Below are positions 1-64,000 of a DNA stretch of 64,000 nucleotides, one piece after another. The notes beneath the pieces were generated by a model, which was not told where the DNA came from, searched no databases, and saw only the letters and a program-made list of their open reading frames with translations. A program made the translations under genes and the position numbers. Location: positions 39,496-103,495 of the forward strand of contig JAKOGP010000002.1 in NCBI GenBank assembly GCA_022239325.1, given 5' to 3'. This stretch comes from Flavobacteriaceae bacterium LSUCC0859. GTDB taxonomy: Bacteria > Bacteroidota > Bacteroidia > Flavobacteriales > Flavobacteriaceae. How positions within the stretch are numbered: the stretch's first letter is position 1; every line of letters begins with the position of its first letter.

Positions 1-560
1 ACATTTTTATATAAGAAATAATTATACATATCTCTAACCACATCACATTCCTCCTTTACTAAACTTACCTCACCATTTACACTTTCAAAACCAAATCCTA
101 TATTACCTAATCCTTTTCCTTCTCTCCATCTTTTATTTCTTCCCTCCTTCATCACCCTAACCAACTTCCTTTTCCAATACTCACTGAATACACTGCTCAA
201 TCCATATTCTAATTCACCACTTCCCTCTAAAATATTTTTTTCTTCAAACCCAACAAAAACCCTAATATCATTATCCTCAACTAATTTTCTAAAATATAAC
301 ATCACTTCTACATCCCTAATCATTCTATCCCAATCATATAACCATATACCTCCAATCTCTCCATCAAATATTTTCTCTTCTAACTTTAAAAATACTTCCC
401 TATCACCACCCATCTTCACACCACTCACAACTTCACTAAAAACCTCATATTCAAACCCCTTATCCTTACAAAATTTAATACCTAATTCTTTCTGACTTTC
501 TAAACTGCTATTATCTTTCTGATTTTCACTACTTACTCTACAATAAACACCAACCTTCAT
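1..560 (-). CDS. Serine recombinase, truncated by window edge (N-terminal 186 residues)
   Basis: This is an open frame from an ATG at 560 running off the left edge. The N-terminus reads MKVGVYCRVSSENQ, the catalytic signature of resolvase/invertase enzymes: Ser10 is the likely nucleophile, with Arg8 beside it. WDRMIRD (about residues 77-83) matches the second catalytic arginine region. From about residue 150, GNIGFGFESVNGEVSL followed by VVRDMYNYF resembles the start of the recombinase domain of larger serine recombinases, so the full protein could be a large serine integrase. The visible part has no Thr, Pro, Ala or His. Its sense strand holds only about 6 C in 560 nt, five of them in CAG. 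It may be the integrase of the element; its length and C-terminus are unknown. Confidence 0.8.
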   Translation of the reverse strand, partial: MKVGVYCRVSSENQKDNSSLESQKELGIKFCKDKGFEYEVFSEVVSGVKMGGDREVFLKLEEKIFDGEIGGIWLYDWDRMIRDVEVMLYFRKLVEDNDIRVFVGFEEKNILEGSGELEYGLSSVFSEYWKRKLVRVMKEGRNKRWREGKGLGNIGFGFESVNGEVSLVKEECDVVRDMYNYFLYKN

Positions 561-714
561 AATTACAATTTTATATATTAAATAATGTCTCCCATAAATT
601 TAAACATTTCTCTCACATTATCTGTTTTTTTATATACAACTATATTAAAACCTCATTAACCCCTATTAAAACTAATCTTTCATATTATATCCCAATTAAT
701 CTTAACTATAAGAC

Positions 715-747
715 ATAAAAAAAGTGATAATATTTCTATCATCACTT
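715..747 (-). terminator. Rho-independent terminator after the MvaI-like endonuclease gene (copy 1 of a duplicated hairpin)
   Basis: Read on the minus strand, the two arms at 747-737 and 732-722 form an 11-bp stem with one G-T wobble around a GAAA loop (a GNRA tetraloop). A run of T follows, corresponding to the plus-strand A run at 715-723. It lies 26 bp after the stop of the endonuclease gene. A near-identical hairpin occurs at 2361-2386. Confidence 0.8.
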
Positions 748-773
748 ATTCTATCTTTATATATTAAATAATA

Positions 774-1514
774 CTACAATTCTAACTTCTCTTTATATAA
801 TCCATATAAACTTTCCTTTTTAATCCTAAATCCACTTCCATGATCATGAGGTTTTCCATAATTTTTACCAGATTTATAAACACCTATTCTTATATCAAAT
901 TGTATAAATCCATTTTCAAGAATTTTAAGAAATTCATTAAAATCAATATCTAAAAAAACAGTTCCAGAGTTATAATGATAATGATAAATATTATCTATGC
1001 TTTTTTGTTCTGCTGATACAACAAATAATTTATTCAGTTTATTTAAACCTTTTTCTAAATCTTCAAAATTCCAATAAACTTCATCATAAATTTCCCCTCC
1101 ATTTTTAACATGAAGATAAACCCTATTATTAGAATAGTCTACATGCATTTTCATAAAGTACTTACCATAAACCTCACTCCATTTATTTCCAAAAACACTA
1201 GCATAAAGTTTTTTTAAATCTGGAAAACTAGAATCTCTTACCTCTCCATATTTCTCTTTTAAAATTGCATTTGCTCCTTTTGGATATGATGGTGATTTAG
1301 AGAATAAAGTTATATAACTTGATGTTAATTCTCTTTGAGTTTTAATCTCAAAACCTTCAAAATCTGGATCTTTGAGATTATTTTCCTCTACCCCTAAATA
1401 ATCTTCAAAAGTATTTCCAATACCACCATCTTTATTTTTTACTCTGTTTGATTTAACAAATCCTAATTTTTTAATTCTATTAAATTCCTTTACTATTTTT
1501 TCTACTTTATTCAT
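774..1514 (-). CDS. MvaI/BcnI-family type II restriction endonuclease
   Basis: The 246-residue protein has the length and motif order I recall for MvaI. GNTFEDYL is near residue 34. The PD-(D/E)XK-type core follows in DPDFEGFEIKTQ, with likely metal ligands and catalytic residues Asp51, Glu56 and Lys58. Then come LFSKSPSYPKGAN and, near the C-terminus, DIRIGVYKSG and KPHDHGSGFRI. MvaI and BcnI cut CCWGG and CCSGG respectively, so a related five-base site is likely, but specificity cannot be read from sequence. It starts 36 bp from, and divergently to, the methyltransferase gene, the usual paired arrangement. Unlike its neighbours it uses Thr, Pro, Ala and His normally, so it entered the C-depleted element from elsewhere. 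Confidence 0.88.
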   Translation of the reverse strand: MNKVEKIVKEFNRIKKLGFVKSNRVKNKDGGIGNTFEDYLGVEENNLKDPDFEGFEIKTQRELTSSYITLFSKSPSYPKGANAILKEKYGEVRDSSFPDLKKLYASVFGNKWSEVYGKYFMKMHVDYSNNRVYLHVKNGGEIYDEVYWNFEDLEKGLNKLNKLFVVSAEQKSIDNIYHYHYNSGTVFLDIDFNEFLKILENGFIQFDIRIGVYKSGKNYGKPHDHGSGFRIKKESLYGLYKEKLEL

Positions 1515-1550
1515 TACTTAGTTCATATCTTTGAAACTAAAGTACAAATT

Positions 1551-2297
1551 GTGATAGAATTAGATAAAGTTTATTTTGAAAATTGTCTTGAAACATTAAG
1601 TAGAATGGATAATGATAGTGTGGATTGTGTTATTACATCACCTCCATACAATATGAATTTGAGAATTAGAAATGGAAAGTACTGCTCAAGACAAATTGTT
1701 AAGGAATTAAGTACTAAATATTCAACTTTTGATGATAATTTACCTATTGAAGAGTATAATGAATTTCATAGTAATGTTTTAAGTGAATTATTAAGAGTAT
1801 CAAAAGTTGTATTTTATAATATCCAAATTGTTACAGGTTCTAAAAGATCAATCTTTAAAATGATTGGTGATTTTAATGAACAGTTAAAAGATATAATAGT
1901 TTGGGATAAAGGAGTTGCACAACCTGCAATGCAAAAGCAAGTATTAAATAGAAGAACTGAATTGATTTTAGTTTTTGAAACTGATTACCCAATTAGCAGA
2001 CAATATAAATATGCAAATTTTGAAAGAGGTACATTGAATGATATTTGGGAAATAAAAAGAGGTAAAAAAGTAAGTAAAAATCATGGTGCAACATTTCCTG
2101 AAGAATTAATCAGTAAAATACTTGAAAACTTCACAAAAGAAGGTGAGATAGTATATGATCCATTTATGGGAACAGGAACAACTGCTATAGTATGTAAAAA
2201 GATGAATAGAAGATTTATTGGAAGTGAATTAGGAAAAGAATATTATGACTTTATATTGGAGAGATTAAGTGAATTAAATAATGAAATTCAATTTTAA
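1551..2297 (+). CDS. Site-specific DNA methyltransferase (beta-class motif order, probably N4-cytosine)
   Basis: The start is GTG at 1551. Catalytic motif IV TSPPYN lies at residues 29-34 and the SAM-binding motif DPFMGTGTT at about 203-211, so the order is catalytic motif first (beta class). An SPPY catalytic motif is commonest in N4-cytosine enzymes, which suits a partner of an MvaI-type nuclease, but N6-adenine activity is not excluded. At 248 residues it is shorter than I remember M.MvaI. It should methylate the site cut by the divergent nuclease and so protect the host. It is the only plus-strand gene in the element and has ordinary codon use. Its terminator is not obvious; it converges on the minus-strand hairpin at 2361-2386. 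Confidence 0.85.
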   Translation: MIELDKVYFENCLETLSRMDNDSVDCVITSPPYNMNLRIRNGKYCSRQIVKELSTKYSTFDDNLPIEEYNEFHSNVLSELLRVSKVVFYNIQIVTGSKRSIFKMIGDFNEQLKDIIVWDKGVAQPAMQKQVLNRRTELILVFETDYPISRQYKYANFERGTLNDIWEIKRGKKVSKNHGATFPEELISKILENFTKEGEIVYDPFMGTGTTAIVCKKMNRRFIGSELGKEYYDFILERLSELNNEIQF

Positions 2298-2353
2298 CTA
2301 TTTTTCATTCTTTTTAATCTAAATCCTTAATAAAAAATTTTCAATTTAATTAT

Positions 2354-2386
2354 AAAAAAAAAGTGACAATATCTCTATCATCACTT
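2354..2386 (-). terminator. Rho-independent terminator after the excisionase-like gene (copy 2 of the duplicated hairpin)
   Basis: On the minus strand the arms at 2386-2376 and 2371-2361 pair over 11 positions, with two G-T wobbles, around a GAGA loop (GNRA type). A T run follows (plus-strand A run 2354-2362). It lies 30 bp after the stop of the HTH gene. It differs from the hairpin at 722-747 at only a few bases. The two copies are in the same orientation and bracket the restriction-modification pair. Confidence 0.8.
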
Positions 2387-2415
2387 CTTCATTTTTACTA
2401 TGAGAACTTATTACA

Positions 2416-2604
2416 TTAACTAATTTTTCTATTATTCATATAATCATTAACATCATTAATATCAAATCTAACATTTCTTCCAAATTTCACATATTTCAAA
2501 CCATCATCATACATCATCTTTTCAACCTTTCCAATACTCACATCTAAATACTCACACAACCCTTTTTTATTTACAAATCTTCTATTTACTACTTCACTAT
2601 CCAT
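2416..2604 (-). CDS. Excisionase/MerR-like helix-turn-helix protein
   Basis: This is a 62-residue protein. VNKKGLCEYLDVSIGKVEKMM (about 11-31) fits a helix-turn-helix, followed by GLKYVKFGRNVRFDINDVNDYM. Small excisionase-type DNA-binding proteins (HTH_17 family) have the same pattern: a glycine, a V-[KR]-x-G-R turn, then a D-V-x-x-[YW] helix. The likely role is recombination directionality factor or local regulator for the serine recombinases. I see no sense-strand C in the gene, and the protein has no Thr, Pro, Ala, His or Gln. It lies 17 bp after the 103-residue unknown gene and shares its terminator. Confidence 0.65.
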   Translation of the reverse strand: MDSEVVNRRFVNKKGLCEYLDVSIGKVEKMMYDDGLKYVKFGRNVRFDINDVNDYMNNRKIS

Positions 2605-2621
2605 CTTAAAATTTATATTAA

Positions 2622-2933
2622 TTAAACATTTATATTTTTTCCACCTTTTCCTAATAAATCAATCCACTTCATCATCATTTCCACTTCCTCTTTTTCCTTA
2701 CCCTTATTTACAACACCAATTTTTAAACCATAATTTATCCATCTACTTACATCATCTAAACTATAAATTTTTTTAAAATCATTTCTCATCACTCTCTCTC
2801 TCAAACTATCATCACTCTCCCATTTTATAACATCATTTTCTACTCCAATTTCTTCAAAATCACTCCCAACTATTCTTAAATTTCTCATATTTAATTCTTT
2901 TTTATTATAAATATCTTCAAATTCTGAATACAC
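2622..2933 (-). CDS. Hypothetical acidic/basic-mixed protein of the C-depleted element
   Basis: This is a 103-residue open frame that I do not recognise. It is highly charged, with no membrane segment and no cysteine motif. An internal ATG at 2888 (MRNLRIVG) would give an 88-residue protein and is an equally good start. Only one C is seen in the sense strand, in a CAG context (codons TCA GAA). The protein contains no Thr, Pro, Ala, His or Gln. It precedes the excisionase-like gene by 17 bp, so the two are probably cotranscribed. The retained open frame and matching composition argue that it is a real gene. Confidence 0.55.
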   Translation of the reverse strand: MYSEFEDIYNKKELNMRNLRIVGSDFEEIGVENDVIKWESDDSLRERVMRNDFKKIYSLDDVSRWINYGLKIGVVNKGKEKEEVEMMMKWIDLLGKGGKNINV

Positions 2934-3359
2934 CTATTTATACCTATTTTTCCCTATTTTTTTATTTAATCAGTTTTATTTTACAATCCAAATTCATATT
3001 TTTATTTTGCTAAAACCACTCTTTATATAATATAATACCACTCCCCCTTATTTCCAACTATTACCCCATAAAACCCTATTTTTTAGTATACTCCATAAAA
3101 ATTTATTCATAACTTTATGCTGATACACCATTCTTAAAAAAATCCCCCTACACCCCACACACACTTATATACCTAATATAATTCTATACACACTTACTTA
3201 TTTATTCTATACACTATCACCCTATATACCAAAAAATCTTCAGCAATATAAACACCAATATTTCCCACTTTTTACCAAAAAATACTTTTTAAGGGAATTT
3301 AACTAAATACTTTATAAATTTTTCTTTAAAACCATTACTCTATACATCACTATTATTTT
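2934..3359. other. 426-bp noncoding spacer of the C-depleted element
   Basis: No coding frame is supported. The plus strand stays A/C/T with few G, like the neighbouring genes, so the cytosine depletion is not limited to coding sequence. It separates the second recombinase gene from the two-gene operon ending at 2416 and must hold that operon's promoter. No convincing hairpin or repeat was seen. Confidence 0.6.
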
Positions 3360-4037
3360 CTACACACTCATATATAACTTCATCATATTATAAACACTAC
3401 TCATATACCACTCTCCCCCATATTTACTTTTAACACCATCTTCATTTAATCTATTACTGATTTTACTCCAACTATACCCTCTACTTCTTAATCCCTTTAT
3501 TCTACTTATCACTTTCATTTCTTCTTCATTTTTAACTAATCTACCATCTACATCATTATATCCATACATCAATCTCCCACTAACTAATCCTTTACTCTTC
3601 TTTTCCCTCTTAACATCTCTAATTCTCTCTCTAATATTCTCTACTTCAAACTCATTTATACTACTCATTATATTAACTATCAAACTCCCAATCTTATCTT
3701 CATTATTCAAATTCTCCTTTATACTATAAAAACTTTTTCCATTTTTTTTCAATACATCTAACAATCCAATTACATCACTCATCCTTCTACCCAACCTACT
3801 CAAACTATACACTACCACTCCATCAATATTATTATTCATCAAATAATCTAACATATCCTTATAACCATTTCTCTTATCTATACTCATACCACTTATTCCC
3901 CTATCCTCATAAACATCTAATAATTCATAATCCATATACTTACAATAATCTTTAATCTTACTACTCTGATTAATTAAACTGTATCCTTTAATCTGACTCT
4001 TACTACTTACTCTAATATATCCTATAACCTTTTTCAT
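3360..4037 (-). CDS. Serine recombinase (resolvase/invertase family), complete
   Basis: This 225-residue protein starts MKKVIGYIRVSSKSQ, with likely nucleophile Ser11, Arg9 and the conserved Gln15. GISGMSIDKRNGYKDML and VVYSLSRLGRRMSD (catalytic arginines about Arg81/Arg84) follow, then INEFEVENIRERIRD of the long helix. The C-terminal part (from about 185) reads RGYSWSKISNRLNEDGVKSK, as in the DNA-binding part of resolvases and the start of recombinase domains. At positions that are normally Thr it has Ser, Met and Ile (for example ERI where ERT is usual). By hand count the whole gene has four sense-strand C, all in CAG; two are third-codon positions that could be T without changing the protein. 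It follows the 74-residue gene by 40 bp. Role: resolution, inversion or integration of the element. Confidence 0.88.
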   Translation of the reverse strand: MKKVIGYIRVSSKSQIKGYSLINQSSKIKDYCKYMDYELLDVYEDRGISGMSIDKRNGYKDMLDYLMNNNIDGVVVYSLSRLGRRMSDVIGLLDVLKKNGKSFYSIKENLNNEDKIGSLIVNIMSSINEFEVENIRERIRDVKREKKSKGLVSGRLMYGYNDVDGRLVKNEEEMKVISRIKGLRSRGYSWSKISNRLNEDGVKSKYGGEWYMSSVYNMMKLYMSV

Positions 4038-4053
4038 ATCTATAATTTATAAT

Positions 4054-4075
4054 ATCATTACACTAAAAAAATATA
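4054..4075 (-). repeat. Upstream repeat, copy 1 of 3
   Basis: On the plus strand the core is ATCATTACACTAAAAAAATA and continues to 4075. It lies 17 bp before the start codon of the complete serine recombinase. Almost the same sequence occurs at 6376-6400 and 6426-6450, before the replication gene. It is probably a shared promoter or operator element. Confidence 0.6.
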
Positions 4076-4077
4076 CA

Positions 4078-4302
4078 CTACTTTCTAAATTCATTTATAA
4101 CATCACTCCACTTATCTAAATCTCCTTTCATCATTACCTTCAAAACTATTTTACACAAATAATCATATATATCATCATCAAAAAATCCCTCCTCTCTAAA
4201 ATCATCAACAACCATTTCTAAATATCTTTCAACAATTTCTTTTTCACTTAACAATACATTTCCATCTAAATACTCAAACTTTTCTAAATCCATAACCATC
4301 AT
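4078..4302 (-). CDS. Small acidic hypothetical protein
   Basis: This is a 74-residue, strongly acidic protein with no recognisable family; ATG codons at 4302, 4299 and 4293 are all possible starts. It lies 40 bp upstream of the complete serine recombinase and reads in the same direction, so the two may form an operon. I find no C in the 225-nt sense strand: the gene is written entirely in A, G and T. Thr, Pro, Ala, His and Gln are absent. An accessory or regulatory role for the recombinase is a guess from position only. Confidence 0.6.
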   Translation of the reverse strand: MMVMDLEKFEYLDGNVLLSEKEIVERYLEMVVDDFREEGFFDDDIYDYLCKIVLKVMMKGDLDKWSDVINEFRK

Positions 4303-4393
4303 TTCTATATTAATATTAAAATACTACTATAAAATTAATACCACTCCCTCATGCCTCCAACCATATAACTAACTCTTTATCAATTATTTAAAT

Positions 4394-4423
4394 AAAAAAA
4401 AGCATAACTTTCATTATACTTTT
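4394..4423 (-). terminator. Probable Rho-independent terminator after the zinc-cysteine protein gene
   Basis: On the minus strand the arms at 4423-4414 and 4407-4398 pair over 10 positions, with one G-T wobble, around a six-base loop, followed by T (plus-strand A run 4394-4401). It lies about 50 bp after the stop of the gene at 4475-4744. The stem has one GC pair and one GT pair, as expected where C is scarce. Confidence 0.55.
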
Positions 4424-4474
4424 CTAAATTAAATCCACAATTATTTTTATCTGATAATTACATATCTATTAATA

Positions 4475-4744
4475 TTAATTTCCTTTTTTCTTCTTCTCTA
4501 CATATTCTTTATTATAATCAACCCTATAATACTTACCTCTTTCACTCACTTCTCCATTTCTATAATCTCTTAAATATTTAGAAACACATTTTTTACATCT
4601 AAAACTATAACCATCAATTCTATTACTTTTATCTTTTACAAAATCCTTAATATCTTTCCATTCATCACATATACTGCATTTCTTTTCTACTACATCACCC
4701 CTTTCATTAAACTTCCTCTTATAATTTTTTTCTCTATTATCCAT
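4475..4744 (-). CDS. Small zinc-binding (four-cysteine) protein, HNH-associated type
   Basis: This 89-residue basic protein has two CxxC pairs: Cys23/Cys26 in KKCSICDEW and Cys50/Cys53 in FRCKKCVSKY. The spacing and the intervening DFVKDKSNRIDGYSF resemble the zinc module that precedes HNH nuclease domains in phage and plasmid proteins (K-x-C-x-x-C ... F ... DGY ... C-x-x-C). No HNH histidines are present, so it is either a stand-alone zinc module or an HNH protein without its nuclease part. It starts 27 bp after the replication-like gene and is probably cotranscribed with it. Two sense-strand C are seen. Thr, Pro, Ala, His and Gln are absent. Confidence 0.6.
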   Translation of the reverse strand: MDNREKNYKRKFNERGDVVEKKCSICDEWKDIKDFVKDKSNRIDGYSFRCKKCVSKYLRDYRNGEVSERGKYYRVDYNKEYVEKKKKGN

Positions 4745-4771
4745 AACCTTAATAATTTTACAAAATCTGTA

Positions 4772-6340
4772 CTATTTGCTTTTAAAACTAATACAACTAT
4801 TCAACCCTTCTAACTCACTATCAATTAAAATATTTACAATACCTAAATCACTCTTTTTAATTAACATCCCATCATATAAACTTATATAAAATATTTTTCT
4901 TTCAATAAATTTCTTCCAAATACCTCTCATAATTAAAACCTCCATACTCATCAACACCCTACTCATATTTTTAAATCTCTCATATCCATAATAATTCTCC
5001 CCTCTTAATTTAAAATCAATATCACTATTTTTTATTTTCTCTATTACTTCATATCCCCCTTTACAAAAAATCTTCTCCATTATCTCATCATAACTAAACT
5101 GATTATTCAAATACCTCTTTCTCATTCCATCTCCCCTTTCTCCATTAATCAAATACAAAATCAATCCCTTCATATATTTCCTATTTACCTCACCAATATT
5201 TTTATCAATAACTCCTAATTCTATACCTAAATACTTATAAAAATCAATTCTTTCATTTCCCTCAAAACACATTTCATACTTATTCAAAAAATCACTTACA
5301 TCAATATCACCAACAATTTTTTTTATATAATCATCAAATTTACTTTCCCCTTTTTTTACATTTTTAATACCCTTCAATAATCTGTAAAACAAACTCACAT
5401 AACCATTCACCATATCAACATCTACAACATTTTCACCATCTAATTTTATTACACTTCTAAATTCTTTTTCCTTATTAATTATAATATTTACATACCTGCC
5501 ACTTTTATTATCTCTACCAAATCCATCAAAACTAAATCCTCCTCTTTTTAATTCATCTAATTCAATTTTTAATAAATCAAAACTCAATCTTCCATTAAAC
5601 AAATAATCACTTCTTCTTTTATCATCCCAACCCCTTTCAACTTTTTTTCTCTCTTTATTACTTATAAAATCCCAATCTCTTTTTTCCCAATCTAACTCAA
5701 TTTTACCATTCAATCTTCTCTTCAATAAAACACCAATACCATCACTATTACTTACAACATCAACATTTTTACAACTTTCAATTTCCCAATAAATAAATTC
5801 ATCTCTATCATTACCAACCTTCAATTCTCCACTATATAATTTATCTAAAAATCTATTTAACCTACTATTCCTAATCCAAACAATCCTTCTTTCACATTTC
5901 TCATTAAAAAACCCATCATTCAACTCATACAACTCTTTTTTCTTCCCAAACTTTCCTTTTTCATATTTAATATTTATTATATCTAAATTCTTTAACTCAG
6001 CAATTATTTCAATATATCTACTTCCCAAAATTCCACAACATACTTTACTACTCTCAACATAAACCCATCTATTATCTCTTCTTCTCTCAACCTCAATTCC
6101 TTTTTTGTATAATACAAACAAAAACCTACCTATTCTCTCAACTAAATCATACCCAAATATTTTCTCAATCTCTCTTTCATCCCAATAACTAAACTCATAT
6201 CTGATATATTTTTCATCAATTACTATATTATTTAATCTACTTACCCACTTACCACTATCTTCATTAAAATATTTTTTAATATCCTTATTATAATCACCAT
6301 AACTATATTCTCTATTTTTACTATACCACTTATAACTCAT
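4772..6340 (-). CDS. Large polymerase-like / replication protein of the element
   Basis: This is a 522-residue protein that I cannot place in a named family. The C-terminal half has a motif order seen in plasmid and phage proteins with a family-A-like polymerase palm. FGRDNKSGRYVN (274-285) is followed by VVDVDMVNGYVSLFYRLL (305-322, motif A-like acidic residues Asp307/Asp309). NRKYMKGLILYL (386-397) is motif B-like, then SMEVLIM, then ISLYDGMLI (486-494), which is motif C-like with Tyr where His-Asp is usual. The first 270 residues resemble replication-initiator N-terminal regions only in being basic and alpha/beta. The protein has no Thr, Pro or His, one Ala and one Gln, and about 7 sense-strand C in 1569 nt. 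It is probably the replication protein; two repeats lie just upstream. Confidence 0.5.
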   Translation of the reverse strand: MSYKWYSKNREYSYGDYNKDIKKYFNEDSGKWVSRLNNIVIDEKYIRYEFSYWDEREIEKIFGYDLVERIGRFLFVLYKKGIEVERRRDNRWVYVESSKVCCGILGSRYIEIIAELKNLDIINIKYEKGKFGKKKELYELNDGFFNEKCERRIVWIRNSRLNRFLDKLYSGELKVGNDRDEFIYWEIESCKNVDVVSNSDGIGVLLKRRLNGKIELDWEKRDWDFISNKERKKVERGWDDKRRSDYLFNGRLSFDLLKIELDELKRGGFSFDGFGRDNKSGRYVNIIINKEKEFRSVIKLDGENVVDVDMVNGYVSLFYRLLKGIKNVKKGESKFDDYIKKIVGDIDVSDFLNKYEMCFEGNERIDFYKYLGIELGVIDKNIGEVNRKYMKGLILYLINGERGDGMRKRYLNNQFSYDEIMEKIFCKGGYEVIEKIKNSDIDFKLRGENYYGYERFKNMSRVLMSMEVLIMRGIWKKFIERKIFYISLYDGMLIKKSDLGIVNILIDSELEGLNSCISFKSK

Positions 6341-6375
6341 AACAATAACTTATCTATATATAATACCAATATAAT

Positions 6376-6400
6376 ATCATTACACTAAAATAATATATAA
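6376..6400 (-). repeat. Upstream repeat, copy 2 of 3
   Basis: On the plus strand it begins ATCATTACACTAAAATAATA. It is 36 bp upstream of the replication-like gene start and exactly 50 bp from copy 3 (start to start), about five helical turns. Candidate operator, promoter or iteron. Confidence 0.6.
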
Positions 6401-6425
6401 AAAATATAATTAATAAATTACTACA

Positions 6426-6450
6426 ATCATTACACTAAAAAAATATATAA
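6426..6450 (-). repeat. Upstream repeat, copy 3 of 3
   Basis: On the plus strand it begins ATCATTACACTAAAAAAATA. It matches copy 1 at 4054 over 22 bases and copy 2 at 6376 with one difference. It lies 50 bp from copy 2 in the same orientation. Confidence 0.6.
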
Positions 6451-6674
6451 CCATTAAAACTAATTATTCATCAAATAAAATAAAATCACACATAATTAAT
6501 CAATATAATTAATCCAAAAAATAATAAATATAAACTACTGATAATCAGATATATACATTTTATTTCTATTATAATTTATCTTACTTCTCCCACAAATATT
6601 CCAATTAACATCCAAAACTACATTAACAATAAATCTATTTTTATATATCAAATTACAACCCTTTACTACTTCAT

Positions 6675-6706
6675 AAAAGGCTTTCAGATAACTGAAAGCC
6701 TTTTTT
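6675..6706 (+). terminator. Strong hairpin terminator at the element/chromosome junction
   Basis: There is a 13-bp perfect inverted repeat, 6675-6687 with 6692-6704, an ATAA loop and a T run through 6706. It has an A run on the other side and could work in both directions. It has normal G/C content, so it belongs to the chromosome. It may be the terminator of a gene that lay to the left before the element inserted. Confidence 0.75.
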
Positions 6707-6745
6707 ATTTTATATTGCAGGATATCTAATACTAGTATAAATGCC

Positions 6746-7369
6746 ATGACTGAAGAAGCACGTAAAAATCACTGGGAACATATTTACAAAACGAAAGCCT
6801 TAACAGAAGTAAGCTGGTATGAGCCCATTCCTAAAACTTCTTTAGAGACATTTAAATCTTTCCAGATCCCTAAAACCGCAAAAATTATAGATGTAGGTGG
6901 CGGCGATAGCTTTTTGGCAGACTCCCTTTTAAAACAAGGCTACCAAAATATCACAGTTTTAGATATTTCTCAGGCAGCCATTCTCAGAGCACAACAAAGA
7001 TTAGGGCCACTTAGCCAAAAAATTAATTGGATAGTGTCAGATATTACCGCTTTTAAACCCAAAGAAACCTACGATTTTTGGCATGATAGAGCGGCCTTCC
7101 ATTTTCTGAATACAAAAACAGATATTGAAAAATACATAAAAACTGCACACCATAGCTTAAGTGAGCAAGGACTCCTTTCTATAGGAACCTTTTCAGAAAA
7201 CGGCCCAAAAAAATGCAGTGGTATAAACATAACTCCATATTCAGAAATAAGTTTAGTGGAACAATTCGCTCCACTATTTAGCAAAATGAGTTGCAGCACC
7301 TATACACATATTACACCATTTAATACCAAGCAAGAATTCACCTTTTGCAATTTTAAAAAAAATAAATAA
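6746..7369 (+). CDS. Class I SAM-dependent methyltransferase
   Basis: This is a 207-residue protein. SAM-binding motif I is IIDVGGGDSF at about residues 47-56, the acidic strand-2 loop is VLDIS, and a DFWHDRAAFHFL stretch fits the post-II/motif-IV region. It resembles stand-alone small-molecule methyltransferases of the UbiE/TPMT-like type. The substrate is not predictable. It is the first chromosomal gene right of the mobile element and starts 39 bp after the junction hairpin. An ATG precedes it at the same spot only by one codon context, so the start at 6746 is reasonable. Confidence 0.8.
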   Translation: MTEEARKNHWEHIYKTKALTEVSWYEPIPKTSLETFKSFQIPKTAKIIDVGGGDSFLADSLLKQGYQNITVLDISQAAILRAQQRLGPLSQKINWIVSDITAFKPKETYDFWHDRAAFHFLNTKTDIEKYIKTAHHSLSEQGLLSIGTFSENGPKKCSGINITPYSEISLVEQFAPLFSKMSCSTYTHITPFNTKQEFTFCNFKKNK

Positions 7370-7472
7370 GCTTATTTTTTAAGGCTAAATATTAATTAGA
7401 CTATATGATGTACGGGACTCCTTAGCTCTGTTTTCTATGAACTAGCATTTTTTAGTACCTTTAAAATAAAAA

Positions 7473-7886
7473 ATGATGCATTTATTTTTATGGAGTTTAT
7501 TATGGCTCATTCAAACTGCTCCAGTCACTGGTACCTGGGTAAGCATTGACGACGAAACTGGTGTTGAAAAATCCGAAATTACCCTCTATGAGTCTCAGGG
7601 CAAACTTTACGGAAAGGTGAAGCGCTTGCTGCTCCCTGAAGATCAAGGGAAATTATGTGTTAATTGTAAGGGAGCAGAGAAAAATAAGCCCATTGAAGGT
7701 CTTGTGATTGTTAAAGGTTTATCTAAAGATGGGGAAACTTGGACAGATGGAAAGATCATGGACCCTGCAAATGGTAAAAACTATGACTGCACCATATCGC
7801 TAGAGAATTCAAATACCCTAAAAGTAAGAGGTTATTTGGGCTTCTCCTTTCTTGGCCGTACCCAAACATGGAAAAGAAAAGAGTAG
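7473..7886 (+). CDS. DUF2147 family exported protein
   Basis: This 137-residue protein has an N-terminal hydrophobic signal-like segment (about 1-17). GTWVSIDDETG follows, with KLYGKVKRLLLP, a Cys-x-x-Cys pair in LCVNCKG, the DGKIMDPANGKNYDC stretch and the C-terminal LKVRGYLGFSFLGRTQTW. This set of blocks (W near the start, G-K-[IV]-x-D-P-x-x-G-x-x-Y, R-G-[FY]-x-G, T-x-x-W) is the DUF2147 pattern, common in Bacteroidota and Proteobacteria; its function is unknown. It is probably periplasmic. It is followed immediately by a lipoprotein gene. Confidence 0.8.
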   Translation: MMHLFLWSLLWLIQTAPVTGTWVSIDDETGVEKSEITLYESQGKLYGKVKRLLLPEDQGKLCVNCKGAEKNKPIEGLVIVKGLSKDGETWTDGKIMDPANGKNYDCTISLENSNTLKVRGYLGFSFLGRTQTWKRKE

Positions 7887-7906
7887 ACTTGCAAAATTCA
7901 AGTTTA

Positions 7907-8653
7907 ATGAGAGCCTTTTTAATTGGGTTTTTATTTTTTGGAATAAGTTGCTCTACGGAGCAGATTAGTGACACAGATCTAAAAAATCCAGACTCCCAAA
8001 ATCAAAGTCAAGACCACAGCTCAGGGGAAAGTACTTCCAATACTGCAGACAACAATTCTAATTCTCAAAGCCAAACAGATGCTTCAGTGCCAGAGGGCCC
8101 CTTATATTTGGCTTCAAATGGAATTACAGTAAAAGCAGGAACGCTTGCCAGTATAGGGGACAGAATTGAATTTAAAGGAAATGAATACCTTGTAGTAGAC
8201 AATAAAACGCTTAGAGATATTATTAAAAATGACCGAGAAATTCTCACTTATTTGGTCACCTCTTATGTCACAGATATGAGCTATTTACTTGAAGGCAGAC
8301 AGTCTCTTACTCCAAATATTGGAGGCTGGGACACCAGTTCAGTTACAGATATGAGTTATTTATTTTACCGGGCCTCTATCTACAACGGAGATATTAGTAA
8401 GTGGGACACCTCAAAGGTGAGGGATATGTCTTATATGTTTTCAGAGGCTATTGAATACAACAGAGATCTAAGCTCTTGGGACACTGAAAAGGTAAATCAA
8501 ATGGAAGGAATGTTTTACGGAGCAAGCCAATACAGTAAAGATTTGAGTTCTTGGTGTGTTCCTCTAATAAGCCAAGCTCCCAAAGATTTTTCTAGAGCAT
8601 CAAAACTTAGTGCAAACCAACTTCCTAAATGGGGAAGCTGCCCCAATTCCTAA
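7907..8653 (+). CDS. BspA-type (DUF285) surface lipoprotein
   Basis: I place the start at the ATG at 7907, because MRAFLIGFLFFGISCS is a lipoprotein signal with the lipobox cysteine. An upstream in-frame ATG at 7868 would overlap the previous gene and add 13 charged residues. A Ser/Asn/Gln-rich linker follows the cysteine. The C-terminal half carries repeats of the type WDTSSVTDMSYLFYRAS, WDTSKVRDMSYMFSEA and WDTEKVNQMEGMFYGAS. These DUF285/BspA-like leucine-rich-type repeats occur in surface proteins of Bacteroidota and Mycoplasma. It is probably exposed on the outer membrane; its ligand is unknown. Confidence 0.8.
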   Translation: MRAFLIGFLFFGISCSTEQISDTDLKNPDSQNQSQDHSSGESTSNTADNNSNSQSQTDASVPEGPLYLASNGITVKAGTLASIGDRIEFKGNEYLVVDNKTLRDIIKNDREILTYLVTSYVTDMSYLLEGRQSLTPNIGGWDTSSVTDMSYLFYRASIYNGDISKWDTSKVRDMSYMFSEAIEYNRDLSSWDTEKVNQMEGMFYGASQYSKDLSSWCVPLISQAPKDFSRASKLSANQLPKWGSCPNS

Positions 8654-8728
8654 GCTAATGAACAAACTCTCTTAGGCTTCAAATGTTTTGGGCCCATAAA
8701 TATTATGTTTTGTACATTTAAATAAAAA

Positions 8729-9067
8729 ATGAAAAAAATTCTAAGCCTTTGCATTCTGTTTGTATGCTTTTCATGTGAAGAAAAACAAGAGGAGTACACA
8801 GCAGCAACTGTTAATTTTGAAGAAATCTCTTTCTTAAGTAGAACCAATGAGAACGTAGGTGCTGGGACTCAATTTGTTTATCTAAGTGCTGGCTTAACTG
8901 CAGATGACGCTTCCTATTGTTTTTGTCAGTTAACTTGCGAACGAACGGCTGAAGTATATTTTTTACTGGAATACAACAAAGACACCAACATACTTCGCTT
9001 TAAAAAAACAGCATCCGACCCTTATACGGAGTACAACACCAGTAACTGGTGTATTAGGTATAATTAA
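8729..9067 (+). CDS. Small cysteine-containing lipoprotein
   Basis: This 112-residue protein starts MKKILSLCILFVCFSCEEK, a short lipoprotein signal with lipobox Cys16. The mature part has four further cysteines (YCFCQLTC and NWCIRY), which could form disulfides. No family is recognised. It is the third exported protein in a row on this strand. The A-rich run just before the ATG matches the one before the DUF2147 gene. Confidence 0.65.
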   Translation: MKKILSLCILFVCFSCEEKQEEYTAATVNFEEISFLSRTNENVGAGTQFVYLSAGLTADDASYCFCQLTCERTAEVYFLLEYNKDTNILRFKKTASDPYTEYNTSNWCIRYN

Positions 9068-9104
9068 AGTGCCTAGACACATATATTTTTAATATATTAA
9101 ACTC

Positions 9105-10598
9105 ATGTCAAAATATATTGTATCTATAGACCAGGGTACCACCAGCTGTAGGTCTATTATTTTTAATAAAAAGGGGCAAATTGTTTCTGAGGCCCAGCAA
9201 GAGTTTACCCAGTATTTTCCTAAATCGGGTTGGGTAGAACACGATCCTTTAGAAATTTTAAACGTCCAAATAGCGGTCACCCAAAAGGCCTTGGCCCTCA
9301 AAGGACTCCATGGTACAGATATCGCAGCCATGGGAATTACAAACCAAAGAGAAACGGTTGTAGTATGGGACAAGAACACAGGAAAACCTATCTACAACGC
9401 CATTGTTTGGCAAGACAAACGCACAGCAAATTATTGCGATGCCCTAAAAAGTGCAGGGCATGAAGCACTTATCCGTGAAAAAACTGGACTGGTTATAGAC
9501 GCCTATTTTTCTGGCACCAAAGTAAATTGGATATTAAATGAAGTGGAGGGCGCCAAAGAAAAGGCAAAAGCAGGAGACTTACTTTTTGGCACTATGGATA
9601 GTTGGTTAGTGTGGAATATCTCTGAAGAGAAAAAACATATTACAGATGTTTCAAATGCTTCCAGAACATTGCTATTTAATATTCAAAGTATGGAGTGGGA
9701 CAAACAACTGTTAGATATATTTGATGTCCCAAAAAATATGCTGCCTCAGGTGGCAGCTTCAAGCGAGGTATATGCACATACTTCAGAAGCACTCTTTAAG
9801 GGCTCCATTCCTATTTCTGGAATAGCTGGCGACCAACAAGCGGCCTTATTCGGTCAGATGTGTACCCAAGCAGGTATGGTCAAAAACACCTATGGTACAG
9901 GTTGTTTTATGCTAATGAATATTGGAGATAAACCCATCATTTCAAAAAACAAACTACTCACTACTGTGGCATGGAAAATTGGAAATAAAACTACCTATGC
10001 CTTGGAAGGGAGTATTTTTATGGCAGGAGCAATAGTTCAATGGCTTAGAGATGGTTTAAAAATAATCGATTCGGCGGGTGAAATTTCTGCTTTAGCGGGT
10101 TCGGTTCCAGATACAGATGGTGTATGCTTTGTTCCCGCCTTTGCTGGACTAGGCGCACCCTATTGGAATATGCAAGCCAAAGGGAGCCTTTTTGGCATGA
10201 GTAGGGGTACCACAGATGCCCATATTGCTAGAGCCGCTCTTGAGTCAATTGCCATGCAAACCATGGATGTTTTAAAAGCGATGGAGGCAGACGCAAAAAT
10301 AAGGGTCAGGGAACTCAGGGTAGACGGAGGAGCTGCAATAAACGAACTTCTCATGAAATTTCAAGCAGACGTGCTACAAACCAATATTTTAAGGCCTAAA
10401 ATAACAGAAACCACCGCCATGGGGGCTGCTTTTTTAGCAGGCTTGGCTGTTGGGTTTTGGGAGAGCGAAAAAGAGATTCAATCCATGTGGGCCATAGATA
10501 AGAAATATAAACCAAATGTAGACTGGGCAGAAAGAGATACTAAAATTAAAGCATGGCAGCGCGCTGTAAAAGCTACTGAATTTTGGGCAGCCGATTAA
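9105..10598 (+). CDS. glpK: Glycerol kinase
   Basis: This 497-residue protein has the usual length of GlpK. The N-terminal phosphate-binding segment is [12 protein letters not shown], then [36 protein letters not shown], and [13 protein letters not shown] with a second glycine-rich segment [23 protein letters not shown] text appears as [13 protein letters not shown]. Reaction: glycerol plus ATP to sn-glycerol 3-phosphate in the cytoplasm, the entry of glycerol into lipid and central metabolism. No glpF or glpD is next to it; the gene after it is an unrelated oxidoreductase 21 bp downstream, possibly cotranscribed. Confidence 0.95.
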
Positions 10599-10619
10599 AA
10601 TTCCCGCTATCTTTACCCC

Positions 10620-12185
10620 ATGCATACCCTGGTACAAATTGTCGTAAAACCTGAGCAGCAGGAAGACCTCAAGCTTATCTATAAAATAGGCCTTCAAAAG
10701 GCACAACTACATTCTAGCGATGTCTCTGACTGGCGAATAAGAAAACGCTCTATTGACGCTCGAAAACCCCAAATAAAAATCAATTTACAATTGGAGTTCT
10801 GGACCCAGGACTGTCTAAAAACACCGCCTCAAAATTGGACTCCTAGCCAGGTAGATACCCAAAAAAAAATAGCCATTATAGGCGCTGGACCAGCTGGGCT
10901 CTATGCAGCACTTAGGGCTATGGAGGCTGGCCACCAACCCGTTATATTTGAGCGTGGCAAGGATGTTAGGGCTAGAAGAAGAGATTTGGCAGCCATAAAT
11001 AAAGAGCAAATAGTACATCCTGAATCTAATTATTGCTTTGGAGAAGGCGGAGCAGGCACTTATTCTGACGGCAAACTTTATACCCGCTCCAAAAAAAGAG
11101 GGAACGTGCTCAAAGCCATGGAATGGCTCGTACACTTTGGGGCTTCTGAAGACATCTTGGTAGACGCTCACCCCCATATAGGAACCAACAAATTACCCGC
11201 CATTATTACTGCCATGAGAACAGCCATTATGGAAGGGGGTGGAGAAGTTTATTTTAACGCCAAACTCACCGACCTCAGGATTGAAAATAACGCTATAAAC
11301 GCTATTGAAATCAATGGAGAAAAATGGCATGATTTTTCTGAGGTGGTACTAGCTACTGGACATTCTGCCAGAGATATTTTCTACCTGCTTCACAAAAGAG
11401 GTGTCGCTATTGCGGCGAAGGGTTTTGCACTGGGGGTTCGGGCAGAGCACCCTCAGCAGCTTATAGACCAAATTCAATACCACGGACAAACAGACAACCC
11501 ATACCTACCCCCGGCCTCCTATGCGCTAGTAACACAAGTTAAGGGCATGGGGGTGTATTCATTTTGTATGTGCCCTGGCGGTATAATAGCACCTTGTGCC
11601 ACAGACAAAGAAGAAGTAGTAACCAATGGTTGGAGTCCTAGCAAGCGAAATAATCCCTATGCCAATTCAGGAATTGTAGTGACACTAGCACCAGAAGACT
11701 TACCCAACTATGATCCAAACAATCCGTTTGTTTGTTTGGAGTTTCAACAAAAAATAGAAAGAGACTGCTGGGAAGCTGCAGGAAAAACACAGCGGGTACC
11801 CGCCCAAAGAATGATTGATTTTGTCCAGGGGAAAAAATCAGTAGACTTTCCTAAAACATCCTACCAGCCGGGTATTGTTTCTGTAGATCTATCTGAAGTA
11901 CTCCCACCTATCATTGCACAAAGGCTTAAAAAAGCATTTAAAGATTTTGGAGTTAAAATGAAAGGGTATTACACCAACGAGGCCGTGTTACACGCCCCAG
12001 AGAGCAGGACCTCCTCTCCCATTTCCATTCCAAGACATCCTGAAACAATGGAGCATATAGAAATCCAAGGTTTATACCCCTGTGGAGAAGGTGCCGGATA
12101 CGCTGGAGGCATTATGTCTGCCGCAGTAGATGGTATAAACTGTGTAGACGCCATAGTGAGAAAATACACCTCCACCCCAAGATAA
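10620..12185 (+). CDS. NAD(P)/FAD-dependent oxidoreductase (COG2509-like)
   Basis: This 521-residue protein has a roughly 85-residue N-terminal extension, then a Rossmann dinucleotide-binding segment IAIIGAGPAGLYAALRAMEAG and FERGKDVRARRRD. NYCFGEGGAGTYSDGKLYTR and a C-terminal GLYPCGEGAGYAGGIMSAA follow. This arrangement is typical of uncharacterised FAD-dependent dehydrogenases of COG2509, found widely in Bacteroidota and Firmicutes. The substrate is unknown. The start at 10620 is the first ATG after glpK and preserves the conserved N-terminal region. Confidence 0.82.
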   Translation: MHTLVQIVVKPEQQEDLKLIYKIGLQKAQLHSSDVSDWRIRKRSIDARKPQIKINLQLEFWTQDCLKTPPQNWTPSQVDTQKKIAIIGAGPAGLYAALRAMEAGHQPVIFERGKDVRARRRDLAAINKEQIVHPESNYCFGEGGAGTYSDGKLYTRSKKRGNVLKAMEWLVHFGASEDILVDAHPHIGTNKLPAIITAMRTAIMEGGGEVYFNAKLTDLRIENNAINAIEINGEKWHDFSEVVLATGHSARDIFYLLHKRGVAIAAKGFALGVRAEHPQQLIDQIQYHGQTDNPYLPPASYALVTQVKGMGVYSFCMCPGGIIAPCATDKEEVVTNGWSPSKRNNPYANSGIVVTLAPEDLPNYDPNNPFVCLEFQQKIERDCWEAAGKTQRVPAQRMIDFVQGKKSVDFPKTSYQPGIVSVDLSEVLPPIIAQRLKKAFKDFGVKMKGYYTNEAVLHAPESRTSSPISIPRHPETMEHIEIQGLYPCGEGAGYAGGIMSAAVDGINCVDAIVRKYTSTPR

Positions 12186-12230
12186 ATTAGCTGTGTTAGT
12201 TAGCACCTATGGGCTTGAAAAAACAGTTAA

Positions 12231-12255
12231 ACAGATTTTTACACTAAAAATCTGT
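12231..12255. terminator. AT-rich inverted repeat between convergent genes
   Basis: There is a perfect 11-bp inverted repeat (12231-12241 with 12245-12255) with a CAC loop, covering the stop codon of the TolC-type gene. It lies between the convergent oxidoreductase and efflux genes, as a bidirectional terminator would. The stem is AT-rich and lacks a clean T run, so it would be weak. Confidence 0.4.
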
Positions 12256-13602
12256 ATTTAACAAAGCGCCTCCCAATTGCAACAAAGCGTACTCTGCTAA
12301 CTTGGCATTGTATTTGGCTGCGTTGCTACTGGTTTGAGCATTGAGCAGGTTTAACTGGGCCTGTCTAAATTCTATAGCGGTAATACGACCCAATGCATAT
12401 TGTTGTTCAGAGCGCTCAAAATTATTTAAACTCGTAGCCACAAGTTCTTTTTGAAGCTGGTAAATCGCCAAGTTATTTTCATAGACCTCCCAGGCATTTT
12501 TAAGATCTCTCTCAAAAGTAGCCTCTTGCTGAGCATTTAATATAGCCTGATTCTCTAAGGCTATTTTTGCATTTTTAATCCTGGTAGTGGTTTGCCCTCC
12601 ATTGAATAAATTCCAAGTGAGGTTGGCCCCTAAGCTCAAGTTATAATTGGTATTATTAGTACCAGGAAAAAATGCCGATGCGGCACTTTGGTTTAAATTC
12701 CATCCATAATTCCCCACAAGACCAATTCTGGGCAAAAAGCCAGACTGACTAACCTTGAGATCAAATTCATTAATTTCTTGGTTGGTTTGTGCCAATAGAT
12801 ATTGAACATTTTGAGTCTTAGCACTTTCTAATAGCGTTTTTAAATTGGGTAAGGGCATGAAAGTGAGCTGAGTGTCTACTCGGTAAGCTACAGACTCCTT
12901 CTGCCCAATGAGCAAACTCAAATCGCGTTTGGCTGTGGAAAGGCTTTGCTGGGCATTCATCACAGCTATGCTGTCATTGGCCACGTCTACCTGAGCGTTA
13001 AGCACTGCTAGTTTATTAGATTGACCATATTCAAAGGCGTATTGGGCTCTTTCTAATCGGCGCTTGGAAAGCGCTAAAATATCCTTTAAAACACTAGTGT
13101 TTTCTGTAGCCTGAGCTACCCTAAAATACACACTAAAAAGCTGTATTAAAGTATTCTCTATAGTCTCTCTAAGTTGTAACTCACTTAAGGCATATTGGGC
13201 CTTGAGAGATTTGTAGTTATACGCCCTACCCATGCCGTCAAAAAGTGTGTAGTTTAATTGAAGGCCCGCATTGTAGCGTTGGGCCTCTGCCTTATCTAAA
13301 ATTACATCGGGTCTCGGACTCCCATCTTCTAAGAATTGACCTGGAAATTCAATGGTACTGTTGTCTTGGTTGTAGGTAGCTGCAGAGGTGGCAGAAAGAC
13401 TAGGTAAAAAACCACTATTTAACACACTAGCATTGTTTTTTGCAATCTCCAGCTGGTTTTTAGACACTAAAATACCAAAGTTCTTTTCTAAAGCTGCCTG
13501 GAAAGCGCTCTCTTTGTCTAAAACAATTTCTTGTGCTTGGTTGTGTATCGTGACCAAAAACGTAAGGCTCACTAAAAAAATAGTTCTAATTCTATGACTC
13601 AT
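12244..13602 (-). CDS. TolC-family outer membrane efflux protein
   Basis: I take the ATG at 13602 (MSHRIRTIFLVSLTFLVTIH, a signal peptide) as the start; an upstream ATG at 13632 would overlap the RND gene and add ten charged residues. The mature protein is alpha-helical with two repeats typical of outer membrane factors. Near position 210 is NAQVDVANDSIAVMNAQQSL, and near the end TAIEFRQAQLNLLNAQTS. Gln-, Ala- and Asn-rich helices form the periplasmic tunnel. It is the last gene of a three-gene tripartite efflux operon (adaptor, RND pump, outer membrane channel). Exported substrates are unknown. Confidence 0.9.
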   Translation of the reverse strand: MSHRIRTIFLVSLTFLVTIHNQAQEIVLDKESAFQAALEKNFGILVSKNQLEIAKNNASVLNSGFLPSLSATSAATYNQDNSTIEFPGQFLEDGSPRPDVILDKAEAQRYNAGLQLNYTLFDGMGRAYNYKSLKAQYALSELQLRETIENTLIQLFSVYFRVAQATENTSVLKDILALSKRRLERAQYAFEYGQSNKLAVLNAQVDVANDSIAVMNAQQSLSTAKRDLSLLIGQKESVAYRVDTQLTFMPLPNLKTLLESAKTQNVQYLLAQTNQEINEFDLKVSQSGFLPRIGLVGNYGWNLNQSAASAFFPGTNNTNYNLSLGANLTWNLFNGGQTTTRIKNAKIALENQAILNAQQEATFERDLKNAWEVYENNLAIYQLQKELVATSLNNFERSEQQYALGRITAIEFRQAQLNLLNAQTSSNAAKYNAKLAEYALLQLGGALLNTDF

Positions 13603-13612
13603 AGTCTCTCTT

Positions 13613-16600
13613 TTACAATGAGGTATCTCCATCTAAATGGTGTGCCTCTTCAATTTCAATTACAGCCCTTTCTACAGACTCTTTTGCAGGCATTTTTCCA
13701 GACCACAACCACTTAAATGTGGTTTTCAAACGGTTGTTAAACGCTAAGAAAACAGGCAGTAATATTAAGGTAAGTACCGTAGCAAAACCAATCCCATATG
13801 CAATGGAAATGGCCATTGGTTTTAAAAACTGAGCTTGTCTACTCTTTTCTAATAGTAGTGGTGCCAAACCTGCAATGGTTGTGATGGATGTTAAAAATAT
13901 AGCTCTAAATCTAGATTTACCTGCCTCTATTAGGGCCTGATCAAAACTCAGACCCTCTTTGAGGTTGGTATTAAACCTCCCAATGAGGACCAATCCGTCG
14001 TTCACCATAATTCCAAGTAGTGCAATTATTCCTAAAAGGGATAGGATATTGATGGGGAAACCGTGTATCCAATGCCCCCAAGCTACTGCTGTAAGACTGA
14101 TGGGAACAAGTAGGAGTAATAATATGGGCTGGGTGTAGCTTCTAAAAGTAAATGCTATGGTCAGATATATTAAAAATAAAATGGGCAGACCAGCCTTATT
14201 TAAGGACTTAGTAAGTTTATTTGCCTCTCTATTTTGACCTTCATATGAGGCAGTAACTGATGGATATTTTGCCTGAATTTCTGGCATTATATGAGCTTTA
14301 ATCTCATCCATAATATCTGTCCCACTGGTAGTATTTGGATTTTTTAAATCTGCGGAAATTTGAATTTCTCTCCTGCCGTCCAAATGATTAATGGCAACGT
14401 CTCCTCTAACTATACTATAACTAGCTATTTCTCCCAAGGGCACTTTGCTCCCACTAGGTGTAAGCAATCTCATGTCTTCTAAATTAGCTATGGAAGAGCG
14501 GTCTTCTTTGTCATAGCGCACCCAAACTCTAATCTCGTCTTGCCCTCTTTGAAATCTTTGGGCTTGGGTACCAAAAAAACCTGATCTAACCTGGGCCATC
14601 ACAGTTCTTACATCTAAGCCCAATGCATAGGCATTGTCTTTTAATGAGAGTCTAATTTCTTTAATCCCAGCTGGGTCATTGTCTACCACATCTTTTAAAA
14701 GATCATTCTCTAAAAGTGCTTTTTTCAAGCTGACTTTAGCGCCCTTTAATTCCTCTATATTATTTCCCAACAGAGAAACAGACACAGGACTGCCTCCAAA
14801 ATTACCTCCAGAACCGTAAATAAGCTGTTCTACTCCTATAACTGGCCCTACCAACTCTGCAAGTCTAGTGGTTACCAAATCAGATCTAATGGCGTCTGGA
14901 CGCTCTTCCCCTGGAAGTAAATTTATTTCTAGACTAGCCCTAGAAGCTCCGGGGCCTATAGTTTTTATAACATTTTCAAAGAGAACTTTATCTGTACCAT
15001 TTAGGTATTTAGCGGTTAGTTCTTGGTTTACTATTTCGGATTTATGGGCAATCATACTAATAATAGAATCTGTAATCTGCTCATTGGTTCCATTGGGCAT
15101 GACCAAACTAATGGAAACTCTATCACTAGCTATTCTAGGAAAGAAGGCTGTTTTTACAACCCCTCCTCCTACAGAGCCTAAGGTGAGGATAAGTGCTATT
15201 AGGAAGACAGAAAAAGTAAAAATTTTATGCCTCAAAGAAAACAACAATACTGGTGCGTACATTTTATCTCTGAGCGTATTCATGATTTTTTCTCCCACAG
15301 CGTTAAATCCTCTAAGTTTAGCAAAAACAGCTGCCATGCCTTGTTTGGGAGCTGCGTCTAGGGGTTGCAAAGCCTTAGAATGTGCTAAATGCGCTGGAAG
15401 AATGATTAAGGCCTCTACTAAAGACACCACCAAAGTTAAAATCACAATCACAGAAACCTCACCAAAAAACTCTCCTATCCTACTGTCTAAAAACAAGAAA
15501 ATAGAAAAGGCTAAAACGGTGGTTATAATAGCAGACACAATTGGGGGTATAACCTCCAGAATTCCATCTAAAGCAGCCTGAACAGGCTTTTTACCTCTTT
15601 CGTAGTGCTGGTATATGTTTTCTGCGATCACAATACCGTCGTCTACTAAAATCCCAATAACAATGATCATTCCAAAAAGAGAAAGCACATTAATGGTCAC
15701 ATCAAACAAACCCGCAAAAGCAAACATGCCCAGAAAAGCAACTGGCAAACCAAAAGCAACCCAAAAGGCCAATCTGGTATTTAAAAACAAAGAGAGGAAA
15801 AAAAGCACCAGTAACATTCCTTGCCAAGCATTTTTAACCAATAATTCCGTTCGCTGGGTAAGGGTTATAGACTGATCACTAAGAACACTTAAATGCACCC
15901 CCTGATGGGTTTCGTTATAGTTGGCTGCATATTCTTTAATCTTAGTAGCAGAAGAAATAAGATCTTCCGTATTGGTACTATTAATGGTAATTGTAATGGA
16001 TTCTTCCCCATTGTAAAAAGTGGCGTTGGGAGACTCTGAAAACCTATCTCTAATCTCTGCTATATCTTTTAAACGCACTATAGTACCGTTGGTCTGTGTA
16101 CTCACAACGAGATTTTCCAGCTCAGTACCGTAATAAGATTTGTTATTAGCCCGGATTAAAAAATCTTCTACATCTGTTTTTACTGTCCCTCCTGTAATGA
16201 GAAGGTTGGCGTTAGAAACCGCTTGTGCTACCTCTGAAAAGCTCAAATTATAAGCTAGTAATTGGGTTTCATTAACCGCAATTTCTATTTCTTCATCTGG
16301 GTAACCTGAGACCACAATTTGTGAGATTCCATCCATGCCTCTGAGGTCATTTTCAATACCCCTACCCATTTGTTTCAGAACCTTTAGTGGTATGTTTTTA
16401 CCGCTGAAAGCCAAGGAGATGGTAGGCCTAATAGCTTCTTGCTTAGCTACTATTAATGGTTCCATTCCAGTAGGGTAAGAGGGTACCCTGTCTACTGCAT
16501 TTTTAACTTCTAACAACATAAAGTCTATATTGCGACCCTTTTCAATCTCTACCGTAATCCGCCCACTATTTTCATTGGCAACAGCAGTTACGCGATCTAC

Positions 16601-16831
16601 GCCTTGTAAACCTTTAAGATTATCCTCTATTTTTAGAATGACCCCCTCTTCTATTTCTAGGGGAGAGGCGCCAGGATAAGTAATACTAATCTGAATGATT
16701 TTAGATTCTGTAAGTGGGAAAAAAGAGGATTTTAGCGCACTAGCCCCAAAAACTCCAAACAATAAAAATGCAATTACAAAAATATTAACCGCAACAGAAT
16801 ACTTAATAAAATAGGCTATGATTTTTCTCAT
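13613..16831 (-). CDS. RND efflux permease (HAE-1/AcrB-like)
   Basis: This 1072-residue inner membrane protein has the usual two-repeat RND topology: TM1 near residues 10-30, a large periplasmic loop, a block of TMs around 330-530, a second periplasmic loop and a final TM block. Family signatures include SITYPGASPLEIEEGV, the TM4 region FGMIIVIGILVDDGIVIAEN with the acidic proton-relay residues, and LLGIIALLGIMVNDGLVLI near the C-terminus. It would export hydrophobic compounds using the proton gradient. It overlaps the adaptor gene by four bases (ATGA), showing translational coupling, and is followed by the TolC gene. Confidence 0.95.
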   Translation of the reverse strand: MRKIIAYFIKYSVAVNIFVIAFLLFGVFGASALKSSFFPLTESKIIQISITYPGASPLEIEEGVILKIEDNLKGLQGVDRVTAVANENSGRITVEIEKGRNIDFMLLEVKNAVDRVPSYPTGMEPLIVAKQEAIRPTISLAFSGKNIPLKVLKQMGRGIENDLRGMDGISQIVVSGYPDEEIEIAVNETQLLAYNLSFSEVAQAVSNANLLITGGTVKTDVEDFLIRANNKSYYGTELENLVVSTQTNGTIVRLKDIAEIRDRFSESPNATFYNGEESITITINSTNTEDLISSATKIKEYAANYNETHQGVHLSVLSDQSITLTQRTELLVKNAWQGMLLVLFFLSLFLNTRLAFWVAFGLPVAFLGMFAFAGLFDVTINVLSLFGMIIVIGILVDDGIVIAENIYQHYERGKKPVQAALDGILEVIPPIVSAIITTVLAFSIFLFLDSRIGEFFGEVSVIVILTLVVSLVEALIILPAHLAHSKALQPLDAAPKQGMAAVFAKLRGFNAVGEKIMNTLRDKMYAPVLLFSLRHKIFTFSVFLIALILTLGSVGGGVVKTAFFPRIASDRVSISLVMPNGTNEQITDSIISMIAHKSEIVNQELTAKYLNGTDKVLFENVIKTIGPGASRASLEINLLPGEERPDAIRSDLVTTRLAELVGPVIGVEQLIYGSGGNFGGSPVSVSLLGNNIEELKGAKVSLKKALLENDLLKDVVDNDPAGIKEIRLSLKDNAYALGLDVRTVMAQVRSGFFGTQAQRFQRGQDEIRVWVRYDKEDRSSIANLEDMRLLTPSGSKVPLGEIASYSIVRGDVAINHLDGRREIQISADLKNPNTTSGTDIMDEIKAHIMPEIQAKYPSVTASYEGQNREANKLTKSLNKAGLPILFLIYLTIAFTFRSYTQPILLLLLVPISLTAVAWGHWIHGFPINILSLLGIIALLGIMVNDGLVLIGRFNTNLKEGLSFDQALIEAGKSRFRAIFLTSITTIAGLAPLLLEKSRQAQFLKPMAISIAYGIGFATVLTLILLPVFLAFNNRLKTTFKWLWSGKMPAKESVERAVIEIEEAHHLDGDTSL

Positions 16832-17949
16832 GGTGTCACTTTTACTGGCATTCCTTCATAGGCTCCCATAATAGGCTTGGCTAGCATTGCAGTTCCATCT
16901 GGTATACCAGTAACTACCACCTGGTCTTCTGAATAATGAACCACATGAACCGCTAGTGATTGTAATACATTGTCTTTAACCGTATAAATATGACCATCCT
17001 GACGCACCAAGGCTCTAGGGAGAGAAATAGCCTGTTCCATCTCATTCCCCTGCAATTTGGCACTGACATAGACCCCGTCAGATAATTGAGCATCTGTGGT
17101 TTCTATCATAATTGCTGTAGTTTGTGTGTTAGGGTCTACTTTGGCATTTATATTCCTAATAAAACCGGTATAACTTTTAGTGCCCTCCAAATTTTCTAGC
17201 TCAACAATAGCCCCCTTACGGAGCTTTTTTGAAAAAGATTGAGGAACAGAAACCAGTAATTCATACACTCCTGGCTTCATGAATTCGCCAAGTTTTTGAC
17301 CACTCCTCACCAAGGTGCCTTCTCGAACTAAAGCCTCAGTGAGTATCCCGGTAAAAGGGGCTCTTATAGAGAATTTAGAGAGTCTTTGCTCTAGATTTTT
17401 TAGGTTGTAGTAGGCCGTTAAAATACCACGCCCTGAAATAAATAGCCTAATGTCTTCTGTGTCCATTTCCGGCAGCGCAGGGATGTTTTTTTCAATGTCT
17501 ATGCGCTTTAAAAAAGAGGCCCACGCTTGGTAATTGTTTGGGAAATCTAATCTGATGTCTGGAAGGATGGCTGCAATTTGATTGTGCAAATTATTTCTTG
17601 AAGCTTTTACATTGGCTAAAAACTCAGAGGCGTCTATTTGCAGCAAAGTCTCTCCAAGCCCATAAGATTGTCCTGTTCTAAAAAGCTTATTCCCTGGCTT
17701 AAATATACCTTGAACCTCTGCGTAAAGCTCAATTTTCTGTTTGGCATTTACCAAACCCTGAGCGTTTATATATATTGGTACTGGGCCGTTTTTGGCATAT
17801 GAAATTGCCGCTTCTTTAACCACAATTTTTGCTGGGACCACTGCAGCGGCTTTACTGTCTACCAAATTTTTAGCAAATACGGCAGCCAGAAAAACTCCTA
17901 TGATGCCTGCACCAACTAAAATGGCACTTCTCAGTTTATTTAAATCCAT
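16828..17949 (-). CDS. Periplasmic adaptor (membrane fusion) protein of the RND efflux system
   Basis: This 373-residue protein has an N-terminal membrane anchor (ILVGAGIIGVFLAAVFA). Then comes a barrel/lipoyl half (VNAKQKIELYAEVQGIF ... GETLLQIDASEF), a short helical hairpin, the second lipoyl half (FSIRAPFTGILTEALVREG) and beta-barrel domains up to the C-terminus. This is the HlyD/AcrA-like layout. It links the RND pump to the TolC-type channel. It is the first gene of the operon, with a TAGTTTTG promoter-like site 29 bp upstream. Confidence 0.9.
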   Translation of the reverse strand: MDLNKLRSAILVGAGIIGVFLAAVFAKNLVDSKAAAVVPAKIVVKEAAISYAKNGPVPIYINAQGLVNAKQKIELYAEVQGIFKPGNKLFRTGQSYGLGETLLQIDASEFLANVKASRNNLHNQIAAILPDIRLDFPNNYQAWASFLKRIDIEKNIPALPEMDTEDIRLFISGRGILTAYYNLKNLEQRLSKFSIRAPFTGILTEALVREGTLVRSGQKLGEFMKPGVYELLVSVPQSFSKKLRKGAIVELENLEGTKSYTGFIRNINAKVDPNTQTTAIMIETTDAQLSDGVYVSAKLQGNEMEQAISLPRALVRQDGHIYTVKDNVLQSLAVHVVHYSEDQVVVTGIPDGTAMLAKPIMGAYEGMPVKVTP

Positions 17950-17977
17950 AAGAATAGTATCTAAGTCAATAAGACCA

Positions 17978-18006
17978 CAAAACTATCCAATAGTAAAGCC
18001 TTAAAA
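17978..18006 (-). promoter_or_regulatory. Candidate Bacteroidota-type promoter of the efflux operon
   Basis: On the minus strand TAGTTTTG at 17985-17978 matches the -7 consensus TAnnTTTG. A TTTT at 18006-18003 sits 17 bp upstream as a -33 element. The site is 29 bp before the adaptor start codon. Confidence 0.45.
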
Positions 18007-18055
18007 TGTTAAAAAAAACTTAAAAAAATGAGATTGCTTGCATTTAGAAACAGTC

Positions 18056-19978
18056 TTAACAACCAGATAAATCTATCTCTTCACTAATTTTCTCCCAACG
18101 TTTCATGCAATCCTGAAGTGCCAATTTGTTGTTCTGGTAGCGATCAAAAAATTCAGGATCTGAAGCGGTCTTTTCATAATCCAACTCTAGGGACTGGTCT
18201 TGCTTTTTAATGGCTGCTTCCAGATCTGATATTTGAGCTTCTATATTGCTGAGTTTGTTTTGCAAAGACTTCATGGCTTTCTGCTCTTTGTAACTCAACT
18301 CCTTGTTTACAGGCGCCTCTTTGGATAATTTCTTTTGTTGCTGCTTTTTCTCGATAGCTCTAAAATCGGCCACCTTGCGCTGCTCCAAATAAAAATCTAT
18401 ATCTCCTAAGTACTCTTTGATCTTTTGGTCCTTAAACTCATATACCTTGTTGGTAAGACCCTGTAAAAAATCCCTGTCGTGAGACACCAACAACAAAGTA
18501 CCTTCAAAGCTTTGCAAAGCTTGTTTTAAAACATTTTTAGATTTAATATCTAAGTGATTGGTAGGCTCATCCATCACCAGTACATTTAAAGGTTGCAAAA
18601 GCATTTTTGCCAAAGCCAGTCTATTGCGCTCCCCACCGGAGAGTACACGAACGTATTTGTCTGCGTCGTCTCCTCTAAATAAAAAGGACCCTAATATATC
18701 TCTCACCTTTGCCCTATTAGACTCATTTGCAGCGTCTATCATGGTATCTAACACTGTCTTATTCCCATCTAAATATTCTGCCTGGTTTTGAGCAAAATAA
18801 CCAATCTGCACATTGTGTCCTAACTTAACATGACCCTGTGAGGCTTTTATATCTCCCACAATAATTTTTGCCAAGGTAGATTTACCTTGTCCATTTTGAC
18901 CCACAAAAGCGGTTTTGGAGTCTCTCTCTATGAGTAGGTCTATCTCTGAGAGTACCTGATGGTCTCCATAGGCTTTTGAAACCCCATGACTTTCTATTAC
19001 CACCTTTCCTGGGGTAACAGATACTGGAAACTTCAATTTCATGACTGAATTGTCGTCTTCGTCTACCTCTATTCGGTCTATCTTGTCTAGTTTTTTAATG
19101 AGAGACTGTGCCATGGTTGCCTTGGAGGCCTTGGCCCTAAACTTTTCAATTAGTCTTTCCGTTTGTTGGATTTGCTTCTCCTGATTTTTTTGAGCATTCA
19201 ATTGTAATTCTTTAAGCTCAGATCTAAGTACCAAATACTGTGAGTAAGGTTTGTTATAGTCATATATTCTACCCAAAGAAATCTCAATACTCCTATTGGT
19301 CACATGATCTAAGAACATTTTATCATGAGATACAATCACGACCGCTCCTGTGAACTGGTTTAAAAATTGCTCCAACCAAATAATAGATTCAATGTCTAAA
19401 TGGTTGGTAGGCTCATCTAATAAAAGTACATCATTGGTTTGCAGTAGTAACTTGGCCAATTCTATTCGCATGCGCCAACCCCCTGAAAAAGTTTCTGTTT
19501 TCTTGTCAAAATCGGATCTATTAAATCCCAGACCCTGCAAGATTTTTTCCGTTTCTCCTTGGTAGTTATACCCCCCAACCATCTCATAGCGCTGCGTAAT
19601 TTCACTGAGATCTTCAATGAGCTGAGAATAAACCTCACTCTCATAGTCTGTTCGGGTGGCCAATTGGTGATTAATCTCGTCTAACTGAAGTTCCAGTGCT
19701 TTAATTTCTTCAAAGGCTTGTTGGGCTTCTTCCAAAACGGTTCTTCCTTGAACAAAGTCTATATCCTGCCTTAAAAAACCTAATTTGAGGTCTTTCTCTG
19801 AGGCTATCACACCAGTGTCTGGAGCCATGTCTTTGGACAATAACTTGAGTAGGGTAGATTTTCCAGCACCATTTTTTCCTATGAGACCTACACGATCCCC
19901 TGCATGTAATCTAAAAGAGATGTCTTCAAAAAGATATTCTCCTCCAAAACCAACAGATAACTTGTGTATATTGAGCAT
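18056..19978 (-). CDS. ABC-F family ATPase (ribosome-associated, Uup/EttA-like)
   Basis: This 640-residue soluble protein has two ABC ATPase domains in one chain. Walker A motifs are GLIGKNGAGKSTLLKLL and FVGQNGQGKSTLAKII; each half has an ABC signature (TFSGGWRMR and LSGGERNR) and Walker B VLLLDEPTNHLD or VLVMDEPTNHLD. Between the halves lies a charged linker (about 235-310, with QLNAQKNQEKQIQQTERLI), and a coiled-coil C-terminus follows. No membrane segment is present. ABC-F proteins act on the ribosome in translation or antibiotic resistance rather than transport. The C-terminal coiled coil points to the Uup side. It is divergent from the DUF983 gene. Confidence 0.93.
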   Translation of the reverse strand: MLNIHKLSVGFGGEYLFEDISFRLHAGDRVGLIGKNGAGKSTLLKLLSKDMAPDTGVIASEKDLKLGFLRQDIDFVQGRTVLEEAQQAFEEIKALELQLDEINHQLATRTDYESEVYSQLIEDLSEITQRYEMVGGYNYQGETEKILQGLGFNRSDFDKKTETFSGGWRMRIELAKLLLQTNDVLLLDEPTNHLDIESIIWLEQFLNQFTGAVVIVSHDKMFLDHVTNRSIEISLGRIYDYNKPYSQYLVLRSELKELQLNAQKNQEKQIQQTERLIEKFRAKASKATMAQSLIKKLDKIDRIEVDEDDNSVMKLKFPVSVTPGKVVIESHGVSKAYGDHQVLSEIDLLIERDSKTAFVGQNGQGKSTLAKIIVGDIKASQGHVKLGHNVQIGYFAQNQAEYLDGNKTVLDTMIDAANESNRAKVRDILGSFLFRGDDADKYVRVLSGGERNRLALAKMLLQPLNVLVMDEPTNHLDIKSKNVLKQALQSFEGTLLLVSHDRDFLQGLTNKVYEFKDQKIKEYLGDIDFYLEQRKVADFRAIEKKQQQKKLSKEAPVNKELSYKEQKAMKSLQNKLSNIEAQISDLEAAIKKQDQSLELDYEKTASDPEFFDRYQNNKLALQDCMKRWEKISEEIDLSGC

Positions 19979-20043
19979 GATTTGTGACTGATGTTACATA
20001 TAAAAATATCCTAAAGGCGTATTTTTACATAAATTTTGTGCAA

Positions 20044-20448
20044 ATGTTAAAAAAAGGAAACAAACTAAATAGCATTTTAACAGGAAGTTGTCCCAGATGC
20101 CAAGAAGAAAACATGTATGTAGACAGCAACCCCTACCATTTGAGTAAATTATTTAAAATGCAAGAACGCTGTAGCCATTGCAACGCCAAGTATATGATGG
20201 AACCCTCTTTTTTTTACGGAGCCATGTATGTAAGCTATGGCGTAGGTATTGCCTTTGCAGTAGCTGCATTTGTCATTTCTTACTTGTTTTTAGGCAGTAA
20301 TCTCAAAACAGCATTTATAGCTATTATTGGTACTTTGTTTGTTTTTTATCCTGTTGTTATTCGCTTGTCCAGAAACATTTGGATTAATATTTTCATGCAT
20401 TACGACCCCAAAGCTGTAGAAATTTTTAAAGCAGAGCAGAAAATCTAG
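20044..20448 (+). CDS. DUF983 family membrane protein
   Basis: I choose the ATG at 20044 (MLKKGNKLNSILTG), which gives 134 residues; the longer frame from 19984 lacks family support upstream. A zinc-ribbon-like start has CPRC and CSHC pairs, followed by FFYGAMYVSYGVGIAF and two transmembrane segments near the C-terminus. This is the DUF983 layout; its function is unknown. It ends inside the 3-prime end of the convergent oxidoreductase gene with a 23-bp overlap. Confidence 0.85.
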   Translation: MLKKGNKLNSILTGSCPRCQEENMYVDSNPYHLSKLFKMQERCSHCNAKYMMEPSFFYGAMYVSYGVGIAFAVAAFVISYLFLGSNLKTAFIAIIGTLFVFYPVVIRLSRNIWINIFMHYDPKAVEIFKAEQKI

Positions 20449-21484
20449 CGATATCCATTTCTGGGTCTATGGGCTTAGAGGCGTAAATAAATTCAAATAA
20501 GGCCTTTGCAGCGCTGGGTGCAATTAAAACCCCTCGAGACCCCATTCCATTGAGCACATATAAGTTTTTAAAAGTAGGATGTACCCCCACCAAAGGCCTT
20601 CTGTCGGAAACCGTGGGTCTTATCCCTGCGGAATGAGATACAATTTCATAGGGGAGTTTCATGAATTTTTCTAGTCTCGATAACAAAAATTCCTTAGCAT
20701 CGGCCGTAGGCCCGAGGGTTTTGTCTCTCCAAAAATAGGTAGAACCCACTCGGTATAGATCTTCGCCCAATGGAATGACAAAGACTCCAGACTTTATGAT
20801 CAGAGACTCTTTGAGGTCTGGTATTCTAAGCGTGAGCACCTCTCCCTTTGTGCCTTCTAAAGGAAGCCCATTAAAATATGGATTGTTTTTTAAGCCATAG
20901 CCCTCTGCGAAAACTACCCTTTGCGCCTGCAGGTCTCCATACTGAACGCCATTGGAATTAATTAGGAGTGCTTCGTAGTTAAAAGAATCCTCTATATAGA
21001 GGTCCCGAGCTATCAAATAGGCTTTAAAATCTTTCATTAAGGCTTTGGTGTCTACCCTACCTGTACCTCTTACTTTTCCGAACTTATGGGGGATAGATAG
21101 ATTTTCATTGCCGTTCTCTACAAGAGTAGTAGACAAAAAAGGGGCTAAAGAAGGTTTGTCTGCGGCCTGAAACCATAAATTTTGCTCCGCTACAGAGGCA
21201 AAGCGCCTAAGAATAGGAGACTGATAGTCATATGTACCGCCTAACAAGCGCTCTAAATATGCATAAAAGGGTAACGCCTGGTCTAACTGTGTTTGGGCCT
21301 TCCAAGCGGCTGTAAATCTTTTTAATATAGTGGGATTGTATAGCCCACCCGCTACCACAGAGGCAGTTTGGGAGTCGTCTGCAAGGACAACAAAAGACTT
21401 ATCTGCACCTAACATTTGAGTGGCATAGGCTACCCCGGCCAAACCAAGACCTACAATAATACTGTCTACCTTTTTCATTCTCAT
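20426..21484 (-). CDS. FAD-dependent amino-acid-oxidase-like (DAO family) oxidoreductase
   Basis: This 352-residue protein has an N-terminal Rossmann segment VDSIIVGLGLAGVAYA, then SVVAGGLYNPTILKR, and near the C-terminus RVGSTYFWRD and AGIRPTVSDRRPLVGVHP followed by YVLNGMGSRGVLIAPSAA. This is the D-amino acid oxidase/glycine oxidase fold common in Bacteroidota next to gldKLMN. The substrate is unknown. Starts at 21484 and 21478 are both possible. It follows gldN but is separated from it by a strong terminator, so it is probably transcribed separately. Confidence 0.82.
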   Translation of the reverse strand: MRMKKVDSIIVGLGLAGVAYATQMLGADKSFVVLADDSQTASVVAGGLYNPTILKRFTAAWKAQTQLDQALPFYAYLERLLGGTYDYQSPILRRFASVAEQNLWFQAADKPSLAPFLSTTLVENGNENLSIPHKFGKVRGTGRVDTKALMKDFKAYLIARDLYIEDSFNYEALLINSNGVQYGDLQAQRVVFAEGYGLKNNPYFNGLPLEGTKGEVLTLRIPDLKESLIIKSGVFVIPLGEDLYRVGSTYFWRDKTLGPTADAKEFLLSRLEKFMKLPYEIVSHSAGIRPTVSDRRPLVGVHPTFKNLYVLNGMGSRGVLIAPSAAKALFEFIYASKPIDPEMDIARFSALL

Positions 21485-21488
21485 TTAT

Positions 21489-21511
21489 AAAAAACGCCTC
21501 TGAGAGAGGCG
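21489..21511 (-). terminator. Rho-independent terminator after gldN
   Basis: On the minus strand CGCCTCT, a CTC loop and AGAGGCG (21511-21495) form a perfect 7-bp GC-rich stem followed by six T (plus-strand A run). It lies 24 bp after the gldN stop and ends the gldKLMN transcript. Confidence 0.85.
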
Positions 21512-21534
21512 CTTCATGCATATAATTGAAGAAT

Positions 21535-22434
21535 TTAATAACTCCACATATCTTGTTCTTTGTCTCGAATGGCCTCTTTAATTCTGTTAGATTCTAAAAG
21601 CTGGAATAAGGCATTGTCTACAATATAATCCTTGATGTCTCTGTCTCCATACTCGTTGTCTTCCCTGTAAATAGTGGCGTTAAATCTCCTGGCATTTAAA
21701 AGCATATCAAAAGAGATAGGATTGGAAGGATTTTTTGGATTATACACTTTAGCATTGTGAAGGATTTCTCGAGCACCAGGATACCAAACCCAAAAAAGTG
21801 GGACTTTGTTTTCCTCAGGATCTATACTATCGTCGTCAATGAAATTCACATCTGGAGCCACAGGGGCTAGGCCCAGGAGTCTGTATTTTAGCTCACCTAA
21901 GCGCTTGTCAAAATACCACATACCCTTAATGAGGAACTGCTCTATGTCTGCCGCAGTGATGTCTCTTCTGGTAATATACTCTTGAGGAACTGGTTCTCCT
22001 GCGTTAAGCGCTTGAATTCCAAGGTCTGTAGTGTCAATTTTAGTAAGAGTGGCTTGGAGATCTTCAAAAGCTCTCTTCTCAGAAAAATAAGAGTCTACAT
22101 AAACTCCCTCGAGATTTCCATTCTTGATATTCTTAACAAGTACGTCGTATAAAGACCTCCTGCTCGCGTCTAAAGCCACAGTGTCTACAGGGTAATAAAG
22201 TGGGAAATTTATTCTTTCATCTAAATCTATCACCTCCCAAACTGTTTTAGACCACAAAATATCTCTATCGTCTACGTATCCGTAAGGCAAAGGCTTTTGG
22301 TCCTCAGGAGCATTTTGAGCTAACTCTCTATACTCCTCTGGAGTTTTAGAATTTAGCAGATTAGACTGAGCTTGTGAAGGAGATAGGATCCCAACACAAA
22401 AGTATAAAACAAAAATCTGTATACAATCCTTCAT
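21535..22434 (-). CDS. gldN: Gliding motility / type IX secretion protein GldN
   Basis: This 299-residue protein starts with a signal peptide (MKDCIQIFVLYFCVGILSPSQA), then PYGYVDDRDILWSKTVWEVIDLDERINFP, the family hallmark. PLFWVWYPGAREILHNAKVYNP and SFDMLLNARRFNATIYRE follow. GldN (PorN in Porphyromonas) is periplasmic and joins the GldK ring to the GldLM motor in the type IX secretion system. It is the last gene of gldKLMN, 7 bp after gldM, and is followed by a strong terminator. Confidence 0.95.
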   Translation of the reverse strand: MKDCIQIFVLYFCVGILSPSQAQSNLLNSKTPEEYRELAQNAPEDQKPLPYGYVDDRDILWSKTVWEVIDLDERINFPLYYPVDTVALDASRRSLYDVLVKNIKNGNLEGVYVDSYFSEKRAFEDLQATLTKIDTTDLGIQALNAGEPVPQEYITRRDITAADIEQFLIKGMWYFDKRLGELKYRLLGLAPVAPDVNFIDDDSIDPEENKVPLFWVWYPGAREILHNAKVYNPKNPSNPISFDMLLNARRFNATIYREDNEYGDRDIKDYIVDNALFQLLESNRIKEAIRDKEQDMWSY

Positions 22435-22441
22435 TTAAACT

Positions 22442-24010
22442 TTAGTTTACGAGTTCAACAATTACAGGAGAAACCTTTTTAAGTTTATAGCTCTTGTTAT
22501 TGGTAATAAAGGCCTCTATATCAAATATCTGAACCAAATCTCCTCTTGAAGCCCTTTTCAAGGCAGATTTAGCACTATTATCTAACTTATTACCTTTCAC
22601 CACAACTGTTGGTTGTCCAGGAATTTTAAGTTTAAAGCCACTTACAGCAATATCCAAATCAAAGTCAAAGTCGTCCATCATAGCACCAACAGTAGAAATC
22701 TCTAAATTATTTCTTGGCATTTTAACAGTTCCAGATTCGCCTCGAATAGTCCCCTCTGGCTTTGGAATTTCTTTAATCCTAAAAGAAGTGGTGGTTTCTA
22801 TGTTTTTACCATCAGGTAGTTTACCCATAGCAGTAATTTTAACCTCTCTTCCAGACTGAGGCTTAAGAGTATATTTACTTCCACTAAGCTTTGTTAAACC
22901 GGGAGCAGAAGCCCTAACGTTGTTATCTGCAACGCCTGGAATTGAAATAGTCATTGGGTTGGACAAGCCTCTGTAAACTACATTCATTTTATCTGCAGAA
23001 ATTACAGCAGCGTTGGGCTTTGTAATAGTTGCAAAAGTAGACTGAACAGGCACTTTGGTTTCTTCGCCATCTTGAAGGAAAATTAACTCCCCCTTAATTT
23101 GGTGGTCACCAGGGCTACCTGCGTTTACAGTGAGTCTAACCCTACCGTCTTCAATCATATAATCTTCACCGTCTATTAGCTTTCTGCCGTCTAGAGTTAA
23201 ATTTACAGAATTAGGTCTTGTGCTAGCGTCTTTCCTTCCAAGTACAATACTACCTAAAAAAGCTTCTCCCTGATAAAATGCAGACTTTTCTTGCTCTAGA
23301 AGCGTGGTATAATTACTCATTGACACCTCAGAAGTTAACTGACCTTCTAACATACCCTTATAAACTTCTTGCTCTGTAATTTTTATGTCAGATTGTATTT
23401 GAGTTAGACTTGCCAAAGAACTTACTAATGGATAACCTTCATAGTGATAGTTTAACCATGGAATTGATTTTCCTTCCCTGTTTTTAACCTCACCGTTTTC
23501 ATCTCCTGTAGTAAATCTTCTATCTACTCCTTTTGATAAACCAACGAGGTTTGGGGGTATTGATCCTTTGACCGTTGATTTAAAATTATTGAGTTGAGAT
23601 AGAAATTCTTGACCCTCCTTGGAAATATTATCTCCATTGAAAAACAACTGATCTAAGAAATCAGTCTTATCCATAACAACATAGTCTGTTTTATCTTCCA
23701 GATTTGCAGTCATTCTAGTTTTTAAATCTTCAATGTAGTTATAATAACTGTCTGCAGCTTCTTTTATTGTTTTAGCTGAGCTAAACAGTGATCCAAATTT
23801 TTCTGGACTTTCAGATGCTTTAAGTTTTAAGCCTTCAAAATACTGGCTATTTACTAATATCATTTCTTTGTTGGTATACTCAAATTTTTCATTCATTATA
23901 CCAAAGGCGCCTAGAACCTCTTTACTCATGTTTAAGGCCAACATTGCTATGAAGACCAGATACATGAGATTAATCATTTTCTGACGTGGTGTTTCTTTTG
24001 ATCCTGCCAT
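22442..24010 (-). CDS. gldM: Gliding motility / type IX secretion protein GldM
   Basis: This 522-residue protein starts MAGSKETPRQKMINLMYLVFI; a single N-terminal transmembrane helix (about 12-32) is followed by a long periplasmic part of beta domains. The first residues after the helix, LNMSKEVLGAFGIMNEKFEYTN, are highly typical. With GldL it forms the proton-driven rotary motor that powers type IX secretion and gliding; its periplasmic arm contacts the GldKN ring. It lies between gldL (23 bp) and gldN (7 bp). Confidence 0.95.
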   Translation of the reverse strand: MAGSKETPRQKMINLMYLVFIAMLALNMSKEVLGAFGIMNEKFEYTNKEMILVNSQYFEGLKLKASESPEKFGSLFSSAKTIKEAADSYYNYIEDLKTRMTANLEDKTDYVVMDKTDFLDQLFFNGDNISKEGQEFLSQLNNFKSTVKGSIPPNLVGLSKGVDRRFTTGDENGEVKNREGKSIPWLNYHYEGYPLVSSLASLTQIQSDIKITEQEVYKGMLEGQLTSEVSMSNYTTLLEQEKSAFYQGEAFLGSIVLGRKDASTRPNSVNLTLDGRKLIDGEDYMIEDGRVRLTVNAGSPGDHQIKGELIFLQDGEETKVPVQSTFATITKPNAAVISADKMNVVYRGLSNPMTISIPGVADNNVRASAPGLTKLSGSKYTLKPQSGREVKITAMGKLPDGKNIETTTSFRIKEIPKPEGTIRGESGTVKMPRNNLEISTVGAMMDDFDFDLDIAVSGFKLKIPGQPTVVVKGNKLDNSAKSALKRASRGDLVQIFDIEAFITNNKSYKLKKVSPVIVELVN

Positions 24011-24033
24011 GAATTTAATATTTTAATTAGAAA

Positions 24034-24675
24034 TTACTTTCTGTTCATGGCCGTCAACATACCGTTGTATACCGCGTTTAGAGACTCTAAATTAGCCGTC
24101 ATAGCCTCCATTTGCGCTTTAAGTGCTGCTGCATTTTGAGCAATATTTTCTTGAACTGCTGCCTGAGCGCCAGCACTTTCTAGCTGACTTTTGTATAAGT
24201 TATTTAAGGCTTCCATTTGATTAGCTGCATTTGCTAATTGATCAGAATAAGATTGGGTAGAAGCTATAGCGTCTGTTGTAGGTGATAAATTTTTAGCAGC
24301 GCTTTCAAAATTCTTAATACTTGCTCCCAAGCTTTCCATAAGGGCTGCGTCTATCTTTGCTTCTTTAAGTAAGGCGTCTAATTTTTTAGACATTTGAGCG
24401 TCTGTGTCAGATCCTGCAATAGCTTTTGATCTAGGTTCCCCGCCTTTAAGTTCAGGATAGGCTTTAGACCAGTCTAAGTCCAACTCTACTGGCTCAAAAG
24501 CCGAGTAGGTAAATATTAGGGCTTCTGTAATAAGACCGGCCGCAAGTAAGGTACTTCCAGTAAAAATCCAGAATTCCCAGTGTAGAATTTTAAACAGCGC
24601 TCCTAAAATTACAACTGCACCTCCAAGTCCATAAACCATTCCTTGGATTTTTTTTTGCTTGAGTGATTGTCCCAT
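24034..24675 (-). CDS. gldL: Gliding motility / type IX secretion motor protein GldL
   Basis: This 213-residue protein has two transmembrane helices near the N-terminus (GMVYGLGGAVVILGALFKIL and FTGSTLLAAGLITEALIFTY) and an invariant-looking Lys and His in FKILHW, then Glu in the second helix (TEALIF). These belong to the proton path. A long cytoplasmic, Ala/Gln-rich coiled-coil tail follows. It forms a pentameric inner membrane core around the GldM helix dimer. It is between gldK and gldM. Confidence 0.95.
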   Translation of the reverse strand: MGQSLKQKKIQGMVYGLGGAVVILGALFKILHWEFWIFTGSTLLAAGLITEALIFTYSAFEPVELDLDWSKAYPELKGGEPRSKAIAGSDTDAQMSKKLDALLKEAKIDAALMESLGASIKNFESAAKNLSPTTDAIASTQSYSDQLANAANQMEALNNLYKSQLESAGAQAAVQENIAQNAAALKAQMEAMTANLESLNAVYNGMLTAMNRK

Positions 24676-24719
24676 TTTGCTATAAATTTAAGTTAGATTT
24701 GGTTATATTAATTTCCTTC

Positions 24720-26087
24720 TTATTTTCTTCTATCTTTTTGTCCAGACTCTCCTAAGAAGTCTTGAACGGTCCTAAAACCTATATAACTCCTTGCAGAGTC
24801 TTGATATTCATAATCTCTTGTACTAACCTGTAAAAAATAAGCTACGTCTTTCCAAGATCCTCCTCTAATTACTTTTTTTGGATTGGACATTACTCCAGCA
24901 GAAGGGTTCATGGTAGAGACGTAATCGTAAGAGCCTGGATCATAAGTGGAGACCGTCCACTCAGAAACATTACCAGCCATATTATACAAGTTATAGTCAT
25001 TAGGAGCATATGATTTAGCTTCTACGGTGTACAAGGCACTGTCTGCAGAATAGTCACCTCGCAGAGGCTTAAAATTTGCCATAAAACACCCATTATCACC
25101 TAACAAGTAAGGTCCTCCCCATGGGTAGGTTCCTCCCTCAATTCCTCCTCTTGCCGCATATTCCCATTCTGCCTCAGTTGGCAACCTAAAGGCACTTACA
25201 GGATGCTCTCCCCTTTCTCTTTGGTCGTCGTTTTTGAATTTGGTTCTCCAATTACAAAAAGCCAAAGCTTGTTTCCATGTAACACCAACTACAGGATAAT
25301 CAGAATATGCGTCATGCCAGAAATAATCATTATGCATGGGCTCATTGTAAGCGTAAGTAAAATCTTTAATCCATACTGTAGTATCTGGATATACTGGTAC
25401 TACTTCTTTTCTGATATACTCCTTTCTAGATTCTGCTCTATCCTTAACAGCGGCCTGAGTGTCTAACCAATTATAGCTGTATTTCAGTTCACTAGTCCTA
25501 ATAGATCTAATTCCGTTAGTACTCTCATTTTTGGGCAAATATAAATTATCCATGACCTCAGAGTAGTACTCATCTGGATACTCCGAGGTATCCCATATGA
25601 GTTCTTCCTCTTTGTTCAAACTAAAAGCAGCATATGGATTATCTTCATCTAATGGAGCATTATACATCATGTATTTTGCATAAGGACTCATGTCAGTAGT
25701 ATCCTGATCTTTGAAGGCATATAAGCCAATACCCCCGTCTTCAGGAGTTTTTCCCAACTCATCTGCTAAAACTGCTAATTTATAACGCGCAATAGAATCT
25801 CTCACCCAATTTACAAATTGTCGATACTCAGAATTTGTGATTTCTGTATTATCAATATAAAAAGATTTTACCGTAACTGTTTTGGTGGGAGCATTTTGAG
25901 TTTGTGCGAAGTCGTCAACAGATTTACCCATCACGAATGATCCGCTTTCAATAAGTTCCATGCCGTATGGCTTTTCTGAAAACCATTTCTGTCCGGAAAC
26001 CCCAATCAATTCTCCTTTCGTGTTGTTAGACTTACAACTGGCAAATAGCAAAACAAAAGTCAATAATACAATTAATAAGCGGTTCAT
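24720..26087 (-). CDS. gldK: Gliding motility lipoprotein GldK
   Basis: I choose the ATG at 26087 (MNRLLIVLLTFVLLFASCKS), a lipoprotein signal with lipobox Cys18; the longer frame from 26249 would run into the neighbouring gene and adds an unlikely extension. The mature protein is a formylglycine-generating-enzyme/sulfatase-modifying (FGE) fold. It has MELIESGSFVMGKS near the start, YPVVGVTWKQALAFCNWRT, RLPTEAEWEYAARGG, YNMAGNVSEWTVS and KKVIRGGSWKD, ending YIGFRTVQDF. GldK forms the outer-membrane-anchored periplasmic ring with GldN. It is the first gene of gldKLMN. Confidence 0.95.
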   Translation of the reverse strand: MNRLLIVLLTFVLLFASCKSNNTKGELIGVSGQKWFSEKPYGMELIESGSFVMGKSVDDFAQTQNAPTKTVTVKSFYIDNTEITNSEYRQFVNWVRDSIARYKLAVLADELGKTPEDGGIGLYAFKDQDTTDMSPYAKYMMYNAPLDEDNPYAAFSLNKEEELIWDTSEYPDEYYSEVMDNLYLPKNESTNGIRSIRTSELKYSYNWLDTQAAVKDRAESRKEYIRKEVVPVYPDTTVWIKDFTYAYNEPMHNDYFWHDAYSDYPVVGVTWKQALAFCNWRTKFKNDDQRERGEHPVSAFRLPTEAEWEYAARGGIEGGTYPWGGPYLLGDNGCFMANFKPLRGDYSADSALYTVEAKSYAPNDYNLYNMAGNVSEWTVSTYDPGSYDYVSTMNPSAGVMSNPKKVIRGGSWKDVAYFLQVSTRDYEYQDSARSYIGFRTVQDFLGESGQKDRRK

Positions 26088-26111
26088 TGTTGAGGCTAAA
26101 TTTATAATTTT

Positions 26112-26119
26112 CAAATATA
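26112..26119 (-). promoter_or_regulatory. Candidate -7 element upstream of gldK
   Basis: On the minus strand TATATTTG at 26119-26112 fits TAnnTTTG, 25 bp before the gldK start. A second fit (TATTTTTG) lies at 26157-26150. No clean -33 element at the usual spacing was found, so readthrough from topA may also contribute. Confidence 0.35.
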
Positions 26120-26169
26120 TAACTTTGTTTTTGAATGTAGTAAAAAGAGCAAAAATACAATAATCATTA

Positions 26170-27327
26170 TTAAATAAAACCTTTTTTTTGTGCTTTAAAC
26201 CAGCTTTCTGGGATTTTATCTGAACAAGCATCTTTATAGTCTTTTTCATTGCATGCTAATAACGCAGCCCGCACTTCTTTAGTATGTGGTTCATGATATA
26301 ATGGGACTTGAACCCACCATCTTTGAGATTTTAAGCTTTTAAAAAATACCAAATCTAGCTCTTCTTGAGTGACGGTAAATTTTAAAAAATCTTCTGACGC
26401 TTCTAGCGGATGCTCCTTCACCCTATAACTAAACCCCTCTATAAAGTACCATATGAGCTGGGCCATGAGTTGGTTAGAAGTGGGGTGGTTGCTCCCCTCA
26501 AAAAGACCAAAAATCATCACAGACTCACTCAGGCCAGCGTATCTAGCTAGGGTACAAATTTCTTTTCCATCAAAGCCGTTAGGAGAAAAATCTGGTCCAG
26601 AGCCCATGTCTGCAGCTCTAATGGATCTGGCGTCTATACTCACCAAATGAGCATTCCTTAGAACAGGTTCTGCTATAGAAATGTCTTGGGTAAGCACACC
26701 CAATCTATGCCCTTCAAAGAACAACTTTTCCATGAGGTCCATTTCTTCTTGCGCATTAAAGTAGGACTGATAACCAAGATTGGTGAAATTATGCAAAATG
26801 TTGGGCTTCTCTGTTATAATTCTACTCATATAAGAGTGAGAAGAAATAAGAGTCTCCTGAACCCCAAAGTCAAAACGACTGTCTATAGACACCATATTAA
26901 CCATTTTATGCAGCACCTCAAACGAGCGGTACATAGGATAGGTAATATCTTGGGTAGCCCCTATAACTATGGGAATAATATCCAGATTTAAAAGGGTAGC
27001 CATCACTTCTTTTACCACAAAGTATGTGTCAGAAACGGCAGCTCCCAGCGGCACATCTCCAAGGTCTGCAATAGTAGCTTTCCAATTCCCATACATGAGT
27101 TTATACAGCTGCTTTCTAATGGGGTCTGTATGTTGTGGATCTGATTTTTTTTCAAAAGCGTTTCTTGCTTCATTCACTCCAACAATAGCGATTTGAACCC
27201 CTTCTAAATCCGGTACACCCAATTTCTCAGAATGAATTGCCATGCAATTCCCCAAAGCCTGAGGAGGCAATAAGGTATTGTGAGCCAGGAGCTTTTCTGA
27301 AACAGGAAGGAGAAGGTCTAAGGCCAT
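26170..27327 (-). CDS. Ureohydrolase (arginase/formimidoylglutamase)-like protein with degenerate metal site
   Basis: This 385-residue protein has the fold pattern of arginase-family enzymes but lacks the usual manganese ligands. Where the family has GGDHS this has GATQD (IPIVIGATQDITYPMYRSF). Where DAHxD is usual it has DSRFD (VSIDSRFDFG), and SxDxD is SIDARSI. The two ligand histidines and one aspartate are therefore replaced. It lies 13 bp after topA and 82 bp before gldK in the same direction, an arrangement common in flavobacteria. It is probably a non-catalytic or altered-function member; the usual database name formimidoylglutamase should not be taken as activity. Confidence 0.75.
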   Translation of the reverse strand: MALDLLLPVSEKLLAHNTLLPPQALGNCMAIHSEKLGVPDLEGVQIAIVGVNEARNAFEKKSDPQHTDPIRKQLYKLMYGNWKATIADLGDVPLGAAVSDTYFVVKEVMATLLNLDIIPIVIGATQDITYPMYRSFEVLHKMVNMVSIDSRFDFGVQETLISSHSYMSRIITEKPNILHNFTNLGYQSYFNAQEEMDLMEKLFFEGHRLGVLTQDISIAEPVLRNAHLVSIDARSIRAADMGSGPDFSPNGFDGKEICTLARYAGLSESVMIFGLFEGSNHPTSNQLMAQLIWYFIEGFSYRVKEHPLEASEDFLKFTVTQEELDLVFFKSLKSQRWWVQVPLYHEPHTKEVRAALLACNEKDYKDACSDKIPESWFKAQKKGFI

Positions 27328-27339
27328 GGCGTAAAAAAA

Positions 27340-29886
27340 TTATTTTTTAGGAGTAGTCTTTTTTGAGGTGGTAGTGGTTTTTTTTGTTGGAGCCTTCTTC
27401 TTAGCAGCTGCTTTTTTCTTAGGTGCAGCTTTTTTCTTGGGAGCCTTTTTTTCTATAAGGTCTTGGGCCTCTTCCAAGGTCATGTTTATTACGTCTACCT
27501 CCTTGGCCAACTCAATTTTAATTTTACCCTTAATAATGTGGTGTCTGCCCCATCTGGCCTTTTCTATTCTCACACCAGCTTCCTCCCAATTGTGAATGAG
27601 TTTGTCTATCTCTTTTTGCTTTTTTAACTCAATAAGTTCTGTAATATCTTCTTTAGAAAGATGGTCAAAATCATATTTTTTGTTTACGTTAATAAACATG
27701 CCATTCCACTTAATAAAAGGTCCAAAACGTCCAGTCCCTTTAGTTACCTCGTGGCCTTCGTATTCTGCTATAGGTGCGTCTGCTTTTTGTTTTTCTACAA
27801 TAAGCTCTATAGCTCTATCCATAGTAACGTCTAAGGCACTTTCCCCTCTATCCATGGAAACAAAAGTGTCTCCAAATTTAATGTAAGGACCATATCTGCC
27901 CACACTAGCCAAAACTTCTTTTCCTTCGTATTCCCCCAAAGCTCTTGGAAGTTTAAATAAATCTAGAGCTTCTTCATAAGTGATGGTTCCAAGGGATTGT
28001 TCCGGCAATAAACTGGCAAAAATGGGTTTTTCCTCGTCGTCTGCATGACCAATTTGTGCCATAGCTCCAAAACGTCCCAATCTTACTATAAGGGGTCTCC
28101 CAGACTTTGGGTCTTTACCCAAAAGGCGTTCTCCAGAAGCCCGGTCTGCATGCTCCTCTACTTGGAGTACTCTGGGGTGAAAATCATTGTAAAAATCTTT
28201 CATGATTTTTTTCCAGTCTTCGGTCCCCTGTGCAATTTCGTCAAAATCCTCCTCTACCTTGGCGGTAAAGTTATAGTCTAAAATACTTGAAAAGTGATCT
28301 ACTAAGAAGTCGTTTACAATCATTCCTATATCTGTAGGAACCATCTTTCCCTTGTCAGAACCTACATTCTCAGAAAGGGTTTTCACATCTATACTATCCT
28401 TGGTCAGTATCAACTGCTGGTATGCTCTGGCCACTCCTTCAATACTTCCTTTTTCTACATAACCCCTGTTTTGGATAGTAGAAATTGTAGGAGCATAAGT
28501 AGAGGGACGTCCAATACCAAGCTCTTCCAGCTTTTTAACCAAAGAAGCTTCTGAATATCTGTATGGAGGCCTAGAGAAACGCTCCGTTGCGGTAATGTTC
28601 CTGTAGGTTAAAGATTCCTTCACTTTCATGGCAGGGAGCATGCCTTCTTGTTCTTCAAGCTCTTCGTCGTCTACCCCTTCTAGGTATACTTTTAAAAATC
28701 CCTCAAATGTAATGACCTCTCCACTGACAGTAAACAATTCCTGATGGGTGTTGGCAGCAATCTTTACATTGGTTCTTTCTAATTTGGCGTCTGACATCTG
28801 AGACGCCAAAGTACGTTTCCAAATGAGGTCGTATAATTTGGCTTGATCTCTGTCAGATACCGGGTTTTGAACCATCATATTGGTAGGTCTAATGGCTTCG
28901 TGAGCCTCCTGCGCCCCTTTTGTTTTTCCTGTAAAGTCTCTTGGGTGGCTAAACGCTGCCCCATAGTGTTCTACAATGGCTTTTTCTGCAGCTTCTTTAG
29001 CCTCTTTGGACAGGTTTACACTGTCTGTTCTCATATAAGTAATATGACCCGCCTCGTATAGTCTCTGAGCCACCTGCATGGTTTTGGATACAGAAAAATA
29101 GATTTTTCTAGAAGCTTCTTGCTGCAGCGTAGAGGTGGTAAATGGAGCCGCTGGAGATTTTTTAGCAGGTTTAGTGTCTAGTTGAGATATGTGAAATTGG
29201 GCCCCCATATTGAGCTCTAAGAATTCATAGGCGGCTCCCTCATTTTTAAAAGTCTTGTAGATCTTAGCAGAAAAAACACCTCCAGATTCAGTGGTAAACT
29301 GAGCTGTGATCTTAAAACTAGCCTCGGGAGTAAAGGCGTCAATCTCTCTTTCACGCTCTACAATAAGTCTTACTGCCACAGACTGAACCCTTCCTGCAGA
29401 TAATCCAGGTTTAATTTTTTTCCAGAGTACCGGCGACAATTCATAACCAACCAATCTATCCAAAACCCTTCTTGCTTGCTGGGCGTTTACCAAATTGTAA
29501 TCGATATCTCTTGGGTTCTGGATGGCGTGTTGCACAGCAGATTTTGTAATCGCATTAAATACAATTCGCTTAGTTTTAGAAGCATCTAATTTTAGAGTCT
29601 CAGACAAATGCCATGAAATAGCCTCTCCCTCACGGTCCTCATCACTAGCCAACCAAATAATTTCTGCCTTGTTAGCTAAAGTCTGCAACTGTTTTACCAA
29701 GGCTTTCTTGTCTGAAGACACCATATATTTAGCAGAGAAATCATCTTCAACTGCAACTCCTAACTCCTTGGAGGGTAGGTCTGCAATGTGCCCATAACTT
29801 GAAGCTACTTTAAAATCGGGACCTAAAAATTTCTCTATGGTTTTGGCTTTTGCCGGTGACTCTACAATTACTAAATTCTTTGCCAT
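27340..29886 (-). CDS. topA: DNA topoisomerase I
   Basis: This 848-residue protein has an N-terminal TOPRIM domain (NLVIVESPAKAKTIEKFLG; DEDREGEAISWHL with the acidic DxD triplet). The cleavage domain has the active-site region ITYMRTDSVNLS (Tyr nucleophile), then GIGRPSTYAPTISTI. The C-terminus has repeated topoisomerase C-terminal modules (for example GRFGPFIKWNGMFI) rather than the cysteine zinc ribbons of the E. coli protein. It ends in a Lys/Ala/Thr-rich tail resembling histone-like tails, common in Bacteroidota. It relaxes negative supercoils. It is the first gene of the run leading to gldKLMN. Confidence 0.95.
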   Translation of the reverse strand: MAKNLVIVESPAKAKTIEKFLGPDFKVASSYGHIADLPSKELGVAVEDDFSAKYMVSSDKKALVKQLQTLANKAEIIWLASDEDREGEAISWHLSETLKLDASKTKRIVFNAITKSAVQHAIQNPRDIDYNLVNAQQARRVLDRLVGYELSPVLWKKIKPGLSAGRVQSVAVRLIVEREREIDAFTPEASFKITAQFTTESGGVFSAKIYKTFKNEGAAYEFLELNMGAQFHISQLDTKPAKKSPAAPFTTSTLQQEASRKIYFSVSKTMQVAQRLYEAGHITYMRTDSVNLSKEAKEAAEKAIVEHYGAAFSHPRDFTGKTKGAQEAHEAIRPTNMMVQNPVSDRDQAKLYDLIWKRTLASQMSDAKLERTNVKIAANTHQELFTVSGEVITFEGFLKVYLEGVDDEELEEQEGMLPAMKVKESLTYRNITATERFSRPPYRYSEASLVKKLEELGIGRPSTYAPTISTIQNRGYVEKGSIEGVARAYQQLILTKDSIDVKTLSENVGSDKGKMVPTDIGMIVNDFLVDHFSSILDYNFTAKVEEDFDEIAQGTEDWKKIMKDFYNDFHPRVLQVEEHADRASGERLLGKDPKSGRPLIVRLGRFGAMAQIGHADDEEKPIFASLLPEQSLGTITYEEALDLFKLPRALGEYEGKEVLASVGRYGPYIKFGDTFVSMDRGESALDVTMDRAIELIVEKQKADAPIAEYEGHEVTKGTGRFGPFIKWNGMFINVNKKYDFDHLSKEDITELIELKKQKEIDKLIHNWEEAGVRIEKARWGRHHIIKGKIKIELAKEVDVINMTLEEAQDLIEKKAPKKKAAPKKKAAAKKKAPTKKTTTTSKKTTPKK

Positions 29887-30206
29887 TCGATGTATTTATG
29901 CAGACAAAAGTAGGTCAATTTTTTTATTTTAAACCGCCTAAAGCCATACAGTTCCTAAAACAACTCCCCAAAACCCTCCGCAAATCCAACAAATTAGTAC
30001 TTGCAAAATGTCGCAAATCTGAGATGCAACCTCCTTTTCTTAGAAGTAATCAATAAATGAAAATCTGGAAGTTTATAAAGAAAACGTAATTCATTTTTTG
30101 GAATGAAACAATGACCAATGGACTGCAATAGAAGCAATTTTTTGTAATTTCAAAGACAGTTAAAGATAATTACTCAGAGGAGGATGCTGCTAGATTTAAT
30201 CAAACT
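29887..30206. other. Intergenic region between topA and the small-peptide genes
   Basis: It holds the topA promoter at the left end. The right part must drive the two small plus-strand genes. The frame of the first small gene is open without a stop back to 30132, but no in-frame ATG occurs there. No RNA gene, repeat or terminator was recognised. Confidence 0.5.
29905..29933 (-). promoter_or_regulatory. topA: Candidate Bacteroidota-type promoter of topA
   Basis: On the minus strand TACTTTTG (29912-29905) fits the -7 consensus TAnnTTTG. TTTA at 29933-29930 sits 17 bp upstream as a -33 element. The -7 element is 19 bp from the topA start codon. Confidence 0.5.
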
Positions 30207-30371
30207 ATGTCTAAAAAATCTTGCAGTGGAAAAGGAGCTTGGTTGGCACCGCTAGCATTTTTGGGTGTTTGCACATGGCTTGGTGTTTTAACTGTTGGAA
30301 TTGCTGGAATTGCCTGTGCAGGCTTAATAGCAGCAATAGTTTCATATAGTAACTACCAAAATCAATATTAA
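30207..30371 (+). CDS. Small hydrophobic Gly/Ala/Cys-rich peptide (bacteriocin-like)
   Basis: This is a 54-residue open frame. A short basic, polar N-terminus (MSKKSCSGKGAW) is followed by a continuous hydrophobic stretch rich in Gly, Ala, Val and Cys (LAPLAFLGVCTWLG then VLTVGIAGIACAGLIAAIV) and a polar tail ending YSNYQNQY. Its stop codon overlaps the ATG of the next small gene (TAATG), strong evidence that both are translated. No in-frame ATG lies upstream, but the frame is open to 30132 with SEEDAARFNQT just before the ATG; a non-ATG start giving a leader peptide is possible. I do not recognise a family. A class II-type bacteriocin or small membrane toxin are reasonable guesses. Confidence 0.55.
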   Translation: MSKKSCSGKGAWLAPLAFLGVCTWLGVLTVGIAGIACAGLIAAIVSYSNYQNQY

Positions 30372-30505
30372 TGTTAAAAAAATACTTTAAAAATGTTTGG
30401 GTGTTAGAATGGAGAGATGACATATCCATATCTAAAAGAATATTAATAATGTCCATTTTATTAATTCCATTTTTATTATTCTTTTTTTACTTCATATCTA
30501 CATAA
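30371..30505 (+). CDS. Small membrane protein coupled to the upstream peptide
   Basis: This is a 44-residue open frame. A basic amphipathic N-terminal half (MLKKYFKNVWVLEWRDD) is followed by one strong transmembrane helix (ILIMSILLIPFLLFFFYF). The ATG overlaps the stop of the preceding 54-residue gene as TAATG, so it is translationally coupled. If the upstream peptide is a bacteriocin or toxin, this would be in the place of an immunity protein or antitoxin; nothing else supports that. No family was recognised. Confidence 0.5.
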   Translation: MLKKYFKNVWVLEWRDDISISKRILIMSILLIPFLLFFFYFIST

Positions 30506-30714
30506 AATAACATAGCATAACTTAGAATGGATAATAGTAGAAATGTTATTTCCCATTTATTTAATAAACTGACAAAATGTCCGTTTATCATTACTTTTTC
30601 CTAATTTTGTACCCTATTTGATACAGGTTATATGTATTAGGTGCTATCACTTGAAAAATGAAAATTGATTGAAAAAAATTATACTCATCCATTTTGAGTT
30701 AAAAACATAAAACA
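30506..30714. other. Intergenic region upstream of miaB
   Basis: This 209-bp AT-rich region follows the two small peptide genes. It contains the candidate -7 element at 30602-30609 and the short palindrome at 30571-30581. No terminator hairpin for the small genes was recognised, so they could be read through into miaB. Confidence 0.45.
30602..30609 (+). promoter_or_regulatory. Candidate -7 element upstream of miaB
   Basis: TAATTTTG fits TAnnTTTG and lies about 105 bp before the miaB TTG start. A short palindrome GACAAAATGTC at 30571-30581 lies just upstream and could be an operator. The -33 element is weak. Confidence 0.35.
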
Positions 30715-32241
30715 TTGAATAAAAACGAGTTAGAAAATATTCAAATAACAAAAAACGAGAGTTATACTCATAAAAATCCCAATCAATTTAATGGTCAAGT
30801 ACTTGATAAACAAGTTGTTGAACCTAAAATAAGTGGAAATAAGAAATTATACCTAGAAAGTTATGGGTGTGCCATGAATTTTGCAGACTCAGAGGTGGTA
30901 GCTTCCATACTTGCAAACGAAGGGTATAGCACCACACAAACTTTAGAAGAGGCAGATTTAGTGCTTATTAACACCTGTTCCATAAGAGATAAAGCAGAGC
31001 AAACGGTTAGAAAACGACTAGAGAAATTCCAAGCTGTAAAACGCATACAACCCCACTTAAAAGTAGGAGTTCTAGGTTGCATGGCAGAAAGGCTCAAGAA
31101 GAAACTTTTAGAAGAGTCAAAAATTGTAGATATGGTTGTAGGACCAGATGCCTATAAAGACCTTCCCAATTTACTCCAAGAGGTTGCAGCGGGCAGAGAA
31201 GCCGTAAATGTGATCTTATCTAAAGAAGAAACTTATGGAGACATTGCTCCAGTTAGGCTAGCAGCCAATAAGATTACCGCCTTTGTGTCTATCACCCGTG
31301 GTTGTGACAATATGTGTACCTTCTGCGTGGTACCCTTTACAAGAGGTAGAGAGAGGTCTAGAGACCCCTTGTCTATTATCAAAGAAATTTCAGACCTAGA
31401 AGAGGCTGGTTATAAAGAAATTACTCTATTAGGGCAGAATGTAGATAGCTATTTGTGGTATGGAGGAGGTCTAAAAAAAGATTTTAATAAAGCTAGTGAA
31501 ATGGAAAAGGCTACCGCCATAAATTTTTCAAGCCTACTGGCTCAGGTGGCTAGAAGTTTTCCTAAAATGAGAATCCGTTTTTCTACCTCTAACCCACAAG
31601 ACATGACCCTAGAGGTGGTACAAACTATGGCAACCTACCCCAACATATGCAAACACATTCACCTTCCTGTTCAAAGTGGTAGTAACAGAATTCTGAAAGC
31701 CATGAACAGACAGCACAGCAGAGAAGAGTATATGGAACTGATAGACCAAATAAGAGCCATCATTCCGGACTGTGCCATTTCTCAAGATATGATTATTGGT
31801 TTTCCAAATGAAACGGAGGAAGACCACCAAGACACCCTCAGTCTTATGGAATATGTAAAATATGACTTTGGGTATATGTACAAGTATTCAGACAGACCTG
31901 GAACTGCAGCTGGTAAAAATTTAGAAGACAATGTTCCTGAACAAACCAAGGCAGATAGACTGGCAGAGGTAGTGGCACTTCAGAGAACCCATTCTGGTAT
32001 CCGAACCCAAGAGCGAGTTGGCAAAATAGAGGAGGTTCTAGTAGAAGGAATATCTAAAAAGTCTGACCAAGATCTCATGGGAAGAAACGCTTACAATAGC
32101 GTAGTGGTTTTTCCAAAAGAAAACTACAAAGTGGGAGACTTTGTGAATGTACTCATTACGGATTGCACTTCAGGCACCCTCATTGGAACAGCTAAAGGCT
32201 ATGCTAAGGAATCTTTAAACCTCACTTCAGAGAAAAAATAA
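30715..32241 (+). CDS. miaB: tRNA-2-methylthio-N6-dimethylallyladenosine synthase MiaB
   Basis: This 508-residue radical SAM methylthiotransferase has the N-terminal UPF0004 domain with three cluster-binding cysteines (YGCAMN, NTCSIRD, LGCMAE). The radical SAM motif is CDNMCTFC in TRGCDNMCTFCVVPFTRG, and a C-terminal TRAM domain ends near VLITDCTSGTLIG. It adds a methylthio group to i6A37 of tRNA. The start is TTG at 30715, because no in-frame ATG exists before the conserved YGCAMN segment. This gives a 45-residue lead-in, usual in flavobacterial MiaB. It is followed after 4 bp by a sigma-54 activator gene. Confidence 0.94.
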   Translation: MNKNELENIQITKNESYTHKNPNQFNGQVLDKQVVEPKISGNKKLYLESYGCAMNFADSEVVASILANEGYSTTQTLEEADLVLINTCSIRDKAEQTVRKRLEKFQAVKRIQPHLKVGVLGCMAERLKKKLLEESKIVDMVVGPDAYKDLPNLLQEVAAGREAVNVILSKEETYGDIAPVRLAANKITAFVSITRGCDNMCTFCVVPFTRGRERSRDPLSIIKEISDLEEAGYKEITLLGQNVDSYLWYGGGLKKDFNKASEMEKATAINFSSLLAQVARSFPKMRIRFSTSNPQDMTLEVVQTMATYPNICKHIHLPVQSGSNRILKAMNRQHSREEYMELIDQIRAIIPDCAISQDMIIGFPNETEEDHQDTLSLMEYVKYDFGYMYKYSDRPGTAAGKNLEDNVPEQTKADRLAEVVALQRTHSGIRTQERVGKIEEVLVEGISKKSDQDLMGRNAYNSVVVFPKENYKVGDFVNVLITDCTSGTLIGTAKGYAKESLNLTSEKK

Positions 32242-32245
32242 TTAT

Positions 32246-33631
32246 ATGGAATCTGTACAAAGCATTAAACAACGGTTTGAAATCATAGGAAACAATCCTG
32301 GTTTAAATAGGGCTATAGAAAAATCCATACAGGTGGCTCCAACAGACATATCCGTATTGGTAACAGGGGAAAGTGGCGTAGGAAAGGAATCTCTACCTAA
32401 AATAATACACGCTCTATCCCACAGAAAACACGCTAAGTACATTGCGGTAAACTGTGGAGCTATACCCGAGGGCACCATAGATTCCGAACTTTTTGGCCAT
32501 GAAAAAGGGGCCTTTACTGGGGCAACTGCTACTAGAAGTGGATATTTTGAAGTGGCAGACGGAGGAACTATTTTTTTAGATGAAGTAGGGGAACTACCCC
32601 TTACCACTCAGGTGAGACTTCTCAGGGTATTAGAAAATGGAGAGTTTTTGAAAGTAGGCTCTTCTCAGGTTCAAAAAACCAATGTTAGAATTGTAGCTGC
32701 CACCAATGTAGCTATGCCAACAGCCATCAAAAAAGGGAGATTTAGAGAAGATTTATACTACAGGCTAAGCACAGTAGAAATTAACGTTCCTCCTCTCAGA
32801 GATAGAGCAGAAGACATACATCTATTGTTTAGAAAATTTGCATCGGACTTCGGTCAAAAATACAAAATGCCAACCATTAGGTTAGAAGAGGCTGCCATAG
32901 ACCTACTACTTTCCTACAGATGGCCTGGAAATATTAGGCAACTCAGAAACGTTGCTGAACAAATCTCTGTGTTAGAAGCCAGCAGACAGGTAAGTGCCCA
33001 AAGCCTTAAAACTTACTTGCCCAATGCCCAAAACAGTCAGTTACCTGCTCTTATTGAAACCGAGAAAAAAGCCTCTGATTTCTCTAATGAAAGAGAAATT
33101 TTATACAAGGTACTTTTTGACATGAAAGGAGACTTAAATGACCTTAAAAAGCTCACTCTAGAACTCATGAAAGGGAAAGATGGAGCGGTGGTTCAAAAAG
33201 AAAACGACAGCCTCATTCGCAAGATTTATGGCAAAGGAAATAAAGCTTCGGAATCTGATTTTGAAACCACAGAAGACCTAGAGTCTACTATGGAGTATGA
33301 AACAAACGAGACCTACGCCCAACAAGAAACCTTTGAAAACGAAAGACTTCTACCTTCCGCTACCTCTGCTACGGCGTCTGGGAGAGAGGAAAATAAATTA
33401 ATCGCCATTGAGCCAACAAATCTTCAAAAAGTCCCAAACGCTGGAGTTTCCGACAAGTATCACTTTGCAGAGGAAATCCAAGAAGAAGAAACCCTATCTT
33501 TACAAGACAAAGAAATTGAACTCATTATAAAATCTCTAGAACGCAATAAAGGGAAAAGAAAACTAGCGGCGGCAGAATTGGGTATTTCTGAACGAACCTT
33601 ATATAGAAAAATCAAACAATATAACCTGTAG
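32246..33631 (+). CDS. Sigma-54-dependent transcriptional activator (AAA+ and Fis-type HTH, no receiver domain)
   Basis: This 461-residue protein begins directly with the sigma-54 interaction AAA+ domain. Walker A is GESGVGKES, the GAFTGA loop lies in FGHEKGAFTGATATRSGYF, the Walker B region is GGTIFLDEVGELP, and the arginine-finger region is GRFREDLYYRLSTVEI. A roughly 150-residue poorly conserved linker and a C-terminal Fis-type helix-turn-helix (LAAAELGISERTLYRKIKQY) follow. The lack of an N-terminal receiver is typical of the flavobacterial member encoded between miaB and lptE. Its targets are unknown; a possible sigma-54 promoter before groES is nearby. Confidence 0.92.
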   Translation: MESVQSIKQRFEIIGNNPGLNRAIEKSIQVAPTDISVLVTGESGVGKESLPKIIHALSHRKHAKYIAVNCGAIPEGTIDSELFGHEKGAFTGATATRSGYFEVADGGTIFLDEVGELPLTTQVRLLRVLENGEFLKVGSSQVQKTNVRIVAATNVAMPTAIKKGRFREDLYYRLSTVEINVPPLRDRAEDIHLLFRKFASDFGQKYKMPTIRLEEAAIDLLLSYRWPGNIRQLRNVAEQISVLEASRQVSAQSLKTYLPNAQNSQLPALIETEKKASDFSNEREILYKVLFDMKGDLNDLKKLTLELMKGKDGAVVQKENDSLIRKIYGKGNKASESDFETTEDLESTMEYETNETYAQQETFENERLLPSATSATASGREENKLIAIEPTNLQKVPNAGVSDKYHFAEEIQEEETLSLQDKEIELIIKSLERNKGKRKLAAAELGISERTLYRKIKQYNL

Positions 33632-33703
33632 GCGCGCCTTCTTAGAACTATGAAACGGAATCTTTTAAGCAAAGTCAAAGACAATAAGTGGCTCCCTAAG
33701 CAT

Positions 33704-34222
33704 ATGAGTAAAGCAATAAAATTTGGGCTAATTGCAAGCCTTGTGTTTACTTTTCAAGGCTGTGGCATTTATAATTTTACAGGAGGAAATGTTGGGACTG
33801 CAAAAACCTTTCAAGTTAATTTCTTTCAAAATTATGCGTCAGACAGTCCTGGTTCTACCATAGAACCTGGTTTAGATAACACCTTTACCTTAGCCTTGCA
33901 AGATTTTATTCAAAACCAAACAAGTCTAGACCTCACCAACACCAATGGAGACCTAATATATGAGGGTGAAATTGTAGAATACAGAGTCTCTCCAATGTCT
34001 GCTACCGCACAACAAACAGCGGCTCAAAACAGATTAACTATTGGAATAAATGTTCGTTTTTACAACAAGACAAAAGAAGACGCAGACTTTGAAAAACGAT
34101 TTTCTTTTTTTTACGACTATCCAGCAGACGCCTTGTTAGACAGTGTTAAAAATGACGCCTTTGATGCCATTTTTGAACGAATATTACAAGATATTTTTGG
34201 CGCTTCATTGGCAGATTGGTAA
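33704..34222 (+). CDS. lptE: LPS assembly lipoprotein LptE
   Basis: I choose the ATG at 33704 (MSKAIKFGLIASLVFTFQGC), which gives a good lipoprotein signal with lipobox Cys20; the frame from 33650 adds 18 charged residues. The mature protein begins GIYNFTGGNVGTAKTFQVNFF, the hallmark of Bacteroidota LptE (LptE/RlpB family). Near the middle is YEGEIVEYRVSPMSATA. It sits in the outer membrane with LptD and helps insert lipopolysaccharide. It lies in the conserved miaB - sigma-54 activator - lptE - TPR - secG order. Confidence 0.88.
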   Translation: MSKAIKFGLIASLVFTFQGCGIYNFTGGNVGTAKTFQVNFFQNYASDSPGSTIEPGLDNTFTLALQDFIQNQTSLDLTNTNGDLIYEGEIVEYRVSPMSATAQQTAAQNRLTIGINVRFYNKTKEDADFEKRFSFFYDYPADALLDSVKNDAFDAIFERILQDIFGASLADW

Positions 34223-34266
34223 ACCCTTATTTTTTTTATTTTAATTCCGTTTCCTACTTTAGCAAA

Positions 34267-35061
34267 ATGCAAGTCTCACAGTTTAACAACTTATTGGAAA
34301 ATCCCTCACAAATTGTGACGGAAAAGCAAACTCAAGAGTTGGAGGAGGTATTAAAGAATTATCCCTATTTCCAAGCCGCTAGAGGCATGCACCTGCTGGG
34401 ACTAAAAAACACCAACAGTTATTTGTACAATGCCGCCCTAAAAAAGCATGCGGCATACACCACCGATCGATCTTGGCTTTTTGAGATCATTACCGCAGAC
34501 GCATTTAATGATACCTCTGGAATAGTAAGCCCAGAACAAAACCTCAATGAGAATTCAGAGGGGGCTCCTCCACAAGCCTCTGCACTAGAAACAGACCCTC
34601 AAACGGCAGAGCTAAGCCTAGACATGGGCAAGCCGTTACAATTTAGCAAAAACGATAGGTACTCTTTTGAGCAGTGGCTTAGCATAACCAACTCATTTTC
34701 TGAAGCAACACCCAAAAACAAAAAACAAAGCAGCCCTTCGGAGAATAAAAACGCTAAAGAAGCAGCTTCAGAAACCGATGAAAAGGCTGTAAAAATGGCA
34801 CAAATAGATGCTTTTCTAGCGCAAAATCCCAAAATAAATTCTCAGAAAGAACCTCAAGAAGAGATAGACCTAAAGGCCTCTATAAAACTGAACAAGGAGG
34901 CGCTTATGACAGAAACTCTAGCTAGGGTATACTTAGAACAGAAGAAATATAAAAAAGCGCTTCAAGCTTATAAAATTTTAAGTTTGAAATATCCGGAAAA
35001 AAATAGTTTCTTTGCAAGCCAAATTAAATCGGTACAAAAATTAATTAAAGACAAACATTAA
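34267..35061 (+). CDS. Hypothetical protein with C-terminal tetratricopeptide-like repeat
   Basis: I choose the ATG at 34267 (MQVSQFNNLLENPSQIV); the longer frame from 34216 overlaps lptE. The N-terminal third (QTQELEEVLKNYPYFQAARGMHLLGL) is conserved in flavobacteria; a low-complexity Ser/Lys/Glu-rich middle follows. The C-terminus TLARVYLEQKKYKKALQAYKILSLKYPEK is one clear TPR motif. No signal peptide, so cytoplasmic. Position between lptE and secG is standard; the function is unknown. Confidence 0.8.
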   Translation: MQVSQFNNLLENPSQIVTEKQTQELEEVLKNYPYFQAARGMHLLGLKNTNSYLYNAALKKHAAYTTDRSWLFEIITADAFNDTSGIVSPEQNLNENSEGAPPQASALETDPQTAELSLDMGKPLQFSKNDRYSFEQWLSITNSFSEATPKNKKQSSPSENKNAKEAASETDEKAVKMAQIDAFLAQNPKINSQKEPQEEIDLKASIKLNKEALMTETLARVYLEQKKYKKALQAYKILSLKYPEKNSFFASQIKSVQKLIKDKH

Positions 35062-35064
35062 GTC

Positions 35065-35433
35065 ATGAGTACATTCTCCATATTTTTAGTATTAATTATT
35101 ATCGTAAGCGTTTTGCTTATGCTTGTTATTATGGTTCAGAACCCTAAAGGAGGCGGATTGTCTTCTAGCTTAGGAGGAGGTTCTAGCCAAGTAGTTGGTG
35201 GGGTTAAAAAAACAGGAGACTTTTTAGACAAGAGTACCTGGACTTTGGCTACCTTACTAATCGTACTCATATTACTCTCTAATGTGGCTCTAAAAAGTAA
35301 TTTTGCTGCTACAGAATCTAAATTATTAAATTCAGATATAAATACTGAGGCCCCTGAGGTATTACCAGAAGAAGTTCCTGCAGAGGTACCTGTAGAAACT
35401 CTAGAGGTTCCTGCAGAAGACTCCCAAGAATAA
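35065..35433 (+). CDS. secG: Preprotein translocase subunit SecG
   Basis: This 122-residue protein has two transmembrane helices (near 5-25 and 55-75). Between them is the typical MVQNPKGGGLSSSLGGGSSQVVGG stretch split across the cytoplasmic loop. The C-terminal tail is acidic and Pro/Glu/Val-rich. SecG assists SecYE during protein export. It starts 3 bp after the TPR-like gene and is followed by a strong terminator. Confidence 0.93.
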   Translation: MSTFSIFLVLIIIVSVLLMLVIMVQNPKGGGLSSSLGGGSSQVVGGVKKTGDFLDKSTWTLATLLIVLILLSNVALKSNFAATESKLLNSDINTEAPEVLPEEVPAEVPVETLEVPAEDSQE

Positions 35434-35451
35434 AAAATAAAATTTCATTTT

Positions 35452-35490
35452 AAAATGCCAGCTTATGACAAGCTGGCATTTTTTTTTACC
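35452..35490 (+). terminator. Rho-independent terminator after secG
   Basis: The arms at 35452-35464 and 35470-35482 form a 13-bp stem around a 5-base loop and are followed by a run of T to about 35487. It separates the miaB-secG run from groES. Confidence 0.9.
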
Positions 35491-35509
35491 TAAATGTCAG
35501 TAAAAAGGA

Positions 35510-35526
35510 TTGGCACAATTTATGTC
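35510..35526 (+). promoter_or_regulatory. Possible sigma-54-type promoter of groESL
   Basis: TTGGCACAATTTATGTC has the -24 part of a sigma-54 promoter intact (TTGGCAC) and a degenerate -12 part (ATGT where TTGC is expected) at about the right spacing. It is about 42 bp before the groES ATG. No CIRCE-type inverted repeat was seen. A sigma-54 activator gene lies 3 kb upstream. Confidence 0.4.
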
Positions 35527-35567
35527 TATAATCAGATGTAAAATTTAAATATTTAAATAATCATATT

Positions 35568-35846
35568 ATGGCTAAAATTAACATTAAACCATTGGCAGAC
35601 AGAGTGCTAATTGCACCTTTGGCTGCAGAAACTCAAACCGCTTCTGGTATTTATATTCCAGACACTGCTAAAGAAAAACCACAAAACGGCAAGGTAATAG
35701 CTGTAGGGCCTGGCACCAAAGATGAAAAAATCACTGTAAAAGTGGGAGACACTGTACTGTACGGAAAATACGCAGGTACAGAGCTTAAATTGGAAGGGGC
35801 AGACTACATTATGATGCGTGAAAGTGACATTTTAGCAATTGTTTAA
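35568..35846 (+). CDS. groES: Co-chaperonin GroES
   Basis: This 92-residue protein matches Hsp10: [21 protein letters not shown], the mobile loop [25 protein letters not shown] and [15 protein letters not shown], ending [13 protein letters not shown]. It caps the GroEL ring during ATP-driven folding. It is 20 bp upstream of groEL. Confidence 0.97.
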
Positions 35847-35851
35847 TTTAG

Positions 35852-37498
<1,647 letters not shown>

Positions 37499-37516
37499 TC
37501 TTGTCACTCATATGAC

Positions 37517-37551
37517 AAAAGCCCGCTTTGGTTTCCAAAGCGGGCTTTTTT
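37517..37551. terminator. Bidirectional terminator between groEL and the MauE-type gene
   Basis: A 14-bp perfect stem (37517-37530 with 37536-37549) with a GC-rich core GCCCGCTTTG is flanked by A on one side and T on the other, so it can end transcripts from both convergent operons. Confidence 0.9.
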
Positions 37552-37571
37552 TATTTATATAAAACTAAAAA

Positions 37572-38342
37572 CTACAGAAGCATATAAACCGCCATGGCTA
37601 TCATAATGGCGTTTTCTATAAAGGTAGCCTGAGTCATGGGCAATTTTAAGGCGGTACCTAAACAGGCGCATTGTATTTTTCTTTTACCCAAGAGAGACTG
37701 CAGTACACCAATAGTGGTGAGACCCAAAATAATTAAAGTCACCACAAGAACTACAGGCACATACCATCTGAGAAGCAGTAAAACTCCCAAACTAAGTTCT
37801 ATAAAAGGATATATCTTGGCGTAAAAACTCCATCTCTTAGCCAGCGGGTCATACATAGCAAAACTCTCAGGAAAACCTTTAAGGTCTAAAAACTTAAAGA
37901 AACTAAACACCAAGTAGAATAATGCCATAAAATCTAACATAGCCTCAGAAAAAACTAGTCCTAGTGGTTGGGTCTGAAATCCATCCAAATTAGAAAGCAA
38001 AACCCCGCCACTGATAAATGCAAAAATCAAATATAAAGGGGTAAGCTGTTTCCAAGGGCTTTGCTCTTGTTCTGCTCCCTGGCTGCCAAGGGAGGTCATA
38101 GGAGGCTGCTTGTCCTGCTTAGATGCCTTAGAACTAGCAGCAACTAAACGAATCACATACTTATCTCCCAATGCCTGCTGTAGGACTTCTAGAGATATAA
38201 TATGGGGAGAAAGTATACTGGCAGTTCCAGGCTCTAAACTCACTAAAACACCAGAAACCTGTTCCAGTGCCGCTAATTTTTTCTCCACTCCGGCCACGCA
38301 ACCCATACAGGTCATGCCGTAAATTTCATACTGTGTGATCAT
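37572..38342 (-). CDS. Heavy-metal-associated (HMA) domain fused to a MauE/DoxX-like membrane protein
   Basis: This 256-residue protein starts with an HMA domain carrying the metal-binding motif GMTCMGC (about residues 9-15). A linker with four transmembrane segments of the MauE/DoxX type follows: LYLIFAFISGGVLL, FMALFYLVFSFFKFL, YPFIELSLGVLLLLRW and VVLVVTLIILGLTTIGVLQ. The KRKIQCACLGTALKLPM segment near the end is typical of MauE-like proteins. Such proteins are linked to disulfide or metal handling in the envelope. It is the last gene of a five-gene minus-strand cluster with two other metal-domain proteins. Confidence 0.82.
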   Translation of the reverse strand: MITQYEIYGMTCMGCVAGVEKKLAALEQVSGVLVSLEPGTASILSPHIISLEVLQQALGDKYVIRLVAASSKASKQDKQPPMTSLGSQGAEQEQSPWKQLTPLYLIFAFISGGVLLSNLDGFQTQPLGLVFSEAMLDFMALFYLVFSFFKFLDLKGFPESFAMYDPLAKRWSFYAKIYPFIELSLGVLLLLRWYVPVVLVVTLIILGLTTIGVLQSLLGKRKIQCACLGTALKLPMTQATFIENAIMIAMAVYMLL

Positions 38343-38353
38343 TACTTTAGGGT

Positions 38354-39199
38354 TTAACGGTCAAAATAATAGCGCTGCAATTGGCTCTTTTTATAATCTG
38401 CTACATACAAACTATCCCTAATAATTAGAGCGTCTATAGGTTTCTCTAAGCCCTGATCTAAGACCTGTGCCAGTTGGCCATCATGATAAAAAATGAGCAC
38501 TCTGTGGTTTTCAAAATCAGTCACAAAAAGTTGCTCCTCAGAAACAAAAAGACCAGTGGCAGCATTCATCTTCTGAGAGGCACCAATTACTTGAACAAAT
38601 TGTCCCTGCTTGTCAAAGACCTGTACCCTATTGTTATACGCGTCTGCTACCCAAATAAATTTCTGGGTAATTTGAACATCTGTGGGGTAATAAAATTCTC
38701 CCAAATCCTTTCCTTCTTTTCCAAAAGATAGCCAGCTGTCTCCATTAAAATACAAGATTCTGTGGTTGTAAAAATCTGCAATGGCCTTCTCGGCTCCAAA
38801 AAACGAAACCGCTGCAGGCGCGTCCAATGCGTCTTTTAGGACTAAAATTTCACGCGCCATAGTGCTGGGGTTTACCCCTATCACACTATCTGCTCCGTAT
38901 TGAGGAATCCATAACTGGTTCTGGTGAGCAGCTATATGCATGGGGCGTTCCAAAGCGCCAATGCTATCTATGAGCGCTCCGCGCTCATTAACGGCCACCA
39001 CGCGATTGTGGTCCCCGTCGGAAAGCCACAAACTATCTCCCAAAACAGCCAGACCGATCGGATTTACACCATCTAAGGTTATGGTCTTGTCTAGCACCCA
39101 TTTTTGAGAACCAGTCCTTTTCTCTGCGCAGCTGCCCAAAGAAGCAAATAGGCCTAACAAGGATATAGGGTATAATAAAAATCTAAGTGAATATCGCAT
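38354..39199 (-). CDS. NHL-repeat lipoprotein
   Basis: This 281-residue protein has a lipoprotein signal (LLYPISLLGLFASLGSCAE). NHL/beta-propeller repeats follow: NPIGLAVLGDSLWLSDGDHNRVVAVNERG, YPTDVQITQKFIWVADAYNNRVQVFDKQG and ATGLFVSEEQLFVTDFENHRVLIFYHDG, each with the D-x-x-N/H-[NR]-[IV]-x-[VI]-[FY] pattern. It probably forms a propeller in the periplasm. It lies 2 bp after the two-HMA gene and 11 bp before the MauE-type gene, so it belongs to that operon; its ligand is unknown. Confidence 0.78.
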   Translation of the reverse strand: MRYSLRFLLYPISLLGLFASLGSCAEKRTGSQKWVLDKTITLDGVNPIGLAVLGDSLWLSDGDHNRVVAVNERGALIDSIGALERPMHIAAHQNQLWIPQYGADSVIGVNPSTMAREILVLKDALDAPAAVSFFGAEKAIADFYNHRILYFNGDSWLSFGKEGKDLGEFYYPTDVQITQKFIWVADAYNNRVQVFDKQGQFVQVIGASQKMNAATGLFVSEEQLFVTDFENHRVLIFYHDGQLAQVLDQGLEKPIDALIIRDSLYVADYKKSQLQRYYFDR

Positions 39200-39201
39200 T
39201 T

Positions 39202-39828
39202 CTATTGTTTTAAACGTTCGTATTTACAGCACATTGGTAGCGTCTCATAGGTGCTAGCCTGGGCCTTGTGTAATTTAGTGTCGTGACCTGCCAAAGCAAT
39301 AGCCTGTGAAATACTATTCTCAGATTGCTGCTTGCTGTCAAAGGATATGTGTAACATTTTGGATTTAGAATCCCAGGCAGCTTCTGTAATGCCCTCCAGT
39401 CTAGAGGTGGCTTTTAAAATTCTAGCCTCGCACATTTCACAGTTACCCGCCACAAATATATCTTTTGTTTGAAGCTCAGCCAAAGCCACTTCTGTAGCTT
39501 CCAATGGGGCGTCTGTTTCTACCAGGCCATTGGCTCTAGTAATCACGGTTTTCATAGGGGAATAGCCTGCCTTTTCTACCTGGCTTACCACCGCAGCTAA
39601 ACTCAAAGCTTTTTCTGCTGGATAAGCAAAGCTAAAATCACCGGTTTCTATGTCTATTTTTACCTCTTTTATACCTTTAAATTCCTTGAATTTTTTTTCC
39701 AATCCATAGGCGCAAAATGGGCAGCCCAATCCGTCTACCTGAACTTGAAAAGTGTCCATTGGTTTTTGAGCAAAAGCAAGTGTACTCATGAGTAAAAAAC
39801 TCATACAAAGGGTCATGATTGTTTTCAT
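39202..39828 (-). CDS. Exported protein with two HMA-like metal-binding domains
   Basis: This 208-residue protein has a signal peptide (MTLCMSFLLMSTLAFAQKP). A first HMA-like domain has GLGCPFC (about residues 34-40) and a second has GNCEMC (about residues 132-137). The pattern V-x-G-L-x-C-x-x-C, then a KKF-EFKGIKEVKIDIETG-type strand, is that of MerP/CopZ-like metal chaperones. Both CxxC pairs are complete, so it could bind copper or another soft metal in the periplasm. The C-terminus ends CCKYERLKQ. It lies 2 bp before the NHL gene. Confidence 0.82.
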   Translation of the reverse strand: MKTIMTLCMSFLLMSTLAFAQKPMDTFQVQVDGLGCPFCAYGLEKKFKEFKGIKEVKIDIETGDFSFAYPAEKALSLAAVVSQVEKAGYSPMKTVITRANGLVETDAPLEATEVALAELQTKDIFVAGNCEMCEARILKATSRLEGITEAAWDSKSKMLHISFDSKQQSENSISQAIALAGHDTKLHKAQASTYETLPMCCKYERLKQ

Positions 39829-39858
39829 ATTTTCTTTGTTTTAAAATGATTTGTTGTG

Positions 39859-40638
39859 TTAAAAAGTAAAGCGACTTCCCAAAAAGAGGCTTCGTTTAAA
39901 TTGCATGCCCTCAGGCATGTCGTTTACTAATGGTAGCTGATAAGCCAGGTCTAAGGTGACGTTTTTTCTAGCGTACTGCACCCCCTGGGCATATAACAAC
40001 TGATACCCCTTTTGAGACCAAAGCCATTGGCTGTTATACTCAAAAAAGAGGTTAATCTGTCTATTGGGGTACTGGGGTTTTAAAAGCGGCAATCCAAAAC
40101 CGAGTTTGTGCTGGAGAAAATCCAAATCTCCCCTAGGAATGTGATTCAGACCTAGCTCCATAGAAATTCCATATCGCAAGCTTTCATAGCCTGCCACCAG
40201 ACCGTAATAGCCCTGATACAAGCCTTGCGAGAGCTCCATCACCCCCAATTCTGCTCCTGTTGGCAAAGTTTGAATAGTTTTAGCTACCATCCTAAAGGTT
40301 TTTCCAGTGCCGTCTTTGCGCAAGAATTGATACTTGCCCAGCAGTTTCACATCGGCCAGGGACTGGCCAGAGGCACCAGAGGCTAAATCATAGGATATAC
40401 GTGGTATGTGTACCGCTACAAGTGCATTGGAATGAATAACATAATGCAGCATAAGTGGGCTGTAACGAAAAGTACCCCCGTCTGTTTTTCTGTGTTCTAT
40501 AAGGGTTTTGGCGGTAAAACTACCACCACCTAACATAATAGGTTTGTCTGCTGTAATCGGAGGGCCCTGAGCAAATGCAAGGGTTTGGAATGCTCCAAAG
40601 ATCCCCAGAAGCCAGAGACATTTAAATAGGTGTTTCAT
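39859..40638 (-). CDS. Outer-membrane beta-barrel-like exported protein
   Basis: I choose the ATG at 40638 (MKHLFKCLWLLGIFGAFQTLAFAQG, a signal peptide), giving 259 residues. The mature protein alternates hydrophobic and polar residues with many aromatic beta-strand ends and finishes RSLFLGSRFTF, an outer membrane insertion signal ending in Phe. No specific family was recognised; it resembles transporter-type outer membrane proteins that accompany HMA-domain genes in flavobacteria. Confidence 0.65.
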   Translation of the reverse strand: MKHLFKCLWLLGIFGAFQTLAFAQGPPITADKPIMLGGGSFTAKTLIEHRKTDGGTFRYSPLMLHYVIHSNALVAVHIPRISYDLASGASGQSLADVKLLGKYQFLRKDGTGKTFRMVAKTIQTLPTGAELGVMELSQGLYQGYYGLVAGYESLRYGISMELGLNHIPRGDLDFLQHKLGFGLPLLKPQYPNRQINLFFEYNSQWLWSQKGYQLLYAQGVQYARKNVTLDLAYQLPLVNDMPEGMQFKRSLFLGSRFTF

Positions 40639-40701
40639 AAAAAAATTAATAAAGTTTAAACCATGTGTTTGGGTACATAGACCCACGGACAAGGTGCTTT
40701 A

Positions 40702-41154
40702 TCAAATGATTATGGAACGGTACAAGAGGTATATTGGAAGTTCGCCCAATGGGGGCGGATGCGTGTAAGCTGCAGATATTTCAGGACTTTTGTCAGATGG
40801 TAAAGCAATCCCTGGCTCCCAAGCCCTTGCGAGTTGGGTTGCGGCCCAAGGAAAATCAAAGGAAGTCTGTAGTTGCTTGAAAACCGTCTGTCCTGCTACC
40901 AGCTCCTCCAAATCATGACAGCAACTAGGCTTGGCCAGTGCTTCTGCACTAGAGGGCGAACCTAGATCTGTAGGGGGAGTAGGACGCTCAAAAAGCGAGG
41001 CCATGTCCATGCCACAGTCTTCCGGGTGGCCAAAAAGCACGGTGTCTATTCGAATGCTTCCACAATAATGGCTGGAAAAAGTCCAAGAAGTGGTGGCTCC
41101 CATAATGAGGAAGCTCAAGGCCAATGCTATAGATTTATGTATCAGAGATTTCAC
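40702..41154 (-). CDS. HYC_CC_PP family protein
   Basis: This 150-residue exported protein has an N-terminal hydrophobic segment (SIALALSFLIMGATTSWTFSS), then the family-naming motifs: HYC (SSHYCGSIRID), CC (PSCCHDLEEL) and PP (THPPPLGELPIYLLYR). The family is confined to Bacteroidota and usually lies next to metal-efflux or metal-sensor outer membrane genes. It is the first gene of the five-gene minus-strand cluster. Its function is unknown; Cys and His suggest metal binding. Confidence 0.85.
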   Translation of the reverse strand: MKSLIHKSIALALSFLIMGATTSWTFSSHYCGSIRIDTVLFGHPEDCGMDMASLFERPTPPTDLGSPSSAEALAKPSCCHDLEELVAGQTVFKQLQTSFDFPWAATQLARAWEPGIALPSDKSPEISAAYTHPPPLGELPIYLLYRSIII

Positions 41155-41188
41155 GATGTAAAATTACAAAATTCTAAGTAAAAGTGTT

Positions 41189-41196
41189 TACTTTTG
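41189..41196 (+). promoter_or_regulatory. Candidate -7 element of the GAF-domain gene
   Basis: TACTTTTG fits TAnnTTTG, 44 bp before the start codon at 41241. The -33 element is not clear. Confidence 0.4.
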
Positions 41197-41240
41197 TAGG
41201 CTATTTACAAGCCGCCTTAGACGGCCTTTAAAACTGCTTT

Positions 41241-41693
41241 ATGTTTGCTCCTTTAATCCCAAAAATAGACGCTATTGTGGCTTGCCCTCACGATCGTGAC
41301 ACCAAACTTTTAAAAATCTGTGAACTACTAGAGCGTCACATCCCTCACTATAACTGGGTAGGCTTTTACTTTAGAAACGGAGACAAAGAAGAACTCAAAT
41401 TGGGACCTTTTGTAGGGGCTCCAACAGACCATACCATTATCCCCTTTGGAAAAGGCATCTGTGGCCAGGTAGCTGTGAGCAACCAAAATTTTGTAGTGCC
41501 AGATGTTCAGGCCCAGGACAACTACATTGCCTGTAGTATTTCTGTGAAATCAGAAATCGTAGTGCCTATTTTTGTAGACGGAGAAAATATAGGTCAGATA
41601 GACATAGATTCTGAACACACAGACCCCTTTAGCCCAGAAGACGAACGCTTTTTAGAATACGTTTGTAAAGGGGTGGCTAGTTTTTTAAAATAG
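41241..41693 (+). CDS. GAF-domain protein, free methionine-(R)-sulfoxide reductase type
   Basis: This 150-residue single GAF domain has HYNWVGFYF near the start, GKGICGQVAVSNQNFVVPDVQAQDNYIACS in the middle (catalytic-type cysteines in KGICG and YIACS) and SEIVVPIFVDGENIGQIDIDSEHTDPFSPEDE near the end. This matches the fRMsr family that reduces free methionine-R-sulfoxide, found as stand-alone GAF proteins in yeast and bacteria. A msrA gene occurs 7 kb downstream. The neighbouring purH is separated by its own promoter. Confidence 0.8.
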   Translation: MFAPLIPKIDAIVACPHDRDTKLLKICELLERHIPHYNWVGFYFRNGDKEELKLGPFVGAPTDHTIIPFGKGICGQVAVSNQNFVVPDVQAQDNYIACSISVKSEIVVPIFVDGENIGQIDIDSEHTDPFSPEDERFLEYVCKGVASFLK

Positions 41694-41695
41694 GC

Positions 41696-41727
41696 AGGTC
41701 TTTTTAGGGCAAAATGACCTATTTTTG
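41696..41727 (+). promoter_or_regulatory. Candidate promoter of purH with small inverted repeat
   Basis: TATTTTTG at 41720-41727 fits the TAnnTTTG -7 element. A weak TTTT-rich -33 lies about 16-19 bp upstream (about 41700-41704). A five-base inverted repeat AGGTC (41696-41700) / GACCT (41716-41720) flanks the spacer and could be an operator. It is 43 bp before the purH start. Confidence 0.42.
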
Positions 41728-41769
41728 ATGCTTTAATTTTTTTAGTAAGCAGCGATTAATCCAAAACAA

Positions 41770-43302
41770 ATGAGTCAGACAAAAAAAGCGACTGGAGCCC
41801 TTATTTCCGTATTTCACAAAGAAGGTTTAGAACCTATTGTTCAAAAATTACACGAGCAGGGAGTTACCTTGTACTCTACTGGTGGCACAGAAACTTTTAT
41901 TGCAGACTTGGGCATTCCTGTAGTGGCTGTAGAAGATATTACCAGTTACCCTTCTATTCTAGGAGGTCGGGTAAAAACACTTCACCCCAAAATTTTTGGA
42001 GGCATTTTAAACCGTCAGGACCACCAGGGAGATCAGCAGCAGATGGATGAATACGAAATTCCTCAGCTAGACATTGTCATTGTAGACCTGTACCCCTTTG
42101 AAAAAACCGTGGCTAGTGGGGCCTCTGAGCAAGACATTATAGAAAAAATAGACATCGGTGGTATTTCGCTCATCAGAGCAGCTGCTAAAAATTACAAAGA
42201 CGTGCTTTGCGTTTCTAATATGGAAGACTACGCAGACTTTCTTGCTATTTTAAACAGCGGAGATGGCGCCACTACTTTGGAGCAAAGAAAGGACTTTGCT
42301 GCCAGGGCTTTTAATACCTCTTCACATTACGACACTGCCATATTCAATTATTTTAACGGCGAGATGGGCATGGAGGCCCTCAAAATTTCTGACACCCAAG
42401 CACAGGTATTGCGCTATGGAGAAAACCCCCATCAAAAAGGGGTGTTTTTTGGAGACTTTGACGCTATGTTTAACAAGCTTCACGGCAAGGAGTTATCTTA
42501 CAACAACTTGTTGGACGTAGACGCTGCGGTACAGCTCATGGGAGAATTTACCCATGACGCCCCTACCTTTGCCATCCTAAAACACAACAACGCCTGTGGG
42601 CTGGCAACCAGAGAAACACTGGTAGCCGCCTACAAGGACGCCCTTGCGGGCGACCCTGTGTCTGCCTTTGGCGGGGTGCTCATATGCAACCGCCCCATAG
42701 ACCTAGCCACCGCTACTGAAATTCACAATTTGTTTTGTGAAGTAGTAATTGCCCCCGGCTTTGAGGCAGACGCACAGGCCCTTCTACAAGGCAAGAAAAA
42801 TAGAATTTTATTGGTACAGAACGAGATAGCGATGCCAAAAACACAGCTCAGAAGCTGTCTAAACGGCTACCTTTTACAAGATAAAGACGGTATTACAGAC
42901 GGGCTTGCAGGCTTGCAATACGTTACAGAAACACAGCCCAATTCAGCCGCTATAGAAGACCTCATCTTTGCCTCTAAACTCTGTAAGCACACCAAATCCA
43001 ATACCATTGTTCTAGCTAAAAACAAGCAATTGTGTGCCAGTGGTACTGGACAAACCTCAAGAGTAGACGCTTTAAACCAGGCCATTAACAAAGCAGAAAG
43101 TTTTAATTTTGATCTCTCTGGAGCGGTCATGGCCTCAGACGCTTTTTTCCCTTTTCCTGACTGCGTAGAAATTGCAGGAAATGCTGGAATAGCCCATGTT
43201 ATTCAGCCCGGTGGCTCTATTAAAGACCAATTGAGCATAGACTATTGCAACGAAAACAAAATTAGCATGGTGCTTACGGGAACCCGTCATTTTAAGCATT
43301 AA
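41770..43302 (+). CDS. purH: Bifunctional AICAR formyltransferase / IMP cyclohydrolase
   Basis: This 510-residue protein has the N-terminal MGS-like IMP cyclohydrolase domain (GALISVFHKEGLEPIVQKL, GGRVKTLHPKIFGGIL) and the C-terminal AICAR transformylase domain (LRYGENPHQKG, KHNNACGLA, DPVSAFGGVL, ending SMVLTGTRHFKH). It performs the last two steps of IMP synthesis. It lies just before mreB, a standard flavobacterial order. Confidence 0.96.
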   Translation: MSQTKKATGALISVFHKEGLEPIVQKLHEQGVTLYSTGGTETFIADLGIPVVAVEDITSYPSILGGRVKTLHPKIFGGILNRQDHQGDQQQMDEYEIPQLDIVIVDLYPFEKTVASGASEQDIIEKIDIGGISLIRAAAKNYKDVLCVSNMEDYADFLAILNSGDGATTLEQRKDFAARAFNTSSHYDTAIFNYFNGEMGMEALKISDTQAQVLRYGENPHQKGVFFGDFDAMFNKLHGKELSYNNLLDVDAAVQLMGEFTHDAPTFAILKHNNACGLATRETLVAAYKDALAGDPVSAFGGVLICNRPIDLATATEIHNLFCEVVIAPGFEADAQALLQGKKNRILLVQNEIAMPKTQLRSCLNGYLLQDKDGITDGLAGLQYVTETQPNSAAIEDLIFASKLCKHTKSNTIVLAKNKQLCASGTGQTSRVDALNQAINKAESFNFDLSGAVMASDAFFPFPDCVEIAGNAGIAHVIQPGGSIKDQLSIDYCNENKISMVLTGTRHFKH

Positions 43303-43357
43303 ATTTATTACCTTCGTTATCACTAATTTACACCTACCTACTTAAACTGAGAGACGA

Positions 43358-44386
43358 ATGGGTTTTTTTGACTTTTTAACCGAAGATATCGCTATAGATT
43401 TAGGGACTGCCAACACACTAATCATTCACAATGATAAGGTGGTAGTAGACAGCCCCTCTATTGTAGCAAGAGACAGAACCACTAACAAAATCATTGCAGT
43501 GGGTAAGGAGGCTCAGCTCATGCAGGGTAAAACCCATGAGAATATCAAAACTATAAGACCCTTGAAAGACGGGGTAATCGCAGATTTTGACGCCTCTGAA
43601 AAGATGATTAATATGTTCATCAAGAACATCCCTTCTCTGAAAAAGAAACTATTCCCTCCAGCGCTTAGAATGGTTATCTGTATTCCTTCCGGCATTACAG
43701 AAGTAGAAATGCGAGCCGTAAAAGAGTCTGCAGAACGGGTGAATGGCAAAGAGGTTTACCTCATTCACGAACCCATGGCAGCGGCTATTGGTATTGGGAT
43801 AGACATTATGGAGCCCAAAGGAAATATGATTGTAGACATAGGTGGGGGAACTACAGAAATTGCTGTAATTGCCCTTGGAGGTATTGTATGTGATAAATCT
43901 GTAAAAATTGCAGGAGATGTATTTACCAACGATATTATCTACTACATGCGTACCCAGCACAACTTATACATTGGAGAAACTACAGCAGAAAATATTAAAA
44001 TTACTATTGGAGCGGCTACGGAAGACCTACAAAGCCCTCCAGAAGATATGTCTGTTCAGGGAAGAGACCTTCTCACTGGAAAGCCCAAACAGGTACATGT
44101 ATCTTTTAGAGAGGTAGCCAAAGCACTAGATAAATCTATTCTCAGAATAGAAGATGCAGTGATGGAAACCCTTTCCAATACCCCGCCAGAATTAGCGGCG
44201 GATATTTACAATACGGGTATTTTTTTAGCAGGAGGAGGATCCATGCTTAGAGGCTTAGATAAAAGGCTCTCCTTAAAAACAGATCTTCCGGTGTATATTG
44301 CTGAAGACCCTCTGAGAGCAGTAGTAAGAGGTACAGGTATTTCCTTAAAAAACTTAGAAAAATTTAAGAGTATTTTAATGAAGTAG
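43358..44386 (+). CDS. mreB: Rod-shape actin-like protein MreB
   Basis: This 342-residue protein has the actin-fold phosphate loops: DLGTANTLI, GGGTTEIAVIALGG and GIFLAGGGSMLRGL. It also has SIVARDRTTNKIIAVGKEA and VKESAERVNGKEVYLIHEPMAAAIG. It polymerises on the inner membrane and guides lateral wall synthesis. It is the first gene of mreB-mreC-mreD-mrdA-rodA. Confidence 0.97.
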   Translation: MGFFDFLTEDIAIDLGTANTLIIHNDKVVVDSPSIVARDRTTNKIIAVGKEAQLMQGKTHENIKTIRPLKDGVIADFDASEKMINMFIKNIPSLKKKLFPPALRMVICIPSGITEVEMRAVKESAERVNGKEVYLIHEPMAAAIGIGIDIMEPKGNMIVDIGGGTTEIAVIALGGIVCDKSVKIAGDVFTNDIIYYMRTQHNLYIGETTAENIKITIGAATEDLQSPPEDMSVQGRDLLTGKPKQVHVSFREVAKALDKSILRIEDAVMETLSNTPPELAADIYNTGIFLAGGGSMLRGLDKRLSLKTDLPVYIAEDPLRAVVRGTGISLKNLEKFKSILMK

Positions 44387-44417
44387 CCATTGGCTAGAGT
44401 TTGTAACTAAAAAATAT

Positions 44418-45227
44418 ATGCGGCGCATTTTAAACTTTTTTTTGGGCAATACGGTGCGGCTGCTATTTTGGTTTTATATACTTATTGCGCTTGGCTTAAG
44501 TGCCCAAAACCAGATGTATTTTAGTGCTGCATACCTCAATACTAGCAACCGTATTACGGGCAGCACACATGGCTTTTTTAATGGAATAAGCCGTTATTTT
44601 TCCCTGCAATCTGAAAACGACTTTCTACAACAGCAAAACAGGGTGCTACAACAACAATTGGCTCAATTGCCTTATCCGCCAGACAGCCTCTACAAAACAA
44701 AAAAAAACTTTAGCTATATCTCAGGAGAGATTATAAAAAATAGCTTTACTGCAAAAGACAATTACCTCACCTTATCTTTAGGGGCAGAAGATAGCGTGTC
44801 TCCAGATATGGGTGTGGTAAATGAGAAGGGAATTATTGGAATAATTACGCATAGCGGGAAAAAATTTTCAAGGGTACAGAGTATTTTAAACAGCCAATCT
44901 AGGATTAATGCCAAAATTAAAGGCTCTGACTTTTTTGGCGGTTTGGTTTGGGACGGCAAATTGCCAAATGTAGTGCAACTGATAGACGTACCCAATCTAG
45001 CCCAAATTTCTGTTGGAGACACCATTGTCTCTGGAGGGATGTCTGCTATTTTTCCAGACCAATTACCCATTGGAACTATCAAAAATTTTGAACTTACACA
45101 GGCTAAAGACTATTATCTTATCTCTGTTCGTCTATTCAATGACATGCAAAATATTGGCCGTGTTTACGTAATTGAAAACCAACTGAGGACTGCCATAGAA
45201 GACATAGAAAACCAAAGTAATGAATAA
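44418..45227 (+). CDS. mreC: Rod-shape-determining protein MreC
   Basis: This 269-residue protein has one N-terminal transmembrane helix (LLFWFYILIALGLSAQ), a coiled coil (ENDFLQQQNRVLQQQLAQL) and periplasmic beta domains with DNYLTLSLGAEDSVSPDMGVVNEKGIIGII and DTIVSGGMSAIFPDQLPIGTI. This is the MreC layout. It links MreB to the PBP2/RodA synthase. It overlaps mreD by 8 bp. Confidence 0.93.
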   Translation: MRRILNFFLGNTVRLLFWFYILIALGLSAQNQMYFSAAYLNTSNRITGSTHGFFNGISRYFSLQSENDFLQQQNRVLQQQLAQLPYPPDSLYKTKKNFSYISGEIIKNSFTAKDNYLTLSLGAEDSVSPDMGVVNEKGIIGIITHSGKKFSRVQSILNSQSRINAKIKGSDFFGGLVWDGKLPNVVQLIDVPNLAQISVGDTIVSGGMSAIFPDQLPIGTIKNFELTQAKDYYLISVRLFNDMQNIGRVYVIENQLRTAIEDIENQSNE

Positions 45228-45729
45228 AGACTACCCTATTTTTGTTAGTTTAAGGATCTTCGCTTTGGTGTTGGCTCAGGTTTTTATATGTAGTAAACTC
45301 CATTTTTTTGGGTTTGTGAGCCCTATGATCTACGTGATTTTTCTCTACCTATATCCAACCCACAGAGACAGACACCTCCTATTGACAGCTGGTTTTGTAA
45401 CGGGTTTAATTTTAGATATATTTTTAGATAGTTTGGCTTTGCACACCATATGCTTAACGATCATGTGCTACATTAGGCCAAGAATTATGAGGTTTACCTT
45501 TGGTCTAAACTTTGAACAAAAAACTTTTAGAATACATAAAACACCAGCGCAACACCGTTTTACTTTTTTATACCTAAGCATTTTAATCCATCATTTTATA
45601 TACTTTAGCCTAGAGGCCCTAGACCCCAGTATGTTTGTTTGGATCTTAAAAAAAGTCCTTTGGACCTCTGTAGCAAGTTTTGTATTAAGCGTGCTTGTTT
45701 TAGCACTATTTAGTTCAAAGAAATCATGA
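45220..45729 (+). CDS. mreD: Rod-shape-determining protein MreD
   Basis: This 169-residue polytopic membrane protein has five to six hydrophobic segments and the conserved FGFVSPMIYVIFLYLYP and GFVTGLILDIFLDSLALHT stretches of Bacteroidota MreD. It overlaps mreC upstream (8 bp) and mrdA downstream by ATGA (4 bp), so translation of the set is coupled. Confidence 0.88.
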   Translation: MNKDYPIFVSLRIFALVLAQVFICSKLHFFGFVSPMIYVIFLYLYPTHRDRHLLLTAGFVTGLILDIFLDSLALHTICLTIMCYIRPRIMRFTFGLNFEQKTFRIHKTPAQHRFTFLYLSILIHHFIYFSLEALDPSMFVWILKKVLWTSVASFVLSVLVLALFSSKKS

Positions 45730-47594
45730 GAAAATTACTTCTTTTTTCAATTGTAGTTTTGGCAGCATTGGGATTTCTCATAAAGCTTGCCAGTTTACAA
45801 TTTAAAGGAGAAGACCCTGAAGCCTTTAAATCAGATCCTGCAGTTTCAGGACAACTCATCTATCCCAGCAGGGGGTACATCTACGATAGAAATATGGAAT
45901 TACTCGTGGCCAACCAGGCGGCATACGATTTAATGGTGGTACCAAGAGAAGTTAAAATAAAAGATACCCTTGCCTTTTGTAAACTCGTAAAAATAGATCT
46001 GGAAACCTTTAAAAAAGAGCTGGAACGAGCTAAAAATTATTCTCCAAGACTCCCTTCGGTATTAGTGTCTAAGATCTCCAAGGAAACCTTTGCCGCTTTT
46101 CAGGAAAAAATGAGAAAATACGAGGGCTTTTACATCCAAAAACAAAACCTGAGAGATTACAAAACCCATGCTGGTGCCAATGTACTGGGTTATATTAGTG
46201 AAGTGAATCCTTGGGAACTTAAAAATTATCCAGGTTATGTACCCGGAGAACTTATAGGAAAAACTGGAGTAGAAAAACAATACGACGCCCTCATAAGAGG
46301 GAAAAAAGGAATTAAATACGTACAAAAAGACCGTTTTAATAGGGTGATAGGACCTTACAAAGAAGGTGCATTTGACGAGTTACCTACCGCTGGAAGTCCT
46401 CTTCAAATTACCATAGACAAGCACCTACAAGAGTACGGGGAAAAACTCATGGAGGGAAAAAGAGGAGCCATAGTGGCTATAGAACCCCAAAGTGGTGAAA
46501 TTCTAGCCATGGTTACTGGACCCAATTATGACCCTGCGCTATTAATTGGTAGAGAACGATCCAAAAACTATACCCAACTCTACTATGACTCCATTGCTAA
46601 ACCCACCTGGGACAGAAGCTTGTTAGCCCAACCCTCACCAGGGTCTCCTTTTAAACTGATCAATGGTTTGGCCGCCCTGGAAGAGGGGGTACTAGACCCA
46701 AAAGAAACGGTCTACTGCAACAACGGTTATTACGTAGGAAAAGATAAAAAAGGCTGCCACTGCGGAGGTGGCATTAGAGACTTAAAAAGCGCTATTGCCC
46801 TGTCTTGCAATGCCTATTTTGTTCAAGTTTTTAAAAAGATTTTTGGTAAGTTCCCTACTTCAGATGAGGGTATGGACACCTGGGTGGCACATATGAAAAG
46901 CTTTGGCCTGGGAGATTTTCTAGGTACCGACCTTCCTACGGGTGCCCCTGGAAGAATACCTGACAAATTTTTTTACGACCGCTATTACGGAGATAATCGC
47001 TGGGGTCCCACCTATTTTATCTCCAATGCTATTGGCCAGGGGGAAGTGGCCACCACTCCAATTCAACTGGCAAATATGACTGCTGTCATTGCCAATAGAG
47101 GCCATTATTACAGACCTCATATTTTAAAAAAAGTAGGGGATCTAGCCCTTAAAGACTCCCTTTATAAAACGCCTGTTTACAGCAGCATATCTGCCTCTCA
47201 TTTTGAGCCTGTGATACAAGGCATGGAAGAGGTATATGAAACAGGTACCGCCAAACATCTTAAAGTAAAAGGTTTGTCCATGGCAGGAAAAACAGGAACT
47301 GGAGAAAATTATACCAGGATAAACGGAGAGCGTAAACAGCTCACCGACCATTCCATTTTTGTGGGATTTGCGCCAGTAGAGGCACCAAAAATTGCTATTT
47401 CTGTCTATGTAGAACACGGTTATTACGGTTCCAGATATGCTGGTTATATTGCTAGTCTCATGATGGAGAAATACCTCAGAGGAAACATTAGCAAGACACA
47501 AATTGAAAAAAAGATATTAGAATCTAGCCTGGAAAAAGAATATGCCAAACCACTAAGTGGTACAAACTTTAAAATTAATGAGTATGCTTGGTAA
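45726..47594 (+). CDS. mrdA: Penicillin-binding protein 2 (elongasome transpeptidase)
   Basis: This 622-residue class B PBP has an N-terminal membrane anchor (LFSIVVLAALGFLIKLA) and a dimerisation domain with GYIYDRNMELLVANQAAYDL and HAGANVLGYISEV. The transpeptidase domain has SxxK in PSPGSPFKLING (SPFK), SxN in ALSCNAYF and KTG in MAGKTGTGEN. It crosslinks peptidoglycan during lateral growth. It overlaps mreD by 4 bp and rodA by about 17 bp. Confidence 0.95.
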   Translation: MRKLLLFSIVVLAALGFLIKLASLQFKGEDPEAFKSDPAVSGQLIYPSRGYIYDRNMELLVANQAAYDLMVVPREVKIKDTLAFCKLVKIDLETFKKELERAKNYSPRLPSVLVSKISKETFAAFQEKMRKYEGFYIQKQNLRDYKTHAGANVLGYISEVNPWELKNYPGYVPGELIGKTGVEKQYDALIRGKKGIKYVQKDRFNRVIGPYKEGAFDELPTAGSPLQITIDKHLQEYGEKLMEGKRGAIVAIEPQSGEILAMVTGPNYDPALLIGRERSKNYTQLYYDSIAKPTWDRSLLAQPSPGSPFKLINGLAALEEGVLDPKETVYCNNGYYVGKDKKGCHCGGGIRDLKSAIALSCNAYFVQVFKKIFGKFPTSDEGMDTWVAHMKSFGLGDFLGTDLPTGAPGRIPDKFFYDRYYGDNRWGPTYFISNAIGQGEVATTPIQLANMTAVIANRGHYYRPHILKKVGDLALKDSLYKTPVYSSISASHFEPVIQGMEEVYETGTAKHLKVKGLSMAGKTGTGENYTRINGERKQLTDHSIFVGFAPVEAPKIAISVYVEHGYYGSRYAGYIASLMMEKYLRGNISKTQIEKKILESSLEKEYAKPLSGTNFKINEYAW

Positions 47595-48867
47595 GCTCAG
47601 AAAAAAAAGAGTAGACGGGCTCAGTATTTTGCTATACCTAAGCTTGGTTACTATTGGCTGGCTCAATATATACTCTAGTACGGTAAGTGAGTCAGAAACC
47701 TTTCTAGTAGACTTTTCAAGTATTTATGGCAAGCAACTTTTTTTTATTGGTTTTAGCCTGGTCGCTATTTTGCTTATTTTTCTTATCGACACCAAATTAT
47801 TTGAACGCTTTTCTGCACTTTTCTACTTGGGAACCTTGGTGTTACTTCTTGGACTTTTCCCTTTTGGAAAAACCATTGCAGGTGCCACCTCTTGGTATGG
47901 ACTGGGCTTTTTTAATTTACAACCCTCTGAACTCGCTAAAATAGCAACTGCTTTAGCTTTAGCAAAATATCTAAGTGACATACAAACGGACATTAAAAAT
48001 ACTACACATGCTGCCATAGCCCTTTGTATTTTAGGACTGCCCGCTTTGTTGGTCATACCTCAGCCAGATCCTGGTTCTGCTTTGGTATTCTTTGCTCTTG
48101 GTTTTGTATTGTTTAGAGAGGGGCTTTCCTTAAAAATCTTATGGATAGGCATAGGTGTCCTATGCCTCTTTATTAGTGTTTTAAAATGGGGGACCACTTG
48201 GACAATAGCTGGGTTGTTTTCGACAACCTCACTCTATATGGTTTTTAAACCCAAAAGAATAAAAATATCCTTTTCCAAGTTAGGCTTAGGACTTTTATTT
48301 TCCGTATTGCTATCTTATTCTGTTTCCTTTGTATTCCATGAGGTTTTTGAACAAAGGCACAGAGATCGTTTTAGCCTTTGGCTGTCCTTGGAAAAAGATC
48401 CTGACGCCATAGAAAAGATCCGTAGATCTATTGGTTACAACACCTATCAATCAAAGGCGGCCATAGCCTCAGGAGGCTTGTTTGGTAAGGGATTTCTGGA
48501 GGGTACTAGAACCAAAGGAGATTTTGTTCCTGAACAGCACACAGATTACATTTTTAGCACCTTAGGAGAAGAATGGGGCTTTATGGGAACCGCAGGGGTA
48601 GTACTTATATTCACTGCCTTACTCCTCAGATTGCTGTATCTGAGTGAACGGCAGACCCATGCATTTAATAGAATGTACGGCTATGGAGTAGTCGCTATTT
48701 TAGGGATTCATTATATGATTAATATTGGGATGGTTCTAGGGCTCCTTCCTACCATTGGAATTCCACTACCTTTTTTAAGTTATGGTGGCTCTGGTATGAT
48801 TTGCTTTAGCTTACTGCTCTTTATTTTTCTTAAATTAGACGGAAACAGATTAAGCGAATGGGATTAG
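47578..48867 (+). CDS. rodA: Peptidoglycan glycosyltransferase RodA (SEDS family)
   Basis: Starts at 47578 (MSMLGKLRKKR) or 47584 (MLGKLRKKR) are both sound; the longer frame from 47557 is unlikely. The protein has about ten transmembrane segments and SEDS signatures ATSWYGLGFFNLQPSELAKIA, YQSKAAIASGGLFGKGFLEG, FVPEQHTDYIFSTLGEEWGF and the C-terminal PLPFLSYGGSGMI. It polymerises glycan strands with PBP2. It overlaps the 3-prime end of mrdA and, by 10 bp, msrA. Confidence 0.94.
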   Translation: MSMLGKLRKKRVDGLSILLYLSLVTIGWLNIYSSTVSESETFLVDFSSIYGKQLFFIGFSLVAILLIFLIDTKLFERFSALFYLGTLVLLLGLFPFGKTIAGATSWYGLGFFNLQPSELAKIATALALAKYLSDIQTDIKNTTHAAIALCILGLPALLVIPQPDPGSALVFFALGFVLFREGLSLKILWIGIGVLCLFISVLKWGTTWTIAGLFSTTSLYMVFKPKRIKISFSKLGLGLLFSVLLSYSVSFVFHEVFEQRHRDRFSLWLSLEKDPDAIEKIRRSIGYNTYQSKAAIASGGLFGKGFLEGTRTKGDFVPEQHTDYIFSTLGEEWGFMGTAGVVLIFTALLLRLLYLSERQTHAFNRMYGYGVVAILGIHYMINIGMVLGLLPTIGIPLPFLSYGGSGMICFSLLLFIFLKLDGNRLSEWD

Positions 48868-49403
48868 AAAAACAAATCATAATCGGCGGCGGATGCTTTT
48901 GGTGTGTTGAGGCCGTCATGCAAAGACTTAAGGGAGTTGTCAGTGTCCTACCAGGGTACTCTGGTGGCCAGGTTCCCGGGAGGCCTACCTATAGAGAAAT
49001 CTGTTCTGGTCGTACAGGCCATGCAGAGGTAGTAGCCGTTCGCTACCAAGCAGAACAGCTCTCTTTAGAGCAAGTGTTAAAGGTGTTTTTTAGCACCCAT
49101 AATCCCACAACCCTAAACCGACAAGGCGCAGATGTAGGTACCCAATACCGCTCTGTAATTTTTTATGAAAACGAGGAGGAAAAACAAATCGCTAGTCGTG
49201 TCATTGAAGAAATGCAGGCCTATTTTTCAGATCCAATTGTTACCACATTAGAGGCATCGGCCCCTTTTTATGAGGCAGAAATGGAGCACCATAACTATTA
49301 TGACAACCACCGCAGTCAGGGATATTGCCAGGTGGTCATAGATCCAAAAATTGCCTTATTAAAAGCGGGCTTTAGAAGTCTTTTAAAAGAAACAAGCCCC
49401 TAA
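48858..49403 (+). CDS. msrA: Peptide methionine sulfoxide reductase MsrA
   Basis: This 181-residue protein has the catalytic GGCFWCVEAVMQ motif near residue 11, GYSGGQVPGRPTYREICSGRTGHAEVV, DVGTQYRSVIFY and the C-terminal AEMEHHNYYDNHRSQGYCQVVI with the resolving-type cysteine. It reduces methionine-S-sulfoxide in proteins. It overlaps rodA by 10 bp and selO starts 2 bp after it, so all three are cotranscribed. Confidence 0.95.
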   Translation: MGLEKQIIIGGGCFWCVEAVMQRLKGVVSVLPGYSGGQVPGRPTYREICSGRTGHAEVVAVRYQAEQLSLEQVLKVFFSTHNPTTLNRQGADVGTQYRSVIFYENEEEKQIASRVIEEMQAYFSDPIVTTLEASAPFYEAEMEHHNYYDNHRSQGYCQVVIDPKIALLKAGFRSLLKETSP

Positions 49404-49405
49404 GC

Positions 49406-51025
49406 ATGTATTTTGTTGCAGATCCATTTATAGAATCCTTGTCCAAGGACCCCTCTAGCAGCAACAGGCCTCGCATGGTACCCCACGGCTTTTATTCAGA
49501 GGTTACACCTAAGCAACCAACACATCCCAAACTCATTCATGCCAACTCAAAGCTTTTTAAGGCACTGGGAGTTTTCAAGAAAGAGCTTTCAGATGCTAAA
49601 ACCATTGGTCTACTCAGTGGTCAGTTACTCCCTAAGGAGCGGAGTCCATTTGCAATGAATTATGGCGGCCACCAATTTGGCCAATGGGCGGGGCAACTCG
49701 GAGACGGTAGGGCCATTCATCTTGGGAGTGTAGAAGAGCGATCAAATTCTACGGCTAGCCATCCCAAGCTATGGCAACTCCAACTCAAAGGGGCAGGACC
49801 CACTCCCTACTCCCGGTCTGCAGACGGCTTTGCTGTCCTAAGGTCTAGCATAAGGGAGTATTTATGCTCAGAAGCTATGCAGGCATTGGGGGTTCCCACC
49901 ACTCGGGTGCTCTCTCTTGTGGGCACAGGAGACCAGGTGCTTAGAGATGTCATGTATAACGGAAATCCAAAATATGAGCCAGGTGCCATAGTGGCCAGAC
50001 TAGCTCCTAATTTTATTCGTTTTGGCAGCTTTGAATTACCGGCCTCACGCGATCAAAAAACAGCCTTAAAAGAGCTTACAGACGCTTGCATTGCTCATTA
50101 TTTCCCAGAGATAAAATATAAAGGGCCTAAAGCCTATGAGGCTTTTTTTGAAGAAGTATGTAAACGAACAGCTTCTTTAATTATTCATTGGCAACGGGTA
50201 GGTTTTGTACACGGTGTACTCAACACAGACAATATGTCTATTTTAGGTCTGACCATAGACTACGGTCCCTACGGATGGCTGGAGCCCTATGACCCAGACT
50301 GGACACCCAATACCACAGACGCTGCCCAGCGCAGGTACCGTTTTGGCAATCAGTCCCAGGTAGGGCTATGGAATCTATACCAGCTAGCCAATGCCCTCTA
50401 CCCTATAGTAGGAGAGACTACTGCTTTGGAGGCTGGCTTAGACGCCTATAAAGAGGCATACGAAAAAGGCTACCTGGAGATGATGGCTAAAAAAGTTGGA
50501 CTAGATTTACTTTTAAAAAAGGGAGACAAAAAAGAACGCAACGCTATCCAACAACTCATTTCTACTCTAGAAAATACCCTCTGCCTTACGGAAACAGACA
50601 TGACTATTTTCTTTAGAACACTGGCCAACTGGGAGACCACTTCAGAAAAAGACCCCCAAATAAAGCAAATTTTTGGCACCCTTTATAAAGCCTTTTATGA
50701 GCCAAAAGAACTTCAGGGCTCTGTGTTAAGGTCCTGGAAACTATGGCTGGCTTCCTACCAGGAACTTTTAGAAGTACAAGGGGTGGCAGATAGGGAGCGA
50801 CAGCAATCTATGAATAGTGTTAATCCCAAATACGTCCTTAGGAATTATATGGCACAGATGGCCATTGAAGCAGCAGAGCAAGAAGATTACAGCATGGTAC
50901 ACTCTTTATTTGAGCTGCTACAGAAACCCTATGAAGAGCAGGTCTCACAAGAGCGGTGGTTTGCAAAAAGGCCGGACTGGGCTAAGAACAAAGTGGGCTG
51001 CAGCCAACTGTCTTGTAGTTCTTAG
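49406..51025 (+). CDS. selO: SelO-family protein adenylyltransferase (YdiU)
   Basis: This 539-residue pseudokinase-fold enzyme has NYGGHQFGQWAGQLGDGRAI, LQLKGAGPTPYSRSADGFAVL, ARLAPNFIRFGSFE and the catalytic segment GFVHGVLNTDNMSILGLTIDYGPYG. The C-terminus ends LSCSS, the position where mitochondrial SelO carries selenocysteine; here it is cysteine. SelO transfers AMP from ATP to target proteins and has been linked to redox homeostasis, in keeping with the adjacent msrA. Confidence 0.93.
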   Translation: MYFVADPFIESLSKDPSSSNRPRMVPHGFYSEVTPKQPTHPKLIHANSKLFKALGVFKKELSDAKTIGLLSGQLLPKERSPFAMNYGGHQFGQWAGQLGDGRAIHLGSVEERSNSTASHPKLWQLQLKGAGPTPYSRSADGFAVLRSSIREYLCSEAMQALGVPTTRVLSLVGTGDQVLRDVMYNGNPKYEPGAIVARLAPNFIRFGSFELPASRDQKTALKELTDACIAHYFPEIKYKGPKAYEAFFEEVCKRTASLIIHWQRVGFVHGVLNTDNMSILGLTIDYGPYGWLEPYDPDWTPNTTDAAQRRYRFGNQSQVGLWNLYQLANALYPIVGETTALEAGLDAYKEAYEKGYLEMMAKKVGLDLLLKKGDKKERNAIQQLISTLENTLCLTETDMTIFFRTLANWETTSEKDPQIKQIFGTLYKAFYEPKELQGSVLRSWKLWLASYQELLEVQGVADRERQQSMNSVNPKYVLRNYMAQMAIEAAEQEDYSMVHSLFELLQKPYEEQVSQERWFAKRPDWAKNKVGCSQLSCSS

Positions 51026-51072
51026 TTCCTGGCTACTCTCATTATCCTACTTTTTAATTTACACCTAGAGCT

Positions 51073-53205
51073 TTATCCTTTTACAGCAGCCAAAGGCATA
51101 CTTGGCTTAGAAAATCGCAGTTTGAGGTCTTGCAATACATTTACAGCCTCTTCTACGTACACATCTTTAGCTAAATCTCTGTGCCAACGGTCTCTCTTTT
51201 CTCTGAGTTCTGCGTCTTGGCTTAACAAGCTTTGCTCCACGTCTAAGGATTCAAAAGTGAGCTGAGAATCATATTGATTAATTTTCTTAAAGTAGGCAGC
51301 TTTTTCTTTATCTCGCTTTGCAGCTGTAACAAAATCTTCATATAGAAGAGACACTTTATCATTTTCCTGCTGGGCTTTAAGCCATTGGGCATTCTCTTCT
51401 ATTAATCGCAGTTGCTCATTCTGTGCCATACGCTTTTTAGAATTTGCAATGGTACTTTCAAAATCAATATATCCCTCCCAAGCCGCATACTTAGCTGCTG
51501 GAATTTTATCCCAAGCCATGGGGTGGTCTAGATCTCGCTCCCCAATTTCTAGGTAGGAATATTTATCTGGAACTACCACGTCACTGGTCACGCCTTTGAG
51601 TTGGGTAGACCCTCCGTTAATTCTATAAAATTTTTGAGTGGTGAGTTTTAAGGCGCCTAGGTCTCCAAATTCACTATTGCGAACTACATTGTTTAGAGGC
51701 ACTACATTTTGGACCGTTCCCTTTCCAAAGGTTTGCTTGCTCCCAATAACCACTGCTCTTTTATAATCTTGCATAGCCGCGGCTAAGATTTCAGAGGCAG
51801 AGGCAGACAATTCATTCACTAAAATAACAAGAGGACCATCCCAGGCCAACTCATTGTCCTGGTCCTCATAGACCTCAATCTTACTTTGTCCTGATTTTAC
51901 CTGTACCACAGGACCCTTTTTTATAAAAAGACCCGCAATATCAACTACTGTTTTTAAGGAGCCTCCTCCATTATCTCTCAAATCTAAAATTAAGCCCTGA
52001 GCCCCTTCATTTTTTAGTTTTTCAATTTCTTGAGCAATATCAGAAGCCGCATTTCGCTCGTTATAGTCTTCAAAATCTACATAGAATTTTGGCAAATTAA
52101 TAAGTCCGTAGGTAAAGTCTCCTTTGTTTACTGTAGCAGTCTTGGCAAAGGTCTCCTCCAATTTAACCACATCTCTTGTAATGGATATTACTTCTACACT
52201 GCCGTCTACTTTTCTAATGGTTAGATCTACAATGGACCCCTTGGCGCCTTTGATTAATTTAATAGCATCGTCCAAAGGCATACCCACAATGTCTACTGGC
52301 AGTTCCCCATCCTGACCTACCTTTAAAATCTCATCTCCTACTTCTATCCGTTGGTCCCTCCAAACAGGACCGCCAGAAATCACTTCTACAATTTTTGTTT
52401 GGTCTTTTCGCTTTTGCAATCGGGCGCCAATACCCTCAAATTTTCCAGACATTCCCATGTCAAATCTGTCTTTTTCCTCTGGGGCAAAATAAAAAGTGTG
52501 GGGGTCGTAGGTTTCCACAATACTATTGAGGTACTGAACAAACCAATCTTTGCGTTCCAGGTCATCTATGAGGTCAAAATACTCCTCTAGGGTCTCTCTT
52601 GTTTGAGCTCTAGCAGCTATTTCTAGGGCTTCATCAGAGGACAATTCAAAACTCGGGTCTTCCTTCTTCTTTAGGGCCTCATTTTCTTTTTTGGCAAAAA
52701 AGGTGCTTAGGGTTACATACTTTAACTGGTCTCTCCACCTTTCTTTTAGGGCCAAGGCAGAAGCTGGAGCTTCCAAAGCCTCGTAATCAACCTCTAAAGA
52801 ATCTATTTGGTTAAAATTGTAGGGACGCTCTAAAACAGATATATAAATATCCTTGGCAGCATCCATTCTATACACCAAGCGCTCTTGAACTAGGTTAAAA
52901 AAACTAATGTCTACCGCTTTAATTTGATCATCTATTTGGGTCTTATAAGCGTCAAAAGCACGAATATCTTCTGCGAGAAAATACCGTTTCATAGGGTCTA
53001 GCCCTCCAATAAAATTATTGTATACCCGCTCAGAAAAGGCGTCGTCTACCTCCGTGGGCTCAAAGTGAAGCTTCTCCAACACATAGCTAATGAGTTCTAA
53101 CAACAGTTTATCTTTGTCTGAAGTTTCAGACACTCCTTTGGTAAAACTGCAGGAAGCAAAGGCCAATAAAAAAACGCTACTCAGTAGTATAAAATTCTTT
53201 TTCAT
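51073..53205 (-). CDS. prc: Carboxy-terminal (tail-specific) protease, S41 family
   Basis: This 710-residue protein has a lipoprotein-like signal (FILLSSVFLLAFASCSF). An N-terminal helical domain precedes a PDZ domain around residues 240-325 (GKFEGIGARLQKRKD, GPVWRDQRIEVGDEILKVG). The S41 protease domain has LILDLRDNGGGSLKTVVDIAGLFI and the catalytic ELSASASEILAAAMQDYKRAVVIGSKQTFGKG (Ser and Lys). A C-terminal DUF3340-type extension completes the Tsp layout. It degrades or processes periplasmic proteins. It converges on selO and diverges from surE. Confidence 0.93.
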   Translation of the reverse strand: MKKNFILLSSVFLLAFASCSFTKGVSETSDKDKLLLELISYVLEKLHFEPTEVDDAFSERVYNNFIGGLDPMKRYFLAEDIRAFDAYKTQIDDQIKAVDISFFNLVQERLVYRMDAAKDIYISVLERPYNFNQIDSLEVDYEALEAPASALALKERWRDQLKYVTLSTFFAKKENEALKKKEDPSFELSSDEALEIAARAQTRETLEEYFDLIDDLERKDWFVQYLNSIVETYDPHTFYFAPEEKDRFDMGMSGKFEGIGARLQKRKDQTKIVEVISGGPVWRDQRIEVGDEILKVGQDGELPVDIVGMPLDDAIKLIKGAKGSIVDLTIRKVDGSVEVISITRDVVKLEETFAKTATVNKGDFTYGLINLPKFYVDFEDYNERNAASDIAQEIEKLKNEGAQGLILDLRDNGGGSLKTVVDIAGLFIKKGPVVQVKSGQSKIEVYEDQDNELAWDGPLVILVNELSASASEILAAAMQDYKRAVVIGSKQTFGKGTVQNVVPLNNVVRNSEFGDLGALKLTTQKFYRINGGSTQLKGVTSDVVVPDKYSYLEIGERDLDHPMAWDKIPAAKYAAWEGYIDFESTIANSKKRMAQNEQLRLIEENAQWLKAQQENDKVSLLYEDFVTAAKRDKEKAAYFKKINQYDSQLTFESLDVEQSLLSQDAELREKRDRWHRDLAKDVYVEEAVNVLQDLKLRFSKPSMPLAAVKG

Positions 53206-53340
53206 CTTCTTTTTTTTGAGTTCAACACAGCCCTTTAAGGATATTGAAAGCCCTAAGATACTTAAAAGAGCGCGGTTTTTTTTAGGGAAATAAATAATTT
53301 TTTGTTAAAACCCCCAAGGCAGATAAGGCCATAAAAAGTG

Positions 53341-53348
53341 TATTTTTG
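53341..53348 (+). promoter_or_regulatory. Candidate -7 element of the surE-lpxB operon
   Basis: TATTTTTG fits TAnnTTTG, 17 bp before the surE ATG. A well-spaced -33 element was not found. Confidence 0.4.
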
Positions 53349-53365
53349 TACAAAGAAATTATCCC

Positions 53366-54139
53366 ATGGCTAGACCCCTAATCTTAGTAACTAATGACGA
53401 CGGCATTACCGCACCAGGCATAAGACACCTCATTTCTTTTGCAAAAGAAATTGGAGATGTTGTCGTGGTTGCCCCAGACAGTCCCCAATCTGGAATGGGC
53501 CATGCCATTACCATAGACAGTACGCTTCATATTGAGAAACTTACCATAGATAAAAACGCTCCAGATCAGTCTGAGTATAGTTGTAGTGGTACTCCTGCAG
53601 ACTGTGTAAAAATTGCGCTTCAAGAAATTCTTGATAGAAAACCAGACCTTTGTATTAGCGGTATAAACCACGGTTCTAACGCCTCTATCAATGTCATTTA
53701 TTCTGGTACTATGAGCGCAGCTATAGAAGCTGGTATAGAGGGAATACCCGCTATAGGATTTTCTCTTTGTGATTTTAGTTGGGACGCAGACTTCCATCCA
53801 GCCAAAACACACATACAACAAATTATTAAAGAAGCTTTGCACCATGGCATTCCCAAGGGAGTTGTTCTAAATGTAAACATTCCAAAAACCCAAAATATTA
53901 AGGGGATAAAAGTGGCCAGACAAGCCAAAGGAAATTGGAAGGAAAAATTTGACAAGCGAACCTCTCCAATGGGTAAGGATTATTATTGGCTTACAGGGGT
54001 CTTTGATCTTCAAGACAAAGGAGAAGATACAGACCTATGGGCCATTGAACACGATTATATTGCTGTAGTCCCCACTCAATTTGACCTCACAGCACACCAT
54101 GCCATACAACAAATAAACTCCTGGGAACTCCATGCTTAA
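53366..54139 (+). CDS. surE: 5-prime/3-prime-nucleotidase SurE
   Basis: This 257-residue protein has the N-terminal metal-binding LVTNDDGITAPGI, then APDSPQSGMGHAIT, SGTPADCVKIAL, and ISGINHGSNASINVIYSGTMSAAIEA with the catalytic Asn-His. It dephosphorylates nucleoside monophosphates in a metal-dependent way. It overlaps the next small gene by 8 bp. Confidence 0.95.
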   Translation: MARPLILVTNDDGITAPGIRHLISFAKEIGDVVVVAPDSPQSGMGHAITIDSTLHIEKLTIDKNAPDQSEYSCSGTPADCVKIALQEILDRKPDLCISGINHGSNASINVIYSGTMSAAIEAGIEGIPAIGFSLCDFSWDADFHPAKTHIQQIIKEALHHGIPKGVVLNVNIPKTQNIKGIKVARQAKGNWKEKFDKRTSPMGKDYYWLTGVFDLQDKGEDTDLWAIEHDYIAVVPTQFDLTAHHAIQQINSWELHA

Positions 54140-54431
54140 AAAACCTCCTTTTAAAGAGATTTTTATTGGTTTTACGGTAGGTATACTGGCCAATGGCTTT
54201 GGGTTGTTGGGTTATATATTACTCTTTTCCCCTTACCGTATTGAGACCAGTTTAAAGCTTGCCAGAGAGACTGGACAATTAGGAAGTGTGGTGGGTTTAG
54301 GAGCCCTTTTAAACTTAGCCGCTTTTTTTGGATTTTTAAAAATTAAAAGAGAGGCCAGGGCCAGAGGCGTGTTATTGGCTACAATCTTAGCAGCACTTTT
54401 TATATTATTCTTAAAATTAATTGGGGCATGA
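54132..54431 (+). CDS. Small membrane protein between surE and lpxB
   Basis: This 99-residue protein has three hydrophobic segments (GFTVGILANGFGLLGYILLF, LGSVVGLGALLNLAAFFGFL and VLLATILAALFILFLKLI). It overlaps surE by 8 bp and lpxB by 4 bp (ATGA), so translation is coupled to lipid A synthesis. The function is unknown; the position is conserved in flavobacteria as far as I recall. Confidence 0.75.
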   Translation: MLKKPPFKEIFIGFTVGILANGFGLLGYILLFSPYRIETSLKLARETGQLGSVVGLGALLNLAAFFGFLKIKREARARGVLLATILAALFILFLKLIGA

Positions 54432-55552
54432 AATATTACCTTATAGCCGGTGAAGCCTCAGGAGACCTTCATGGTAGCCGCCTAATAAAGGCCATAAGAA
54501 AGCAAGACCCTCAAGCGAGCTTCAGAGCCTGGGGAGGAGACCTCATGGAAGCCAGCGGGGCCACTTTGGCTAAGCATTATCAATCGCTAGCCATTATGGG
54601 ACTCGTAGACGTGATTAAGAATTTAAATCAGATCTTTAAAAACATCTCTTTTTGCAAAAAAGACATCCAGGAGTTCCAACCTGACGCCCTTATTTTTATT
54701 GACTTTTCTGGTTTTAACTTGCGCATTGCCCCCTGGGCAAAAAAAGCGGGGTATTGCACCCATTATTATATTGCACCTCAGGTGTGGGCCTCAAGAGCCA
54801 ATCGGGTTCAGAAAATAAAAGCCTATATAGACCATCTATACGTTACCCTACCCTTTGAACCGAGTTTTTACAAAGCGCATGAATGTCCTGCCCACTATGT
54901 AGGACACCCCCTTTTAGAGGTTATAGAAGACATCCCTAAGCTGCAACCAAATGTAAGATCTGCCATGGGACTTGACGCTGAAAAACCTATTATTGCCCTT
55001 TTACCTGGTTCTAGAAAACAAGAGATAAAAGCCATCTTACCCGTCATGCTTAGCCTCTCAAAAAGCTTTCCTGAATATGAGTTTGTTCTGGCTGCCGCTC
55101 CAGGGATGGCTTCGGAATTTTACGATAAATATCTGGATAGCGCACCTATTAAAAGAGTGCACAACAATACCTATGCCCTGCTCCAATCTGCATCTGTAGC
55201 ATTAGTAGCCAGTGGCACAGCCACCTTAGAGACCGCCCTTTTAGGGATTCCACAAATTGTTTGCTACAAAACCCAATGGCTCACCTATTGGGTAGCCAAA
55301 CAAATCATAAAGCTACCTTATATCTCTTTAGTCAATCTCATATTAGATGCCCCAGGAGTTCCAGAACTCATACAGTCAGATCTAAATCTGAACCAATTAG
55401 AGCAACTTTTACCCGGTTTGGTGTCAGGGCCGCAAAGAGCCACACAATTAAAAAATTACGAGCTACTGAAACAGCGCATTGGACCTGCTGGAGCAGCAAA
55501 CAAAGCCGCTAAACTCATTGTGACCCACAGCTTAGATAAAACAAGCGAATAA
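54428..55552 (+). CDS. lpxB: Lipid-A-disaccharide synthase
   Basis: This 374-residue GT19-family enzyme has YLIAGEASGDLHGSRLIKAI at the start, FRAWGGDLMEASGA, FIDFSGFNLRIA, YYIAPQVWASRANRV, FYKAHECPAHYVGHPLLEVI and ALLPGSRKQEI. It also has ALVASGTATLETALLGIPQIVCYKT in the nucleotide-binding C-terminal half. It joins UDP-2,3-diacylglucosamine to lipid X. It is the third gene of surE - small membrane protein - lpxB. Confidence 0.95.
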   Translation: MKYYLIAGEASGDLHGSRLIKAIRKQDPQASFRAWGGDLMEASGATLAKHYQSLAIMGLVDVIKNLNQIFKNISFCKKDIQEFQPDALIFIDFSGFNLRIAPWAKKAGYCTHYYIAPQVWASRANRVQKIKAYIDHLYVTLPFEPSFYKAHECPAHYVGHPLLEVIEDIPKLQPNVRSAMGLDAEKPIIALLPGSRKQEIKAILPVMLSLSKSFPEYEFVLAAAPGMASEFYDKYLDSAPIKRVHNNTYALLQSASVALVASGTATLETALLGIPQIVCYKTQWLTYWVAKQIIKLPYISLVNLILDAPGVPELIQSDLNLNQLEQLLPGLVSGPQRATQLKNYELLKQRIGPAGAANKAAKLIVTHSLDKTSE

Positions 55553-55750
55553 AACCCAACAAAGCTAAAAGTCTGCACATTCCTGGTAAATTACCTAGAC
55601 TACCACCATAGCACAACGAGGACAAAAAGCTAATGAAACGGCTTATTGATTAATTTATTGTACATTGAAGTCTATCTGCTGCACACTACGAACCTGTTTA
55701 AAAACCCACCCATCTTACTAAAGAACAGCCTTTTGACATAGATTCAAAAG

Positions 55751-57770
55751 ATGTTTAACCAACACAGCATTCATTTAGGCCTGGTATTGTTAGGGTATAG
55801 CCTTGGTATAGCCTGGGGCTTTTACGACACCCCTTTACTAGAAACCTCTTGGACACTTAAAATAGGTCTTGGGATTGGACTGTTGCTTTTGGTCTTCTTC
55901 AGCAGAAAAGAAGCAGGGAGCTTTTGGGTGTTCTGTTTTTTAGTCAGTGGGTATTTAGGACTTCTTAGACTGGAACTTCTGCCCTCCTTACACCATCCTA
56001 ACTTACAAGCCCATGCTAAAAAACAAATCTTACTGCTACAGCTACAAAGCCCACTCAAAAGCAGCCCCTCACAGATTAGATTTGAAGCATTAGCCTACCC
56101 TGTGAAAGACAATAGACTGCTCCCGCCAGAGCGCCTTATCCTCACCAAAGCTAGAGACTCTATAGCTATAAGTTGGGAGATTGGAAATTTTTTCTGGACA
56201 CAGGGTTATTTGAGTGTTCCTGGTGCTCCCAGAGTTCCTGGGGGATTTAATTACAGGAGCTATTTAAAAACTAAGGGCATTCATTTTCAGTGGTATGTGA
56301 CTGCTTCTACACCTCTAAAAGGGAAAGAAAAAACTGTTCTTTCATGGAAAAAAAGAATCCAATCTTATAGGGAAAAACTCCTGCTAAGAATAAAAAAGTC
56401 TGGCATAGACCCCCAAGCATTTGAGGTATATGCAGCCCTACTTTTTGGAGATAAAAAAGATCTAGATGCAGCGCGTTTAAGCGCTTATCAAAATGCGGGT
56501 GCGGCCCATATTTTAGCTATTTCTGGTTTACATATTGGTATTATTACTGCCATTCTTTGGGGGCTACTTTGGCCGCTCCGCAAACTTAAATCAGGCCGGT
56601 TTCTTAGCGGGGCCATATTAATGGCTGCGCTATGGGCCTACGCCGCTTTTAGCGGTTTTTCACCCTCTGTAATTCGGGCCGTGAGTATGTTTAGCTTTCT
56701 AAGCCTGAGCCTTATGATAAACAGACCTCAATATAGCATTCAGCTTTTAGGAGTGGCTTATTTGGCCAACCTCCTTTGGGACCCCTTGTCCCTATTCTCC
56801 TTGGGTTTCGCCATGAGTTATTCTGCTGTGTTTTTTATTTTATTGGGAATGCCTTTTTTTAAAGAAATCTGGACCCCTAAAAACAATATCCTCCAGTTTT
56901 TTTTGGCAGCTATTGGGGGTGAGTATTTGTGCTCAGTTGGGAGTGCTCCCCTGGAGTCTGTACGCATTTAACCAACTCCCATTATTGTTTTTAATAAGTA
57001 ACCTTATAATACTTCCCTTTTTAGGCCTCATTTTAGGAGCTGGCTTAGGGCTTGCCATTTGGTTTGCACTTGCCAACCCACCTAGGATAATTATCCAAAG
57101 TTATGCATGGATTTTAGGGGCCTTAAACCTATTGGTATACAAGCTAGCCAAACAGCAACAATGGATTCTGACAGACCTCTATTTTCCCAAGCGTTTTTTG
57201 TGGGCTACGATAGTAGTGAGCCTCTGCTTACTTGCTTTTTTGTACCCCTATAAAAGGAAAAAATACGATGGAAAATTCCTATTCCTGGGTGGGTTCATTC
57301 TATCCAGTGTTTGGCTCGCAGAATTTCATTGCAACAAAGGGAATCAGGCCCATTATATGGTATCTGATCATGGAAAAACGGCCCTGGTTCTCCTGGGAAA
57401 CAACAAACTTTTTTATTGGAGTTCAGACCCTCTTTCTAATACATCTCTCCGCACCCTAAAACGCAATTACCCCTACAAAGATGTGGTTCAGGATAGTCTA
57501 TCAAAAGCCTTCGTTTTTAAAGGAAAGTATTTGGTTTGGTCTCCGCAGGGTCCCAACATACTCAAAAGCATAGACTATATGCTTATAGATTCTCAAACAA
57601 AAGCTTATCCTGAAGACTTTGCCACCAAACAATTAGAAAAAACCCAATTTATTCTCAGCAGCTATTCTCAAAGTAAGCAAATGCACCAATGGGAAAAATG
57701 GCTGCAAAAAAATGCGCGTCCAGCCTGGAGGCTGGACGCGCATGGTTATTATCGGTTTCATGAGCCTTAG
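55751..57770 (+). pseudogene. comEC: ComEC/Rec2 DNA-uptake channel, split by a +1 frameshift
   Basis: Two overlapping frames together make one ComEC protein of about 672 residues. The first (55751-56971) has DUF4131 and the start of the competence domain (AALLFGDKKDLDAARLSAYQNAGAAHILAISGLHIG, FSGFSPSVIRAVSMF). It shifts out of frame after AAIG and stops at 56971. The second continues from about 56919 with VSICAQLGVLPWSLYAFNQLPLLFLISNLI. Dropping one G from the five-G run at 56915-56919 restores the expected AAIGVSICAQLG. The DNA-uptake metallo-beta-lactamase domain is replaced by a short C-terminal domain, as in other Bacteroidota. It could be a sequencing error, a phase-variable tract or a real lesion. 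Confidence 0.85.
57710..57743 (-). terminator. Terminator of the POT transporter gene, embedded in the comEC coding end
   Basis: On the minus strand a 14-bp perfect GC-rich stem (57743-57730 with 57725-57712), with a four-base loop, is followed by T from the plus-strand A run at about 57705-57712. It lies 24 bp after the POT gene stop and inside the last 60 bp of comEC, where it encodes part of ARPAWRLDAHGYY. Confidence 0.85.
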
Positions 57771-59290
57771 TGCACCTTCCCCATGAGCTTTTTAATGAAT
57801 GGAGAACTCAGTAAAACAAAGACTCCTGCTCCAAGAGAATACATAGCAATAAGCTCAAAACCTTCTGTGTAAATGCTCAGGGTTTCTAACCCTCCTACAT
57901 TGGCGTTATCACTATCTACTGCTAGTTCTTTGCTAATAAAACCTACCACCTGAAAGGCATATGCAGAAGACAGGAACCAAATCCCCATCATAAACGCCAC
58001 AATTCTCTTAGGCGAAAGATCTGTAATCTTAGATAAACCCACAGGAGACATAAATAACTCTCCAATAGAGAGCAAGAAATACATCACTAACAAATAACTA
58101 AAAGGCACCAAACCCTCTTCATTAGCCTGTAAGCCACTAATAGACAATACATAAAAACTCAGTCCTGCAAAAACCAAACCCAAACCAAATTTATAAGGCG
58201 TTCTTGGGTTGCGCTTTGTCTTAGCCAAATAAGCCCACATGAGAGAAATTGGGATGGCTAGAATAATGATAAACATAGAGTTAAGAGAATTGGTCTGTGC
58301 AGCGTCCATAAAACTAAGGTCTACATTCCTAGCGGCAAAAAGCGTAATCACACTTCCAGAGAGTTCGTGAAAACCCCAAAAAATGGTCATAAAAAAGCTA
58401 ATTAAAATAGCCACAAATAACTTTTTTCGCTCCTCTAAGGTAGCGTCATATAACACCTTGGCCAAATAGATCAAAATGACTACCCCAATGGCTTTAAAAA
58501 TGACGTTTACAAGGTTTTGATCCCCAAAAATAGTACTCCCGTTTGCTATAGGCTCATATGAGGCCAACATAAGCGCAACTAATGGCGCACAAACAAAAGC
58601 TAAAATAGGGATGAGAATTCCCTGTGGCACTCCTAATAAAGGCTTATCTATCACGGCCTGAGAAGGAGGTAAGCCCGCCTGGCCAAAGACCTGCCTTTTA
58701 ATTCCATTCCAGAAGAAGGCCAATCCCAAAAGCATCCCAAAACCAGCCAAGCCAAAGCCGTAATGCCAGCCATAGGTAGCAGCCAACCAACCACACAAGA
58801 GTGGAGCCACCCAGCCACCAATATTAATACCCATATAAAAAATGGTAAAACCAGAGTCTTTTCTAACATCTCCATCTTTGTATAGAGAGCCCACAAAAGT
58901 AGAAATGTTGGGCTTAAAAAATCCGTTCCCCACCACAATGAGTCCCAGGGCTAAGAAAAAGGCCATGGAAGAATCTATGGCCAACACAAAGTGTCCCAAA
59001 GACATGAGAATACCCCCTAGAAAGATAGAGCGTCTAAGTCCTAAAATGGTGTCTGAGATCTTACCACCAATAACGGTAGAGGCATATACCAATGAGCCAT
59101 AGGAAGCATAAACTGCAGCAGCAGCCACGTCTCTTGTACTCAGGGCTTCAAAGATCTTATTTACCATATACAAAGTTAGAAGAGCCCGCATGCCATAAAA
59201 GCTAAAGCGCTCCCAGAGCTCTGCAAAAAACAAATAAAATAATCCCTGCGGGTGTCCTAAAATATCTTTATGTGTTTGTGTGTTTGTCAT
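57767..59290 (-). CDS. POT-family proton-dependent oligopeptide transporter
   Basis: This 507-residue membrane protein of the major facilitator superfamily has the POT/PTR signatures. FAELWERFSFYGMRALLTLYM is at the start (ExxERFxYY-like proton motif), then GGKISDTILGLRRSIFLGG, FKPNISTFVGSLY and the PTR2 signature FTIFYMGINIGGWVAPLLCG. It imports di- and tripeptides with protons. It is convergent with comEC; its terminator lies inside the comEC end. A DPP4-type peptidase gene lies just upstream on the same strand, a plausible functional pair. Confidence 0.93.
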   Translation of the reverse strand: MTNTQTHKDILGHPQGLFYLFFAELWERFSFYGMRALLTLYMVNKIFEALSTRDVAAAAVYASYGSLVYASTVIGGKISDTILGLRRSIFLGGILMSLGHFVLAIDSSMAFFLALGLIVVGNGFFKPNISTFVGSLYKDGDVRKDSGFTIFYMGINIGGWVAPLLCGWLAATYGWHYGFGLAGFGMLLGLAFFWNGIKRQVFGQAGLPPSQAVIDKPLLGVPQGILIPILAFVCAPLVALMLASYEPIANGSTIFGDQNLVNVIFKAIGVVILIYLAKVLYDATLEERKKLFVAILISFFMTIFWGFHELSGSVITLFAARNVDLSFMDAAQTNSLNSMFIIILAIPISLMWAYLAKTKRNPRTPYKFGLGLVFAGLSFYVLSISGLQANEEGLVPFSYLLVMYFLLSIGELFMSPVGLSKITDLSPKRIVAFMMGIWFLSSAYAFQVVGFISKELAVDSDNANVGGLETLSIYTEGFELIAMYSLGAGVFVLLSSPFIKKLMGKVH

Positions 59291-59367
59291 AACGAATTTG
59301 AGCCTGAGCTCGGAGTTTAATATAAATGTCTTGGTGAATGTCTAAGCGAGTGTATGAGCTATTTGAT

Positions 59368-61533
59368 CTAGAGGTTTTCTAACACAAATTTGGTCATTTT
59401 ATGGTATAAATGTATGCGGGTATTGCCCCCGTATATACCATGGTTTTTATCTGGATATATGGCCCAATCAAAGTCTTTATTAGCTTGAATGAGAGACTCT
59501 GCAAATCGCATGCTGTTTTGAAGGTGTACATTGTCATCTCCAGAACCGTGAACCAAAAGGAATTTACCCTTTAGAAGCTCTGGGTAGTTAAAAGGGGAGT
59601 TGTCGTCATAGCCAGCAGGATTTTCTTCAGGCGTTCTCAAAAAACGCTCTGTATAGACAGTGTCATAGAACCTCCAGCTAGTAACAGGAGCTACAGCAAT
59701 AGCCATTTCAAACACCTCATTACCTTTTAAAATAGAATTAGAAGCCATATGACCCCCAAAACTCCAGCCCCAAATACCAGTTCTTTCTGCGTCTATATAT
59801 GGGCGTTTAGACAATAAAGTAGCAGCCGAAATCTGGTCTTCGGTTTCATATTTAACTAGGTTTAAATAGGTAGATTTCTTAAAATCACGTCCCTTAAAAC
59901 CCGTACCTCTTCCGTCTACACAGGCCACAATATAACCTTTGGAAGCCAACATCATATGCCAGTAATCATTCGCCCCTAACCAACTGTTGGAAACAGACTG
60001 AGATCCAGGCCCAGAGTATTGAAACATAAACAGTGGGTACTTCTTAGAGGGGTCAAAGTTGGTGGGCTTTATCATATACATATTGAGCGTATGGCCATTC
60101 ACCTCAATAGTTCCAAATTCTTTTGGAGCCACATCATAAGCAGCCAAGCGATCCAATAGAGCGCTGTTATTTACCACCTCCTTTAATGGAGCCCCATTAG
60201 AGGCTTTGTGTAGGGTGTAAATTGGTGGTGTTTTCGCATTAGAAAATTGATTAATATAGTAACTAAAGTTGCTGCTAAAGGAAGCGTAATGTGTTCCTAC
60301 TCCCTCACTCAAACGGCTAAAGCCTTTACCATTGGCCCTTACCTTATAAATATCTCTATTTATACTTCCATTAGCAGTCCCCTGAAAATACAAGGTTTTT
60401 GTTTTGGTATCTAAGCCATAAAAAGAGGTGACTTCCCAATTTCCTTTAGTGAGTTGTCTGCGTTCTTTTCCGTTAGCGTCATGAAGGTAGAGGTGGTTAA
60501 AACCATCTTTTTCACTGCTCCAAACAAAACTGTCGTCCTCAAAAAAACGCAAATCATTAGTCACGTCTACATAGGCGGCGTCTGTCTCTTCTAACAACAC
60601 ACTCAATTCCTGGTTGGCCGTATTGTAATTGTAGAGGGTTAATTTATTTTGAAGTCTCCCCATCTCTTGAAAAGAAAGCATGTCTGGATGGTTTCTCCAT
60701 TCCAACCTTGGAATATAATACCCCTGTGGAACCACAACCTCTGTGCGTTTGTTCTCTTTTAGGTCGTAAACAAATAGGCGCACCTCAGCGTTATTTTCAC
60801 CAGCTTTAGGATACTTAAATACTTGTTGGGTAGGGTATAAATTCTCTCCAATCACATCCATAGAGTAGGTAGGTACCTCTGTCTCGTCAAATCTGAGGAA
60901 AGCCAGTTTGGTTCCGTCTGAATTCCAGTCAAAAGCACGCACAAACCCAAACTCCTCCTCATATACCCAATCGGTTACCCCATTGATAATAAAATTCTTT
61001 TTCCCGTCCGTAGTGATCTGCTGCGTCTCCTTACTGTTCCAATTAAATACGTATAAATTATTGTCTCTCACATAAGCAATCTGAGTGCCGTCTGGAGAAA
61101 AATAGGGTTCTTGAACCGCAGCATCACTGAGCTTTGTCATCTCCCCAGTTTTAAAGTCATAAATATAGTATACCCCAAGTCTAGACCTTCTAAAAATGGG
61201 AGTGATTTGGGTAGTCAATAAAACCTTAGACTCGTCTTTACTAAATGTATATCCGGAAAACCCATCCAAACCTTCTAGCTCGTCGGAAGAAAGAAGCACC
61301 CTAGATTTTTCTAAAGACCTGTAATTGTATAGCCCAATTTCTGTAGCGCCAGAGGTTTCATTACGCTCTAATACGGTATATTGGGCCCCATTGTTTCTAG
61401 ACCTCAGAGACTCCATCCCTTGGGTTCTGAAGGTTCCGTTATAAATTTCAGAAACGGTGATCTCTTTTTGTTGGCCGCTGGCCGATACTCCTTGGAGTAA
61501 AAGTGCTCCAAATAAGATGGCTATTTTTTTCAT
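59368..61533 (-). CDS. S9 family dipeptidyl peptidase IV-type serine peptidase
   Basis: This 721-residue exported protein has a signal peptide (IAILFGALLLQGVSASGQ) and an N-terminal DPP4 beta-propeller (GTQIAYVRDNNLYVFNW, WVYEEEFGFVRAFDWNSDGTKLAFLRFDE). The C-terminal alpha/beta-hydrolase domain has catalytic Ser in GIWGWSFGGHMASN, Asp in VHGSGDDNVHLQNS and His in YPDKNHGIYGG. The EE pair in YEEEFGF fits the N-terminus-binding glutamates of DPP4. It releases dipeptides, often Xaa-Pro, in the periplasm; the neighbouring POT transporter could import them. Confidence 0.92.
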   Translation of the reverse strand: MKKIAILFGALLLQGVSASGQQKEITVSEIYNGTFRTQGMESLRSRNNGAQYTVLERNETSGATEIGLYNYRSLEKSRVLLSSDELEGLDGFSGYTFSKDESKVLLTTQITPIFRRSRLGVYYIYDFKTGEMTKLSDAAVQEPYFSPDGTQIAYVRDNNLYVFNWNSKETQQITTDGKKNFIINGVTDWVYEEEFGFVRAFDWNSDGTKLAFLRFDETEVPTYSMDVIGENLYPTQQVFKYPKAGENNAEVRLFVYDLKENKRTEVVVPQGYYIPRLEWRNHPDMLSFQEMGRLQNKLTLYNYNTANQELSVLLEETDAAYVDVTNDLRFFEDDSFVWSSEKDGFNHLYLHDANGKERRQLTKGNWEVTSFYGLDTKTKTLYFQGTANGSINRDIYKVRANGKGFSRLSEGVGTHYASFSSNFSYYINQFSNAKTPPIYTLHKASNGAPLKEVVNNSALLDRLAAYDVAPKEFGTIEVNGHTLNMYMIKPTNFDPSKKYPLFMFQYSGPGSQSVSNSWLGANDYWHMMLASKGYIVACVDGRGTGFKGRDFKKSTYLNLVKYETEDQISAATLLSKRPYIDAERTGIWGWSFGGHMASNSILKGNEVFEMAIAVAPVTSWRFYDTVYTERFLRTPEENPAGYDDNSPFNYPELLKGKFLLVHGSGDDNVHLQNSMRFAESLIQANKDFDWAIYPDKNHGIYGGNTRIHLYHKMTKFVLENL

Positions 61534-61667
61534 AAACGAGGGATTGTTTTCTGTTTTCAGGTTTAAAGGCTCCTAAAATAACATTTTAATACGAGAAATT
61601 TAAGTAGGCCTTTCAAATAGGCCATATTTCTTCATTTCCGTATCTTAGCGACGCTAAAACAAAGAAT

Positions 61668-62990
61668 ATGCCCCAAGCCATTGCTGGATTTTCAAAACTT
61701 TCTAAAGACGCAAAAATAGAATGGGTATCTAAGACCTTCACCCAGGACAAACCAGAGATTAAAGCGCTACTGAAACAATATTGGCTAGAAGACCAAAGCT
61801 TACAGCAGCTGCATGACGAGTTTATAGAAAACACCCTCAGCAATTTTTTTCTGCCCTTGGGTGTCGCACCCAATTTTTTAATTAACGAGCAACTTTACGC
61901 TATTCCAATGGCTATTGAAGAAAGCTCTGTGGTAGCTGCAGCAGCTAAAGCTGCAAAATTTTGGCTGGATAGAGGCGGTTTTAAAACAGAGGTCTTAGGG
62001 ACTGAAAAAATTGGTCAAGTCCATTTCTTTTACGATGGAGATACAGAAAAACTCCAACATTTTTTTGAGAAATTAGAACCCATCCTCAGAAAAGACTGTG
62101 CCGCGCTAACTGACAATATGGAAAAAAGAGGGGGCGGTATTTCTAAGATCGAGCTTAGAGATAAGAACTCAGATCTACAACACTATTACCAAATCCATGC
62201 AGTCTTTGAAACAGCCAATGCCATGGGTGCCAATTTTATAAACTCCTGTTTGGAGCAATTTGCAAAAAGTCTCCAAAGAGAAGCGGCACAAAGCAGCCTA
62301 TTAGCAGGCAGTTCCATAGAAGTTGTCATGAGCATTCTCTCTAATTATGTCCCCCAATGCGTAGTTAAAGCTACCGTCTCTTGTCCGGTGGCAGAACTAG
62401 AGGGTATAGAAGGGGCTAGTGGAGAAGAATTTGCAAAAAAAATGATCCAAGCGGTCCAGATAGCAAAGGCAGAACCCCACCGAGCAGTCACCCACAATAA
62501 AGGAATTATGAACGGTATAGATGCCGTAGTTATAGCCACTGGAAATGATTTTAGAGCCGTAGAAGCAGGCGTACATGCCTATGCAGCCAAAGATGGAATG
62601 TATTCGAGTCTCACACACGCAAGTCTTCAAGATGGTATATTTAGCTTTTGGATAGAAGTGCCGCTTGCCTTGGGTACCGTAGGAGGGCTCACCAATTTAC
62701 ACCCCCTTGTAAAGTGGTCCTTAGAAGTCTTGCAAAGGCCCAGTGCCAAACAACTTATGGAAATTGTAGCCGTAGCGGGTTTAGCACAAAATTTTGCAGC
62801 CCTGCACGCGTTGGTAACAAGTGGTATTCAAAAAGGGCATATGAAAATGCACCTCATGAATATCTTAAATCAATTGGGAGCTACCCCTTCAGAAAAGGAG
62901 CAGCTCATACAAGAATTTAAACAGCAGACTGCCACACACAGCAATGTGGTTCAGGCTTTTGAAAAACTTAGAGCGGCTTCTACAAAATAA
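61668..62990 (+). CDS. Hydroxymethylglutaryl-CoA reductase, class II
   Basis: This 440-residue protein of the class II (bacterial) type has ENTLSNFFLPLGVAPNFLINEQLYAIPMAIEESSVVAAA near the start. KRGGGISKIELRD, NAMGANFINSCLEQ, AVTHNKGIMNGIDAVVIATGNDFRAVEAG and GLAQNFAALHALVTSGIQKGHMKMH follow, with the catalytic His. Bacteroidota use it in the biosynthetic direction to make mevalonate for isoprenoids. It lies 16 bp before a GHMP kinase gene of the same pathway and diverges from the DPP4-type gene. Confidence 0.93.
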   Translation: MPQAIAGFSKLSKDAKIEWVSKTFTQDKPEIKALLKQYWLEDQSLQQLHDEFIENTLSNFFLPLGVAPNFLINEQLYAIPMAIEESSVVAAAAKAAKFWLDRGGFKTEVLGTEKIGQVHFFYDGDTEKLQHFFEKLEPILRKDCAALTDNMEKRGGGISKIELRDKNSDLQHYYQIHAVFETANAMGANFINSCLEQFAKSLQREAAQSSLLAGSSIEVVMSILSNYVPQCVVKATVSCPVAELEGIEGASGEEFAKKMIQAVQIAKAEPHRAVTHNKGIMNGIDAVVIATGNDFRAVEAGVHAYAAKDGMYSSLTHASLQDGIFSFWIEVPLALGTVGGLTNLHPLVKWSLEVLQRPSAKQLMEIVAVAGLAQNFAALHALVTSGIQKGHMKMHLMNILNQLGATPSEKEQLIQEFKQQTATHSNVVQAFEKLRAASTK

Positions 62991-63006
62991 ATCAGACCCC
63001 TACCTT

Positions 63007-63954
63007 ATGTCCCAAACCTTTTACAGTCATGGAAAATTATTGCTCAGTGGAGAATATCTGGTTTTAGACGGCGTTTCTGCCCTTGCAGTTCCCTGTGCGT
63101 TTGGGCAAAAACTCAGGGTTCAGAATACCGAACTTGGGCTGCTCCAATGGAAGGCCTTCTCAGACAAAAATAACTGCTGGGGAGATTTTAGTTTTTCACT
63201 AGAAGACATAAACAAGCCATTCCAACAAAGTCCAAAAAACACCCAAGAGCAGCTGCTTCAAATTTTATCTGTTGCTAAAAAATTAAATCCAGACTTCTTA
63301 AAGACATCTCTGGGGGTACAAGTAGAAACCCACTTAGAATTTCCCCAAGATTGGGGCCTTGGAAGCTCTTCTACCCTAATCCATAATATAGCCAGTTGGG
63401 CGGTAGTAAACCCCTACGAACTATTAAAAAAAACTATGGAGGGCTCGGGCTATGACATTGCCTGTGCCAGCGTAAAAACTCCCATCCTATACCGCAGAGA
63501 CCCGCTTGGCTTTGAACCCAAAATAGAAGTTAAAACCTTAGCTCCTTTCATTACAGACCAGCTAGTTTTTGTACATCTAAACCAAAAACAAAAGAGCAGT
63601 AGTGGAATAGCACATTATAAGGCTCAAAAGGAGAAGCATCCAGGGCTTTTTAAAAGTAGCTTTCCTAAAATAGAGGCACTGAGTAAAGAAATGTCGGCTT
63701 GTTCAGATATGGATCGCTTTTTAGAGATTATGAAACAACACGAGCTACTGCTCTCAGAACTTCTTGAAATTCCTAGGGTACAATCTATTCATTTTTCAGA
63801 CTTTAAAGGCCAGATAAAGAGTCTGGGGGCCTGGGGAGGCGATTTTGTAATGGCTGGTTCTAAGGAGGTATCCCTGGCAGAGCTTAAAACCTATTTTAAA
63901 GATCGTGGGTTTCATACGGTGCTCTCGTATTCCCAAATGGTATGTACATCGTAA
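63007..63954 (+). CDS. GYDIA-family GHMP kinase
   Basis: I choose the ATG at 63007 (MSQTFYSHGKLLLSGEYLVLDG), giving 315 residues; the longer frame from 62944 overlaps the reductase gene. The protein has the GHMP ATP loop WGLGSSSTLIHNIASW and the family-naming GSGYDIACA. Near the end is GAWGGDFVMAGS. In Bacteroidota it lies in mevalonate-pathway loci and probably replaces one of the canonical kinases; which step is not settled from sequence. It is the last gene before the window end. Confidence 0.88.
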   Translation: MSQTFYSHGKLLLSGEYLVLDGVSALAVPCAFGQKLRVQNTELGLLQWKAFSDKNNCWGDFSFSLEDINKPFQQSPKNTQEQLLQILSVAKKLNPDFLKTSLGVQVETHLEFPQDWGLGSSSTLIHNIASWAVVNPYELLKKTMEGSGYDIACASVKTPILYRRDPLGFEPKIEVKTLAPFITDQLVFVHLNQKQKSSSGIAHYKAQKEKHPGLFKSSFPKIEALSKEMSACSDMDRFLEIMKQHELLLSELLEIPRVQSIHFSDFKGQIKSLGAWGGDFVMAGSKEVSLAELKTYFKDRGFHTVLSYSQMVCTS

Positions 63955-64000
63955 AAAAAAAGCGGGGGCCCGGGGGGGGGGGGTTTTTTTTTTGGTTTGG
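63955..64000. other. Low-complexity contig end, probably assembly artefact
   Basis: After the kinase stop the sequence becomes a run of A, then long runs of G and C, a long run of T and GG. Such G and T homopolymers occur nowhere else in this AT-rich window. This looks like a misread terminator hairpin or sequencing noise at a contig end rather than real DNA. Confidence 0.7.

Follow-up and report, generated by a model that had tools for sequence, protein, structure and literature searches.

A tRNA-inserted element from Flavobacteriaceae with one nearly cytosine-free strand and a predicted DNA polymerase of its own

What could remove almost every cytosine from one strand of a mobile element while its genes remain intact? 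The question is raised by one end of a 64,000-nt stretch of the genome of Flavobacteriaceae bacterium LSUCC0859, here called the window. Seven genes, all on the minus strand (3-560, 2416-2604, 2622-2933, 3360-4037, 4078-4302, 4475-4744 and 4772-6340), contain exactly 20 sense-strand C in 3,801 nt (0.53%), in agreement with an earlier hand count of about 20 in about 3800 nt, and two of them (2416-2604 and 4078-4302) have no sense C, as that count had also indicated. The explanation favored here, with a probability of roughly 0.4, is that the element encodes its own predicted family A-like DNA polymerase, which would synthesize only the C-poor strand and mishandle template G, either by placing T or by stalling.

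The element, its ends and its cargo

The original reading of a mobile element was right; it carries an integrase, is inserted at a tRNA-Met gene and has a circular relative. Its extent had to be corrected, as the left end lies outside the window, at the 3' end of tRNA-Met (L003 8947-8950, about window -1050), and the whole element measures about 7.7 kb from the tRNA-Met junction to about window 6664-6667. The right junction was placed from the tRNA call and from the reading frame of P0056, a protein from a metagenome contig that is 97% identical over 63% of the integrase. The features of the element, in window coordinates, are the following.

3..560, minus strand: 5' portion of the gene for a large serine integrase of 550 aa (PF00239)
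561..716: spacer on the upstream side of the integrase gene, C-poor (561-718: 3 sense C in 158 nt)
717..751: left member of a pair of 35-nt hairpin-like repeats bordering the restriction-modification cassette (3 mismatches with 2356-2390 in a pairwise alignment)
774..1514, minus strand: cargo MvaI/BcnI-family type II restriction endonuclease (PF15515, E 6.3e-55; sense C 6.9%)
1551..2297, plus strand: cargo N4/N6 DNA methyltransferase (PF01555, E 2.1e-39; sense C 8.2%)
2356..2390: right member of the pair of 35-nt hairpin-like repeats (alignment with 717-751)
2416..2604, minus strand: 62-aa helix-turn-helix (HTH_17) protein, sense C = 0 (PF12728, E 4.6e-6)
2622..2933, minus strand: 103-aa protein, 1 sense C, function not assigned (reading frame and composition)
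2934..3359: long non-coding spacer with the largest number of residual C, 9 in 426 nt (composition)
3360..4037, minus strand: 225-aa small serine recombinase of the resolvase/invertase type (PF00239, E 5.1e-37; PF07508)
4033..4082: third iteron-like repeat copy, core ATCATTACACTAAAA (family D1; 68% identical to the reference copy)
4078..4302, minus strand: 74-aa protein, sense C = 0, function not assigned (reading frame and composition)
4475..4744, minus strand: 89-aa protein with a zinc finger, similar to the endonuclease VII / Lar-like phage families (phrog_2340, E 1.4e-8; phrog_5558, E 7e-8)
4772..6340, minus strand: polymerase-like protein of 522 aa, predicted to adopt a family A-like DNA polymerase fold over residues ~170-522 (7 sense C in 1,569 nt)
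6355..6454: pair of iteron-like repeats (family D1) on the upstream side of the gene for the polymerase-like protein, a candidate origin
6535..6663, minus strand: end segment, coding for the C-terminus of the integrase when the element is circular (...IYKNRFIVNVVLDVNWNICGRSKINYNRNKMYISDYQ; tail of P0056)
6664..6667: right attachment core (TACT on the plus strand), common to L003 8947-8950 at the tRNA-Met 3' end

The full-length integrase gene (L003:8908-10560, minus strand) extends to roughly window -1092, terminating within tRNA-Met at the left junction. Protein P0039, 100% identical to the integrase, carries in its precomputed annotation the resolvase catalytic domain, the Recombinase domain and the zinc ribbon of large serine integrases (PF00239, PF07508 and PF13408). 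Since attP lies inside the integrase gene, integration swaps the integrase C-terminus for a tRNA-coded one. The neighboring endonuclease and methyltransferase genes form a type II restriction-modification cassette, called REase_II and MTase_II by PADLOC, which has an ordinary composition with no comparable depletion.

Pfam searches of the scanned proteins of the element and of its circular relative L014 revealed no relaxase or transfer genes (E up to 1; several small proteins belong to no family), no HUH endonuclease Rep, no coat or morphogenesis genes and no reverse transcriptase family. A PHROGs scan covering part of the proteins added only a weak match of the 74-aa protein to a head-tail adaptor (E 0.036).

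Depletion on one physical strand

As originally proposed, the depletion covers the whole block, genes and spacers alike, and the rest of the window is ordinary: the lowest min(C,G) in any 500 nt is 11.2% across 6801-64000 and 13.4% over the 18.9 kb to the left of the element, versus 0.2% inside 2401-6660. The spacers, described as similarly poor, are indeed C-poor (20 C in 1,185 nt, 1.69%), although their C content is roughly three times that of the genes, and nine of these 20 C sit in the single spacer 2934-3359. L014 has a long spacer, 5646-6553 (7 C in 908 nt), at a similar position in the gene order. Compared with shuffled sequences, the single-strand fold of the window spacer showed no extra stability (z 0.03) and that of the L014 spacer a weak effect (z -1.31), results that speak against a structured spacer as the cause of its residual C.

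On the C-poor strand the GC skew reaches 0.94 (2391-6660) and, in L014, 0.96. In spacers, T is ahead of A by only 3.6 and 3.9 points, with 18.5 and 15.9% G; this T excess is below that predicted by simple C-to-T conversion of a symmetric ancestor, which counts against the polymerase reading. In both elements the C that is left occurs preferentially in CAG, and its retention depends on the 3' neighbors. Vsr-type T:G repair as the reason for C being kept in CAG/CTG was rejected, as PF03852 was found in 0 of 1 genomes for the own genome, with the control positive in 5 of 14 genomes. Leaving aside the integrase, the six C-poor proteins contain 4 Ala, Pro, Thr, Gln or His in 1,075 residues.

L014 is a closed circle of 8,310 bp, one strand of which has 33 C (0.40%). 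Its only long opposite-strand gene (reading frame 8-298) has a C-rich, G-poor sense strand, so depletion tracks the physical strand. The description of a C-poor sense strand therefore holds for the window element, where all C-poor genes are read in one direction and the C-poor strand is thus also the coding strand, but it is the physical DNA strand that counts. This bears on selection against C in transcripts (through CTP analogues, C-cutting RNases or CTP shortage), among the causes originally suggested. Such selection would fit the coding strand of the window element, but the L014 gene would give a C-rich, G-poor transcript, and the spacers, though possibly transcribed, are depleted too; we consider it improbable.

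The protein of the opposite-strand gene gave a weak match to PrgO (E 0.0033, below the cut-off) and one weak plasmid tblastn match (E 0.4), its single-sequence model is one helix in which no ribbon-helix-helix is seen, and solved structures yielded no relative with a convincing score. Elsewhere on the same strand stop-to-stop open stretches reach 95-122 codons, so the length of the gene alone proves nothing. The weak family match, the one-helix model and these open stretches count against the polymerase reading.

Relatives and the predicted polymerase

The C-poor property recurs in homologs from other assemblies, which makes an assembly or bisulfite artefact very unlikely. The polymerase-like protein has 38 homologs, 14 of which contain less than 1% of Ala, Pro, Thr, Gln and His taken together, and four homologous proteins of 519-556 aa have none of these residues at all; the poor strand has 0.4-0.7% C versus 18-25% G. 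Further against a bisulfite-treated library or a chimeric contig are the normal sequence on both flanks within one 468-kb contig, the 25% C of the other strand, the intact reading frames and the closed circle in another dataset. With no point found in its favor, an artefact is a negligible contender.

The polymerase alignment A1 found one locus in genome_contigs and no match in viral_contigs, and neither plasmid nor phage records matched the window protein. Among genomes drawn in overlapping sets (397 and 329 from the family, 395 from the order and 12 from the genus), A1 matched strongly in the own genome alone; weak matches (E 4e-6 to 9e-4) occurred in 2 further of the 397 family and 4 further of the 395 order genomes. 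Within the genus of genome G762, A1 matched 1 of 38 genomes, G762 itself. A4 matched 1 of 209 genomes, again the own genome, and in viral_contigs both A4 and the L014 protein matched L014 only. A C-free recombinase motif likewise matched only L014 in viral_contigs and, among 395 genomes of the phylum, only the own genome. The integrating element was found to belong to an undescribed family: as originally stated, nothing like it appeared among the literature matches listed, from an open-licence library that does not include preprint servers.

The conserved 522-aa protein is the probable replication protein of the element, and its modeled structure shows a predicted family A-like DNA polymerase fold with the palm, fingers and thumb of the Pol I family. 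The Asp of motif A and of motif C (D309 and D490) is invariant in 16 sequences, and the Arg and Lys of motif B (R387 and K391) are nearly so in the same set, which includes three ordinary homologs. The fidelity pair E710/Y766 of Pol I is predicted to be lost, with Tyr/Asn in all 37 aligned sequences. In three remote homologs of ordinary composition (18-20% identical) the Y766 column has Phe in two and Asn in L007. Motif C of DNA polymerase I proper is His-Asp-Glu; the C-poor relatives have Tyr/Phe-Asp-Gly or Phe-Asp-Ser, and L009 and L010 have His-Asp. As this His is missing, the protein is called family A-like and not Pol I. The homolog alignment A5 included L007, L009 and L010 and left out L006 (an 81-aa frame at the match) and L008, whose match overlaps a 503-aa reading frame that we take, by its looks, to be an ordinary host enzyme.

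The fold matches listed by Foldseek are family A or single-subunit RNA polymerases, with low TM-scores of 0.3-0.4. The 522-aa protein has no Pfam match, and A5, used as a profile against solved structures, gave nine chance-level matches and no polymerase, so it is the predicted fold that supports the assignment. An exonuclease domain was not recognized; among the fold matches none of this kind stood out over residues 1-170, a thinly covered region. The low TM-scores, the lack of a polymerase among solved structures, the missing His and the Asn of L007 all count against the polymerase reading. Among known systems, human DNA polymerase nu and other low-fidelity family A polymerases (PMC5472330) come closest, although they are remote in sequence from the predicted element polymerase (~10% identity in structural alignment).

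According to the reading favored here, the element polymerase would copy one strand only, the host making the other, and would insert dC opposite template G poorly. Over repeated rounds, misinsertion (mutation) and failure at the remaining template G (selection) would jointly drive C out. Lineages that remain integrated, with the host doing the copying, would relax the depletion, and the restriction-modification cassette would be a late arrival not yet affected. One-strand synthesis, the polymerase activity and its errors are steps that we infer, and this counts against the reading. Somewhat less probable is the wider picture of a family of three-letter-strand replicons, in which the polymerase would place no C, proteins would have been rebuilt from fifteen amino acids and opposite-strand genes would be left almost without G-coded residues.

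A C-to-T fingerprint was sought in amino-acid replacements between 9 less depleted and 14 depleted polymerases (8 of the 31 rows, in between, were left out; no significance test was applied) and was not found. Ala became Gly in.24 (expected.10) and Val in.07 (.09); Thr became Ser in.18 (.12) and Ile in.07 (.09); His became Tyr in.20 (.17) and Asp in.18 (.08); Gln became Glu in.23 (.19) and Lys in.22 (.18); and Pro became Ile in.17 (.06). The pattern fits replacement by any route, or saturation. The lack of a fingerprint counts against the polymerase reading, as do the untouched cassette and the less depleted relatives P0010 and P0009 (9.3 and 7.3% of Ala, Pro, Thr, Gln and His), which carry the same Tyr/Asn pair.

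The missing fingerprint also weighs on deamination, by which a strand long kept single-stranded (in rolling-circle or displacement replication, or in transfer) would have its C converted to uracil, spontaneously or by a host enzyme, and fixed as T. Deamination would cover the strand-wise effect over genes and spacers and fits the circular form and the modest T excess of the spacers. Against it stand the dependence of residual C on its 3' neighbors and the single-stranded DNA phages, none of which, to our knowledge, comes anywhere near 0.4% C. The missing left part, in which it was originally suggested to look for a deaminase gene, was fetched from the neighboring sequence and holds only the remainder of the integrase, and no deaminase was recognized in the ten window and ten L014 proteins, all scanned with Pfam and part of them with PHROGs and NCBIfam. 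Deamination appears unlikely as the main cause.

The replacements, resembling best-fit residues by any route, would suit DNA-level selection for a C-free strand, whether as a non-folding single strand, for stable priming RNA-DNA hybrids or as escape from a C-reading host defence. C-poor close pairs also diverge almost wholly without C: A/G-only versus C/T-only changes number 9:0, 11:0, 24:0, 38:1, 66:1, 39:0 and 30:1 (7 of 13 pairs run), against 38:11, 29:5 and 42:8 in ordinary recombinase pairs (3 of 4 run), a contrast that is in part trivial where C is already absent. Such selection would, however, require a purpose demanding about 99% removal, while 1.6 kb of ordinary cassette is tolerated and the long window spacer folds neither better nor worse than shuffles; it remains a minority explanation that we hold to be rather unlikely. 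Avoidance of restriction sites, also suggested originally, would not call for clearing one strand alone of all its C.

Comparison with known systems

If the polymerase reading is true, a near-absolute defect at template G would provide a new tool, and the cause of extreme strand bias could be tested in a tube. Polymerase-like proteins of more than 500 residues without any Ala, Pro, Thr, Gln or His do exist, and the family constitutes a natural experiment on reduced amino-acid alphabets, on the reach of a single copying bias and on the influence that the fidelity residues of polymerases have on genomes.

Large serine integrases are known to insert a class of genomic islands at tRNA genes. With these islands the element shares the integrase domains and the insertion at a tRNA end, differing in that attP lies within the integrase gene and its C-terminus is swapped. 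Pipolins are integrative or plasmid-like elements that encode their own family B polymerase and integrate beside tRNA genes. They resemble the present elements in tRNA-adjacent integration, a circular form, an integrase and an own DNA polymerase, here a predicted one that appears family A-like; the large serine recombinase as integrase, the size of ~7.7-8.3 kb and the near-C-free strand set the present elements apart.

Strand asymmetry of a whole replicon has been described for Microgenomates Ch65, one strand of which has 29.83% C and 14.97% G and for which one-way replication was proposed (PMC7143001). Ch65 is similar in that a whole-replicon strand is poor in one of G and C, but its asymmetry is far milder than the 0.4-0.7% C against 18-25% G reported here. 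Strand asymmetry was thus already known, in far milder form in the cases compared; in the present elements one base is practically gone and the genes are intact.

The cytosine-poor element and its family

Depletion of C in the element is real and exceptional. Other small integrating elements of its family share it, and one of these was seen as a closed circle. On recount, the seven genes outside the restriction-modification cassette had 20 C in 3,801 sense nt, confirming the near-absence first described; two of them again lacked sense C altogether, and the spacers, also called poor, had 20 C in 1,185 nt. The rest of the window was ordinary, as claimed, with the rarer of C and G never below 11.2% per 500 nt; the lowest such value was 13.4% in the 18.9 kb left of the element and 0.2% inside it. 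Sense C in the cassette was 6.9% (restriction endonuclease gene) and 8.2% (methyltransferase gene). Amino acids needing C are nearly absent, with 4 Ala/Pro/Thr/Gln/His per 1,075 residues in six element proteins and 10 in the 550 residues of the integrase, part of these coded by the tRNA.

The 522-aa polymerase-like protein has 38 homologues, one from a named Polaribacter, whose A+P+T+Q+H content ranges from 0.0% (P0034, P0036) to 9.3% (P0010) and lies below 1% in 14. The 93 integrase homologues, including the window's own P0039, comprise remote, ordinary proteins (P0109-P0130, 14.6-24.9%) and nearer ones (0.3 to 12.1%). Many intermediate members (P0017-P0024, P0060-P0069) have few Ala and keep Thr and Gln (P0017: A1 T14 Q6), so GC-type codons seem to have been lost first. 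Fragments of a less depleted relative, one at a tRNA-Val, occur in one Flavobacteriaceae assembly, with 3.75% C in 800 nt (locus L004) and 1.73% in 695 nt (locus L013). The start of an ORF in L004 (1-2319) seems to resemble a Cas9-type protein.

A search of viral_contigs with the integrase alignment gave three loci, L014 being C-poor throughout and L015 and L016 not. L014 is an 8,310-bp circle, closed by a 99-nt terminal repeat, with 33 C on one strand (0.40%), and shares with the window element a large serine integrase, a polymerase-like protein, a small serine recombinase and an HTH protein. Its polymerase-like protein has six matches, itself among them; A, P, T, Q and H are all absent from P0132 (556 residues) and P0134 (555) and together make up 2.2% of P0135 and P0136. 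A profile of the six matches the window protein (E 4.4e-37, positions 18-552), uniting both branches in one family. Several contigs bearing relatives measure 7.1-8.5 kb (7262, 7336, 7439, 7624, 8199, 8282, 8491), near the size of the closed L014; further contigs fall on either side of this range. A size limit, for example through packaging, is possible. The 463-aa P0011, listed for 11 contigs, joins the opening part of the polymerase-like protein (95% identical over 54%) to the final third of the integrase (99%) and looks like the product of a deletion derivative of the element.

Integration and gene order

The remainder of the 550-aa large serine integrase gene lies left of the window, where its reading frame enters tRNA-Met (8876-8949 of L003, the locus with the left end). 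P0056, a 385-aa metagenome integrase fragment 97% identical to the window integrase, lacks a tRNA-coded end and instead finishes with ...DDLVKGYNLIYKNRF...MYISDYQ, the residues encoded in frame at the element's opposite end (window 6535-6663). This match implies a junction core TACT, an element of about 7.7 kb and an integrase gene spanning attP. Integration replaces the C-terminus of the circular integrase with VAGTGLEPVTFGL, from tRNA antisense (L003:8947-8950; window 6535-6667), a swap that could switch the integrase between integration and excision.

Gene order and repeats of the element (window coordinates)
Genes, in reading direction: polymerase-like, zinc-finger, 74 aa, small serine recombinase, 103 aa, HTH, cassette, integrase
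4033-4082, 6355-6404, 6405-6454: iteron-like 50-nt repeat, core ATCATTACACTAAAA, 68-72% identical to reference copy
717-751, 2356-2390: hairpin-like 35-nt repeat, two copies bordering the cassette

Two of the three iteron-like repeats lie upstream of the polymerase-like gene, and these repeats are a candidate origin. The hairpin-like repeats at both cassette edges suggest cassette exchange by recombination. The 89-aa zinc-finger protein (4475-4744) resembles the endonuclease VII and Lar-like restriction-alleviation families, yet has no His.

Strand, mutation and selection

The original prediction placed the depletion on the sense strand, which holds in the window element and would fail in L014, where one probable gene on the opposite strand has a C-rich, G-poor sense strand (49 C and 6 G per 291 nt). 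No other ATG-started frame on that strand reaches 20 codons (next longest 17); stop-to-stop open stretches of 95-122 codons occur elsewhere there, so length alone is no evidence for it. The codon signal nevertheless marks it as a probable gene: C is avoided at third positions (4/97 vs 45/194, p 2e-5), each G outside the start codon occupies the first or second position of its codon (Arg, Glu, Asp, Asp and Ala), and C of the C-poor strand is enriched within it (6/291 vs 27/8,019, p 9e-4). Its protein has a weak PrgO match (E 0.0033) and one helix in a single-sequence model. If it is a gene, the pressure acts on the DNA strand and bends whichever gene sits there. That depletion tracks the DNA strand rests on this one gene of one relative and on the spacers.

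A simple mutational origin would be loss of C to T. When 14 depleted polymerases were compared descriptively with 9 less depleted ones (8 in-between rows set aside, no significance test), Ala->Val, Thr->Ile and His->Tyr were not clearly above expectation, the excess replacements being Gly, Ser and Asp; T only slightly exceeds A in the spacers. Both results speak against this reading. Changes between close pairs of C-poor sequences stay inside the three-letter space: A/G-only to C/T-only changes numbered 9:0, 4:0, 11:0, 10:1, 24:0, 19:1, 49:2, 38:1, 66:1, 39:0, 51:2, 1:1 and 30:1 in 13 C-poor comparisons, 4:0, 37:7 and 28:1 in three intermediate pairs, and 38:11, 29:5, 50:11 and 42:8 in four comparisons of ordinary composition. 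Many comparisons share a sequence and lack independence, and the contrast is partly trivial where C is already absent. Together these results leave room for selection.

Residual C is not placed at random with respect to the bases after it. Among five contexts tested (p uncorrected), CAG holds 22 of 43 scored C in the window element, vs 187 of 2,040 T in TAG (OR 10.4, p 6e-12), and 9 of 33 in L014 (OR 4.6, p 6e-4). C never precedes G (0/43 and 0/33), CTG alone shows no significant excess (6/43, p 0.28; 5/33, p 0.09), and a CCA excess is confined to L014 (2/33, p 0.006). These contexts occupy more than one reading frame and turn up in spacers as well. The less depleted fragments show no significant enrichment of CAG (L013 3/12, L004 3/30), and C before G does occur in them (1/12 and 2/30). 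Such an influence of the next bases may reflect a polymerase effect. A search of the element's own genome for a Vsr-type repair enzyme found none. The best explanation, put tentatively at a probability of about 0.4, is that the element's own predicted polymerase makes one strand and mishandles template G; failure at each remaining template G would then drive C out by any route, through selection.

Comparison with described asymmetries

The statement that no described element with this property is known agrees with the literature matches listed, which include nothing alike. The nearest asymmetry seen in print (PMC7143001) is that of Ch65, which at 29.83% C vs 14.97% G is far milder than the 0.40% C of the L014 strand.
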